Origin: Clostridia bacterium
GTDB lineage: Bacteria > Bacillota > Clostridia > Oscillospirales > CAG-272
Direction: 5' to 3'
DNA length: 44,964 bases
Assembly: GCA_017631325.1 (NCBI GenBank)
Contig: JAGBTM010000061.1
Location: forward strand, 1-44,964
Each line of letters begins with the position of its first letter. Within the stretch, counting starts at the first letter, position 1. The notes under the pieces are model-generated. The model worked only from the letters and a program-made list of their open reading frames with translations. It had not been told where the DNA came from and made no database searches. Shown in pieces: positions 1-44,964 of the stretch. The translations under genes and the position numbers were made by a program.

Positions 1-2
1 CC

Positions 3-254
3 AAGGCTGCTCCCACTCCCAAGGCTGCTCCTGCTACCAAGGCTACTCCTGCTACCAAGGCTGCTCCTGCTACCGAGGTTGCACCCGCTCCCAAGGCTGC
101 ACCCGCTCCCAAGGCTGCTCCTGCTCCCAAGGCTGCTCCTGCTACCAAGGCTGCACCCGCTACCAAGGCTGCTACTGCTACCAAGGCTGCACCTGCTACC
201 AAGGCGGCTCCTGCTACCAAGGCGGCTACTGCTACCAAGGCTGCTCCTGCAAAA
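3..254 (+). repeat. 18-bp coding minisatellite (K-A-A-P-A-T)
   Basis: Fourteen head-to-tail 18-base units, with consensus AAGGCTGCTCCTGCTACC, encode the hexapeptide tail of the DUF1508 protein. Third-position variation (GCT/GCA/GCG, CCT/CCC) and P/T swaps separate the units. This suggests expansion with later drift under selection for composition. The array probably continues left of the window. Such arrays change length easily by slippage. Confidence 0.9.
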
Positions 255-674
255 GCCGAAAAGGCCAGCGAGAAGACATCTAAGTACACGGGCAGATTTG
301 AAATCAAAAAGGCAAAGGACGGCAGATACGTATTTAACCTTTACGCACCGAACCACGTTATCGTGGCTACCTCTCAGGTATATACCTCGACCGCGGCGGC
401 GCTTAACGGAATAAACAGCATAATCGCAAACGCCGGCAAGGCGCCTCTTGAGGACCAGTGCCTCAAGAATTATGCTCCGCGTACATATCCCAAGTGGGAA
501 ATGTATATTGACAAGGGCGGTCAATACAGATTTAGACTTAACGCGCCCAACGGCAGCTGCATCGTTCATTCTCAAGGCTACACGACCAAGGCAAGCTGTA
601 AAAACGGCATGGAAAGCATTATCAAATGCTCGGCTAAGCCCGAAATCGACAAATCTTATTTGAAAAACGAGTAA
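3..674 (+). CDS. Lys/Ala/Pro-repeat protein with two DUF1508 domains (5' partial)
   Basis: The reading frame is open from the left edge, so the start is missing. The first 84 visible codons are 14 consecutive hexapeptides of the K-A-A-P-A-T type (nucleotides 3-254), a basic, extended, histone-H1-like tail. Two copies of a domain of about 50 residues follow, at nucleotides about 285-455 and 485-640, with the YxFxLxAPN...S..Y...A...GI.SI pattern of DUF1508 (YegP family). Tandem DUF1508 is usual for the family. The biochemical role of DUF1508 is not established. The basic repeat suggests binding to nucleic acid or another polyanion, which is inference. The stop lies 17 bases before the fructose-bisphosphatase start, so the two are probably co-transcribed. 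Confident in the frame and domains, not in a function. Confidence 0.8.
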   Translation, partial: KAAPTPKAAPATKATPATKAAPATEVAPAPKAAPAPKAAPAPKAAPATKAAPATKAATATKAAPATKAAPATKAATATKAAPAKAEKASEKTSKYTGRFEIKKAKDGRYVFNLYAPNHVIVATSQVYTSTAAALNGINSIIANAGKAPLEDQCLKNYAPRTYPKWEMYIDKGGQYRFRLNAPNGSCIVHSQGYTTKASCKNGMESIIKCSAKPEIDKSYLKNE

Positions 675-691
675 TTTAATACGGGTGGGGG

Positions 692-2701
692 ATGAGCATA
701 TTGTCCCCTTCCTTTTTTAGAGGTTGTATGGAAAATTTTGGAATAGAAGAAAAATATTTCTCAGAGCTTTCTAGACGTTATCCGACGAGAGCCTCTGTGG
801 TGAATGAAATTGCAGGTCTTAACGCTGTACTGAATTTACCAAAGGGCACAGAGCATTTCATAAGCGATATACACGGAGAGCACGAGGCGTTTTCGCACAT
901 ACTGAGGTGCGCCTCGGGTGTTATCGGAAGGAAGCTCAGGTCTCTTTTCGGCGGCGAGATGGACGAAGAAGAAATAAGCGAGCTTGCAACGGTTATTTTT
1001 TATCCAAGAGAAAAGCTTTCCGACCTTGCCCTATCGGGACGCATCAGCGAAGAGTGGTATTACCGCACGCTTGAGCGTATGGTGAGCCTGTCTAAGCTTG
1101 CGGCAGAAAAATATACGTCCCTTTGGGTTAAAGAAAAGATAGCCGACGTAACCGACGGCTACTCACACATAATAGAGGAGCTTATATACGCTGACGCTAC
1201 AGACGGTAAAAAGCGCGAGTATTACAAAAGCATTTATAAAACGGTAGTCCGTATGGGTTACGCAGACGGTGTAATCTGCGCCCTTGCTTCGACTATAAAG
1301 GCGCTTATGCTTGACAGACTTCATATAGTCGGTGATATTTTCGACAGAGGTGCAAGAGCCGATATAATACTCGACGAGCTTATAGCTCAAAGATGCGTGG
1401 ACGTGGAATGGGGAAATCACGACGCACTGTGGCTTGGTGCGGCGGCAGGCTCTGCCGTATGCGTTGCTACGGTGCTTAACAATTCCCTATCATATAAAAA
1501 TCTTGACGTTCTCGAGATAGGATACGGTATATCGCTTCGCCCTCTTGAGCAGTTTGCCGAGAGGACCTACTCGGGCCTCGACGCGAGCATATATATGCCA
1601 AAGGGGGACGGGGACGGGGATATTCACTTCAACGACAGCAACCTCAATATAGCTAAAATGCGAAAGGCAATAAGCGTTATTCAGTTTAAGCTTGAGGGTC
1701 AGGCGATAATTAGAAACCCCGATTTCGAAATGGAGGACAGGCTTCTTCTTGACAGAATAGACCCCGAGCGCTGTGTAATAAAAATTGACGGGCGCGAGCA
1801 CAAAATCCGCGACGGCTTCTTCCCTACCGTCAACTTTGACCAACCGTACGAGCTTTCCGAGGGCGAGGCTGAAATAATGAAGTATCTCGTTGCGTCCTTC
1901 GGGGCGTCAGGCAAGCTCTCTCGCCACGCCAAATTTCTCTACGAGAGTGGCGGCATGTACAAGGTATTCAACAGAAACCTCATTTTCCACGGCAGTATTC
2001 CTCTCACAAGCGACGGCCGTTTTATGAAGCTCAGAGCCGCAGAGGGTCTTTCGGGACGGGCTCTTATGGACTATTTTGACAAATGGGCAAGGCTCGGCTA
2101 CTTTTCACCCGAGGGCACGCAGGAAAGAGCGCGTGGCAGAGATATTCTCTGGTTTTTGTGGTGTGGAAGGAACTCTCCTCTCTGCGCAAGAGAAAAAATT
2201 GCAACCTTTGAGGGACTTCTTATCGAGGATAAATCCACTCACATAGAGCCAAGAAACGCATATTACAACGCCTGGAGGACGCCTGAGGTTGCCGATATGA
2301 TACTCGCCGAGTTTTCACTCAGCGGCCCTAGGTGTCATATTATAAACGGGCATATACCCGTGAACAAGGGCGAAAATCCCATAAAGGCTGACGGAAGAGT
2401 TATAGTTATCGACGGTGGATTTTGCAAGGCGTATCACGACACCACGGGAATTGCGGGATATACTTTGATTTACAATGCCGACGGAATGAAGATATCGGCT
2501 CACGAGCCGTTCACGGACAAAATGACGGCTATAAAATATAATAGAGATATTCTCTCACAGACCACGGTTTTTGAGCAGGCAAAAAGCAAAATCCTGATAC
2601 GCGACTGCGACGAGGGTAAGGAAATACGCGATAATATTGCAGAGCTGATTTTACTTCTTCAAAAGTACGAGAGAGGCGAAATTAAAGAAAACTCTAAATA
2701 A
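692..2701 (+). CDS. fbp: Fructose-1,6-bisphosphatase, class 3 (Firmicutes type)
   Basis: Hydrolyses fructose-1,6-bisphosphate to fructose-6-phosphate in gluconeogenesis, in the cytoplasm. The 669-residue length matches the Firmicutes class 3 enzyme (B. subtilis Fbp is about 670). Calcineurin-like metallophosphatase motifs are present: HFISDIHGE near residue 56, GDIFDRG near 214-220, EWGNHD near 239-244, and INGHIPVNKGENP near 550. The class 3 enzyme is unrelated to the E. coli-type FBPases and is typical of Firmicutes and some Bacteroidetes. The start at 692 is preceded by a purine-rich GGGTGGGGG. A second ATG at 728 (MENFG...) with a weaker AGAGG is possible and would shorten the protein by 12 residues. 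Probably in one transcript with the preceding DUF1508 gene, ended by the hairpin at 2801. Confidence 0.95.
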   Translation: MSILSPSFFRGCMENFGIEEKYFSELSRRYPTRASVVNEIAGLNAVLNLPKGTEHFISDIHGEHEAFSHILRCASGVIGRKLRSLFGGEMDEEEISELATVIFYPREKLSDLALSGRISEEWYYRTLERMVSLSKLAAEKYTSLWVKEKIADVTDGYSHIIEELIYADATDGKKREYYKSIYKTVVRMGYADGVICALASTIKALMLDRLHIVGDIFDRGARADIILDELIAQRCVDVEWGNHDALWLGAAAGSAVCVATVLNNSLSYKNLDVLEIGYGISLRPLEQFAERTYSGLDASIYMPKGDGDGDIHFNDSNLNIAKMRKAISVIQFKLEGQAIIRNPDFEMEDRLLLDRIDPERCVIKIDGREHKIRDGFFPTVNFDQPYELSEGEAEIMKYLVASFGASGKLSRHAKFLYESGGMYKVFNRNLIFHGSIPLTSDGRFMKLRAAEGLSGRALMDYFDKWARLGYFSPEGTQERARGRDILWFLWCGRNSPLCAREKIATFEGLLIEDKSTHIEPRNAYYNAWRTPEVADMILAEFSLSGPRCHIINGHIPVNKGENPIKADGRVIVIDGGFCKAYHDTTGIAGYTLIYNADGMKISAHEPFTDKMTAIKYNRDILSQTTVFEQAKSKILIRDCDEGKEIRDNIAELILLLQKYERGEIKENSK

Positions 2702-2800
2702 GAAAAAACGCGCCAAAGCAGGAAGCGTGAAAAACACAAATAAACAAGCTTAAAGCGCAGAAAATCCAAGTAAAAAAGAAAAAACGAAAAAACAAACGAA

Positions 2801-2834
2801 AAGACCTGTTGCACACGTGCAATAGGTCTTTTTT
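2801..2834. terminator. Intrinsic terminator between fbp and the alaX-like gene
   Basis: A 13-bp stem (AAGACCTGTTGCA paired with TGCAATAGGTCTT, one G-T pair) with a 4-base loop is followed by six T. It terminates the plus-strand fbp transcript. A-rich sequence on the left flank means it may also work for the convergent minus-strand operon ending at 2933. Confidence 0.9.
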
Positions 2835-2932
2835 ATTAAATACAAAGGCTCTAAAATTACCAAAAAACACGGTCGTGTAAATTTGGTGTTTATCTTAGCG
2901 AGAAAAGGGGCTTGCATGCCGACTTGTTATAT

Positions 2933-4075
2933 TCAGCAGCCGAAATATTCTCTGATTTTAGCAAGCTCTGCCATAAACGAGCCTTGAACGGCATTTGGCT
3001 TTCCACCGCCCCTGCCCGAGAGAGCCTCGTTTATCCGCTTGATTTCGGCTGAAAGATTTACGCTGTTTGAGGTTATGACGTACTTATATTCGCCTGCCTC
3101 ACCGCCGAGCGCGACGAGCATACCGGACACCTTATCTGCCGCGGCGTTTACGAAATAGCGAAGCTCCTCGATAGAAAAGCCCTCGAAAAAGAACACTGCG
3201 TTGCCCTCGGTCTTTGCAACGGCCTCAGCGCGAGCCTCGGCAAGCGATTTGCGAAGCGACTTAATCTCGCGCTTTGCCAGCTCGGTGTCCGACATATATT
3301 TTTTAAGAGCATCGGCCGTATCGTGCTGAGGGACTGAAAGAGAGGCGGAAATTTCCTTGATATTCTCGTATTTTTTCCTATAATCCCGAAGCGCTCTTTC
3401 ACCTGCGACCATCCATATACGCATACCTCCGCGGTGCTTCATTATCTCGAGAATTTTGATAAGGCCTATCTCTCCCGTATATGCAACGTGCGGAGCACAG
3501 CAGGCGCAGCTGTCGACATCACCGATTTTGACTATTCTGACGTTCTCTGTGAGCTCGAGCTTCGAGCGATATTCAAGTGTGGGAAGCTCGTCCGAGGTTG
3601 GAAAATACGTGTCCACCTTTAAGTTGTCAAACACGGCACGGTTGGCCAGAAGCTCTACTCTATCAAGCTCTTCTCTGGTAAGAGGTGCGCTTATATCAAA
3701 GGTTACCTCGTCCTCGCCAATATGAAAGCCAACGTTCTCAAGCCCGTAAAGACGGTGTATAATTCCACAAAGGATATGCTCTGCCGTGTGACACTGCATC
3801 TTGTCAAATCGAGGGGCAAAATCAACTTTACAATGCACCATATCTCCCGAGACGGCTCGGTCGGTTATATGATGTACGACGCCTCCTTCCTCATATACGT
3901 CAAGCACGGTTGCGTCTTTTATTTTTCCTGTGTCGGCACTCTGTCCACCCTCGTTTGGAAAAAAGGCGGTTTTATCAAGGACCGTATCAAAGCCCCCATC
4001 GCACGGCTCTGAACAAAGAACTGCTGCGGTGAACTCCTTGATATATGCGTCGATATAGTAAAGCTTTTCAGTCAT
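2933..4075 (-). CDS. AlaX-type alanyl-tRNA editing protein (long form with DHHA1)
   Basis: Probably hydrolyses Ser-tRNA(Ala) or Gly-tRNA(Ala) in trans, protecting translation from alanyl-tRNA synthetase errors. The 380 residues resemble the editing half of AlaRS. A beta-barrel segment with FFPNEGGQSADTG (38-50) comes first. The zinc-site pair HTAEH (H96, H100) and CACCAPH (C192, H196) of the second additional domain follows. Then comes a coiled segment of about 240-290 and a C-terminal DHHA1 domain with GRGGGKPNAVQGSF near 355. No aminoacylation domain is present, so this is a free editing factor of the long AlaX class. It is the last gene of the minus-strand set, 48 bases after the RluA-type gene. 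ATG start just downstream of an A-rich AAATATAAAATG without a strong SD. Confidence 0.9.
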   Translation of the reverse strand: MTEKLYYIDAYIKEFTAAVLCSEPCDGGFDTVLDKTAFFPNEGGQSADTGKIKDATVLDVYEEGGVVHHITDRAVSGDMVHCKVDFAPRFDKMQCHTAEHILCGIIHRLYGLENVGFHIGEDEVTFDISAPLTREELDRVELLANRAVFDNLKVDTYFPTSDELPTLEYRSKLELTENVRIVKIGDVDSCACCAPHVAYTGEIGLIKILEIMKHRGGMRIWMVAGERALRDYRKKYENIKEISASLSVPQHDTADALKKYMSDTELAKREIKSLRKSLAEARAEAVAKTEGNAVFFFEGFSIEELRYFVNAAADKVSGMLVALGGEAGEYKYVITSNSVNLSAEIKRINEALSGRGGGKPNAVQGSFMAELAKIREYFGC

Positions 4076-4123
4076 TTTATATTTTCCTTATTTTGAGGTT
4101 TATTTTGAGGCAGAGCCAAAGCT

Positions 4124-4801
4124 TTAGATTTTGTACTTATCCTTACTAAAAAGGCACCACGGATATTTTTCGATATCGGGAAGCGAGCTTGCCTCGATTT
4201 TTTCGCTATCCAGAGTGAATGAAATGCGGCAGGAATAAAGGGCGATATTGCGCGTGCCGAAGTCACGGCTACCGTACTTTTTATCTCCCGTTATCGACAA
4301 GCCACGAGAGGAAAGCTGTGCGCGTATCTGGTGAAATCTACCTGTTTTGAGGGTGATTTTGAGAAGCGTTTTTTCACCCTTTTCGGTATTTACGAGCGCT
4401 AACGGTTCGCAGTACATCACGGCCTCCTTCGTATCCCGAGTGGCAAAGCGGCTGACCCTTGAGACATTTTGATTTGCCACCTTAGAGAGATGGTCGCGCA
4501 TCTCACACGGCTCGTTTACGGCGCCGTCACAGACCGCAAGATATTCCTTTCCTACACCCTCGCTACCGACGAGTGCCGAAAGCGCTGCGGCGCTTTTCTT
4601 ATTTCTGGCAAGCACCATAAGACCGCCTACCACTCGGTCAAGTCGGTGTACGGGGTAAACCTCTGCTCTCTCTCCCATATCCGAAAGCGTGCGTGAAAGA
4701 GCGCTTATGGCATCGTCCGAGAGAGTTTTATCATGCTGCGAGGGCATACCCTCGGGTTTATTAATAACTACCGCATTTCTGCTTTTATAGACTATTTCCA
4801 C
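4124..4801 (-). CDS. RluA-family RNA pseudouridine synthase
   Basis: Isomerises uridine to pseudouridine in rRNA or tRNA. The signature VHRLDRVVGGLMVLA carries the catalytic Asp at residue 55. Further family marks are NKPEGMPS (residues 14-21) and LKTGRFHQIRAQL near residue 150. At 225 residues it is a short single-domain RluA-like enzyme without an S4 domain; the target cannot be read from sequence. The start is GTG (4801) with GAGGG nine bases upstream. It lies between the ECF S-component gene and the AlaX gene on the same strand and precedes AlaX by 48 bases, so a shared transcript is likely. The stem-loop at 4830-4858 sits just before its Shine-Dalgarno sequence. Confidence 0.92.
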   Translation of the reverse strand: MEIVYKSRNAVVINKPEGMPSQHDKTLSDDAISALSRTLSDMGERAEVYPVHRLDRVVGGLMVLARNKKSAAALSALVGSEGVGKEYLAVCDGAVNEPCEMRDHLSKVANQNVSRVSRFATRDTKEAVMYCEPLALVNTEKGEKTLLKITLKTGRFHQIRAQLSSRGLSITGDKKYGSRDFGTRNIALYSCRISFTLDSEKIEASSLPDIEKYPWCLFSKDKYKI

Positions 4802-4829
4802 CTTTTTTCGCCCTCTTTTTTATTTTTTA

Positions 4830-4858
4830 GGCGGAGGCCGCTGTCAAAGACCTCCGCC
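4830..4858 (-). other. GC-rich stem-loop before the rluA-type gene
   Basis: GGCGGAGG (4830-4837) pairs perfectly with CCTCCGCC (4851-4858) around a 13-base loop. In the transcribed (minus) sense it is followed by an A-rich stretch and then the SD of the next gene, not by a U-tract, so it is not a standard terminator. It may mark mRNA processing, 3'-end protection of the upstream cistron, or SD exposure. The same layout recurs at 24407. Confidence 0.5.
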
Positions 4859-4864
4859 GCTTGT

Positions 4865-5449
4865 TTATTTGATTTTTTTCTTACTCATTTCTACTATGCG
4901 GTATACCGTGGGAACGAGTATAAGGTTCACTGCAACCTCTATTATGAAGTTTAGGCCGATAAGGACGGTGAGTATATACACGAGCACGTCGGTGCCGCCT
5001 GACCACTCTACCATTGTGTCCCAGAAGAACGTAACGCTGCCGAGGAAGAATATTCCGCTGTTGACGATGGGTGCCGTGACTGCTGCCATGGTAACGGCAA
5101 GATACTTGTTCTTAGCTTCAAGGGCCTTGTACACGAGAGCTGCCGCAAGTCCTGCGAGCGTTCCCTTGACCAAAACAACAGCAACGGTTGCTACGGGGTC
5201 TATCGCCAAAAAGGCTGTCGCGTCACCCGTAACCAGTACGGCAACACCAAAGACGAAGCCGAGCCACGGACCTGCCTTGATACCGCATACCGCAACTGCT
5301 ATAACTATCGGGACGAGCACAAAGGTAAGGCTGAATACGGGGCCTCTTGTGAAGAATGATATTATCTGAAGAACGAACACTATGGCAGTAAAAAGAGCCA
5401 TATACGTGAGCTGTCTTACGTTGATTTTGCCACTTTTAGTTGTTTTCAT
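4865..5449 (-). CDS. ECF transporter substrate-binding S component
   Basis: Membrane S component of an energy-coupling-factor vitamin importer; it needs an EcfAA'T module encoded elsewhere. The 194 residues hold about six hydrophobic segments (roughly 14-34, 40-56, 60-80, 85-110, 118-140, 155-185). A basic N-terminus and the opening RQLTYMALFTAIVFVLQ match the ECF S-component superfamily, where this helix contacts EcfT. A KKKIK tail ends the protein. The substrate cannot be assigned: it differs from QueT at 32528 and I see no thiamine- or riboflavin-specific motif. The start has AGGAGC eight bases upstream and a clear SigA promoter at 5485-5513. First gene of the run S component, RluA-type, AlaX-type. 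Confidence 0.85.
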   Translation of the reverse strand: MKTTKSGKINVRQLTYMALFTAIVFVLQIISFFTRGPVFSLTFVLVPIVIAVAVCGIKAGPWLGFVFGVAVLVTGDATAFLAIDPVATVAVVLVKGTLAGLAAALVYKALEAKNKYLAVTMAAVTAPIVNSGIFFLGSVTFFWDTMVEWSGGTDVLVYILTVLIGLNFIIEVAVNLILVPTVYRIVEMSKKKIK

Positions 5450-5484
5450 AATTGGGTATCGCTCCTAGGTTTGTCTTTTTTCTC

Positions 5485-5513
5485 ATTTTAGCACATTTTT
5501 TAGGATTTTTCAA
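5485..5513 (-). promoter_or_regulatory. SigA-type promoter for the ECF S component
   Basis: On the minus strand TTGAAA, a 17-base spacer ending TGTGC, then TAAAAT. The TGC makes an extended -10. The expected transcript start gives a short leader of about 30 bases containing AGGAGC before the ATG. Confidence 0.8.
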
Positions 5514-5519
5514 TACCTT

Positions 5520-5762
5520 TTAAGAAATTCGTGCGCGCTCGGGCTCGAGGTTACACGTGCGCGGGCGCACTTTACCCACCTGCGTATGTGCAACCAACTA
5601 TTTTGGGATATGCCCAACCAACTAATCTAGGGACTGTGCTCGGGCTACTCTAAAGACTGCGCTCGGGCTACTCTAAAGACTGCGCTCGGGCTACTCTAGG
5701 GATTGCGCTCGGGCTACTCTAGGGATTGCGGGGGTGATAATTTAATTAGGGCTGAGCTCGGC
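5520..5762. repeat. 23-bp tandem array after the large surface-protein gene
   Basis: Four near-identical 23-base units lie at 5632-5723 (core GCGCTCGGGCTACTCTA). A partial fifth runs to about 5731. An isolated core copy is at about 5535-5545, and a diverged copy (GAGCTCGGCTCAG) overlaps the stop codon of the gene ending at 5763. A short inverted repeat GTGCGC-GG-GCGCAC is at 5557-5570. No gene is visible in these 313 bases. The array lies immediately 3' of the surface protein on its transcribed strand. Confidence 0.85.
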
Positions 5763-8700
5763 TCAGAATTTACGCTTTTGTTCTGCGTTTTTATCCTTCA
5801 GCGTTACAACTCTTACGGCTTCTCCTCCCGTCAAGGCTATCATTTTTACAGCAGCAAGACTGAAATCGTTGGCATAGACCGAAAGAGGCTTGTCGATAAC
5901 GCCTCTGGCCAAAACCTTTAGATAGGCGGTATCGTACGGAACGAGGCTCTTTTGCTTTAAGGTGTTGACGTCCACGCGCTCGCCTGCAAGAAAGCTCTGG
6001 CTGAGAGTGTCTACGTTTATTATGCTTTTTGCCGTACCGCTTGTGTAGACGACCTCTCTTCCCTTTTTGACTAAGTCCTTTGCAAGCGCGTCGCTTATAA
6101 GCTCGTCTGCGCGCTCCGAGCTCATACCGCAGACCTCACTTTCTCGGCCTTCGGGTTTTAGGACAAGTGAGTATTTGTCAGCCGTAAATTCGTTCAAGGT
6201 CGAGCATTTGTAGGTATCGCTCACAAATTTCTCCTCGGGCGATACGTCCTCAGGGTCTTCCGTCGGGTAGGTTGTAGCTTCCTTGCGATAGCCTTCCTCG
6301 ACCGTATCGGCCTCGTTGTCTTCTGACGTGTCGGCATCGGCCTCGTCGTCTTCTGCCGTGTCGATTTCGGCCTCAAGGGCGTTTTCTTCGGTGTTAATCT
6401 CGCTATCGAGGCTCTTTTCTAATTTAAATTTATCTTGCGAGACGTCGCTCCGAGCTTCATGTTTAAGCGTCGAGGCAGATAGTATATCGGGGTTGAAAAT
6501 TTCTGTTACGTTTTTTGTTTTTTCTCTGTCAAGTCCCGCTCTGCTTCGTCTTTTACGGCTTGTCAAACGGAATTTGGCTATTGCCATAAAGTCGGCTATC
6601 CTCTCTCTTTCGAGATATAGAACGAACACGAAAAGCGCCGCGGCAATAAAAATAATTACGCCTATTACGATTTTTGCGCTAGTTTCTGGTGAGGGATATG
6701 AGAGGCTGTTTATTCTGCCGGGTGTGAGCGTTATCTTGTAGTTAGGGTTGTCCGAGCGAAGATAAATTTTGCCATCGCTTTCGTACTGCACAAGAGAAAG
6801 GCTCTCGCCGTCTACGACGCTACCCTTAGATATAACGTAGTTTGCATCGGATATATTATCCCAAAGATAGACGTTCATATCCGATACCGAAATAGATATA
6901 TTTCGAGCAGTTATCTCATACACGAGCGTACATTCAGAGCTTCCGTCCTCGAAAACATAGTTTTCGCTGTCGCTAAGACGCGCTACGAACGAGTATCTTC
7001 CAACCGATACGTAGGCGCCCTCCGACAAAAAGCTGTAAAGAGGAGATGACGTAGCGGGTGCGTGTGACTTGCCGTCGTATTCTACGGTAGCTACGGCAGG
7101 AATATTAACGCTCGCTTTTTTGATTTCAAAGGTACAGGGTGGTACTGACGGCGGATTATAGTTTTCAGCATCGTAGGAAAGTATAGCCTCGACGGTATAA
7201 ACGCCCGCCCTTACTGCGTCTATTTTTGTATATCCTATAACCGTTACTCCCTCCGGAAGTCCCGAGAGCGACGGTTGCTTTGAAAGGCCGTCGTAGTAGA
7301 ATACAGTATTTTGCCAAAGTGTTGAGGCTGTGTCGTAATCTGCGAGCGAAACGCTTATAGGCAGGGTCACCGAGAAGTCTTGGTGCTTAAAGGTGATTTT
7401 TGTGTGTCTTGCCCGCAGCTCTCCGCTGTCTTGATAGATTATCTGCATATCAGAGACCGACAGCTCTCTTTCGCTTCCGTCGTTGTATATAAGGCTGGCT
7501 GTTATATCGCCCTCACCAACGGTGCTGCACGCCTTGTAGGTTGATTTTGTCAGCTCAACCGAAAGCGAGACGGGTACGACCTTTATTATCTCAAAGCGCA
7601 TAGGCGAAGAGGTAAGAGATAGATAATTTCTGTTCTCTTTAGCGTAGGCTATCGCGTAATATACTCCAGGGACGGTGGGGGGCGCGCACTCGTTTTGAGC
7701 GCTCGGGTCGGTGAAATAACGAATAAGAGCCTCACCCGATTTTGCTATCGCAAAGACGTCAAGCTCCCCGCTCTCGTAAACGTCCTTTGCGTAGGGGGGC
7801 AAGGTCCAGGCGTTTTCAGCCTTAAGAATACTAAAGGAATACTCAGAATTAATGACGAAATAATCGCTTAGCTCACAATAGGCAACGGCTGTATATTCGC
7901 CAGCGTCTGCCACAGCTCCCGAAACAATAATTTTACACTCCGGCGCTGTTGCTTTTGGCGCTTGATTTTTGCCGTTGTAGACGAAGCTCTCACCCGTCCA
8001 GCTAACCGATATTCCCCTCGGTGTAACAGCAATGGTAGCCGTCATAGGCTCGGGTGAAATATAGTTTTTGCTCTGCGACTTAAAAGTAACGGTTACTGTT
8101 ACAGTACCGTCCGAGACGTGCGTTGCACCCTGCGAAAAGGAATACTCAACTCTAAGTCCGTCTGCGCCCACGGGAAGCTCACCTGAGAGGGTCGGAAAAT
8201 GCTCCTTGCCGTCAAAAACCGCGATTGCGTTATTGAACGACACACCCGTCATATCATAGCTCGCAGGTGATATCTTCCACTCGTGCGTTTGCTTTGGCGG
8301 AGCGTTATAATTTCTTTGGTCGAAGCTGAGCGTAGCCGTAGCGACGTATACTCCACACACGGTCGCCTTGGCGTCGGTATAGCCGATTACCGACACGCCC
8401 TCGGGCAGTCCCGAGAGCGAAACGCTCTTTTGTAGGCCGTCGTAAACAAAGTCCTCGCTTACCCAAAACACACCCGACATATCGTAGTCAGCCTTCAGTA
8501 TTTCAAAGGCTACGCTCTCAGATACGAAGGTGTAGTTTTTGTCATCGCTTATAGCGTAGGCCGTATAGCCCGCACCCGCCATGGTTTCAGAGCCGACGAC
8601 CCTAGAATACCGTATAACACCTCGAGCGTCAACGTACGAGGCGACAGGACATTTTGGTGTTCCGTCATAGACGAAGCTTACATTCTGCCACGATATTTCT

Positions 8701-11240
8701 GTCGAATACGGCAAAATTGTAAGTTTCGCCTCTATGCTATTTGGCGTTTCGTAGTTTTCGCTGTCTGTAAAAAACGAGAGGGTTACAGTATATTCTCCTA
8801 CGTCAAGACCGCCACCCGAGACGCTGATTTCAAGGGGTATTCCGTCCTCTCCAAGAATGTCAGGGCCATCGTACGTTACGCTCTGATAAAGAGAAGAATA
8901 GGTGCGCGTAAGGTCGAAAAAGGTCACCGAGGAGATATCGTAGACAGCACGCTTTACCGTCACCGGTATTCTTACCGACGCCCCATTATATTCAAGCGTA
9001 ACTGCGCTGTCGCCGTATCTAAAGCTGTCTGCTTGCTGATAGATTACGGGAAGATTTTCTCCGTTTATTATTTCTTCTCTTCCACTATTATAGCTTACTT
9101 TCAGAGAAAGACCCGTGAGCGAAATCAACTCAAACGCTCTGTATTCCGTCCTATCCGGCACTGTTACTACACTCAGCGACACTGCCCTCTCGTCGATGAC
9201 AGAAAATCTGACAGGCTCCGAAACAAGCTCGTTATAATTTCTGTCCGCGGGAACGTAGGCGCGCACGAAATACTCCCCGACCTTAGCCGAAAACTCGGTC
9301 TTATATTCACCGTATATGCTATCGGAAAAGAGGTATATCACCTCACCAAAGAGTGCCCTGGCGCGTACCGAGGCCTCGGTGCCGACGTAGACGTCGCAGG
9401 CTGATATTTCTTCGGTCCAGACGTTATTTGCCTTCATAATTTCAAAGGGTACGGTGACTATACCCTCTCCGTCTGCAAATCGGTAGTTTTCGCTGTCTGT
9501 GAGCGTCAGAGTAACGGCGTATATGCCTGCATCTGTGCAGGAAAGCTCGCTCACAGTATAAAGCGAGGTTTGATATACGGTTGGGGACTGCTCACGGCCG
9601 TTGTACACGCATTTTTCAATAGTGGGTATAGGCACGCTCCTCTTGTTTATAATTACGCTAATTCCCTCTGCGCGCACGACGACGCTGTCGGTTGAATAGC
9701 AGTAGGTGATTTCACAGCTATATACACCGCTGTCCGAAACGCTTTTAACCGAAAGATACGGGCCCTCAGATACGACAGAGCCGTTTTTGTACCATTTATA
9801 CTCGTATCTGCCTCCGTGGGCGTCAAGTGGGTGTAGAAGGGTATCAAATCCTATCTCTATTTTCCCGCCCGTATACTCTCCTGAATACGAGGAAAGCGAA
9901 AACTCGGGGGGCAAAAGCCTATACCCTGCGTAAAGCTTTGTGTCGGCTGTAACCGTAAAATTCTCCCCAAGAGGCACTCGCGAGGTGCTGTCGAGATACC
10001 AGCCGTCAAAGGCGTAGCCTGTTTTTTGCTCGGGCTCGGGCGGATTTACGCCATCACCTTGAAGAACAAGCTCCGAGCCTATCTGTACGCCGCCGCTGTA
10101 ATACTTGACGCTGTACGGCAAATAGACCGCGGCAAACGGTATTTTCGACAGTCCCGAATACTCGGAAAAGTAGCTCGCGGAATATTCACGTCCAACGCTA
10201 TCGAATATGCGTATTGAATAAAGAGAGCTTTGAGCATTAATATATGAAACGAGGGTGATATTTCCCTTTTTAAATTCTCCTAAAAACGACATCTTAAGAG
10301 GCTCAGTGGGGGTATACGGCACATCACCATTACCTATGGTAATTGGTTTGTCGGTTGAGAGGCCGTAGCCCATACCCGAGATTTTTGCAGAGCCTGTGAT
10401 AACGAGATTTGCACTATTGCTAATTGCGAGGGCACGCTCGGAAATTATCTCGCCCCCAAGCACCTCGCACCGACCTGCCATAGCCACGACGGTTGCCGTG
10501 TCGGAATTAGAGGAAATGCGCCCTGATACTAGCGTAAAAAGGCTTCTCTCTGACAACAGCCGCACAGCACTCGAGGCCGTCGAGGAAATATCGACCTCGC
10601 AAGCCTTAACCTCGCCACCCGATATAACGAGCGAGCCTCTGCCCGAGAGCAAAAGGTCAGCCTCACTTAAGTCAAGGCTCGAGCCTGTATTAACCGTTAT
10701 AGAAAATTCAGTCAAAATCTTACCCGAGAGAACGGTTTTACCCTGTGGAAGAGTTATATCGGTGTGTAGCGTAACGTTATCGAGCCATATTTTTTTGCCC
10801 GAGGCAAACTCAAGAAGCGTATCAAACGCGCCCTCTAACACCCTCTGACACTCTCCGTTGGCCGTCGCGCTGAGAACGTACACGCCGTCCTCCTCGGTGA
10901 TAACGTACTCGGCCACGGAATATTCGGCACCCGCGGTGCTTTGCGATAAGGCACCGTACATAGCCGAAGCGCCTTCGTCCTCGGCAAAAGTGTCCTCTAT
11001 ATCCCGAGTTCCTTTGTCGTCGGTAGAAACGCGCCTTTCAGTAGCTGCAGCGTCCTCGGTAGCTAGACCGTCCTCGTTCAGATAGTCCGAGAAGCTTAGT
11101 GTATCGGTGGGTGCGCTTACGCACCCTTCGGTGCTTGTCCCCCTCTCCGATAAATCGTCGAACAGCTCTGCCCTGCAGGTAATTGAAAGCATGGACGCTA
11201 TAGAAAGCGCAAAAATAGTAACGAGCAGTAATTTTTTCAT
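5763..11240 (-). CDS. Giant surface protein: MBG/Ig repeats, one TM helix, cytoplasmic L15-like domain
   Basis: 1825 residues. A signal peptide (MKKLLLVTIFALSIASM...) opens the protein. A region of short repeated beta strands (about 130-290) could be a beta-helix. One Listeria-Bacteroides repeat (SVKYYSGG...GYAFDGWYLD, about 375-440) and an Ig-like domain (KWYKNG...SDSGVYSCEI) follow. Then come many MBG-type repeats with a recurring FVYDG...LSGLPEG-V-VIGYT...NY..P pattern, interleaved with two Big_3-like domains. A transmembrane helix (IVIGVIIFIAAALFVFVLYL, about 1520-1541) is followed by a basic stop-transfer segment and an acidic linker (about 1590-1670). The last 90 residues (INVDTLSQSF...LKVLARGVIDKPLSVYANDFS...GGEAVRV) closely match the C-terminal half of ribosomal protein L15. 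Likely an adhesin or receptor-like protein with an inside L15-like module; its role is unknown. The start at 11240 has GAGG seven bases upstream. An upstream ATG at 11261 lies at the predicted transcript start and has no SD. Confidence 0.85.
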   Translation of the reverse strand: MKKLLLVTIFALSIASMLSITCRAELFDDLSERGTSTEGCVSAPTDTLSFSDYLNEDGLATEDAAATERRVSTDDKGTRDIEDTFAEDEGASAMYGALSQSTAGAEYSVAEYVITEEDGVYVLSATANGECQRVLEGAFDTLLEFASGKKIWLDNVTLHTDITLPQGKTVLSGKILTEFSITVNTGSSLDLSEADLLLSGRGSLVISGGEVKACEVDISSTASSAVRLLSERSLFTLVSGRISSNSDTATVVAMAGRCEVLGGEIISERALAISNSANLVITGSAKISGMGYGLSTDKPITIGNGDVPYTPTEPLKMSFLGEFKKGNITLVSYINAQSSLYSIRIFDSVGREYSASYFSEYSGLSKIPFAAVYLPYSVKYYSGGVQIGSELVLQGDGVNPPEPEQKTGYAFDGWYLDSTSRVPLGENFTVTADTKLYAGYRLLPPEFSLSSYSGEYTGGKIEIGFDTLLHPLDAHGGRYEYKWYKNGSVVSEGPYLSVKSVSDSGVYSCEITYCYSTDSVVVRAEGISVIINKRSVPIPTIEKCVYNGREQSPTVYQTSLYTVSELSCTDAGIYAVTLTLTDSENYRFADGEGIVTVPFEIMKANNVWTEEISACDVYVGTEASVRARALFGEVIYLFSDSIYGEYKTEFSAKVGEYFVRAYVPADRNYNELVSEPVRFSVIDERAVSLSVVTVPDRTEYRAFELISLTGLSLKVSYNSGREEIINGENLPVIYQQADSFRYGDSAVTLEYNGASVRIPVTVKRAVYDISSVTFFDLTRTYSSLYQSVTYDGPDILGEDGIPLEISVSGGGLDVGEYTVTLSFFTDSENYETPNSIEAKLTILPYSTEISWQNVSFVYDGTPKCPVASYVDARGVIRYSRVVGSETMAGAGYTAYAISDDKNYTFVSESVAFEILKADYDMSGVFWVSEDFVYDGLQKSVSLSGLPEGVSVIGYTDAKATVCGVYVATATLSFDQRNYNAPPKQTHEWKISPASYDMTGVSFNNAIAVFDGKEHFPTLSGELPVGADGLRVEYSFSQGATHVSDGTVTVTVTFKSQSKNYISPEPMTATIAVTPRGISVSWTGESFVYNGKNQAPKATAPECKIIVSGAVADAGEYTAVAYCELSDYFVINSEYSFSILKAENAWTLPPYAKDVYESGELDVFAIAKSGEALIRYFTDPSAQNECAPPTVPGVYYAIAYAKENRNYLSLTSSPMRFEIIKVVPVSLSVELTKSTYKACSTVGEGDITASLIYNDGSERELSVSDMQIIYQDSGELRARHTKITFKHQDFSVTLPISVSLADYDTASTLWQNTVFYYDGLSKQPSLSGLPEGVTVIGYTKIDAVRAGVYTVEAILSYDAENYNPPSVPPCTFEIKKASVNIPAVATVEYDGKSHAPATSSPLYSFLSEGAYVSVGRYSFVARLSDSENYVFEDGSSECTLVYEITARNISISVSDMNVYLWDNISDANYVISKGSVVDGESLSLVQYESDGKIYLRSDNPNYKITLTPGRINSLSYPSPETSAKIVIGVIIFIAAALFVFVLYLERERIADFMAIAKFRLTSRKRRSRAGLDREKTKNVTEIFNPDILSASTLKHEARSDVSQDKFKLEKSLDSEINTEENALEAEIDTAEDDEADADTSEDNEADTVEEGYRKEATTYPTEDPEDVSPEEKFVSDTYKCSTLNEFTADKYSLVLKPEGRESEVCGMSSERADELISDALAKDLVKKGREVVYTSGTAKSIINVDTLSQSFLAGERVDVNTLKQKSLVPYDTAYLKVLARGVIDKPLSVYANDFSLAAVKMIALTGGEAVRVVTLKDKNAEQKRKF

Positions 11241-11273
11241 CAGCCAACCTCTATTTGCCATTATTTACCAAAG

Positions 11274-11302
11274 ATTATACCATCTGAAAAGAACATATTC
11301 AA
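11274..11302 (-). promoter_or_regulatory. SigA-type promoter for the giant surface protein
   Basis: Minus strand TTGAAT, 17 bases, TATAAT. The predicted transcript start falls near 11267. This leaves a leader of about 27 bases to the ATG at 11240 and excludes the ATG at 11261 as an efficient start. Confidence 0.8.
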
Positions 11303-11512
11303 GTAGAGAGGCCGTTAAGATTTCTCGCTGGTTTTATCCTGTTAGACAGGGTTAGATTTATTTTGATTTAATGCTTTAAAATGTGATAAAAAACGATTGC
11401 AAATCCGTGTTCTTAGAGTATATGAGATTATCGCGCGAAAATGCATTTTAGAATAAATTAGAATAAACGAAAGGTAACCCTCTGAAAACAGACTTTTAAG
11501 CAAAAGCGAATA

Positions 11513-11620
11513 ATGGCGTCCGAGCGTTCACTTTTATAGAAATAAAAGGATGGCGTCCAAGCGATCTCTTTTATGAAAAGCAAAAATGGACGTTCGAGAA
11601 TGCCTTTTAAAAATAAAAAA
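11513..11620. repeat. Degenerate 36-37-bp tandem repeat, three to four units
   Basis: ATGGCGTCCGAGCG at 11513, ATGGCGTCCAAGCG at 11550 and ATGGACGTTCGAG at 11586 are each followed by a T-rich or A-rich segment (TTTTAT). A fourth, more diverged copy (GGTCTTGGGCG) lies in the terminator region at about 11626. Spacings are 37 and 36 bases. No unique spacers separate the units, so this is not a CRISPR. It is downstream of the trx operon on the transcribed strand. Confidence 0.75.
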
Positions 11621-11621
11621 A

Positions 11622-11670
11622 ACGAGGTCTTGGGCGAACCTTTGACAGTTCACTTTCCTCGCTTTTTTAT
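11622..11670 (-). terminator. Probable terminator of the trx/FTR-like operon
   Basis: On the minus strand GCGAGG pairs with CCTCGT around an inner GAAC/GTTC helix and runs into eight T. It is placed about 50 bases after the FTR-like gene. AT-rich flanks on both sides could allow function in both directions. Confidence 0.65.
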
Positions 11671-11720
11671 TTTTTCGTTACACGGTTGTGTAGGATAACG
11701 GTCATATATCCGTTTTTCGC

Positions 11721-11918
11721 TTACTTTTCCTTATAAAAGAGCATACAGTGACAGTAGCCCTCAAACTCGCTGTCGGCAATCTGCTCCTTGAACTCGCGGC
11801 ACATACATTTGTTATCCTCGGTGCGCTCAAGACGGCAGGGGCAATAGCCACCCGTACGCTTTAGTCCCTCCTTGATGGACTCTACGATTTCAGCGTTTTC
11901 GTTATACCTTATTTTCAT
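11721..11918 (-). CDS. Small ferredoxin:thioredoxin reductase catalytic-chain-like protein
   Basis: 65 residues with three Cys pairs: GYCPCR (C26, C28), KCMC (C38, C40) and GYCHCMLF (C56, C58). The CPC...CxC...CHC order is the signature of the FTR catalytic beta chain. That enzyme uses a [4Fe-4S] cluster to pass electrons from ferredoxin to a thioredoxin disulfide. The middle pair is displaced: spacing here is CPC-X9-CMC-X15-CHC, against CPC-X16-CPC-X8-CHC in plant FTR, with the same total length. The start overlaps the thioredoxin stop by four bases (ATGA), so translation is coupled and the partner is almost certainly the adjacent TrxA. No variable (alpha) chain is seen. The electron donor is inferred to be ferredoxin. 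Confidence 0.85.
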   Translation of the reverse strand: MKIRYNENAEIVESIKEGLKRTGGYCPCRLERTEDNKCMCREFKEQIADSEFEGYCHCMLFYKEK

Positions 11919-12226
11919 TTGTGCATACCTATAAGAGCCTCGAGCTTCGCCTTGGGAACGTAGCCTACCGAAACGTCAAGAAGCGTATCGTCCTTTACAA
12001 ACGCTATCATAGGAATACTCTGCACCTTAAACTGCATAGCAAGCTCACGCTCGTCGTCCACGTTTATCTTAGCGAACTTTACGTCGGGATTTTCACGCTC
12101 AAGCTCTTCGATAGTAGGAGCGAGCATTTTACACGGTCCGCACCAATCGGCATAAAGGTCGATTACAACGAGGCCCTTGTATTCCTCTACCTCGCTTTTA
12201 AAATTTTTGCTTGTGAGCACGGTCAT
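11915..12226 (-). CDS. trxA: Thioredoxin
   Basis: 103-residue cytoplasmic dithiol carrier with the WCGPC active site near residues 28-32 and the cis-Pro loop IPMIAF. A longer frame reaches 12262, but its first codons contain the -10 hexamer and lie ahead of the expected transcript start. The ATG at 12226 has GCGAGG eight bases upstream and gives normal family length. The stop overlaps the start of the FTR-like gene, making a two-gene operon read from the promoter at 12261-12290 and closed by the hairpin at 11622. Ordinary thioredoxin targets (ribonucleotide reductase, peroxiredoxin and others) are expected. Confidence 0.95.
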   Translation of the reverse strand: MTVLTSKNFKSEVEEYKGLVVIDLYADWCGPCKMLAPTIEELERENPDVKFAKINVDDERELAMQFKVQSIPMIAFVKDDTLLDVSVGYVPKAKLEALIGMHK

Positions 12227-12260
12227 TTCATTTTCCTCGCTTTCATTACTATTATATCCC

Positions 12261-12290
12261 ATTGTAACACAAAAAATATCGTTTTGTCAA
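12261..12290 (-). promoter_or_regulatory. SigA-type promoter for trxA
   Basis: Minus strand TTGACA, 18 bases, TACAAT, with a second TATAAT a few bases downstream. The predicted start near 12254 leaves about 28 bases to the ATG at 12226. Confidence 0.75.
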
Positions 12291-12734
12291 CAGTAGACAA
12301 AATAATATTTTACCGTTCAGGCACTGTAAGAGAGTGTCTGCAAAGGGTGGTAGAGCGTGCAAGTGGGGGCGTTTTTTATAACATTTCACACGTTTTGGCT
12401 GGAAATTTAGTTTCTTCTTGAAATATTATTGTTTTTCTTGCTTTTATACCGTCAAATATTCACAAAATATGCTTTTTTTACAAAAAATACGACTTTTTTC
12501 ATATCAAATTTTGGAGCCTTCTTGCAAAAATCAATACTACAAGCTCATTTAATATAGGATATTTTGCCCATTTGAGCAATTTTTGCAATGCGGCTCTCTT
12601 ATACTGAAAAGCGGCCTTTTCGTTTCCGCATTTTTCGCACCGCACAAAGCGGTAAAATATGATAGAATTTAAACGTGGCGAAAAGCAAAAGAATATCGGC
12701 ATTGCCTCGCCTAATGCATTGGAGGAAAAAATCT
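12291..12734. other. AT-rich gene-free stretch between trxA and the small conserved gene
   Basis: These 444 bases contain no convincing gene. A short hairpin ACCGC-ACAAA-GCGGT lies near 12642-12656, and an SD (GGAGG) for the next gene is at 12721. I could not find a good -35/-10 pair for the downstream gene; TAGAAT near 12662 is the best -10 candidate but lacks a -35. Confidence 0.5.
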
Positions 12735-13031
12735 ATGAAGCAAAGAGAGAAAACAGTTGACAGCGTAGTAAGACGCGAGGAAAGGTCCGACGGTGAGAAC
12801 AGCTACGTTTACGAGCTGCGCGTAAGCCAGGTGAAGAACGCATCAAGCTACAAAATTCCGCTCTATTCAATTCACGTTTATATGACCGACTGCGAGGGTA
12901 AAACCACGAATGCCAAAGCAAAGGAGGCCTTTGCCGACGCGGGACGCGCTATCCTCTTTTACGAAAAGGTTGTGCGCGGTCTTGCAACCCCGATAGACCT
13001 TGCCTACGTTATGGAGGACGAGATGTCCTGA
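12735..13031 (+). CDS. Small conserved protein of unknown function (DUF6514-like)
   Basis: 98 residues, soluble, rich in charged residues, with no signal or membrane segment. The predicted order is beta strands (YVYELRVSQV, YKIPLYSIHVYM) then a helix (NAKAKEAFADAGRAILFYEKVV) and a tail ATPIDLAYVMEDEM. That composition and the C-terminal 'P-dL--V-ED' ending resemble small clostridial DUF6514-type proteins; this family assignment is from memory and tentative. The start at 12735 has GGAGG nine bases upstream; the frame extends to 12675 but without an SD. It ends 81 bases before the gpsA promoter and is transcribed separately from gpsA. No function can be given. Confidence 0.7.
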   Translation: MKQREKTVDSVVRREERSDGENSYVYELRVSQVKNASSYKIPLYSIHVYMTDCEGKTTNAKAKEAFADAGRAILFYEKVVRGLATPIDLAYVMEDEMS

Positions 13032-13112
13032 CACGTCTTTTGGACCTTGAACGTAATTTCGTGTAAACAAGGCATAGCCTTAGGCAACTCTATGCGCTCA
13101 AAATATTTGTGC

Positions 13113-13141
13113 TTGCAAAATCCGCGTGTTTGTGCTACAAT
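13113..13141 (+). promoter_or_regulatory. SigA-type promoter for gpsA
   Basis: TTGCAA, 17 bases ending TGTGC, TACAAT (extended -10). The leader is about 33 bases with AGAGAGGA before the ATG at 13181. Confidence 0.8.
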
Positions 13142-13180
13142 GTATTTATTCGTAGCAAAAACCGATAGAGAGGATTTTTT

Positions 13181-14191
13181 ATGAAAATATGCGTGCTTGG
13201 CGCAGGCACATGGGGTACCGCCCTTGCTTCCCTGCTTGCCAAAAATCAACACGAGGTCGTTCTTTGGTCCAAAATACCCGAGGAAATCAAGGGTATTAAA
13301 GAAAGCGGCACACACAGAAATCTCCCCGGCGTAATACTGCCTACGGGAATTGAATATACCTCTGATATTGAGCGTGCAATTCACGGTGCTGATATGATCC
13401 TGTTCGTAACTCCGTCCGAGTTCATACGCTCAACGGCAAGAGAGGCGGCAAGGTATATAAGCCCGCGCAGTGTAATAGTCAGCGCTGCCAAGGGTATTGA
13501 GAGCGGAACGCTCATGACCATGACCGAGATTATAGCCGACGAAATAAAGAGGGCAGATGGCGAGTGCAAAAATCCGCTTGCGGCTCTCTCAGGCCCCACT
13601 CACGCTGAGGAGGTGGCAATAGGCTTGCCTACCTCTATCGTCGCTGCGTGCGAGGACGAGAAAATCTCGTCTCTTATTGCGGACGTCTTCAAAAACTCGT
13701 GCATGCGCGTTTATATGAACACTGACGTAAACGGAGTTGAGCTTTGCGGAGCGTTAAAGAATATTATCGCTATTGCGGCAGGCATTTGCCGAGGCGTAGA
13801 TTTCGGTGATAATGCCGTTGCAATGCTTATAACGAGAGGTATGGCCGAAATAACGAGGCTCGGTCTCGCCATGGGCTGCAAAAAGGAAACCTTCTGGGGC
13901 CTTGCGGGTATCGGAGACCTCATAGTCACCGCGACCTCCTCACACAGCCGAAACAACAGATGCGGTGAGCTTATCGGCAGGGGCAAAAGCTATGCCGAGG
14001 CTCTTTCGGAAATTGGAATGGTCGTTGAGGGCTATCACGCTCTCGGAGCCGCCGTCGAGCTTTCAAAAAGATATTCGGTTGAAATGCCTATCACCGAGGG
14101 CGTATACGAGGTTATGCACAATTCGGCCTCGCCCTATGCAATTATCCGCTCGCTTATGACGCGAGAAATCAAAAACGAGCTAAAGCTCTGA
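13181..14191 (+). CDS. gpsA: NAD(P)-dependent glycerol-3-phosphate dehydrogenase
   Basis: Makes sn-glycerol-3-phosphate from dihydroxyacetone phosphate for phospholipid synthesis. 336 residues, normal length. The Rossmann motif VLGAGTWGTALA opens the protein. LSGPTHAEEV lies near 138 and the catalytic Lys in GALKNIIAIAAG near 192. GDLIVTATSSHSRNNRCGE, the GDL.vT..S..SRN signature, is near 245-265. VVEGYHALGAA follows near 287. A single gene with its own promoter, it converges with cysE. PlsY, the acyltransferase that uses its product, is encoded at 27979 in the same window. Confidence 0.96.
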   Translation: MKICVLGAGTWGTALASLLAKNQHEVVLWSKIPEEIKGIKESGTHRNLPGVILPTGIEYTSDIERAIHGADMILFVTPSEFIRSTAREAARYISPRSVIVSAAKGIESGTLMTMTEIIADEIKRADGECKNPLAALSGPTHAEEVAIGLPTSIVAACEDEKISSLIADVFKNSCMRVYMNTDVNGVELCGALKNIIAIAAGICRGVDFGDNAVAMLITRGMAEITRLGLAMGCKKETFWGLAGIGDLIVTATSSHSRNNRCGELIGRGKSYAEALSEIGMVVEGYHALGAAVELSKRYSVEMPITEGVYEVMHNSASPYAIIRSLMTREIKNELKL

Positions 14192-14236
14192 TGTCAAGCT
14201 GATATATGAGAAGGGGCTGTCACATTTAGCAAAACC

Positions 14237-14487
14237 GAAAAAGTCCAAAAAGGAACAAAAAAACCGTTTCAAACAAAGTGAAAAGAGTAAATGAGACGGT
14301 AATACAGTTGAAATCCTATGGATTTCATCATTTTAATAGACTTTTTCTATCGACGCTCTCAAGGCTCGGCGTGCATTTGTACGCCTCACGCCTTGAGAAT
14401 CGACGCTTTTTGCTTAAATCTGCCTATCCCCTATCAAAATTTTCGAGGGTGCCTCAAATTTTGCATTTGAGACACCCTCTTATTTTT
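14237..14487 (+). ncRNA. Candidate structured RNA or structured 3' region downstream of gpsA
   Basis: Nested inverted repeats fit one fold. GAAAAAGTC (14237-14245) pairs with GACTTTTTC (14339-14347), enclosing two helices: ACCGTTTC/GAGACGGT (14263-14270 with 14293-14300, one G-U pair) and TGAAATCC/GGATTTCA (14309-14316 with 14320-14327). This makes a three-way junction. A second domain at 14358-14397 (CTCAAGGC/GCCTTGAG with inner GGCGT/ACGCC) and the terminator hairpin at 14445 follow. The G-U pair favours the plus strand. No promoter was found, so it may simply be the gpsA 3' UTR. Low confidence that it is a functional RNA. Confidence 0.3.
14445..14487. terminator. Terminator between gpsA and cysE
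   Basis: GAGGGTGCCTCAAA (14445-14458) pairs with TTTGAGACACCCTC (14466-14479) with one C/A mismatch and a 7-base loop. TCTTATTTTT follows on the plus strand. On the minus strand it begins five bases after the cysE stop and is followed by GAAAATTTT, so it can serve both convergent transcripts. Confidence 0.9.
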
Positions 14488-14491
14488 GGGT

Positions 14492-15343
14492 TTATTTTGC
14501 GTTGTAATAGACCTTCTCACCTGCAGGTACGGAATGCGTGAGCCACACGTTACCACCGATAACCGAGCCGTCGCCTATCTTGGTATTACCGCCGAGAATG
14601 GTAGCGTTTGCGTATATTACACAGCCGTTGCCTATGTCGGGGTGACGCTTTATGCCCTTGATGGGATTTCCGTCCTTGTCAAGCTCAAAGCTCTTTGCAC
14701 CGAGGGTGACGCCCTGGTAAATCTTAACACGGTCGCCTATCGTCGTGGTTTCGCCTATGACGATACCTGTGCCGTGGTCAATGCAAAAATACTCACCGAT
14801 GGTTGCGCCTGCGTGAATGTCGACGCCTGTTTTCTCATGCGCATACTCGGTCATAATACGGGCGATATACGGTATATTTCTTATATAAAATTCGTGAGCC
14901 ATTCGGTAAATGGATATAGCGTAGAAGCCCGGATATGAAAGAATAATTTCCTCGGGTGAGCGTGCCGCGGGGTCGCCCTCGTATATAGCGATGACGTCCT
15001 TCATCAGCTTCTCCTTTATCACGGGGAGCGTTTCGACAACCGAATACGCCACCTGCTCGGTATCCACAACCGAGTCCTCGTCAAAAAAGGCGTACGCTGC
15101 GCTTATCTGCATCTTTAAAGATAGAAAAAGCGCGTTCATAATCTCGGTATTTGACATTCCCTTATTCTCTTTTATTCTGAAATAATCCGGGAACATAACG
15201 CTCTGCATCGTCTTGATAATCCTGATTATCTCGTTTCTGGACGGTACTGCTACCTTGTGCTTATTGAAATAGTCGTACTCAGATATTCTCGTCCTCTCAA
15301 GACTTGATATAACGCTTGAAAGTCTCTCGTCGTGGGAAAGCAT
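14492..15343 (-). CDS. cysE: Serine O-acetyltransferase (CysE/EpsC type)
   Basis: Transfers acetyl from acetyl-CoA to L-serine, the first step of cysteine synthesis. 283 residues: a helical N-terminal domain (1-165), then the left-handed beta-helix. Key motifs are GVDIHAGATIG (H177), FCIDHGTGIVIGE (D189, H190), VKIYQGVTLGA and RHPDIGNG. The chain stops at PAGEKVYYNAK. It lacks the longer C-terminal tail ending in Ile that many CysE proteins insert into CysK and use for cysteine feedback, so cysteine-synthase complex formation may be absent (inference). No cysK is nearby. GGAG five bases before the ATG, and its own promoter at 15414-15442. Confidence 0.92.
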   Translation of the reverse strand: MLSHDERLSSVISSLERTRISEYDYFNKHKVAVPSRNEIIRIIKTMQSVMFPDYFRIKENKGMSNTEIMNALFLSLKMQISAAYAFFDEDSVVDTEQVAYSVVETLPVIKEKLMKDVIAIYEGDPAARSPEEIILSYPGFYAISIYRMAHEFYIRNIPYIARIMTEYAHEKTGVDIHAGATIGEYFCIDHGTGIVIGETTTIGDRVKIYQGVTLGAKSFELDKDGNPIKGIKRHPDIGNGCVIYANATILGGNTKIGDGSVIGGNVWLTHSVPAGEKVYYNAK

Positions 15344-15413
15344 AACGGCTCCTTTCGGGGTTGATTTGAAATTGTTTTTTTACAAAAACGTCCTTAAATT
15401 CTCGGGATAACTA

Positions 15414-15442
15414 ATTTTACCATAAGATTTCGCATTTTACAA
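15414..15442 (-). promoter_or_regulatory. SigA-type promoter for cysE
   Basis: Minus strand TTGTAA, 17 bases, TAAAAT, followed by a leader of about 65 bases. The leader is too short for a T-box or SAM riboswitch. Confidence 0.75.
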
Positions 15443-15493
15443 GACCCGTGACAAAAATTTGTAGATATTTTTTATATTTTTATTAATTTTTTG

Positions 15494-15522
15494 TTGATTT
15501 TTCGTTACGGATATGGTATACT
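15494..15522 (+). promoter_or_regulatory. SigA-type promoter for the SF1 helicase gene
   Basis: TTGATT, 17 bases, TATACT. It is divergent from the cysE promoter, with about 50 bases between their -35 boxes. Confidence 0.75.
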
Positions 15523-15529
15523 TATATTT

Positions 15530-15686
15530 GTGAAAATCTGCGTATGCAACAATGCCCGAAATAGTACACAATTGTGTGCATTTTGGCCATTTTAACCTAG
15601 ATAACCGTAAGTCGTGCGTTTTTCACAATTTTATTTTTTGCATCACTCCGCTACCGCGGATTACATATACAGAACAGGAGAGGAAA
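15530..15686 (+). promoter_or_regulatory. Long leader of the helicase gene with a 12-bp palindrome
   Basis: The leader of about 155 bases is long compared with the 25-35 bases typical of this window. It holds the perfect palindrome ACACAATTGTGT (15566-15577), 37 bases after the expected transcript start, a plausible dimeric-repressor site. A small hairpin TCCGC-TACC-GCGGA lies near 15646-15659. The binding protein is unknown. Confidence 0.45.
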
Positions 15687-18600
15687 ATGGGAAAAGGTAT
15701 ATATACCTATTACAAGGAACGCCTCATTGAAATAGGCGGAAACAACAGATGTCTATACCTCAAAAACGTAACCCGTAAGAGCGCCTACGATATCGGCAAG
15801 CTCTTCGAGGGACGCGACGACAAGGTTTCTGAGCTTGTCGAATTTCTCTGGTCAAAAAGCAAATACCCTCTCACCCTTATCAGCGAGGAGGAGAGTAAGG
15901 AAATAGTTAAAAATCTCGGTCTGCCCACCCGTTCAAGATCTGCCCCCGACGTATCAGGACTGTCAGGTGAGGACGCAAAGCGAGCACTCGACCGTCACGC
16001 CAAGAATACAGCCACCGACACCGCAAAGGTTATCGAGGCTGAAATTGCCAAGGTCAAGGAACTTAAGCGCGAGATTGAGGAAATAGAAAAGGAGACGGGC
16101 CGCTACGAGCTTTATATAGGATATCCTTTTGTTTTCGGCTCGATTAACCAGGGAATAAACAAAACGCTTATCAAGGCGCCGCTTCTTCTCTTCCCTGTCA
16201 AGATAGAGATAGTGGACGAGACCACGGTGGAAATACGCCGAAACGAGAGCGAAAGCATTCAGCTCAACCGTGCGCTGATTTTTGCATACGCGCAGGCCAA
16301 AAAGCTGAACGTTGAGGATATCGACCTTGAATTTGACGACCTTTCGTCCTTCAAGAACGTAAAGCAGGTGGTCGATTACCTCGACAGAGCGAGAATAAAG
16401 GTTGAATGCGCAAATTCAAAGCACATCTACAACTACGGAAGATTTAAGGAGCCCGAGCCAAAGGGCGAGCTTTCCGTGAGATACGCTGCCGTTATGGCGC
16501 GCTTCCCTCTCTCGAACTCGATATACAACGATTACACCCTTCTTGAGAAGAAAAATCTCACAAACGACGCCATTAACGAGCTTCTCCGCACCGGTGGAAA
16601 GCGCGGAGCAAGGCGCATACAGGCGCTTGAACGCGCTAAAATCAAGTCGCGCGCCAAGGCTCTTAAACGTGCGAAGCGAGGCGGCCTTAACCACAGCTAC
16701 ACGGTCAAAATGCTAGACTACGCACAGTCTGAGGTGGTAAAAAAGGTTGCTGAGCGCGGCAACATGGTTATTTACGGTCCTCCCGGTACCGGCAAGTCGC
16801 AGACGATAGTCAATATCATAACCGACGCCATATCCAAGGACAAGAGAGTGCTTGTTGTATCGCAGAAGAAGGCTGCGCTCGACGTCGTTTACTCGCGTCT
16901 CGGTATGCTCAACGAGAAGGCGATGTATATAACCGACGAGACCAAGGAGAAGAAGAGCTTCTACGAGAGATGCTTTTCGGCGCATCAAAAGGACGAGGTA
17001 GACAGCCTCGTAGACCTTGATGCTCTTCAGTCCGAATACGACGATATAGAAAAGCGCATCTCTCAGGAGGAGAATACCCTCGAGAAAATATATCACACCC
17101 TCAACGACAAGCGTCCGTTCGGTCTTTCGCTCTCTGAGATGTACTCATCGTCTTATATGCTTCCGAAGAACTCCTCCGAGTACTCCATATATCTCAATAT
17201 GCTCGACAGACCCGAGCTTATGTCTCTTAAGTACAAGGAGCTTTCGGACGCTCTCTTTACCATCAAGGCAAAGAACCTTGACCAGATGTATTACGCATTC
17301 GTTCAGGCTAAGGAAAAAAATCCGCTTATCGACACTATGAAGCCCGACCTTGATATACGCACTCTCAGTGAGGTACGCGGTATGCTGGAGGAAATACAGA
17401 AGTCGAGAAAGGGTCTTTTCAATATTTCAAAATACCCTTATACAAGACAGGTTCTTGCGTATTATTCACAGCTTGAGAGCCGTCGCTCGCTTGACGCTGT
17501 CGTAAATATGTCCTACAAGCTTGGGCATGAGGGATTAAAGAGCAAGCGTGAGATGCGCGAGAGGTTCGTTGATACCATCTCGGCTATTGACGGATACGTC
17601 AAGGAGTACGACTGTCTTAACAGAGTAATGACGCGCGACGGATATATTTCGGTTATCGACAATATTCTGCGCGGAAACACCTCTTATATCAAGCTCGTTC
17701 ACGAGGCGTTAGACAACTATATCACTCTTCGTGACGTATCAAAGCTCATGGATTCTCTCGACAAGCACATGCTTGACGTGTTGAATTTTGCCTACACTAC
17801 GAGCAAAAATTATCAGAATTACACAGACATAATCGGTAAAATCCCGGTTGTCCGTATATACCACGAGGTAACAAAGTACGAGGAGCTTTGCAAGGACGAT
17901 TTGGCAAAGACGGTGGATTTTGTAAACATCACCTCGAGAATATACAAGCTGAAGGAATCTCAGCTTTCTGTTGCTTACAAGATATGCGCAGGTAAAAACA
18001 GCCGTGAATACCGCGACATGTTTGATAACGCAAGCAACAGCAAGGATTTCCTATACCAGATTTCAAAGGAGCAAAAGTTCTGGCCCATCAGACAGACGAT
18101 GGACGTGTACGGTGACTTTATACTCGCTCTTTTCCCCTGCTGGCTTCTTTCCCCCGAAAACGTGTCCTCTATTCTTCCTTTAAAGAAGAATATGTTCGAC
18201 GTGGTTATCTTCGACGAGGCCTCGCAGGTGTTCATTGAAAGCACTATACCCACTATATACCGTGGTAAGAACATCGTCGTTGCGGGTGACGCAAAGCAGC
18301 TTCGTCCCTCGGCTACGTTCATGAAGCGTTATATGGGCGCAGACCCGGACGCGCAGGACGATTACTCTGTACAGGCGGCACTTGAGGTTGAGAGCCTGCT
18401 CGACCTTGCGGTTGCAAGATACGACAGCTCAAACCTCACCTACCACTACAGAAGCCGTCATCAAGAGCTTATCGACTTCTCGAACTCTGCGTTTTATTCG
18501 TCAAATCTTCAGGTAGCGCCTAACATTTCGACAAATAAGGACAGCCGTCCTATTGAGAGATACAAGGTCAAGGGCACCTGGATTGACAGAACCAATCCCA

Positions 18601-19493
18601 CAGAAGCTGAGAAGATAGTACAGCTTCTCAAGCACATATTCCTCACTCGCAGAAACAACGAGAGCATAGGTATTATAACCTTTAACAGCGACCAGCAGAC
18701 CTGTATCGCCGACGCTATTGACAAAGAGGCTCGTAAGAACGCTGAGTTCCGTTCCTCCGTCATGAAGGAAAGATACAGAATGGACGGCGGCGAGGACACA
18801 AGCCTGTTTATTAAGAACCTTGAGAACGTTCAGGGTGATGAGAGAGATATTATTATATTCTCTATCGGCTACGCTCCAAACGAGCAGGGCAAGCTTTATA
18901 CCAACTTCGGCTCACTCTCGTCAGAGGGTGGCGAGAACCGTCTGAACGTTGCCATAACCCGCGCTAAGTCCAAGATTATAGTCGTTACGAGCATTGAGCC
19001 CGAGGACCTCAAGGTTGATACCTCAAAGCACCTTGGACCGAAGCTTCTGCGCGAGTATCTTGCATACGTTCGTGCCGTGTCCGAGAACGACGCTGAGCAC
19101 GTCAAGGCTATCCTCACTGCTCTTGACCCGTCGGAAAAGAAGGCCGAGAGCCTAATAACGACCGTTGCCGAGGTTGAGGAGCAGATAAAGGAAAGACTTG
19201 AAAAGCAGGGATACAAGGTTCACACGGGCCTTGGAAACAAAAATAACCGCATCTCGCTCGCCGTATACGATGAGAAGAGTGACAGATACCTTGTCGGCGT
19301 TGAGCTCGATAAGGACGCCTTCGCCTCCTCGTCCTCTTCGATGGAGCGCGACGTATACAAGCCCCGCTTCCTCGAGGCAAGAGGCTGGACTATACTCAGA
19401 GTATGGTGCCGCGACTGGTGGATTTCACCTACGAGAGTTATAAAAACGATAACTAATCTCGCGGAAAAGAACAGACAAAAAACCGAAAAATAA
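15687..19493 (+). CDS. SF1 helicase with C-terminal Vsr/MTES_1575-like nuclease domain
   Basis: 1268 residues. The N-terminus (YYKERLIEIGGNNRCLYLK) resembles the start of DUF4011. SF1 motifs follow: Walker A GPPGTGKS (364-371), motif Ia VVSQKKAALD, a long coiled helical insertion (about 420-780), Walker B FDEAS (about 841-845) with GDAKQLRPS, YHYRSRH, VQGDERDIIIFS and NVAITRAKS (about 1087-1094). The last 115 residues (VGVELDKDAF...RDVYKPRFLEARGWTILRVWCRDWW) match the restriction-endonuclease-like fold found on DUF4011-helicase proteins. It probably unwinds and cuts DNA or RNA, either in defence or in genome maintenance. Flanking genes are housekeeping, so a defence role is only possible. The start at 15687 has GGAGAGG three bases upstream. 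The open frame reaches 15552 but lacks an SD there. Confidence 0.85.
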   Translation: MGKGIYTYYKERLIEIGGNNRCLYLKNVTRKSAYDIGKLFEGRDDKVSELVEFLWSKSKYPLTLISEEESKEIVKNLGLPTRSRSAPDVSGLSGEDAKRALDRHAKNTATDTAKVIEAEIAKVKELKREIEEIEKETGRYELYIGYPFVFGSINQGINKTLIKAPLLLFPVKIEIVDETTVEIRRNESESIQLNRALIFAYAQAKKLNVEDIDLEFDDLSSFKNVKQVVDYLDRARIKVECANSKHIYNYGRFKEPEPKGELSVRYAAVMARFPLSNSIYNDYTLLEKKNLTNDAINELLRTGGKRGARRIQALERAKIKSRAKALKRAKRGGLNHSYTVKMLDYAQSEVVKKVAERGNMVIYGPPGTGKSQTIVNIITDAISKDKRVLVVSQKKAALDVVYSRLGMLNEKAMYITDETKEKKSFYERCFSAHQKDEVDSLVDLDALQSEYDDIEKRISQEENTLEKIYHTLNDKRPFGLSLSEMYSSSYMLPKNSSEYSIYLNMLDRPELMSLKYKELSDALFTIKAKNLDQMYYAFVQAKEKNPLIDTMKPDLDIRTLSEVRGMLEEIQKSRKGLFNISKYPYTRQVLAYYSQLESRRSLDAVVNMSYKLGHEGLKSKREMRERFVDTISAIDGYVKEYDCLNRVMTRDGYISVIDNILRGNTSYIKLVHEALDNYITLRDVSKLMDSLDKHMLDVLNFAYTTSKNYQNYTDIIGKIPVVRIYHEVTKYEELCKDDLAKTVDFVNITSRIYKLKESQLSVAYKICAGKNSREYRDMFDNASNSKDFLYQISKEQKFWPIRQTMDVYGDFILALFPCWLLSPENVSSILPLKKNMFDVVIFDEASQVFIESTIPTIYRGKNIVVAGDAKQLRPSATFMKRYMGADPDAQDDYSVQAALEVESLLDLAVARYDSSNLTYHYRSRHQELIDFSNSAFYSSNLQVAPNISTNKDSRPIERYKVKGTWIDRTNPTEAEKIVQLLKHIFLTRRNNESIGIITFNSDQQTCIADAIDKEARKNAEFRSSVMKERYRMDGGEDTSLFIKNLENVQGDERDIIIFSIGYAPNEQGKLYTNFGSLSSEGGENRLNVAITRAKSKIIVVTSIEPEDLKVDTSKHLGPKLLREYLAYVRAVSENDAEHVKAILTALDPSEKKAESLITTVAEVEEQIKERLEKQGYKVHTGLGNKNNRISLAVYDEKSDRYLVGVELDKDAFASSSSSMERDVYKPRFLEARGWTILRVWCRDWWISPTRVIKTITNLAEKNRQKTEK

Positions 19494-19500
19494 TATTAAC

Positions 19501-19543
19501 GCTAAATGGGTGCGGGAAAGCAAGACGCACCCCACCCTTTAGC
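19501..19543 (+). other. Hairpin after the helicase gene
   Basis: GGGTGCG (19508-19514) pairs with CGCACCC (19526-19532), and an outer GCTAAA/TTTAGC helix (19501-19506 with 19538-19543) extends it. There is no U-tract, so it is a weak or factor-dependent terminator at best, or a 3'-end stabiliser. Confidence 0.45.
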
Positions 19544-19582
19544 TCGGTGTAAAAAATATTTACACAAAATTTTATATTTTGC

Positions 19583-19611
19583 TTGAATTGTTCAAAAATT
19601 AGTTGTATAAT
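19583..19611 (+). promoter_or_regulatory. SigA-type promoter for yajC
   Basis: TTGAAT, 17 bases, TATAAT. The leader is about 27 bases with AGGAGAT before the ATG at 19645. Confidence 0.85.
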
Positions 19612-19644
19612 TGTTTATAAAGTAAATTTTATTAGGAGATAAAA

Positions 19645-20034
19645 ATGTTTAATTTCGATTTCTTACTTACAACAGCAGATAATAGCGGCAGCGGTATCTG
19701 GGGTACCGTTATAATGATCGCTATAATGTTCGCGTTCCTCTATTTCTTCATGATACGTCCTCAGAAGAAGCAGGAAAAGAAGGATGCTGAGATGCGCGAC
19801 GCTCTCGCAGTAGGCGACGAGGTTACCACTATCGGCGGTATTATCGGTAAGGTCGTTTCTATCAAGGGCGAGACCTTCGTTCTTGAGACCACTAAGGACA
19901 AGACCAAAATCCGTTTCCTTCGCGGCGCTATCAGAAGCGTTGACGTAAAGGCAGCTGACATCGCGGCGGCAATTCTTGAGACCAAGGAAGCTCCCGCACA
20001 AGATACTGCCGAGGATAATCAGGAAAACGCATAA
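19645..20034 (+). CDS. yajC: Preprotein translocase subunit YajC
   Basis: Single-span inner-membrane accessory of the SecDF-YajC complex. 129 residues. A short Ser/Gly N-terminus precedes a TM helix (WGTVIMIAIMFAFLYFFMI, about 19-37). The family signature RPQKKQEKK follows at once, then the cytoplasmic GDEVTTIGGIIGKVVSIKGE and a C-terminal acidic tail. SD AGGAGAT lies six bases before the ATG. It is followed by a terminator-like hairpin and then the TIGR04086 gene, the same neighbourhood as yajC-yrzE in Bacillus. No secDF is present in the window. Confidence 0.96.
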   Translation: MFNFDFLLTTADNSGSGIWGTVIMIAIMFAFLYFFMIRPQKKQEKKDAEMRDALAVGDEVTTIGGIIGKVVSIKGETFVLETTKDKTKIRFLRGAIRSVDVKAADIAAAILETKEAPAQDTAEDNQENA

Positions 20035-20067
20035 TTAAATAGCAAAATTCCGTCATAAACGCAAAGT

Positions 20068-20111
20068 CTCCCGAATAAGTTGTTATAGGACTTGTTCGGG
20101 GGCTTTTGTTT
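20068..20111 (+). terminator. Terminator or attenuator after yajC
   Basis: CCCGAATAAGT (20070-20080) pairs with ACTTGTTCGGG (20090-20100) around a 9-base loop, with GGGCTTTTGTTTT after it. It lies between yajC and the TIGR04086 gene, so part of the transcript may read through to the second gene. Confidence 0.75.
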
Positions 20112-20135
20112 TCCCCGAGAAAAAGGGGGATAAAA

Positions 20136-20540
20136 ATGGCAGGCAGAAGATTTAAGGGATTAAAATCAGGAGTTCTCGGGCGATTTATGCCCTGCGTTCT
20201 GATTTCCTTGGCAGTTACTCTCATTTCTACTCTTGTAATGGCTGCGCTTGCAGGAGTGTCGGAAAATCCAAGCGCTATCTTAGGAACGTATTCGCTAGTG
20301 GCCCTTATTCTTTCGGCAGCCGTATCAGGCTTTACCACAGCGAAGATTTCGGGCAGCGAGGGAATTAAATATCCTCTGCTCACTGCTTTCACAACGGTTC
20401 TCATAATGCTTTTAATCACGGTTATAATGGGAATTAAGCCGAGCGGCTCTTCATTTATGAACTACGGGTGCTTTATACTTGTCAGCGTGTTCGTTGGCCT
20501 ACTCGCAAGAAAGCGTGAAAGACGCAGAAAAAGAAGATAA
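20136..20540 (+). CDS. TIGR04086-family membrane protein (YrzE-like)
   Basis: 134 residues with four hydrophobic segments (about 18-40, 50-68, 80-100, 106-122), a basic N-terminus and a strongly basic tail (RKRERRRKRR). Size, topology and position next to yajC match the Firmicutes TIGR04086/YrzE family, whose function is unknown. The start at 20136 has AAGGGGG six bases upstream; the open frame begins 30 bases earlier without an SD. It converges with the pyridoxal kinase gene and shares the bidirectional terminator at 20665. Confidence 0.8.
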   Translation: MAGRRFKGLKSGVLGRFMPCVLISLAVTLISTLVMAALAGVSENPSAILGTYSLVALILSAAVSGFTTAKISGSEGIKYPLLTAFTTVLIMLLITVIMGIKPSGSSFMNYGCFILVSVFVGLLARKRERRRKRR

Positions 20541-20664
20541 GCTCTTTTTCTTGCTAATATAAGTCGGGTAAATGAAGCTGACAGTCCAATCTTATCTGAC
20601 ACTAAAAACACAATAAAAACGACTTTATATTCTGAAGAATATAAAAAGCGTTTAGAAAAGAAAC

Positions 20665-20707
20665 AAAAACAGCAATCTTGACACGCAAGATTGCTGTTTT
20701 TGTTTTG
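20665..20707. terminator. Bidirectional intrinsic terminator
   Basis: A perfect 16-bp stem, AAAAACAGCAATCTTG with CAAGATTGCTGTTTTT, and the 5-base loop ACACG. T-rich sequence follows on the plus strand and A-rich precedes it, so it ends both convergent transcripts. Confidence 0.93.
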
Positions 20708-20713
20708 GAAATA

Positions 20714-21553
20714 TCAGTCCTTGTTTTCAAGGCGCGAGATGTAGTACGCAAGCGCCTGCTCGAAATTAACTCCGTAGACGCGGCGGTCCTCGTCGGCCAT
20801 CGTTGCCTTGATGCACTCGAGGGTGAAATCAACGGCGCACTTAAGGGCCGATGCGGTCGAGTGTCCGCGCATAAGAGCGCCAACCACAGACGAGGCGAAT
20901 ATGTCACCTGTGCCGTGGTATGCAACGGGAAGATAATCGTTGCAGTAGTAGAAATACTCGTCGGTCTCGCTATTATAAGAATATACGCCTAGCTTGGATT
21001 TGTCGAAGCTGATGCCCGAGATAGCGGCCTCCTTGGTGCCAAGCGAACAAAGAGATTTAAGAAGCGAGCGTATGTACGCTTCGTCATAATTGGGGTTATA
21101 AGGTACACCGAGCATAAACGAAGCCTCGGTGAGATTAGGTATTATGAGGTCGGCCTTTGTGCAAAGCTTAGCCATTTCCCCCGCAAACTCCTCGGTAAAG
21201 CCCTTGTAGAGCACACCGTTATCAGCCATAACGGGATCTATAACTATTTTACAGCCCTCGCCTCTGTTTCTGTCAAAAAGCTCGGAAACCAAGGAAAGCT
21301 GCTCAAAGGAGCCGAGGTAACCTGTGTATATAGCGTCGAAGGTAAGTCCGTGCTTGTCAAATTCTAAGGAAATCTTCTCTATCTCAGGGGTGAGGTCACA
21401 GAACGTGAAGCTCGAAAACTGAGTGTGTGTAGAAAGCACTGCGGTAGGTAAAATTGCAGCCTCAACACCGGCTGCCGATATAATAGGAAGCGCTACGGTG
21501 AGAGAGCATCTGCCAACGCAGGATATGTCCTGAACAGTAAGTATTCTTTTCAT
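20714..21553 (-). CDS. Pyridoxal kinase (PdxY/ribokinase-superfamily)
   Basis: Phosphorylates pyridoxal, pyridoxamine or pyridoxine in vitamin B6 salvage. 279 residues. The family opening ILTVQDISCVGRCSLTVALP (residues 4-23), IVIDPVMADNG with the substrate/metal-site Asp, IIPNLTEA, and the C-terminal catalytic AYHGTGDIFASS (GTGD near 217) are present. ThiD-type HMP kinases are related, but the VQDISCVGRCS opening and the GTGD(I/V)F block are PdxY/PdxK-like. The start at 21553 has AGAGGAC six bases upstream; an earlier ATG (21586) has none. It is transcribed alone from a consensus promoter at 21604 and ends at the 16-bp hairpin. Confidence 0.88.
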   Translation of the reverse strand: MKRILTVQDISCVGRCSLTVALPIISAAGVEAAILPTAVLSTHTQFSSFTFCDLTPEIEKISLEFDKHGLTFDAIYTGYLGSFEQLSLVSELFDRNRGEGCKIVIDPVMADNGVLYKGFTEEFAGEMAKLCTKADLIIPNLTEASFMLGVPYNPNYDEAYIRSLLKSLCSLGTKEAAISGISFDKSKLGVYSYNSETDEYFYYCNDYLPVAYHGTGDIFASSVVGALMRGHSTASALKCAVDFTLECIKATMADEDRRVYGVNFEQALAYYISRLENKD

Positions 21554-21603
21554 TTTTTTGTCCTCTTTTTCATCGCATTTTAACATAGCTTTCAGATGTA
21601 AAA

Positions 21604-21632
21604 ATTATAGCACCGTGACCCTCTGTTGTCAA
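21604..21632 (-). promoter_or_regulatory. Consensus SigA promoter for the pyridoxal kinase
   Basis: Minus strand TTGACA, 17 bases ending GGTGC, TATAAT: both hexamers perfect, with optimal spacing and an extended -10. Strong constitutive expression is expected. Confidence 0.92.
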
Positions 21633-21756
21633 TAGAAATTGAGATTTTTTTACATTAATATTTATAATCGATTACATTAGTCAAATTGATAGAAGCCTCT
21701 CATATCATTAAATACGCCGATTTAACTAATATAAAACACTGCCCTAATAAAGCTCT

Positions 21757-21925
21757 GATAGACGATAGAAAGCAACGAAAAATTAAAAGGCGCCGTTTTA
21801 ACCGATAGAAAGCGCAGGCACAGCAAAATACGGCGATTTGACCGATAGGAAGCACCGACACAGTAAAATGCGCTTCTTAATCAGTAGAAGGTATAGAGAT
21901 AATCAAAGGCTGCTTAATCGATAGA
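21757..21925. repeat. Degenerate 37-40-bp tandem array beginning in the murA stop region
   Basis: CGATAG-like cores lie at 21763, 21803, 21843, 21882 (CAGTAG) and 21919, with spacings of 40, 40, 39 and 37 bases. The 21919 copy lies inside the last murA codons (Ser-Ile-Asp). Read on the minus strand each unit starts CTATCGATTAA or a close variant, including the stop codon itself. 21633-21756 is AT-rich with nothing recognisable. No gene lies in 21554-21913. Confidence 0.75.
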
Positions 21926-23137
21926 GACGTCTGCGCCAAGTGAACGAAGCTTATATACCAAGTTCTCGTAGCCGCGAAGAATTTGCTCTGCGTTCTCTAT
22001 ACGGCTTTCACCCTTGGCGCAAAGGCCGCACAGTAGCGCAGCCATACCTCCCCTCAGGTCCTCGGCAACAACGCACGCGGGCTGCAGCTCCGAGCTCTCA
22101 ATGATGGCGCGCCCGTCCTCTATTCGAGAGCTGAGGCCGAAGCTTGATAGAGTTTTGAGATATCCGTATCTTCCCGTCCAGACCCTGTCGCATATCTCAC
22201 CACCCGACATAACGGCAAGAAGAGGCGCTATAATCGGTTGTAGGTCGGTAGCAAAGGCAGGATACGGCTCAGCGACTATGCTTACCCTCCTGCAAAGCTC
22301 GGTGGCTCTTGCGCTGATTATACTGCCACGCTCAAAGACCTCACAGCCAAGCTCACGAGCAAGGGCAAGATACGAAGACAGGTCCTCTCTATCGGCACCT
22401 ATGACGCTCACCCTACCACCCGTGATAAGACCTGCCGTAAGATAGCTTCCTGCCTCTATCATATCACCGATAATCGCTATATTTCCACCCTTAAGCTCTC
22501 CACCCCTGACGGTTATCAGCTCGTCGCTTATCTTAATTTCAGCACCTGCAGAACGAAGAAAATCTATAAGGGCGTGAACGTGAGGCTCGCGCGCATGCCC
22601 TCTTACCGTGCTGACGCCGTCGGTGGCCGCCGCCAAAATAAGCGCGTTTATCGTTGCACCGACGGACGCCTTTTTAAACGAAATATCCGCAGGATGAAGC
22701 CTGTCTGTGATTATCTCGTTTCCGACAATACGGCCGCCAAAGGCAAGGCAGGCGTCGATATGCATATCAATGGGTCTATCCGAAAATGCACAGCCCCCAA
22801 AGGCAGAAAGACGGCATCTACCAAAGCGCGAAAGCATAGAGCCAAGAAGATATGTCGAGGCTCTAATTTTTGATATTTTTTCTGCCGACGGCTCACAAAA
22901 GCTAAGGCTTCTAGTATCTATGTACGCCACCGAGCCGTAGCTCGTAACACGGGCTCCTAGCTCTCTTATTATATCGAGCGCACAACGGACGTCGCCTATG
23001 TCGGGCAGGTGCCGTACCTCAGACACTCCACGAGTTATAAGTGTTGCAAAAATTATAGGAAGAGCCGCGTTTTTTGACCCTTGCGCGAACACGCTGCCAA
23101 AAAGAGGGCGCCCACCGTTTACCGTAATTGTTTTCAT
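21914..23137 (-). CDS. murA: UDP-N-acetylglucosamine 1-carboxyvinyltransferase
   Basis: First committed step of peptidoglycan synthesis: transfers enolpyruvate from PEP to UDP-GlcNAc in the cytoplasm. 407 residues, EPT fold with two inside-out alpha/beta domains. The substrate-binding SKN (residues 21-23) is present. The catalytic Cys is C116 in AFGGCAFSDRPIDMH, equivalent to E. coli Cys115, so the enzyme should be fosfomycin-sensitive by that criterion. It is a little shorter than the usual 417-420. CGGAG lies four bases before the ATG. It follows the DUF3810 gene by 137 bases on the same strand. The last three codons form the first unit of the downstream tandem array. Confidence 0.92.
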   Translation of the reverse strand: MKTITVNGGRPLFGSVFAQGSKNAALPIIFATLITRGVSEVRHLPDIGDVRCALDIIRELGARVTSYGSVAYIDTRSLSFCEPSAEKISKIRASTYLLGSMLSRFGRCRLSAFGGCAFSDRPIDMHIDACLAFGGRIVGNEIITDRLHPADISFKKASVGATINALILAAATDGVSTVRGHAREPHVHALIDFLRSAGAEIKISDELITVRGGELKGGNIAIIGDMIEAGSYLTAGLITGGRVSVIGADREDLSSYLALARELGCEVFERGSIISARATELCRRVSIVAEPYPAFATDLQPIIAPLLAVMSGGEICDRVWTGRYGYLKTLSSFGLSSRIEDGRAIIESSELQPACVVAEDLRGGMAALLCGLCAKGESRIENAEQILRGYENLVYKLRSLGADVSID

Positions 23138-23274
23138 AAAAGCTCCGAAAATTATAAGGTGTTAGTATAATATTCGAAGTTTGATTTATCGGTTACAGAC
23201 GGCGCGCGCCCTTTATTTAATTTTTTCGCAAAATATATTTCTGCTCTATTTTATCTTGGTAATTTGGGATTTGT

Positions 23275-24387
23275 TTATGTCTTGCTGTCGTTTAAGGCCT
23301 CGTGGTATGCGACTGCGAGCTTGACGACCATGCCGTAGCTGACAACGCCCTCGGTGCCGTTGCTCTTAAGAAATAGGTCGTTTACAAAGGAGGAAATATC
23401 CTCAAAAACAGTTCCGGAATACTGCTTATAAACCTCGCTTGACGCTATCATATCAGCACGTGCGCCGTCAGAGAGCGAGGAGGTAATTTCGTAATAAAGC
23501 TCGGGGTTGGTTCTATAAAGAGCCGAGCCGACGTAGCCGTACATAGAAAGCGCTCCGCTGTATCTGAGATAGTCGTCATCTGAGCTTATCAGGACGAAAT
23601 AGGCCATAAAATTCGCCTCGTTCTCGCGCAAAATTCCACGCTGATGCGCAAGCTCATGCGCTGCGGTAAAGGCCAGGTCATAATCGGGATAAAGAGTATT
23701 GACGTTGGCTTCTCCTGTGTAAAAGGTATATATTCCGGTGAGCGAAAGATAAGAGAGCACCTCTGAAAAGTATACTCCCTTTGCCCGACTTTCAAGCTTT
23801 GGGATAAAAGAATACTTCTCTGAGAGCTTAGCGTAAGAGGCGCATATTCTCGCGCTTAATCCGTCAAGGTCTGTGCCTGAGCTTGAGACACCCTCTTCGG
23901 TATATTCTATCCTGCCTGACAGCTCGTTAATCTCGTCCCTAAGCGTTATGAGAGTACTGAGTAGACTTTCCTCGTTTACCTCGCACTCGGATATACCGAG
24001 CCTCTGTCCGATAGGCGTCGTGTTGTAGCCTATGCCGAGCGCTACGGTATGCCCCGAATAAACGAGAAGCAGGACCGAAACGAGAAGCAGGATAAAATCC
24101 CTGCCCTCGCCCGACTTAAAGCGTTTTGCGGCAATTACCGCTACGAGTATAACGGTGGGAACTATGAGCGCTATAACTACCTCAAAGAGCGAAAAAGGAA
24201 ATATATCGCCAAAGCCCGCCATAAGCTCGCGGTATATTCGGGACACGGTGCTATTAATCAGGTCGGCAGCTCCGTATGAACTTTTTGCCACGGCGAGCAG
24301 TATCATAACCGCGATGAACACGGTTAAGGATACGAAGAAAAGCCAAGGCGTTTTTCTTTTTTTGTAAATTCTGTCTTTATAACGCAT
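23275..24387 (-). CDS. DUF3810 membrane protein with a zinc-metalloprotease-like motif
   Basis: 370 residues. Three N-terminal membrane segments (about 14-33, 68-87, 98-112) are followed by a large soluble domain. The domain contains TGEANVN (224-230) and AFTAAHELAHQ, with HExxH at H244-E245-H248. A downstream ENEANF supplies a candidate third ligand (E257), the gluzincin-like layout. DUF3810 carries this pattern in Firmicutes and Bacteroidetes; no substrate is known. The active site would face outside if the third helix ends inward-to-outward, which I cannot settle. It follows the ABC exporter and precedes murA. It is preceded by the 24407 stem-loop and AAAAAAGGGCG as SD. Confidence 0.85.
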   Translation of the reverse strand: MRYKDRIYKKRKTPWLFFVSLTVFIAVMILLAVAKSSYGAADLINSTVSRIYRELMAGFGDIFPFSLFEVVIALIVPTVILVAVIAAKRFKSGEGRDFILLLVSVLLLVYSGHTVALGIGYNTTPIGQRLGISECEVNEESLLSTLITLRDEINELSGRIEYTEEGVSSSGTDLDGLSARICASYAKLSEKYSFIPKLESRAKGVYFSEVLSYLSLTGIYTFYTGEANVNTLYPDYDLAFTAAHELAHQRGILRENEANFMAYFVLISSDDDYLRYSGALSMYGYVGSALYRTNPELYYEITSSLSDGARADMIASSEVYKQYSGTVFEDISSFVNDLFLKSNGTEGVVSYGMVVKLAVAYHEALNDSKT

Positions 24388-24406
24388 TTTCGCCCTTTTT
24401 TAGTTT

Positions 24407-24434
24407 TTTGCGGCAGAGGTTAATCTGCCGCAAA
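24407..24434 (-). other. Perfect 11-bp stem-loop before the DUF3810 gene
   Basis: TTTGCGGCAGA pairs with TCTGCCGCAAA around a 6-base loop. In the transcribed sense it is followed by AAACTAAAAAAGGG and the ATG, the same hairpin, A-tract, SD order as at 4830-4801. Without a U-tract it is not a usual terminator. Confidence 0.6.
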
Positions 24435-24564
24435 TTCGTGTATTTTTTTGTTTCGTTACGTTTTAAGTATTTATGACCCTTTTGATAGGGCTTGATAACC
24501 GTTTCGCCTTATGAATTAGGTGCTATATGGCGTTTTCAGGGTGATTTTAGACTTATACGGTAAA

Positions 24565-26148
24565 TCAGAGCTTCTCGTATCTTCTTGCGGACGGGCCGAC
24601 GAGAATAAAATAAAGTCCAAGCACAAGCGCGACGTTCAAAATAAGCACTACTATCTCTGAAACAAGCGCTGAGAATAAGACAGCGAGGGCAATGGAAAGT
24701 CCTGAAACAATAATGCCGTAAACCATGCCTACAAGCATCGCAACCGTGCCTGCAAGCGACTGCTTTACAACCTGAGCCTCGTTGTCGTAGTTGAATTTCG
24801 GGAATGCAGTATTTAATATTATGCCAAAAAGTGCGAAAACTATATTCGCAGCCTGGGGTATAAGCACAATAAATACGCAGTCTATAGGAGATGCCGATAT
24901 AGCGACCGACACAAGAAGCGAGGACAGGAGCATAGCGGGTGCAGATACTACAACGTGCGAGAGGGCCTTGGATATAAGGACCTCCTTTCCCGAAAGGGGC
25001 ATACTCTTGAGTATCCAGAGGCTCTTTCCTTCAAGAGAGAGCGAGGAAGCCGATATCATAGTCATAGAAGCCATAAGGACGAGTGCCGCACTCAAAAGAG
25101 GAGCAAGCGCACCGTCGAGAATGGGAAGCTTCTCTACCCATGCATATATATCAGCCGAATATAAGATTGCCGCACCTCCCGCAATAATTGCAAATACTGC
25201 TCCGACACCTGCGTTGAGCATATAGGTTGATGAGGTGAAGAAGCGCCTGAGGTCCTTGAGCACGAGTGACCTTATACGTCCGCCCTTGACAAGCCTCTCG
25301 CCCTTGAACTCGGTGCGAGCCGCTGCCGTGCCTACGGTAACTATTGAAACGTAGCTCTTGGATATAATCCTGAAGGCAAGATAGGATAAACCAAGCGAAA
25401 GAATGACGAAAGCTGCAGCGTAGGCGGGGTTTAATATCGCAGGCGAGCCTATCGCTGAAATGACAGGTATTTCTGAAAATACTATACTCTCGCCCTCTAC
25501 CTCGGTTCCGAAGTTTCCTACAAACGATGTGTAGGAAATCAAATACAGAACTAAAAAAGCAAAGGAAACGAGGGTTGTGAGAACCGTTTTATTTTTGAGC
25601 TTTTTTGCAATTTTGGCTATTATATAGCCAACTCCTGCCGAAAGCGAGGTGGTAAGCAGGGGCAAAAGCAAATACACGAGCACACCGCCTATTACACCGT
25701 AAACCGAGCCGCCGAGAATAGCGTACATTATCACAGCAGGCCATAAAATAAAGGCCGATTCGACGTAGTTATATATAAGAACGGTTAAAATTCGGCTGAC
25801 TACTATATCCGAGGGCTTTATGGGCATAGCGAGAAGAAGCTCGTTATCGCGACAGTCAAAAAGCTCTGATTTCGTTTCAAATATACTAAAAATGAAGACG
25901 AGCGAAAACGCAATTAGCATAAATATGCCGTAGTACATTCCGTCAAGCCCCAAGGGAAGCATAAGAATACCAAGGCTCCACGCAAGCGCCGTGAACATAA
26001 GCACAAACATCGCTCCAAGACACAAAAACAGAATTGATAAAAGTATTATCTTAGGCCACGAGAGTGACGCTTTACCGCCACCCGTCTTCTTGAGCTTCAC
26101 AGTGCTGAGAAAAGAAGACAGCCTTACACCGACTAGCCTCTTAATCAT
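24565..26148 (-). CDS. ABC-2-type exporter permease
   Basis: 527-residue multi-span membrane protein with at least ten hydrophobic segments. It is the membrane partner of the ATPase encoded just upstream. The N-terminal segment (VKLKKTGGGKASLSW, then paired TMs) and the ELFDCRDNELLLAMPI motif between early helices are typical of Firmicutes ABC-2 proteins of the putative-exporter class, whose cargo is mostly unknown. The start at 26148 overlaps the ATPase stop by eight bases (ATGATTAA), with a GGCGGTGCGG SD-like stretch inside the ATPase gene. A longer frame opening with TTG at 26202 has no SD. Cargo could be a peptide, lipid or drug; nothing in the neighbourhood decides. Confidence 0.85.
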   Translation of the reverse strand: MIKRLVGVRLSSFLSTVKLKKTGGGKASLSWPKIILLSILFLCLGAMFVLMFTALAWSLGILMLPLGLDGMYYGIFMLIAFSLVFIFSIFETKSELFDCRDNELLLAMPIKPSDIVVSRILTVLIYNYVESAFILWPAVIMYAILGGSVYGVIGGVLVYLLLPLLTTSLSAGVGYIIAKIAKKLKNKTVLTTLVSFAFLVLYLISYTSFVGNFGTEVEGESIVFSEIPVISAIGSPAILNPAYAAAFVILSLGLSYLAFRIISKSYVSIVTVGTAAARTEFKGERLVKGGRIRSLVLKDLRRFFTSSTYMLNAGVGAVFAIIAGGAAILYSADIYAWVEKLPILDGALAPLLSAALVLMASMTMISASSLSLEGKSLWILKSMPLSGKEVLISKALSHVVVSAPAMLLSSLLVSVAISASPIDCVFIVLIPQAANIVFALFGIILNTAFPKFNYDNEAQVVKQSLAGTVAMLVGMVYGIIVSGLSIALAVLFSALVSEIVVLILNVALVLGLYFILVGPSARRYEKL

Positions 26149-26860
26149 TGTCCGCACCGCCTTCAAGCTCGAGGAATACGTTCTCGAGAGAGTCGTTTCC
26201 AAGCACCTCGTTCATATCGCCCGATATAACGAGTACTCCGTCCTTTATGATGGCGACCTTGTCGCACAGCTTCTCTGCAACTGCAAGAACGTGGGTGGAA
26301 AAGAAAATCGAGCCGCCCCTCTCACAGTGCTCTCTCATCATTTCCTTAAGAATATAGGACGCCTTGGGGTCAAGTCCGACGAACGGCTCATCCATAATAA
26401 TGAGCTTCGGTGAATGGAGCCATGCCGCTATGATAGCAAGCTTCTGCTTCATACCGTGAGAATAGGCGCTTATCGGCTGCGCAAGGTCCTGAGTTAAGCC
26501 GAATTTGTCAGCGAGAGAGAAAATTTTGTCATTTCTGCCGTCGGTATCAACTCCATATACGTCGGCTACGAAATTAAGGTATTTGACGCCCGACATAAAA
26601 TCATAAAGGTCGGGGTTATCGGGAATATACGCAGTATTTTTCTTGGTCGTCATAGGGTCTTCAAGCACCGAGGTGCCGTCTATGTATATATTGCCCTCGT
26701 CAAAGGAAAGTATGCCCATACACGCCTTGAGCGTTGTAGTTTTTCCTGCACCGTTGTGGCCGATAAAGGCACAGATTTCGCCATCGGCTATTTCCAGCGT
26801 GAGATTATTGACGGCGGACTTGTCACCGTAGCGTTTAGTTAAGTTTTCAATTTTAAGCAT
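26141..26860 (-). CDS. ABC transporter ATP-binding protein
   Basis: 239 residues, cytoplasmic motor of the exporter. Walker A GHNGAGKT (about 34-41), Q-loop region, signature YSHGMKQK, Walker B LIIMDEP and the H-loop FFSTH are all intact, so it should be active. It belongs to the CcmA/YbhF-like subfamily that pairs with ABC-2 permeases. The ATG at 26860 has AAGGAG six bases upstream; an earlier in-frame ATG lacks one. It is translationally coupled to the permease by an 8-base overlap. The gap of 95 bases to queG upstream has no clear promoter, so read-through from queG is possible. Confidence 0.93.
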   Translation of the reverse strand: MLKIENLTKRYGDKSAVNNLTLEIADGEICAFIGHNGAGKTTTLKACMGILSFDEGNIYIDGTSVLEDPMTTKKNTAYIPDNPDLYDFMSGVKYLNFVADVYGVDTDGRNDKIFSLADKFGLTQDLAQPISAYSHGMKQKLAIIAAWLHSPKLIIMDEPFVGLDPKASYILKEMMREHCERGGSIFFSTHVLAVAEKLCDKVAIIKDGVLVISGDMNEVLGNDSLENVFLELEGGADND

Positions 26861-26955
26861 AGTTTTCTCCTTGGTTGTTATCATTTTTCCTTACAGATAT
26901 GCTCAAGGCTCTTGGTCAGTCAAAAGCCGTTATGCCTTATTTGGATATTGGGTAT

Positions 26956-27777
26956 TTATTGCCCCTTGTTGACAGCGGACAGAATTTCAATATTTCTCTC
27001 TACTGTTTTTCGGCCTCGCCAAGCAAACGCTCTGCGGGAAAAGGTCTCCTTGTCCATTCCGTCAAGCACCTCAAGTGTCAGACACTCAATTCGCTCGCGG
27101 TGAAAAAAGTCTATTGGCGTCATGACAGGGCTTCGGTTGTAAGGACAGACCGACTGACAAAGGTCGCACCCCCACGCTGTATTGTAGCGCACCATAAGGG
27201 CGCGTTCGGTGTCGGCAAGCTCGCCCTTGCGCTGTGTGATAGCCGATAGGCATTCCTCTCCCTCGCCGCCTAAAATTCGGGTTGGGCAGGCCCTCTTACA
27301 CGCGCCACAGCTGTGGCAGCGCTGAATTTCTCTCGGCTGAAAGCCGAGAGCCTCGTTTGGTTCGAGGTCGGTCAGAATATCGCCGACGAAAACGTACGAG
27401 CCGTATTTTTCATTAATCAAAAGACCGTTGTCGCCTGCTATACCAAGCCCCGAAATGAGCGCCGCGTGGCGCTCGTCGATAGGACTGTGGTCGCCAAAGG
27501 ACGAAAAATGTCCCTCGGGATATTTCTCCTTCAAAGCAGATATGAGCGCCTCCCCTATTTCCCTTATAGCTATATGGTAGTCGCACGACACGGCGTAGCG
27601 CGAGATATTCACGCTCTCGCCCGTATAGTAAGGCAAAAGATAGATTACTGCCGATTTAGGCTGAAAGTCCATACGCTCTCTTATGCTCGCGTTGATTTCC
27701 TTGCACAAGGAATAAGGCACTATGGAAAAATATTCAATTTTCTCTTCAGAGAGCACGCGCTCGACAGTTTTGTACAT
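26956..27777 (-). CDS. Short QueG-like epoxyqueuosine reductase
   Basis: Family role: B12- and [4Fe-4S]-dependent reduction of epoxyqueuosine to queuosine in tRNA wobble position 34. 273 residues. It has the DUF1730-like N-terminal half with IDERHAALISGLGIAGDN, then a double-cluster ferredoxin domain: CHSCGACKRACP (C154, C157, C160, C164), C176 and CDLCQSVCPYN (C204, C207, C211). Canonical QueG is about 375-390 residues with C-terminal HEAT-like repeats; these are missing, so tRNA recognition may differ. Many clostridia carry this short form. The ATG at 27777 has GGAG six bases upstream. The queT gene at 32528 supports queuosine salvage in this organism. Confidence 0.82.
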   Translation of the reverse strand: MYKTVERVLSEEKIEYFSIVPYSLCKEINASIRERMDFQPKSAVIYLLPYYTGESVNISRYAVSCDYHIAIREIGEALISALKEKYPEGHFSSFGDHSPIDERHAALISGLGIAGDNGLLINEKYGSYVFVGDILTDLEPNEALGFQPREIQRCHSCGACKRACPTRILGGEGEECLSAITQRKGELADTERALMVRYNTAWGCDLCQSVCPYNRSPVMTPIDFFHRERIECLTLEVLDGMDKETFSRRAFAWRGRKTVERNIEILSAVNKGQ

Positions 27778-27836
27778 AAAATTCTCCAAAAAGCCGTCTA
27801 CTATATCCTCTTTTCCAAGGCAAGCTTTATATAATA

Positions 27837-27865
27837 ATTATACAATAATATATACGCTTTTGCAA
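27837..27865 (-). promoter_or_regulatory. SigA-type promoter for the queG-like gene
   Basis: Minus strand TTGCAA, 17 bases, TATAAT. It is back to back with the plsY promoter; their -35 boxes are 17 bases apart. Confidence 0.85.
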
Positions 27866-27882
27866 TATATTTTTTATATTTC

Positions 27883-27911
27883 TTGACTTTATCCCTCTCG
27901 GGTGTTATAAT
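27883..27911 (+). promoter_or_regulatory. SigA-type promoter for plsY
   Basis: TTGACT, 17 bases, TATAAT. The leader is about 60 bases to the ATG at 27979. Confidence 0.88.
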
Positions 27912-27978
27912 AGCAGTGGAAAATATGGAGGCTTTCCTTTTTCCAAATCCCGTCAATGACAGAAAAACGGAGCTTTAT

Positions 27979-28743
27979 ATGTACGATTTTAATAAAGGCC
28001 TATTTGACTATATGTGTAATAGCGGTATCATCGATACCGACTGGAAATTCGGTCTGACACTCGTAGCATTCGCGCTTATAAGCATAGCGGTGTCTTATCT
28101 TCTCGGAAGCATAAATTCGGCTATCCTTATATCAAACCTTATCTACCGCGACGATATAAGAACTCACGGCAGCGGTAACGGTGGCATGACGAATATGCTT
28201 CGCACCTTTGGTCTCAAGGCGGCGGGGCTTACGCTTCTCGGTGACCTAGTCAAGACTGCACTCTCTATATTTATCACGGGTGTGCTTCTCGGCTTCTACT
28301 ACACTCACGGTGCGAGCGGCTATCTCGGATTTTGCTATATGTCGGCGCTCTTTGCAGTGCTTGGACACGTATTCCCGATATATTACGGCTTCAAGGGTGG
28401 CAAGGGGGTTCTCGTAACCGCAGTTTCGGCTCTTATACTTGCGCCTATTCCGTTTCTTATTTTGCTTCTCATTTTTATCGTTGTAGTATATTTTTCAAAA
28501 TACGTTTCGCTCGGTTCGGTTTGCGGTGCTGTTATCTACCCCGTTTTGCTTAACGGATATTTTGCGGTTTTCGGCTCAAATCCGGGCGGAATAGCGCAGC
28601 TTTCGGTTACCATTATCGCTATACTCGTCGTATGGTGTCACAGAGAAAACCTTAAGCGTATTTCAACGAGAACCGAGCGAAAAATTTCATTTAAGAAAAA
28701 GGACGTTGAGGTAAAGAGCGAGGGCGGCGAGGGTGAAAACTAA
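27979..28743 (+). CDS. plsY: Acyl-phosphate:glycerol-3-phosphate acyltransferase
   Basis: Integral membrane enzyme that acylates glycerol-3-phosphate with acyl-phosphate to give lysophosphatidate. 254 residues, five to seven TM segments. Motif 1 GSINSAILIS, motif 2 GSGNGGMTNMLRTFG and motif 3 GHVFPIYYGFKGGKGV are in family order. Motif 2 departs from the usual GSGNPGATN: Pro to Gly and Ala to Met at phosphate-loop positions. The N-terminus is about 35 residues longer than B. subtilis PlsY, and the C-terminal tail is charged. The ATG at 27979 has ACGGAG six bases upstream; an ATG at 27925 is possible but has a poor SD. The stop overlaps the next gene by 11 bases, so the pair is coupled. GpsA, which makes the substrate, is at 13181. 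Confidence 0.92.
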   Translation: MYDFNKGLFDYMCNSGIIDTDWKFGLTLVAFALISIAVSYLLGSINSAILISNLIYRDDIRTHGSGNGGMTNMLRTFGLKAAGLTLLGDLVKTALSIFITGVLLGFYYTHGASGYLGFCYMSALFAVLGHVFPIYYGFKGGKGVLVTAVSALILAPIPFLILLLIFIVVVYFSKYVSLGSVCGAVIYPVLLNGYFAVFGSNPGGIAQLSVTIIAILVVWCHRENLKRISTRTERKISFKKKDVEVKSEGGEGEN

Positions 28744-29920
28744 GGCAGATTTTATATCTCTTGTTCTGAGTACGGTATCGGCCGAGACACTTGGTAAGCT
28801 CGTATTCTCACGGCCCGACGCCTCCGAGATAGCCAAGGTCACGGCAAGGCTCGTTTCTCATAAGGGAAAGAGACTTCTCGCGATAGAAAACTCCCTCGTA
28901 GGAAACACCGTATCTCATAAGAACGTTCCGGAGGACGAAATCGAGGGTGTGCTTTCCACTCTTGTGCTTCAATACAAGCAAGCGAACCTTATCACCCCTC
29001 TTGGCTCGGCCGAATATAAGAGGTCGAAGTCGGGCGCGGAAATCGTGATTGGGGGTGACGCACTTCTCTCGAAGCTCTCGGGTCTTAAGCCCAGCTTTGA
29101 GAGTGCGATAGAGGCTCTTGACAAAAAGAAAAACTATATACTAAAGGGTGACGAGCCGTTTTTAAAGAAGCTTGGAATCAGCTCCTCTGACGGCCGTGTT
29201 CACGATAAAAAGCAAGGAAAATTCAGACAGATTAACCGTTTTCTTGAAAACATAGAGGATATTTACGATAAGCTTAATAGGGACGGTGAGCTTATAATAT
29301 ACGACCTCTGCTGTGGAAAAAGCTATCTCAGCTTTGCAGTTTACTACTATCTCACCGAAGTCAAGGGACGTAAGGTTTCTATGCTCGGTATAGACCTGAA
29401 GCGCGACGTTATAGCCTGGTGCAGCTCTGTTGCCGCTGAGCTTGGTTACGTTGGTATGAAATTCGTATGCGAGGACATAAACCGTCTTGCGCTTTGTGAC
29501 GAGCCTGATATGGTTATCTCGCTCCACGCCTGCGATATTGCAACGGATATAGTCATTAACACGGCTATAAGACTTAGGGCGAAAATTCTGTTATCCACTC
29601 CCTGCTGTCACAGATACCTCAACGACAAAATAAATTCCCCCGAGCTTGCATTCGTCACAAAATATCCTCATATTTCGGGTAAGCTCTGCGAGGCAATAAC
29701 CGACGCTCTTCGCGTGGGCAGACTTCGCGGGGCCGGATATTCGGTTTCGGCTCTTGAGCTTACAGACCCCGAGAATACACCGAAGAACACTCTTATAAGG
29801 GCTATAAGACGTCCCTCGGCATCGCAAAAGGATAACGATGAGGCCTTGAAGCAATACGAGGCGGCTCTTAAATTCGTACTCGGTGACGGGGCTAAGGATT
29901 ATCTAAAGGAAATCAGGTAA
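28733..29920 (+). CDS. SAM-dependent methyltransferase (Methyltransf_32 type)
   Basis: 395 residues. An N-terminal domain of about 170 residues (HKNVPEDEI..., KGDEPFLKKLGI, VHDKKQGKFRQINRFLE) precedes a Rossmann methyltransferase domain. IYDLCCGKSYLSFAVYYYL is the SAM loop at about 198-216, VSMLGIDLKRD the acidic ribose-binding strand, and MVISLHACDIATD the motif-IV-like region. TPCCHRYL follows. The DxCCGKSYLSFA and SLHACD pattern is that of the Methyltransf_32 family, which includes eukaryotic METTL25- and GSTCD-like proteins. Its substrate in bacteria is not known to me; RNA is a guess from the company it keeps. The GTG start lies inside the last codons of plsY, so translation is coupled. 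Confidence 0.8.
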   Translation: MKTKADFISLVLSTVSAETLGKLVFSRPDASEIAKVTARLVSHKGKRLLAIENSLVGNTVSHKNVPEDEIEGVLSTLVLQYKQANLITPLGSAEYKRSKSGAEIVIGGDALLSKLSGLKPSFESAIEALDKKKNYILKGDEPFLKKLGISSSDGRVHDKKQGKFRQINRFLENIEDIYDKLNRDGELIIYDLCCGKSYLSFAVYYYLTEVKGRKVSMLGIDLKRDVIAWCSSVAAELGYVGMKFVCEDINRLALCDEPDMVISLHACDIATDIVINTAIRLRAKILLSTPCCHRYLNDKINSPELAFVTKYPHISGKLCEAITDALRVGRLRGAGYSVSALELTDPENTPKNTLIRAIRRPSASQKDNDEALKQYEAALKFVLGDGAKDYLKEIR

Positions 29921-30061
29921 ACAAGGCTTAATAAACACACTGAAAATCAAAAATTAACCTTACTAGGCCGGCAGAAATCAAAAAGCATACTTAATAAACG
30001 AAAAACGAGCAAAAAACAAGTAAGAAAGGCTTGACTATCAAGCCCTTGAGAGAGAAACGAA
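29921..30061 (+). other. Intergenic with short repeats and a palindrome before tsaE
   Basis: Two imperfect copies of a segment (GCTTAATAAAC at 29929 and ACTTAATAAAC at 29989, each near GAAATCAAAAA) follow the methyltransferase stop. A perfect hairpin GGCTTGA-CTA-TCAAGCC occupies 30028-30044, 18 bases before the tsaE start. No promoter is evident. Confidence 0.45.
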
Positions 30062-30499
30062 ATGACCTATTACACAAATTCCGACACGCAGACCGAGGCG
30101 CTCGGCACACAGCTCGCAAAGCAGCTTGACGATGGCGGTGTACGACGCGCATTTATCGCTATGAGAGGCGAGATGGGTGTGGGGAAAACCGCATTTGTCC
30201 GTGGATTTGCCTCATATTTCGGTATTTCGGGTGTAAGAAGCCCCACATATACCGTGGTAAACGAATATCGCTCAAATGTACGGATTTTTCACTTTGATAT
30301 GTACAGAATTGAGGACGGCGACGACCTCTACTCGATAGGCTATGACGATTACGTTGAAAGCGACGGGTACTGTATCGCGGAGTGGTCCGAGAATATAGCC
30401 GATTTTATACCGGAGGGCGCTATATACGTTTCCATATATCGCGAAAAGAATGAAAACGACAGAAGGATTGAAATAGAATATGATAACTCTGGCATTTGA
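30062..30499 (+). CDS. tsaE: tRNA t6A-synthesis ATPase TsaE
   Basis: P-loop ATPase of the TsaBDE complex that makes N6-threonylcarbamoyladenosine at A37 of ANN-decoding tRNAs. 145 residues. Walker A GEMGVGKT (36-43), SPTYTVVNEY (switch-I-like), FHFDMYRIED and IAEWSENI are all family signatures. The SD is weak (GAGAG about eight bases upstream). The last 20 bases overlap tsaB, as in most Firmicutes. TsaD and TsaC are not in the window. Confidence 0.96.
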   Translation: MTYYTNSDTQTEALGTQLAKQLDDGGVRRAFIAMRGEMGVGKTAFVRGFASYFGISGVRSPTYTVVNEYRSNVRIFHFDMYRIEDGDDLYSIGYDDYVESDGYCIAEWSENIADFIPEGAIYVSIYREKNENDRRIEIEYDNSGI

Positions 30500-31190
30500 C
30501 GGCACTGCAAAAATCGCAACCGTTGCCGTCGTGGACGGGGACAGAGCCTTGTCCTCATTTACAGTGGACAACGGACTTACACAGAGCGAGCTTCTCTTAC
30601 CTATGGCAGAGGATATGCTCCGTGCTCTTAAGCTCACCTTTGACGACGTTGAGCTGTACGCCGTATCGGCAGGCCCCGGCTCGTTTACAGGTGTGAGAAT
30701 AGGGGTGTCTCTTATAAAGGGTCTTGCCTTCGGCAAGAGTAAGCCCTGCATCGAGGTTTCAACCCTCGAGGCTCTGGCAGAAAATCTCAGGGGACTTGAT
30801 GGAATACTTGTGCCCTGTATGGACGCGAGGCGCTCGCAGGTATACAACGCGCTTTTCTCCTCGGTGGGAGAGCGCATAACGAGGCTGTGCGAGGATAGAG
30901 CGATAGCTCTCTCGGCTCTTGCAGAGGAATTAAAGGAATTTAAGGACAAAAAAATTTATATTTCGGGCGACGGCTACGGTGTAACGAAGGACACTCTTGC
31001 CTCTCTTGGTGTGAACAGCGAAAGCACTCCTCTGCTTCTTCGCGACGAATCGGCCGTATCGGTCGCGCGCGTTGGAATACGCAAATTTCTTTTAGGAGAG
31101 CACAAAACCGACAGCGAGCTTTCCCCCGTGTATTTAAGACTGCCTCAAGCAGAGCGTGAAAGACTTGAAAAAGAAGGAAAGAAGGTATAA
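30480..31190 (+). CDS. tsaB: tRNA t6A-synthesis scaffold protein TsaB
   Basis: ASKHA-fold pseudo-peptidase paralogue of TsaD that forms the TsaB-TsaD heterodimer for t6A37 synthesis. 236 residues. The opening MITLAFDGTAKIATVAVVDG, the signature AVSAGPGSFTGVRIG (about 60-74) and CMDARRSQVYNA (about 117-128) are typical. The start lies inside tsaE. The classical rimI-tsaD continuation is absent; rpiB follows after four bases instead. So the t6A operon is split, with rimI and tsaD presumably elsewhere. Confidence 0.95.
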   Translation: MITLAFDGTAKIATVAVVDGDRALSSFTVDNGLTQSELLLPMAEDMLRALKLTFDDVELYAVSAGPGSFTGVRIGVSLIKGLAFGKSKPCIEVSTLEALAENLRGLDGILVPCMDARRSQVYNALFSSVGERITRLCEDRAIALSALAEELKEFKDKKIYISGDGYGVTKDTLASLGVNSESTPLLLRDESAVSVARVGIRKFLLGEHKTDSELSPVYLRLPQAERERLEKEGKKV

Positions 31191-31194
31191 TAAA

Positions 31195-31647
31195 ATGAAT
31201 AAAAGAAAAATATACGTCGGCGCTGACAGCGCAGGCTACAATCTCAAATGCGAGATTATAGAGTATCTTAAATCGAAAGGCTTCGAGGTAGCCGATATGG
31301 GCTGTGACTCTACTGCCTCCTGCCACTATCCCGAGTTTGCCTCTAAGGTGTGCGAGGCCGTGCTTTCCGATGCCGAGAGCTTCGGCATGCTTATTTGCGG
31401 TACGGGTATCGGAATGTCAATGTGCGCAAACAAATATAACGGAATAAGAGCCGCTCTCTGCTCCGACACATTCTCTGCAAGAATGACGAGAATGCACAAC
31501 GACGCAAACGTTCTCTGCCTTGGCGCGAGAGTTATAGGACCCTTTCTCGCCTTTGATATTATCGACGCATTTCTTGGCGCCGACTTTGAGGGCGGACGTC
31601 ACGCAATACGCGTTGATATGATGAAGGATATAGAGAAAAATCAGTAA
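31195..31647 (+). CDS. rpiB: Ribose-5-phosphate isomerase B
   Basis: Interconverts ribulose-5-phosphate and ribose-5-phosphate (RpiB/LacAB family). 150 residues. The family marks are VGADSAGYNLK at the N-terminus, the catalytic-Cys loop ICGTGIGMSMCANK (about 66-79), HNDANVLCLGARV with the catalytic His, and a C-terminal helix RVDMMKDIEK. Ser rather than His after Asp in GADSAG is unusual: most RpiB proteins have GxDHAG. The ATG at 31195 has AGAAGG nine bases upstream. It follows tsaB by four bases, so it is part of the tsaEB transcript. It ends eight bases before the stop of the convergent mecA-like gene. Confidence 0.93.
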   Translation: MNKRKIYVGADSAGYNLKCEIIEYLKSKGFEVADMGCDSTASCHYPEFASKVCEAVLSDAESFGMLICGTGIGMSMCANKYNGIRAALCSDTFSARMTRMHNDANVLCLGARVIGPFLAFDIIDAFLGADFEGGRHAIRVDMMKDIEKNQ

Positions 31648-31654
31648 TCGCGGC

Positions 31655-32218
31655 TTAATCAGAGGCAGAAATAGTTTCTATGGCATTTGACGAAGCTAAA
31701 AGCGTGCCGTGCTCGGTTATGTATGAGGATAGCTCTGAGGGTAATCTTTTGCCAAATTCCAAAATTGACATAAACTCTATTCCCTCTCTTCCTCGCCCGT
31801 ATTCCTCTATTTTCAAAACGTATCCTACGTTATCAAGAAAATACAAATCGCCCTTTGGGATAATACCCGACGGGTGATTTTTTATTGTCAAAACGGCTCG
31901 GTACAAATCCTCTGATGTACTAAATGCGTAAAATCCATAGCCCTTTGATAAAAGCGTAACTCTGTCGGAGTCGGACACGAGTCTTGCCGAGGCCTCCGAG
32001 AGTATTCCAAGCTTTGTAACGAATATTTCGCACCCACCCGATTTCATTGGATAAAGCTGCACGAGCACCTTGTCACCCGACGGGTCAAAGCTCACGGATT
32101 TTCGAGCGTCGTCAAGAACGCTCCAGAGAGCTCGGCGTGACCTTTGCGTATCTTTGGCGGGGTCAGAGAGGTCAAGACGGTACCCCTTTGCCTCTTCGCT
32201 CGTGAGAACAATTTTCAT
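31655..32218 (-). CDS. MecA-family ClpC adaptor protein
   Basis: MecA proteins bring substrates to the ClpCP protease and activate ClpC. 187 residues. The N-terminal domain carries RSRRALWSVLDDARK and KVLVQLYPMKSGGCEIFVT, a conserved MecA block. The C-terminal MecA domain (about 90-187) has FYAFSTSEDLYRAV, SDLYF-like DLYFLDNVGYVLKIEE, LEFGKRL and a closing YITEHG...SNAIETI. It is somewhat shorter than B. subtilis MecA (218), mainly in the linker between domains. The ATG at 32218 has GGCGAGG five bases upstream; a TTG at 32248 is unlikely. The substrate is unknown. ClpC is not in the window. Confidence 0.85.
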   Translation of the reverse strand: MKIVLTSEEAKGYRLDLSDPAKDTQRSRRALWSVLDDARKSVSFDPSGDKVLVQLYPMKSGGCEIFVTKLGILSEASARLVSDSDRVTLLSKGYGFYAFSTSEDLYRAVLTIKNHPSGIIPKGDLYFLDNVGYVLKIEEYGRGREGIEFMSILEFGKRLPSELSSYITEHGTLLASSNAIETISASD

Positions 32219-32275
32219 TTTTGCCTCGCCTATAAGTAGAACTTCCAAATCGCACCCCCGACTTCTTTTTCTTTC

Positions 32276-32304
32276 ATTATACTCTATTTTCGCTCATCGG
32301 GTCA
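32276..32304 (-). promoter_or_regulatory. Possible promoter for the mecA-like gene
   Basis: A perfect TATAAT -10 on the minus strand with a poor -35 (TGACCC at 17 or GTGACC at 18 bases). An activator or other sigma contacts may be needed. Confidence 0.4.
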
Positions 32305-32428
32305 CTGTAAAATTAAGGGTGAACTGAAAAACATTACCTGTTTTTCTATCAAATACACCTTTTTTATCCTTAGATGTAAAATTCAGTTTTTGTTTTTTTC
32401 TTTTTCGTTTACATAGAATAAATTTTTC

Positions 32429-32457
32429 TTGCTTTTTTCACTCTTTTGTGATAGAAT
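32429..32457 (+). promoter_or_regulatory. SigA-type promoter for queT
   Basis: TTGCTT, 17 bases, TAGAAT. The expected transcript start (about 32463-32465) coincides with the 5' edge of the stem-loop described next. Confidence 0.7.
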
Positions 32458-32464
32458 ATTTCTC

Positions 32465-32527
32465 GGTGAGTTCGAAACCTTCCTCACCCAGTCACACGAC
32501 GAAAAAACAAAACTAAAGGAGAAAAAA
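32465..32527 (+). promoter_or_regulatory. queT leader stem-loop, candidate preQ1-type riboswitch
   Basis: GGTGAG (32465-32470) pairs with CTCACC (32483-32488) around the 12-base loop TTCGAAACCTTC. An A-rich tail with AAAACTAAAGGAG, which includes the SD, follows. A 12-base loop starting TTC and a tail ending A-rich-CTAA-GG are as in B. subtilis preQ1-I. Against it, the tail is 13 bases too long and the usual loop-tail pairing (loop UAG with tail CUA) is not clear; TTCG with CGAA at 32499-32502 is an alternative. The position directly ahead of a queuosine-precursor transporter supports it. Confidence 0.4.
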
Positions 32528-33016
32528 ATGAAAAGGAAGTTAAATTCTCTCTATCTTACCCGAGGGGCTGCCGTAGCGGCCTGCTACATAGCCCTGACCT
32601 ATCTTTCGGCAATGCTCGGTCTGTCGAGCGGTGTTATTCAGCTAAGGATTTCCGAGGCGCTGTGTATACTGCCGATTTTTATGCCTGAGGCAACTCTCGG
32701 ACTTTTTATCGGCTGCATTATCTCAAACCTTATAACAAGCGCTGTGATTTGGGACGTCATATTCGGCAGTCTCGCTACGCTTATAGGAGCTGTTGGCGCT
32801 CTCGCTTTGAAGAGGCTACCACCTCGCTTTATATGGTGCGCAACACTCCCTACGGTAATCGCAAACGCGCTGATAATCCCCCCCGTGCTTATATTCGCCT
32901 ACGGTGTGACGGACGCGTATTGGTTTATAGTCACTACCGTTGGAATAGGTGAAATTCTCTCGGCAACCGTATGCGGTACTGCACTGTATTTTGCGCTTAA
33001 GAGGGTTCGCTTTTGA
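32528..33016 (+). CDS. queT: QueT-family queuosine-precursor ECF transporter S component
   Basis: Membrane S component for uptake of a queuosine precursor (preQ1, preQ0 or queuine depending on member), used with a shared EcfAA'T. 162 residues with five to six hydrophobic segments. The opening RGAAVAACYIALTYLSAMLG, then SSGVIQLRISEALCILPIF and the GEILSATVCGTALYFAL ending match QueT (COG4708). SD AAAGGAG lies seven bases before the ATG at 32528; the frame is open to 32429 through the promoter, which is coincidental. It is a single gene with the stem-loop leader and a strong terminator. Confidence 0.9.
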   Translation: MKRKLNSLYLTRGAAVAACYIALTYLSAMLGLSSGVIQLRISEALCILPIFMPEATLGLFIGCIISNLITSAVIWDVIFGSLATLIGAVGALALKRLPPRFIWCATLPTVIANALIIPPVLIFAYGVTDAYWFIVTTVGIGEILSATVCGTALYFALKRVRF

Positions 33017-33123
33017 GTTTTGCGTACCTACGCTTTTGCTTAGGTTGTCTCGTTTTCGACACTCCAGGACTGTTTTCAGCGCAGAGTACCGTCCTTTGAG
33101 CTGAAAAATTCTCATTTTAATAT

Positions 33124-33168
33124 AAAAAATCGGGTGAACCACGCTTTCCCGATTTTTTGTTTTTTTGG
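33124..33168 (+). terminator. Intrinsic terminator of queT
   Basis: AAAAAATCGGG (33124-33134) pairs with CCCGATTTTTT (33148-33158) around a 13-base loop; a T-rich tail continues to 33167. Confidence 0.88.
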
Positions 33169-33276
33169 TATTTATAAGATAAATATTTTAACATTTCAGT
33201 AATTTCGACCTTACCTGCGTAACCGCCTGTGGTATTATACATATAATGGATAAAAAACAGAGGAGTAAACGAGGAT

Positions 33277-34431
33277 ATGAGAATACATACAGTTCGTGAG
33301 GGAGAGAGGCTGTCCGATATAGCCAAGGAATACGGAATTAACGAGGACATTCTTAGAGTAAACAACGAGATACCCGAGGGGGAGTGTGCCACGGGGGAGG
33401 AGCTTTTGATACTTACCCCGACACGCACCTATACGGTACGGCACGGTGACAGCACCGAGAGGCTTTCCTTGAGGTTTGGCGTGCGCCGTCGCGACCTGCT
33501 CGCTATGAACCCGTGGATTTGCACCGATGGACTTGTTCCCTCTCGCAGAGTTGCGCTCTCATACGGCGACGGTCGACTTGGAATGGCGGCAGCGCACGGA
33601 TTTTTATATAACGGATATACAGCTGACGCACTTATTAGGCGTCTGCCATATCTCACCTACGTCAGCATAGGCTGTGCCGTGTCCGACGGTACCTCGCTTA
33701 AAAGACTGTTCGACCCCAGAGACGCCGTTGGGCTCGTCAGGTCTGCCGACAAGATTCCTTTGCTTCGGATTTTCGATCGCGAGGGGATACGCCGCGGTGG
33801 TGAGAGCGGTGATAAATTCAGTGAAAATATAATAAATGCCGCAATATCGGGTGGATATAAGGGCATCACTCTTTCGGGTAAATTCAGCGAGGAATACCTC
33901 GTTAATCTGAGAGGCAAAATGATAGGCTGCGACCTCATACTCTTTACAGAGGCCGACGAGCATTCACCTCTATATTTTGCCGAATATTCAGACGGAAGTA
34001 TTTTATCCTACGGTGGTGAGAGTTGCGGTGAGTGTGATTTCTATAAGAAATTTTCGACAGATTCAGAAAGCTCGCGCAGCTTTATTGAATTAGAGCCGTT
34101 TGCTTACGCTTCAGGAGAATATATACCTCGCTCCGAGGCAGTCACCCTTGCAAGACGGGGCGGCTACGTCATAAAGCCCGACACAGAGGGCAAATCGCTC
34201 TCGTTTGAGCATAAAAAGAAAGGCAAAATAACCTTTCCCTCGCTGCGCGAGGTTCGGGCTGTTATGGATATTATTCACGAATACGGATATATGGGCATAA
34301 GCTTTGATATTATGCGCTGTCCTTTACCATATCTTATGATGTATAACGCGTGCTTTGGCACCTCTACCTTTACGAGCGTGAGAAGTGCCGACGGCTGCTC
34401 TCAGGCAAAAAATAGGCGCAGCGCCCTCTAG
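33277..34431 (+). CDS. LysM protein with degenerate GH18-like (YaaH-type) domain
   Basis: 384 residues, no signal peptide. Two LysM modules (about 2-46, HTVREGERLSDIAKEYGIN; and 50-95, YTVRHGDSTERLSLRFGV) should bind peptidoglycan glycan chains. The remainder looks like the GH18-type barrel of spore germination proteins YaaH/SleL: a SIGCAV strand, GYKGITLSGKF, and a C-terminal YGYMGISFDIM matching the usual 'yG..Gisyw' end. The active-site strand, normally GvnIDfE, reads GITLSGKF, so the catalytic Glu and preceding Asp are absent: probably a non-hydrolytic binding protein. A spore-coat or cortex location is inferred from the family. Two SD-like runs (GAGGAG, GAGGA) precede the ATG. Confidence 0.75.
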   Translation: MRIHTVREGERLSDIAKEYGINEDILRVNNEIPEGECATGEELLILTPTRTYTVRHGDSTERLSLRFGVRRRDLLAMNPWICTDGLVPSRRVALSYGDGRLGMAAAHGFLYNGYTADALIRRLPYLTYVSIGCAVSDGTSLKRLFDPRDAVGLVRSADKIPLLRIFDREGIRRGGESGDKFSENIINAAISGGYKGITLSGKFSEEYLVNLRGKMIGCDLILFTEADEHSPLYFAEYSDGSILSYGGESCGECDFYKKFSTDSESSRSFIELEPFAYASGEYIPRSEAVTLARRGGYVIKPDTEGKSLSFEHKKKGKITFPSLREVRAVMDIIHEYGYMGISFDIMRCPLPYLMMYNACFGTSTFTSVRSADGCSQAKNRRSAL

Positions 34432-34606
34432 GACACTGCGCCGCTTATAAGTTGGTGTTATTCACTTCGTTTTTGCTATAAAGAACGAATTTGCATCTGC
34501 TATAAAGAACGGATTTGAGATATGCCCTCTTGCCTGAGAATTTTGTCGCATCGCCATCGAGCCGTGTGAAGTGATTAACAAGCCGTGCCGTGCGATGCAT
34601 ATAGAC
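34432..34606. repeat. Short direct repeat after the LysM gene
   Basis: TGCTATAAAGAACGAATTTG at 34474 recurs at 34498 with one change (24-base unit, two copies). The stop region of the LysM gene also contains GGCGCAG/CTGCGCC (34415-34421 with 34436-34442), a stem without a U-tract. Nothing else is recognised in the gap to tatD. Confidence 0.6.
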
Positions 34607-34639
34607 AAAAAGGAATATCCGCTTTTCTTATTCTATTCC
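34607..34639 (-). terminator. Probable terminator of metG-tatD
   Basis: On the minus strand GGAATA, which lies in the last tatD codons, pairs with TATTCC, followed by TTTTT. The stem is only six base pairs and overlaps the stop codon. Confidence 0.5.
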
Positions 34640-35416
34640 GAAAAAGCGCTTTGCGTTGCCCTCGGTGAGGGCGGCGCACTCCTCAGGCGTTATACTGAGG
34701 ATTTCTGCGAGGACACAGTTTGTATATACGAGGTTGCCCGAATGGTTGAGGCTGCCTCTGATGGGATGAGGCGCAAGATAGGGCGAGTCGGTTTCAATGA
34801 GGATATATTCCTTTGGCACGACTGCCGCAACCTCGCGCGGCTTTCTTGCATTTTTAAAGGTAAGAGTGCCCGAAAAGGAAATCATATAGCCGAGGCGGAC
34901 AAGCTCCTGTGCCATCTCACACGAGCCTGAAAAGCTATGAAGCACGCCTCGTACCTTAGGAAATGCACGCAAAACGTCCATTATATCGCCGTGAGCCTCT
35001 CGGTCGTGGATAACCACGGGAATACCAAGGCGCTCTGCAAGGCGCATCTGAGCCTCAAAATACATTCTCTGTTTATCCTTGTCGGTATCGGGATAGTGAT
35101 AGTCGAGGCCTATCTCACCGAGCGCTACGCATTTGTTTTCTTTATCGGTTATGAGCGACTCTATCTCGGCAAGCTCGCTCTCCATATCCGAGAGAAAGCG
35201 TGTGTCCGATGGGTGTATACCTATCGCGGTATACATATTTTTATGTGCCCTTGCCTGCTCCACGGCCGACCTAGAGGTGTCGGGCGAGGTGCCTACGTTT
35301 ACAATATACGACACAGAGGTTGAAAGGAGAGCGCTGATAAGACTATCGGCGCTCTCGCTATATTCCTCGGTGAATCTCTCGTCGTAATAGTGGGCGTGAG
35401 AATCAAAATATTTCAT
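34628..35416 (-). CDS. tatD: TatD-family metal-dependent DNase
   Basis: Amidohydrolase-fold 3'-5' exonuclease acting on DNA, thought to work in DNA repair and turnover. 262 residues. The metal ligands are all present: H7 and H9 (DSHAHY), E101 (GEIGLDYH), H137 (VVIHDRE), H160 (VLHSFSG) and D210 (ETDSPYLAP). The start codon shares one base with the metG stop (TAATG), so translation is coupled. The metG-tatD pair is conserved in Firmicutes (metS-yabD in Bacillus). Confidence 0.95.
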   Translation of the reverse strand: MKYFDSHAHYYDERFTEEYSESADSLISALLSTSVSYIVNVGTSPDTSRSAVEQARAHKNMYTAIGIHPSDTRFLSDMESELAEIESLITDKENKCVALGEIGLDYHYPDTDKDKQRMYFEAQMRLAERLGIPVVIHDREAHGDIMDVLRAFPKVRGVLHSFSGSCEMAQELVRLGYMISFSGTLTFKNARKPREVAAVVPKEYILIETDSPYLAPHPIRGSLNHSGNLVYTNCVLAEILSITPEECAALTEGNAKRFFGIE

Positions 35417-37359
35417 TATCGGATACGGTCTCCGTTCTTTGCCGCGGGGTCAAGGAACACGACCTTTACGTCCTCCTCGCCCGAAGCGAGTATCATACCG
35501 AAGCTGTCAACTCCACAAAGCTTTGCAGGCTTGAGGTTGGTGATAAGAGCTACCTTCTTTCCTACGAGCTGATCGGGGGTGTAATACTTTGCAATACCGG
35601 ACACGACCTGACGCTTCTCGTAGCCGAGGTCAACTTGAAGCTTCAAAAGCTTCTTTGCCTTAGGAACGGGCTCGCACTCAAGAATTTCTGCGACTCGAAG
35701 CTCCACTGCAGAAAAGGCGTCGATGCCTATCTCGGCCTCGTGCTCGGGCTCGGGAGTGGGCTCGTTTGCCTTAAGGGCGCGCTCTGCCTCGGCTCTTGCC
35801 TTCTCCATTTCAAGAAGGAATTTCTTCTCGTCAATTCTTGCAAAGAGCGTGAACGCCTCGCCAAGAGGCTGTCCTACCTCAAGAGCGCCAAAGCCTACGG
35901 TTGAAAAGTCCTTCTTATCGGTACCGAGCTGTGCAAAAATATTCTCTGAGGTTCTAGGTATATAGGGGTTAAGAAGAACAGCGCCTACTCTGATGGTTTC
36001 AAGCAGGTTATAGATAACCGTCGCAAGTCTGTCTCTGTCGGCCTCGTTTTTGGCAAGAGCCCAGGGCATAGTTTCGTCAATGTACTTGTTCGCGCGTCTG
36101 AGCATAGTGAATATCTCGTCAAGAGAATCGGCAACGTGATATTCGCTCATAAGCTTCACCGAGCTTTCTGTAGCGCGAGCTACGGTTGCCTTGAGGTCCT
36201 CGTCTATCTCAGAGGCGAGGGTGGGCGCAGGAACGATACCGTCAAAGTACTTCTTCGTCATAGCGTGAGTACGGCTGACGAGGTTGCCGAGGTTGTTTGC
36301 AAGGTCGTTATTGTATCTTGTGATAACGCTCTCGTAGGTTATCGAGCCGTCAGATGCGTAGGGCATCTCGGAGAGCGCGTAATATCTGACAGCGTCAACG
36401 CCAAAGGTTTCGGCAAGCTCGTCAGCAAATACCACGTTGCCCTTAGACTTGGACATCTTGTCGTTGCCGAAATTAAACCAAGGGTGGCCAAAGACCTTCT
36501 TCGGTAAAGGAAGCTCAAGCGCCATAAGGAAGATAGGCCAATAAATCGTATGGAAGCGAAGAATATCCTTGCCTATGATATGCACGTCTGCGGGCCAATA
36601 CTTCTTGAATTTTTCGGACTGCTCCTCAAAGGACTTGTCGGGGTCGTAGCCGAGGGCGGTGATGTAGTTTGTAAGAGCGTCGAGCCATACGTATACTACG
36701 TGCTTGTCGTCAAAGTCTACGGGAATACCCCACTTGAACGAGGTTCTCGATACACAAAGGTCCTGAAGTCCCGCCTTGAGGAAATTGTTTACCATCTCCT
36801 TCTTGCGACTCTCGGGCTCGATGAACTCGGGGTGGTCCTCTATGTGCTTCATAAGGCGGTCGGCGTACTTTGACATTCTGAAGAAATACGCCTCTTCTCT
36901 GGCTTGGGAGACCTCTCTGCCACAGTCGGGACACTTGCCGTCAGCGGCCTGAGTAGCCGTGAAGAAGGACTCGCAGGGGGTACAGTACCAGCCCTCGTAA
37001 AATCCCTTGTAAATATCGCCCTTGTCATAGAATTTCTTAAATATTTTCTTCACCGCGTCGGTGTGATAAGTGTCGGTGGTACGGATAAAATGGTCGTAGC
37101 TCGTACCCATAAGATCCCATATCTTTTTAATCTCGCCGGCTACACCGTCAACGTACTGCTGAGGCGAAACGCCCGCCTCGTTTGCGAGGGTTTCTATCTT
37201 CTGTCCGTGCTCGTCGGTGCCTGTGCAAAAGAACACGTCACGTCCCATGCTGCGCTGAAATCTCGCAAACGCGTCGGACATGATGATTTCGTAGGTGTTG
37301 CCAAAATGAGGCTTGCGCGATGCGTAGGCTATCGCCGTGGTGAGATAAAACTTTTCCAT
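35416..37359 (-). CDS. metG: Methionyl-tRNA synthetase
   Basis: Charges tRNA(Met) for initiation and elongation. 647 residues: class I catalytic core with the HIGH-type motif as PHFGN (17-21), a four-Cys zinc knuckle (CTPC...CPDC, about 125-148), KMSKS in NDKMSKSKGN (about 298-302) and an anticodon-binding helical domain. A C-terminal Trbp111-like OB-fold (about 545-647, VELRVAEILECEPVPKAKKL) binds tRNA and gives dimers. AAGGAG lies seven bases before the ATG. The promoter at 37418 gives a leader of about 50 bases, without room for a T-box or SAM riboswitch. Confidence 0.97.
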   Translation of the reverse strand: MEKFYLTTAIAYASRKPHFGNTYEIIMSDAFARFQRSMGRDVFFCTGTDEHGQKIETLANEAGVSPQQYVDGVAGEIKKIWDLMGTSYDHFIRTTDTYHTDAVKKIFKKFYDKGDIYKGFYEGWYCTPCESFFTATQAADGKCPDCGREVSQAREEAYFFRMSKYADRLMKHIEDHPEFIEPESRKKEMVNNFLKAGLQDLCVSRTSFKWGIPVDFDDKHVVYVWLDALTNYITALGYDPDKSFEEQSEKFKKYWPADVHIIGKDILRFHTIYWPIFLMALELPLPKKVFGHPWFNFGNDKMSKSKGNVVFADELAETFGVDAVRYYALSEMPYASDGSITYESVITRYNNDLANNLGNLVSRTHAMTKKYFDGIVPAPTLASEIDEDLKATVARATESSVKLMSEYHVADSLDEIFTMLRRANKYIDETMPWALAKNEADRDRLATVIYNLLETIRVGAVLLNPYIPRTSENIFAQLGTDKKDFSTVGFGALEVGQPLGEAFTLFARIDEKKFLLEMEKARAEAERALKANEPTPEPEHEAEIGIDAFSAVELRVAEILECEPVPKAKKLLKLQVDLGYEKRQVVSGIAKYYTPDQLVGKKVALITNLKPAKLCGVDSFGMILASGEEDVKVVFLDPAAKNGDRIR

Positions 37360-37417
37360 ATCATACTCCTTGATTTATGCAGGGCTAATGGAACCCGCAT
37401 ATTTTTCCTATTTTAAT

Positions 37418-37446
37418 ATTTTAGCACAAGTGTGCGCAAAATACAA
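37418..37446 (-). promoter_or_regulatory. SigA-type promoter for metG-tatD
   Basis: Minus strand TTGTAT, 17 bases ending TTGTGC, TAAAAT (extended -10). Confidence 0.8.
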
Positions 37447-37505
37447 GAGATTTCAAAAATATTTCGGATAAAGAGCAGCTTTTTATCTTAATATTGCGCT
37501 TTTTG

Positions 37506-37535
37506 TTGACACGGAGTGCGCTTGTATGCTATAAT
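37506..37535 (+). promoter_or_regulatory. Strong promoter for the GH78 gene
   Basis: TTGACA, 18 bases ending TATGC, TATAAT: perfect hexamers with an extended -10. Such a strong promoter on a sugar-degradation gene suggests control by a repressor; the operator candidates lie directly downstream. Confidence 0.85.
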
Positions 37536-37568
37536 TTTTATGTTACATATTTTTATGTTACATATTTT
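37536..37568 (+). promoter_or_regulatory. Tandem ATGT-T-ACAT operator-like sites
   Basis: Two identical 9-base inverted repeats, ATGTTACAT at 37540-37548 and 37555-37563, lie in a 15-bp direct repeat (TTTTTATGTTACATA) that starts at the transcript start. The position right after a consensus promoter is typical of a roadblock or occlusion operator. The regulator is unknown. Confidence 0.5.
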
Positions 37569-37607
37569 TATTTCAAACTTACTTCTGAGTTAGTGGAGGA
37601 TTTTCCA

Positions 37608-39647
37608 ATGTGCGCATTTCACAAGCAAACAAAATTCATAACTACGCCCGAATTCGCAAAAATCAAGCATTTGAATATATACCATCTTGAAGACGAGGAC
37701 ACGGGATATTCTCACCCCGAGCATCTGAGAAATATACACCTGAAGCTCAGACGCAAGTTCACGTTAAAAAATGCAATAAAGGGATATAAATTACGCTTCT
37801 CTGCCGCCGACTACGCCAAGGTGTATATAAACGGCAAAAAGGTCGGTCAAGGCCCCTGTATGGGATACGATTTCTGCTACTATTTTAACGAGTACTCCTT
37901 AGACGGCTTTCTGTGCGAGGGAGAAAACCTCATTGAAGCCGAGGTGTACTACCAAGGACTTATAAGTCACGCTTCTATGAGCGGTGCTCTGAAATTCGGA
38001 TTTATCGGTGAAATCGTTGACGCCGACAACGAGTGTATTCTCTCTACCGACCAGACGTGGGAATATACTGTCGAAAAGTGCTTCTCCGTGCAATCCGTGA
38101 TACGCGGTTACGACACGCAATATATAGAAAACTACGACGCGAGGATAAAGGACGGAGATTACAGCCCCGTAGCGACAAGAGATATGGGCTATACCTTTTC
38201 GGATAAGCCTACGAAGAACCTTGAGGAATACGAGCTTACTCCCGTTAGCTGCGAGGTGCTTGAAAACGGTGCTCTGTTCTACGATTTCGGCAAGGAAATC
38301 ACGGCAACGCTCAAGCTCAAGGCAAAGGGCCGCTCGGGCAGCGTTATTAGAATCCTTCAGGGCGAGGAGCTTGACGATAGCGAATACAGAGTAAGATATA
38401 AAATGAGATGCAACTGCGTATACGAGGAATTTTTTACGCTAGACGATGGTGTATCCTGCCTGCGTGAATTTGACTACAAGGGCTTCAGATACGTAACTCT
38501 CGTGCCAGATAAGGACGTCGAAATCCTTAATTTTGCGGCTTCTGTCAGACACTACCCCATGAGCGACGACGCTTGCATTTTTGAAACCGATAGCGAAAAA
38601 CTCAAGGCAATCTTTGAGATGTGCAAAAACGGCGTAAAATGCTGCTCGCAGGAGATATACGTTGACTGTCCGCAAAGAGAAAAGGGACAGTATGCGGGAG
38701 ATATGACGGTTACCTCACTGTCACAAATATATCTTTCGGGAGATTTAAGCCTTTTCAAAAAAGCTCTTGATAACCAGCTTCAGTCCGCATTTATATGCCC
38801 GGGAATTATGGCTGTTACTCCAAGCGCGGCTATGCAGGAGATTGCAGATTATTCGCTTCAGCTACCTATTCTCGCCATAAGGTACTACGAATTTACGGGT
38901 GACAGGGACTACCTTAAAAATTGTCTTGACGTGTGTCTTGGACTTCTTGACTACTTCGGTAAGTACGATAGGGGCGACGGTCTTATTGAGAACGTTAAGG
39001 GTAAATGGAATATCGTTGACTGGCCCGACAATATGCGTGACGGATATGATTTTTCCTTAACGAAGCCCGTTCAAGACGGCACTCACAACGTAATAAACGC
39101 CTTTTATATAGGAGCTACTCTTTTGGTTGAGAAAATGCAGGACATACTGTCTGTAAAGCACGAAAATAAGAGCAAAGCTCTTATCGAAGCCTTTAACCGC
39201 GAGTTTCTCAACACCGAAACGGGAATATATAAGGATACCAAAGAGAGTTCGCACTGTGCTCTGCACTCCTCTGTGCTTCCTCTTTTCTTCGGCTTTGCGC
39301 CCGAGAGCTCCGTAGATAAAATTTGTGATTTCATAATGGAAAAGAGACTTTCGTGCGGTGTGTATATATCGTTCTTTATGCTCAAAGCTCTGTGCCGCGT
39401 AGGTCGCGTGCACGACGCCTATTCCTTGATTATTTCCGAGGACGAGTGCTCTTGGTACAATATGGTTCGCGAGGGCGCGACCTCCTGCTTTGAGGCGTGG
39501 GGCAAGGACAAAAAGCAAAACACGAGCCTTTGTCACGCGTGGGCAAGCGCACCCGTATCGCTACTGATAGAAAACGTTATTCCCGAATATCCCGAAATAG
39601 CTACTGTGAAAACCAAAATTTGTAAAAAGCACCGCATTTTGATATGA
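37608..39647 (+). CDS. GH78 alpha-L-rhamnosidase, probably cytoplasmic
   Basis: Releases terminal alpha-L-rhamnose from glycosides or pectin-type oligosaccharides. 679 residues without a signal peptide. N-terminal beta-sandwich domains (KLRRKF...YAKVYINGKKVGQGP; about 20-230) precede an (alpha/alpha)6 barrel. Catalytic residues are conserved at the right spacing: DCPQRE (D353, E358) and GD at D365, with GATSCFEAW giving the base-side Glu E629. The WTGD-type block reads YAGDM. The ATG at 37608 has GGAGG eight bases upstream. It is alone in its transcript, and no rhamnose catabolic genes or transporter lie nearby. An accessory carbohydrate gene among core genes. Confidence 0.9.
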   Translation: MCAFHKQTKFITTPEFAKIKHLNIYHLEDEDTGYSHPEHLRNIHLKLRRKFTLKNAIKGYKLRFSAADYAKVYINGKKVGQGPCMGYDFCYYFNEYSLDGFLCEGENLIEAEVYYQGLISHASMSGALKFGFIGEIVDADNECILSTDQTWEYTVEKCFSVQSVIRGYDTQYIENYDARIKDGDYSPVATRDMGYTFSDKPTKNLEEYELTPVSCEVLENGALFYDFGKEITATLKLKAKGRSGSVIRILQGEELDDSEYRVRYKMRCNCVYEEFFTLDDGVSCLREFDYKGFRYVTLVPDKDVEILNFAASVRHYPMSDDACIFETDSEKLKAIFEMCKNGVKCCSQEIYVDCPQREKGQYAGDMTVTSLSQIYLSGDLSLFKKALDNQLQSAFICPGIMAVTPSAAMQEIADYSLQLPILAIRYYEFTGDRDYLKNCLDVCLGLLDYFGKYDRGDGLIENVKGKWNIVDWPDNMRDGYDFSLTKPVQDGTHNVINAFYIGATLLVEKMQDILSVKHENKSKALIEAFNREFLNTETGIYKDTKESSHCALHSSVLPLFFGFAPESSVDKICDFIMEKRLSCGVYISFFMLKALCRVGRVHDAYSLIISEDECSWYNMVREGATSCFEAWGKDKKQNTSLCHAWASAPVSLLIENVIPEYPEIATVKTKICKKHRILI

Positions 39648-39657
39648 TATACTCTGC

Positions 39658-39686
39658 TTGACTTTTTGCGGAATAAGTGTTAAAAT
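39658..39686 (+). promoter_or_regulatory. SigA-type promoter for holB-ricT
   Basis: TTGACT, 17 bases, TAAAAT, starting 10 bases after the GH78 stop. The leader is about 25 bases. Confidence 0.85.
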
Positions 39687-39717
39687 ATTATGCGAACTAT
39701 TGAGAAAGGCGCACGGC

Positions 39718-40752
39718 ATGAGAGAATACTTTACACGGCTTGTCGGAAACGACGAAACCAAAAACAGAATAGGCTCTCTTATTGATGCAGGGCGCATGCC
39801 ACACGCTTTCTTGATAAGCGGAGCCTCGGGCTCGGGCAAAATGACGCTTGCCACCGAGATAGCCGCCTCTCTAAACTGCGAGAGAAGGGGCGAGAGTAAT
39901 TCCCCGCTGCCCTGTGGAAAATGTGACGCGTGCAGAAGGATTTACGAGTCGAACTTCACCGACGTCAAGGTTTTGAGAAAGCCGACCGACCGCGCTACGA
40001 TAGGCGTTGAACCTATAAAGCTGCTGCGCGAGGATATGTTCTTATCCGCTACCGAGTCTGACTACAAAATTTACATTATAGACGATGCTGAGCTTATGAC
40101 ACCCGAGGCACAGAATGCGCTTCTTAAGGTACTCGAGGAGCCTCCGACCGAGATAGTTATAATGCTCCTTACCGCAACCCCCGATAAAATTCTGACTACC
40201 ATAAAGAGCCGCGTTCAGCATATAAGCACTACTCTGTTTACCGACGCTGAGCTTGAAGAACACCTATGCGCAAGAAGCGACAGCGCACGAATGCTGAAGA
40301 ATACCTCACCTGACAAGCTCAGGGCGATAGTAATGAGCTCGGGTGGAAGACTCGGCGAGGCCGAGGCGCTTATGGATAGAAAGCGTGCGGCCGTGTGTGA
40401 GAGCGAGCGCGAGGACGTTTTACGGATAGTACGCTCAGTGCGACACGGCAGTGGCTATGGCGAAACCTACTCCGCTATGAGCGTTCTTCCCACAAAGCGA
40501 GCCGAGCTTAGCCGTATGCTTGAGCTTTTGCTATCGGCTCTGAGAGACCTTGTAACGCTCAGGCATTCACCCGAGGCAAGACTTCTTTTCTTCACTTCGC
40601 GTGAGGAATGCATATCGCTCTCAGACAGCATTGGCTGGCGACGTCTTTACGAGATTTACGATGCAGTATGCAAGGCGTACGAATACTGCTCGATGAATGC
40701 AAACGTATCAAATCTCGTTGCAAATTTAACAGCCCAAATAAGACCTGTGTGA
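39718..40752 (+). CDS. holB: DNA polymerase III delta' subunit
   Basis: Clamp-loader subunit that opens the sliding clamp with the tau/gamma and delta subunits. 344 residues. N-terminal AAA+ domain with GASGSGKMT, where the Thr/Ser of the Walker A is replaced by Met; delta' does not need ATP binding, so this is expected. A four-Cys zinc module (C...CGKCDACRR) follows, then IDDAELMTPEAQNALLKVLEEPP and the sensor-1-like TATPDKILTTIKSR. The ATG at 39718 has GAAAGG ten bases upstream. It leads holB-ricT, as in Bacillus holB-yaaT. Confidence 0.93.
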   Translation: MREYFTRLVGNDETKNRIGSLIDAGRMPHAFLISGASGSGKMTLATEIAASLNCERRGESNSPLPCGKCDACRRIYESNFTDVKVLRKPTDRATIGVEPIKLLREDMFLSATESDYKIYIIDDAELMTPEAQNALLKVLEEPPTEIVIMLLTATPDKILTTIKSRVQHISTTLFTDAELEEHLCARSDSARMLKNTSPDKLRAIVMSSGGRLGEAEALMDRKRAAVCESEREDVLRIVRSVRHGSGYGETYSAMSVLPTKRAELSRMLELLLSALRDLVTLRHSPEARLLFFTSREECISLSDSIGWRRLYEIYDAVCKAYEYCSMNANVSNLVANLTAQIRPV

Positions 40753-40795
40753 TTTTGACGTTTGGTGCAAAATCAAAGAAAGGATGATATAAAAC

Positions 40796-41704
40796 ATGGC
40801 AGAAAACGAAAATATAAAAAATGAAGCTGCTCCCGAGATGACCGAGGTCGTGGGCGTCAACTTCCGTGAGGCTGGCAAGGTGTACTACTTTGCACCCGGC
40901 GGAGTTAAGTATTCCGTCGGTGACAAGGTTATCGTCGAGACGGCAAGAGGCGTGGAGTTCGGAACGGTAAAGCTTCAAACTAAGCTTGTTCCCACCGCCG
41001 AGATAGTAGCGCCTCTTAAGCCTATTATGCGCCGCGCTACCCCTGAGGACGTGGCAAGGAACGAGAAAAACAGACGTCTCGAAGAGGAAGCTGCCGAGAT
41101 ATGCAAAAAGAAAATTGCGAACCACGGTCTTGAGATGGACCTGACGGGTGTTGAATACACATTTGACAACTCGAAGCTTATCTTCTATTTCACCTGCGAA
41201 TCGCGTGTGGACTTCAGAGAGCTTGTTAAGGATTTGGCCTCGACCTTCCGCACGAGAATTGAGCTTCGCCAGATAGGAATACGCGACGAGGCAAAAATGA
41301 TGGGAGGTCTTGGTATCTGTGGAAGAAAATTCTGCTGCTCGGGATTTCTCTCGGATTTCGTTCAGGTTTCCATCAAGATGGCAAAGGAGCAGAATTTCTC
41401 TCTTAACTCGGCCAAGGTATCGGGCGCCTGCGGCAGACTTATGTGCTGCTTACGCTACGAGCACGAAATCTACGAGGAGGCCCTCAAAAAAACGCCCCCT
41501 GTCGGCTCTATCGTTTCTACCAAGGACGGTCAGGGCGTAGTCGTTGAGACGAAGCCTCTGGCTGAGGAAATTAGGGTAAAGCTCACTGATAAAGAAAAGG
41601 AAATACAGAAGGTTTACCCCATCAGTGACATAAAGGTTATTTCAAGAAAAAATGCAAAGCACAAGGACGAGGAAGAGGACGCTGACGCTATTGCCGAGGA
41701 TTAA
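40796..41704 (+). CDS. ricT: PSP1-domain protein RicT (YaaT)
   Basis: In Bacillus RicT (YaaT) forms the Y-complex with RicA and RicF, binds [4Fe-4S] clusters and directs RNase Y processing of mRNAs; it also affects sporulation and competence. 302 residues with the PSP1 C-terminal domain. The Cys set C175, C180, C181 (GICGRKFCC) and C212, C217, C218 (ACGRLMCC) matches the cluster ligands. It lies 43 bases after holB with AAAGGATGA as SD. The acidic C-terminus (KDEEEDADAIAED) is typical. Confidence 0.93.
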   Translation: MAENENIKNEAAPEMTEVVGVNFREAGKVYYFAPGGVKYSVGDKVIVETARGVEFGTVKLQTKLVPTAEIVAPLKPIMRRATPEDVARNEKNRRLEEEAAEICKKKIANHGLEMDLTGVEYTFDNSKLIFYFTCESRVDFRELVKDLASTFRTRIELRQIGIRDEAKMMGGLGICGRKFCCSGFLSDFVQVSIKMAKEQNFSLNSAKVSGACGRLMCCLRYEHEIYEEALKKTPPVGSIVSTKDGQGVVVETKPLAEEIRVKLTDKEKEIQKVYPISDIKVISRKNAKHKDEEEDADAIAED

Positions 41705-41807
41705 GAGCGCTTTTGCCTCTGCGACTTGACTTTAACGAATGCTATGAGCTATCAAAGTTAAAAACAGCTCGGTGGCAGAATATAAATCACAAATTTTTAA
41801 AAAACAC

Positions 41808-41835
41808 TTGATTTTTTTTGTAAATGTGCTAAAAT
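41808..41835 (+). promoter_or_regulatory. SigA-type promoter for the ferredoxin gene
   Basis: TTGATT, 16 bases ending TGTGC, TAAAAT. The leader is about 30 bases with GGAGG. Confidence 0.75.
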
Positions 41836-41871
41836 ATATGTATAAATAAAATTTTTATGGAGGACTTACCA

Positions 41872-42042
41872 ATGGCATACAAGATTTCCGATGCGTGCAT
41901 CAGCTGCGGCGCTTGCGCAGATGGATGCCCCACCTCTTGCATCTCCGAGGGCGACGGCAAGTACGTTATCAACGCTGATGAGTGCATCAGCTGTGGCGCT
42001 TGCGCAGACGCTTGCCCCGTAGAAGCACCTGCTGAGGAATAA
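41872..42042 (+). CDS. Clostridial-type 2[4Fe-4S] ferredoxin
   Basis: 56-residue electron carrier with two CxxCxxCxxxCP motifs (C9, C12, C15, C19 and C38, C41, C44, C48), pseudo-twofold symmetric. It carries low-potential electrons between pyruvate:ferredoxin oxidoreductase, hydrogenase or Rnf-type partners. It is a possible donor for the FTR-like protein at 11721 (inference). The ATG at 41872 has GGAGG eight bases upstream; an ATG at 41857 overlaps that SD. It has its own promoter and terminator, and sits where yabA lies in the Bacillus holB-yaaT-yabA-yabB order. Confidence 0.96.
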   Translation: MAYKISDACISCGACADGCPTSCISEGDGKYVINADECISCGACADACPVEAPAEE

Positions 42043-42064
42043 TTCCTTGCGAACATAAAATTTG

Positions 42065-42108
42065 AGGAGTGTGTGATGAATTTTATTGTCGCACACTCCT
42101 TAATTTTT
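42065..42108 (+). terminator. Intrinsic terminator of the ferredoxin gene
   Basis: AGGAGTGTGTGA (42065-42076) pairs with TCGCACACTCCT (42089-42100), with one G-U pair and a 12-base loop, then TTAATTTTTAT. Confidence 0.9.
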
Positions 42109-42278
42109 ATAAATCAGGCCACACTCAGAAAAGATGCGATGATTTTCAAAACGGGCGCGTTTTTATAACGAAATTGAGTGCTTTTATGAGAGAATTGCGC
42201 GTATTTTTTCGGGAGGCGGCTATGACTTTTCTTGATATTTCGACCCTTTGGTCGCTACTATATAGGACGATATAAATT

Positions 42279-43016
42279 ATGGAAAGATGCGACTTTGTAA
42301 ACGACGACTTAAAGCTTATACAAATTACCGACGGTCTTACCTTTGGCACGGACGCTCTTTTGCTCGCGGGATACGTTTCGGGTAAATACAGAAGTGGCGT
42401 TGAGCTTGGCTCGGGAAGTGGTATTATATCGCTTCTGCTGCTCTCTCGCGAAAAAATTGATAGAGTGTGCGCACTTGAGGTACAAGAGGAGTACGCCGAG
42501 CTAACAAAGAAAAATGCCGAGCTTAACGGCCTCTCGTACAGACTAGAGACAGTATGCGCTGACGCGCGCAATTATAAAGACAGACGCGACTTTGAGATAG
42601 CCTACACAAATCCACCGTATATGAAGCTGTCCTCGGGAAAGAAATGCACTCTTGACAAAAAGAATATAGCACGCCACGAGGTTATGGGTGATATACGCGA
42701 TTTTTGTATAGCGTCATCTAGGCTTCTAAAATACGGCGGAAGCTTCTACGCAGTTTACCGCACCGACAGACTAATCGACCTCACCTCAGCTATGAGAGAA
42801 ACAAAAATCGAGCCTAAGCGTATGACCTTTGTTCACGCAGACTCTGATGCCCTGCCCTCTATGGCGCTCGTTGAGGGACGTGTAGGTGGCAGGTGTGGAT
42901 TGACACTTACACCTCCCCTGCTTATTTACAAAGATAAGTCCCACACATCGTACAGTGAGGATATGAATTATATACTTGAGCACGGCTCATTCCCCGAAAA
43001 ATATATGAGAAAATAA
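42279..43016 (+). CDS. tRNA1(Val) (adenine-N6)-methyltransferase, TrmN6/YabB type
   Basis: Methylates N6 of A37 in tRNA1(Val) in the characterised E. coli homologue YfiC. 245 residues. SAM loop VELGSGSGI (about 41-49), acidic ALEVQEE, and the N6-amino methyltransferase motif NPPY (111-114) are all intact. The opening GLTFGTDALLLAGYV is the family hallmark. The SD is weak (AGGA about 12 bases upstream). Its last codons contain the first copy of the 37-bp array that follows. In Bacillus yabB is followed by yazA and rsmI; here yazA is missing. Confidence 0.92.
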   Translation: MERCDFVNDDLKLIQITDGLTFGTDALLLAGYVSGKYRSGVELGSGSGIISLLLLSREKIDRVCALEVQEEYAELTKKNAELNGLSYRLETVCADARNYKDRRDFEIAYTNPPYMKLSSGKKCTLDKKNIARHEVMGDIRDFCIASSRLLKYGGSFYAVYRTDRLIDLTSAMRETKIEPKRMTFVHADSDALPSMALVEGRVGGRCGLTLTPPLLIYKDKSHTSYSEDMNYILEHGSFPEKYMRK

Positions 43017-43250
43017 CGGCACGGCTCACCACACAAAGAAAGTATCAAAAATCAGGCACGGCTCACCACACAAAGAAAGTATCAAAAATCAGGCGTGGCT
43101 CACCTCACAAAGCAAGTATCAAAAATCAGGCGCGGCTCGCACACAAAGAAAGTATCAAAAACAGTGCCACCGTCAAGCAAGGATAAAAAACAGCAGCGCG
43201 GCTCTCTGACAAATAAAGAAAAAATGGCTACACGGCTCACTGCCAAACAT
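42980..43250 (+). repeat. 37-bp tandem array starting in the trmN6 coding end
   Basis: The core GCACGGCTCA lies at 42980 (inside the final codons), 43019, 43056, 43093 and 43130, with spacings of 39, 37, 37 and 37 bases. Units 43018-43054 and 43055-43091 are identical apart from none or one base; 43092-43128 and 43129-43163 are diverged; traces continue to about 43250. No spacers are present, so it is not a CRISPR. It fills the whole gap to rsmI. Confidence 0.88.
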
Positions 43251-43271
43251 ATATAAAAGGAAACAAACGTT

Positions 43272-44132
43272 ATGGAAGAAAAGAACAAGGTGCTTTCCTC
43301 TACGCTCTATCTCGTAGGCACTCCGATAGGAAATCTTGCGGACATCTCCGAGAGAGCAAAAAAGGTCTTAAGTGAGGTAAGCTTTATTGCAGCCGAGGAC
43401 ACGAGAAACAGCTCAAGGCTTCTCACCTCTCTCGGAATACACACCGAACTCGTCAGCTATCACGAGCACAACAAACGCTCAAGCGGAGAGAAAATTGTCG
43501 AAAGGCTTCTCTCGGGTGAGAGCTGTGCTCTCATTACCGACGCAGGAATGCCTGCAATAAGTGACCCGGGTGAAGATTTGGTGCGCGAGTGCTCCGAGGC
43601 CGGAATTGTGGTTTCGGTAATCCCAGGCCCCTGCGCCGCGATATCGGCCCTTGCGCTTTCAGCTCTCTCAACGAGGCGCTTTTGTTTCGAGGGATTTCTC
43701 AGCGCTGTATCAGGCGAGAGAAAAAAGAGACTCGACGCTCTTCGCTACGAGGGTCGAACTATGATATTCTACGAAGCTCCTCACAAGCTCACAAAAACGC
43801 TTTCGGATATGAGGGAATATTTCGGCTCCGAGAGAAGAATTTCTCTGTGCCGCGAGATTACCAAGCTCAACGAAGAGGTTACGAGAGTAACGCTCGACGA
43901 GGCCGTAGCAATATACGAAAAGAAGGAGCCGAGGGGTGAATACGTGCTGGTTGTAGACGGTTTTTCGGGCAAAGAGGAAAGCGAGCTGACAAACGGGCTT
44001 TCAAGCCTTTCACCTGAAGAGCACGTTCTTCACTACGAGGCAGAGGGACACAAAAAAATGGACGCTATAAAGCTCGCGGCGAAAGACAGAGGAATGTCAA
44101 AATCCGAGCTTTACAAAATCCTAAATACATGA
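43272..44132 (+). CDS. rsmI: 16S rRNA (cytidine1402-2'-O)-methyltransferase
   Basis: Tetrapyrrole-methylase-fold enzyme that 2'-O-methylates C1402 of 16S rRNA in the decoding centre. 286 residues. LYLVGTPIGNLADIS (13-27), AEDTRNS (41-47), LITDAGMPAISDPG (about 86-99) and VIPGPCAAISALALS are all present. It has the usual C-terminal HTH-like tail (MSKSELYKILNT). AAAGGA lies about ten bases before the ATG. It closes the holB-ricT-trmN6-rsmI neighbourhood and has its own terminator. Confidence 0.96.
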   Translation: MEEKNKVLSSTLYLVGTPIGNLADISERAKKVLSEVSFIAAEDTRNSSRLLTSLGIHTELVSYHEHNKRSSGEKIVERLLSGESCALITDAGMPAISDPGEDLVRECSEAGIVVSVIPGPCAAISALALSALSTRRFCFEGFLSAVSGERKKRLDALRYEGRTMIFYEAPHKLTKTLSDMREYFGSERRISLCREITKLNEEVTRVTLDEAVAIYEKKEPRGEYVLVVDGFSGKEESELTNGLSSLSPEEHVLHYEAEGHKKMDAIKLAAKDRGMSKSELYKILNT

Positions 44133-44212
44133 ACCGAAAACTGAGCAAAATTCAAAATTCGCGCTTTAATCTTTGGCAGTTTTTGATTTTTCTAAGATTT
44201 TTTCGAAGCAAT

Positions 44213-44270
44213 AATGCGGTGGGACAGTGTGACGTAGCTTTTTGCGCGGCTCTGTCCCGCCGTATTTTTC
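44213..44270 (+). terminator. Intrinsic terminator after rsmI
   Basis: CGGTGGGACAG (44217-44227) pairs with CTGTCCCGCCG (44252-44262), with one G-U pair and a further AT extension outside. TATTTTTCT follows. The loop is 24 bases. Confidence 0.85.
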
Positions 44271-44592
44271 TGCTTTCAATTCGGTCTTCGAGCTGTTTTT
44301 TAAAAGCTTTTGAGAAAGGATAGAGTGACGATTTATGCTTTGCTTTGATTTTGAGCCTTTTTTTCGTGTCTGATAGGCCTTGGTATTTTTTCTTTATTTT
44401 AAAATTTTTGCGAAATATATTGTAATTTTGACAATAATATGGTAAAATGAGTATTATATTTTAGAAATTTTATGGGCACTTGCTACTTATCCGTTCGTTT
44501 TTTGCCTCTGTATGCTACGGCTTTATCGAAACGGATTAGCATTATTCTCTCCTTTTCCCATTTGACTAAATTTCAGAAAGGTGGATCGCGAT
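44271..44592 (+). other. Intergenic and long leader of the Lys-rich protein gene
   Basis: 322 AT-rich bases. They contain the overlapping promoters at 44420-44457 and a leader of about 130 bases, longer than usual here. I see no gene or known riboswitch in it. Confidence 0.5.
44420..44457 (+). promoter_or_regulatory. Two overlapping SigA-type promoters
   Basis: TTGTAA-17-TAAAAT (44420-44448) and TTGACA-18-TATTAT (44428-44457) overlap, offset by eight or nine bases. Either or both could drive the Lys-rich gene. Confidence 0.7.
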
Positions 44593-44964
44593 ATGGCAAA
44601 GAAAAAAAGCGCAAGCGAGGCTTTGGATAAAGGCACTACCGATAGCGTAAAGAAGGCTACCGACAGTGCAAAGAATAAAGGCTCCAAGAAGACGGACGAC
44701 CAAGCGGCTCAGTCCGACGGCGCTCTCCTCTTACCCGAGGAAAAAAAGAATAGCGCAGGCAAAAAAGGCTCGGGCAAAAGGTCTAATAAGGCCACAAACG
44801 ACACCAAGGACACGGCCGCACACAAGGAAGAGGCGACTAAGAAACCGAAGAAAAAAACAGCAGATACAGTATCTGAAAGCAAGGCCGAAAAAACGACGGC
44901 AAAGCCTGAACAAAATTCCGAAATAACAACTGAAGAGGCTAAAAAAACGACCAAAAAGGCTGAA
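44593..44964 (+). CDS. Lys-rich low-complexity protein (3' partial)
   Basis: The frame is open from ATG 44593, with AAAGGTGG eight bases upstream, through the right edge (124 codons seen). The start MAKKKSASEALDKG leads into a sequence dominated by K, T, A, D, E and S, with K-K pairs, no hydrophobic segments and no recognised domain: an intrinsically disordered, highly basic region like a bacterial histone-H1-like tail. The tail composition recalls the repeat protein at the left edge (nucleotides 3-254), so this may be the N-terminal part of a second DUF1508 or similar protein. That is a guess until the rest is seen. Confidence 0.8.
   Translation, partial: MAKKKSASEALDKGTTDSVKKATDSAKNKGSKKTDDQAAQSDGALLLPEEKKNSAGKKGSGKRSNKATNDTKDTAAHKEEATKKPKKKTADTVSESKAEKTTAKPEQNSEITTEEAKKTTKKAE

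Follow-up and report, generated by a model that had tools for sequence, protein, structure and literature searches.

The window, that is, the whole stretch of 44,964 nucleotides analyzed here, is the forward strand of contig JAGBTM010000061.1 from a Clostridia bacterium (assembly GCA_017631325.1), and it encodes on the minus strand a long surface protein whose C-terminal domain resembles ribosomal protein L15. This L15-like domain is designated L15L in what follows, and the features of the gene are these:

5763..11261, minus strand: whole open reading frame of the surface protein with the L15-like tail, 1832 aa, intact; an alternative start, ATG at 11240, corresponds to residue 8
11175..11231, minus strand: hydrophobic core of the signal peptide, residues 11-29, recognized by eye
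9927..10115, minus strand: Listeria-Bacteroides repeat (PF09479), residues 383-445, above the Pfam cut-off
9702..9806, minus strand: Ig_2-like stretch, residues 486-520, below the Pfam cut-off
8955..9125, minus strand: Big_3-like stretch, residues 713-769, below the Pfam cut-off
7947..8093, minus strand: MBG_3-like stretch, residues 1057-1105, far below the Pfam cut-off
6612..6677, minus strand: transmembrane helix, residues 1529-1550, with a basic inner side (KFRLTSRKRRSR)
6126..6611, minus strand: cytoplasmic linker of 162 aa, with 43 D/E against 24 K/R
6063..6125, minus strand: conserved 21-aa element with ADELISDxxAxxL, preceding the L15L domain and modeled as two short helices
5814..6023, minus strand: L15L domain, residues 1747-1816, from Pfam, an AlphaFold model and superposition

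An earlier note had described the product as a single-pass surface protein with an L15-like cytoplasmic tail, and this layout is recovered entirely: a signal peptide is followed by some 1500 residues of ectodomain, a single transmembrane helix, the acidic linker and the L15L domain, which ends 16 residues before the C-terminus. The same note had read the outer part as a stack of MBG, Big_3 and Listeria-Bacteroides repeats; the last of these, with 34 bits against 27, is the one to pass its Pfam cut-off, Big_3 reaching 15.7 bits (cut-off 21.2) and MBG 9.6 bits (cut-off 25). Within the proteins of the genus, MBG matches are found in 7 of 41 and Big_3 matches in 4 of 41 (E≤0.01). The surface proteins of Gram-positive gut bacteria that are built from these three repeat types carry a signal peptide and expose the repeats outside, and the window protein is alike in both respects; it differs from them in being held by a transmembrane helix and in having some 280 residues inside, ending in a conserved domain. 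Other features of the window comprise a tandem array (5622-5730, 4.7 copies of a 23 bp unit), which lies directly 3' of the L15L gene within a 313-bp interval preceding the following open reading frame, a second array (43010-43161, 37 bp unit, 4.1 copies) beginning at the stop of a 245-aa open reading frame that by eye encodes a methyltransferase, and a reading frame at the contig edge (1-674) with Ala/Pro/Lys/Thr repeats (18 bp unit) and then DUF1508, in two matched stretches.

The relationship of the tail to L15 is evidenced both by profile and by structure, in line with what had been claimed for it. The tail matches Pfam Ribosomal_L27A (PF00828) above the cut-off, with an E value of 3.4e-10, and its AlphaFold model (pLDDT 95.9) superposes on bacterial uL15 with a deviation of 1.5 Å over 76 residues, a comparison that covers model residues 29-106 and barely probes the added N-terminal helices. 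Fold and domain are thus common to L15L and the C-terminal globular domain of uL15, but L15L lacks the basic N-terminal arm and falls far below the cut-off of the bacterial L15 equivalog TIGR01071, scoring 28.3 bits against 77.95 over profile positions 70-142 only. An ordinary rplO, whose presence elsewhere in the genome had been suggested as a check, was found on contig C13 beside secY, rpsE and rplR (neighbors recognized by eye), and the window protein is not the L15 of the cell. Contig C1 has one more L15-like place, the third, at the C-terminal end of a frame that the contig edge truncates; acidic repeats and the domain are all that is visible of it. The window contig belongs to a fragmented assembly of 61 contigs, a circumstance that could favor an artefact, be it chance similarity, a gene fusion created by an assembly error or a misplaced rplO; the results at hand already speak against this, and we regard it as extremely improbable.

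The domain is not restricted to the window genome. It was matched in 25 of 35 other genomes of the genus, one divergent copy (G016) included, and PF00828 hits at E≤0.01 were obtained for each of the 41 genus proteins, at least one of them (L066, 18.0 bits) lying under the cut-off of 21.5. The same search in other families of the order returned L15L in 0 of 23 genomes, the matches there being absent or in the range of rplO. At the level of the class, at least 5 of 391 genomes, our own included, have a match above 90 bits that spans the whole domain, the lower ones, among the matches listed, being rplO-sized frames, and in the phylum draw at E≤1e-20 only the window genome is retrieved (1 of 398). 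L15L is commoner in the draws from the order of Candidatus Borkfalkia (21 of 151 genomes) and from the class of a Bacilli MAG (13 of 296), where the model used was broader. From a named genome collection, 80 of 299 relatives were kept, found by a scan that requires the KMI pattern; many of the records are ruminant gut samples (roe deer, goat, sheep, yak, water deer) and others come from rabbit or chicken. No relative was found among viral_contigs, and a plasmid search with only the window tail gave no match. A very small genome of about 0.7 Mb (G832) encodes two L15L proteins (L187 and L194), whose open frames are 1861 and 1778 aa long, and in alignment A1 a single member out of 41 bears a Pfam CRISPR_Cas2 match (E 1.1e-11).

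Deduplication of 176 open reading frames resulted in 153 distinct proteins of 175 to 5284 aa, and the survey of membrane proteins with L15-like tails that had been proposed earlier evidences a family-wide architecture, with TM-like segments in 107 of the 119 five-prime-complete members. These segments were called with a hydropathy window and not with a trained predictor; the last one falls within the first 500 aa in 58 proteins and after a longer outer part in 49, and the 12 members with none argue against universal surface anchoring. In no complete protein above 700 aa is the sole TM-like segment located inside the first 60 aa. L15L is found at most 20 aa from the C-terminus in 150 of 153 proteins, the remaining three having it at 21, 22 and 129 aa. 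The linker between the last TM-like segment and L15L averages 21% D+E and 13% K+R in 117 proteins, with a median length of 249 aa, and this figure includes a further domain, here called RSF; in the 53 linkers without it the median is 80 aa, and acidic residues outnumber basic ones in 41 of them. The outer part of one L15L protein (L203, 1-650), whose gene adjoins infC, is a run of cysteine/histidine repeats (EFIEGKCECGEVDPNYVPPHVH).

RSF is an unannotated domain of 149 aa that precedes L15L in 79 of the 153 proteins. It has no Pfam match in four RSF-bearing proteins searched without L15L, nor any PDB sequence at E≤1; by eye, we take it to resemble DUF5655/DUF1801-like proteins, and it is present in 2 of 147 genomes of the class. 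RSF is also observed apart from L15L: in the window genome (G000:C24, 17924-22027; L265 and L267) a 1071-aa open reading frame with a basic end carries RSF twice and lacks L15L, with a separate frame nearby carrying Listeria-Bacteroides-like repeats (by eye), and at five loci (L100, L130, L135, L147, L151) neighboring frames of 285-426 aa with a C-terminal RSF and no L15L lie near the L15L genes.

As for its descent, L15L forms a clade apart from the ribosomal protein. In a tree of the domain alone (74 columns, FastTree only) a single edge with a support of 0.994 splits 116 of 116 L15L from 30 of 30 rplO sequences. Comparison of the 153 L15L proteins with 30 rplO shows that L15L keeps K80 (152/153), A93 (151/153), I97 (148/153) and the GG loop (153/153), and that the last helix has been rebuilt, from EKIEAAGG in rplO to KMIxLTGG in L15L. 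Thus, position 94 is V or I in 138 L15L proteins against K or A in 24 of the rplO, position 95 is K in 152 against E in 23, position 96 is M or L in 152 against K in 29, and position 99 is L in 141 against A in 20; outside this helix, position 75 is R in 107 L15L proteins against N in 21 rplO. As 80 of the loci came from the scan requiring KMI, we have recounted these positions in those 93 distinct proteins whose loci had been found otherwise, and the rebuilding stands without the selected loci: K occupies position 95 in 92, M or L position 96 in 92 and L position 99 in 81, and L15L lies at most 20 aa from the C-terminus in 91. These substitutions turn polar or small positions into hydrophobic ones, which may be covered by the added N-terminal helices or may receive a partner.

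The conservation of the tail is in marked contrast with that of the outer part. When the window protein is compared with 21 members of its own synteny group, median identities are 38% for the ectodomain, 31% for the linker and 59% for the tail; for three members of the group the tail has a pN/pS of 0.20-0.24 and the ectodomain one of 0.48-0.59, at synonymous sites near saturation. The tail is therefore under stronger constraint than the ectodomain. An even more pronounced case is that of a genome of about 1.6 Mb from the Borkfalkia order (G1268), a single fragmented assembly in which 13 places encode L15L (L214-L226), several of them cut by contig ends. The last 105 aa of these 13 copies are on average 94.5% identical (88.6-99.0), whereas five long ectodomains align at only about 24-37% outside a membrane-proximal part in which identity reaches 88%. 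At the DNA level the last 120 codons are 84% identical, with pS of 0.55 and pN of 0.048 (ratio 0.09), which fits old paralogues whose similarity selection has maintained, not recent duplicates. Within this genome 11 of 13 copies have KL instead of KM, and K71, R75 and G76, frequent elsewhere, are absent in 13 of 13; these three residues are thus not needed there, and, as a point against a single docking surface, the putative binding surface may vary between clades. Variable outer parts combined with a near-constant inner tail point to a shared partner inside the cell, and we consider it probable that L15L is an L15-derived cytoplasmic docking domain through which variable surface proteins are coupled to a single conserved partner inside the cell. 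Another role would be that of a small, quickly folding domain which keeps giant surface proteins from being drawn across the membrane and has no specific partner. The C-terminal position of L15L in nearly all members agrees with this, as any stable fold would do; however, the conservation of the 13 paralogues exceeds what such a plug would need, members without a TM segment exist, including proteins of 210-256 aa beside rpsL, and L15L occurs, too, on TM proteins as small as 175-192 aa, which have no large part to hold back. We hence judge this role improbable.

The association of the docking domain with an outer part is also reflected in gene organization. Among 39 complete short L15L genes (plus strand, up to 700 aa), 12 have an open reading frame of at least 700 aa just upstream, and in 11 of the 39 this frame has a C-terminal TM-like segment and ends at most 17 nt from the L15L start or overlaps it. 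The 11 upstream frames, of 833-2982 aa with some cut by the locus end, were called surface proteins by eye and include two near-twin pairs (L124/L126 and L129/L145). The twelfth case (L121) has a gap of 215 nt and an L15L protein without a TM segment and is not an abutting pair; together with 27 genes without such a neighbor, this makes 28 of 39 with no long abutting surface frame. In L116, L124 and L126 the surface gene falls into one cluster with the long open reading frames of L114 and L148, which, as judged by length and two TM segments, are the L15L frames of those loci, so that here a single frame encodes both parts. That two parts form one gene in some lineages and separate but abutting genes in others is classically read as a sign that they act together, and from this we infer that the outer part and the L15L tail belong together. 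The coupling of outside to inside that had been proposed gains indirect support in this way. A rival to docking is an outside-in receptor, in which ligand binding by the ectodomain would alter the tail and signal to a cytoplasmic partner, and both the tie between ectodomain and tail, as one polypeptide or as two abutting or overlapping genes, and the occurrence of RSF as a second conserved inner domain speak for such signaling. Linkers of the length found here would nonetheless make a poor lever, and the Pfam search of the window protein revealed no catalytic inner domain, which leaves a receptor function doubtful in our estimation.

A distinct proposal was that the tail docks ribosomes or rRNA at the envelope. 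L15L would then still recognize the 50S subunit, or an assembly intermediate without uL15, and would tether ribosomes at the membrane, for example for local translation or for the insertion of giant surface proteins. In its favor, K80, G101 and G102 are common to L15L and rplO, and the domain is slightly more basic, with a net charge of +2.5 against 0.0. However, the basic glycine-rich N-terminal arm, which in L15 inserts in 23S rRNA, is absent, its motif GKTxG[RK]GHKG occurring in 0 of 153 L15L proteins and in 20 of 30 rplO. The lysine at position 96 is lost as described above, that at position 81 (19/30 rplO) gives way to P in 90 of 153, and position 103, K in 25 of 30 rplO, is K or R in 86 of 153. 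Also, carriers keep a true uL15 where it is seen, namely in the window genome and in 4 of 7 carrier genomes, the other three having no rplO-sized match at E≤1e-10, which is no evidence of absence.

The genomic neighborhood also counts in favor of a tether. In eight of 13 Bacilli genomes with L15L, the genes next to it serve translation or ribosome assembly (8 neighboring proteins confirmed by NCBIfam, others by eye): it is directly upstream of rpsL-rpsG-fusA in four (L097, L099, L106, L197/L235), a fifth relative of this arrangement (L103/L195) being cut by the contig end, upstream of infC and then rplT in one (L203/L232), and adjacent to ysxC in three (L198, L200, L201). In the window, a pseudouridine synthase gene and a tRNA-editing-like gene lie near the L15L gene, past a transporter gene. 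Yet the Bacilli neighborhoods amount to three arrangements, the other four informative genomes are without them and the figures are raw counts, not an enrichment over background. Neighborhood lists for the family, covering 152 of 171 loci in 66 synteny groups, derive from a crude caller that kept antisense frames. Passages of two structural reports, one on a uL15 C-terminal domain that differs between E. faecalis and E. coli (PMC7530986) and one on LiCl cores in which uL15 has no clear density in any class (PMC9687910), suggest that uL15 is peripheral enough for a ribosome link to be possible. Taken together, with the arm missing and the last helix rebuilt, we hold docking of ribosomes or rRNA by the tail to be unlikely. 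The broader proposal that one duplication made a ribosomal-protein fold into a docking tail linking variable surface-protein repertoires to the translation machinery (50S or assembly factors) in uncultured gut Bacillota seems rather unlikely as well; if true, it would amount to a physical link from envelope to ribosome built from the ribosomal protein's own paralogue.

We know of no relationship between L15 and Mba1/mL45, a mitochondrial protein, and of no ectodomain in the latter. Passages of PMC8998825 describe it in membrane-linked ribosome attachment, which makes it a precedent for a protein linked to both the large subunit and the membrane; ribosome binding by L15L is hypothetical. Among the matches listed in the literature, titles and abstract openings contain no description of an L15-like tail.

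Of the functions considered in the earlier note, a fold co-opted for protein binding fits best, as a prediction of function. According to this, a paralogue of L15 would have left the ribosome and, reduced to its globular half, become the cytoplasmic docking domain of proteins that are mostly membrane-anchored surface proteins. A variable ectodomain of adhesin-like repeats would lie outside and one or two transmembrane helices would cross the membrane; the linker, acidic in most members and carrying RSF in about half, would extend into the cytoplasm, where the C-terminal L15L would bind one conserved partner. The conserved surface of the tail is the putative binding site, the partner is presumably common to the paralogues of a cell, and it is putatively a protein rather than rRNA, a protein also seeming likelier than the ribosome.

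These results indicate that a PF00828 match, when it is the sole basis for a ribosomal-protein label, can mislead. L15L gives a recognizable inner domain to many giant, as yet unexplained surface proteins in gut bacteria, and its family brings a second unnamed inner domain, RSF, to notice; it also poses a directly testable question, namely which partner L15L binds. If true, the docking function would make L15L, as the end of surface proteins that lies inside the cell, a clear case of a ribosomal-protein paralogue that moved from the ribosome to the envelope.
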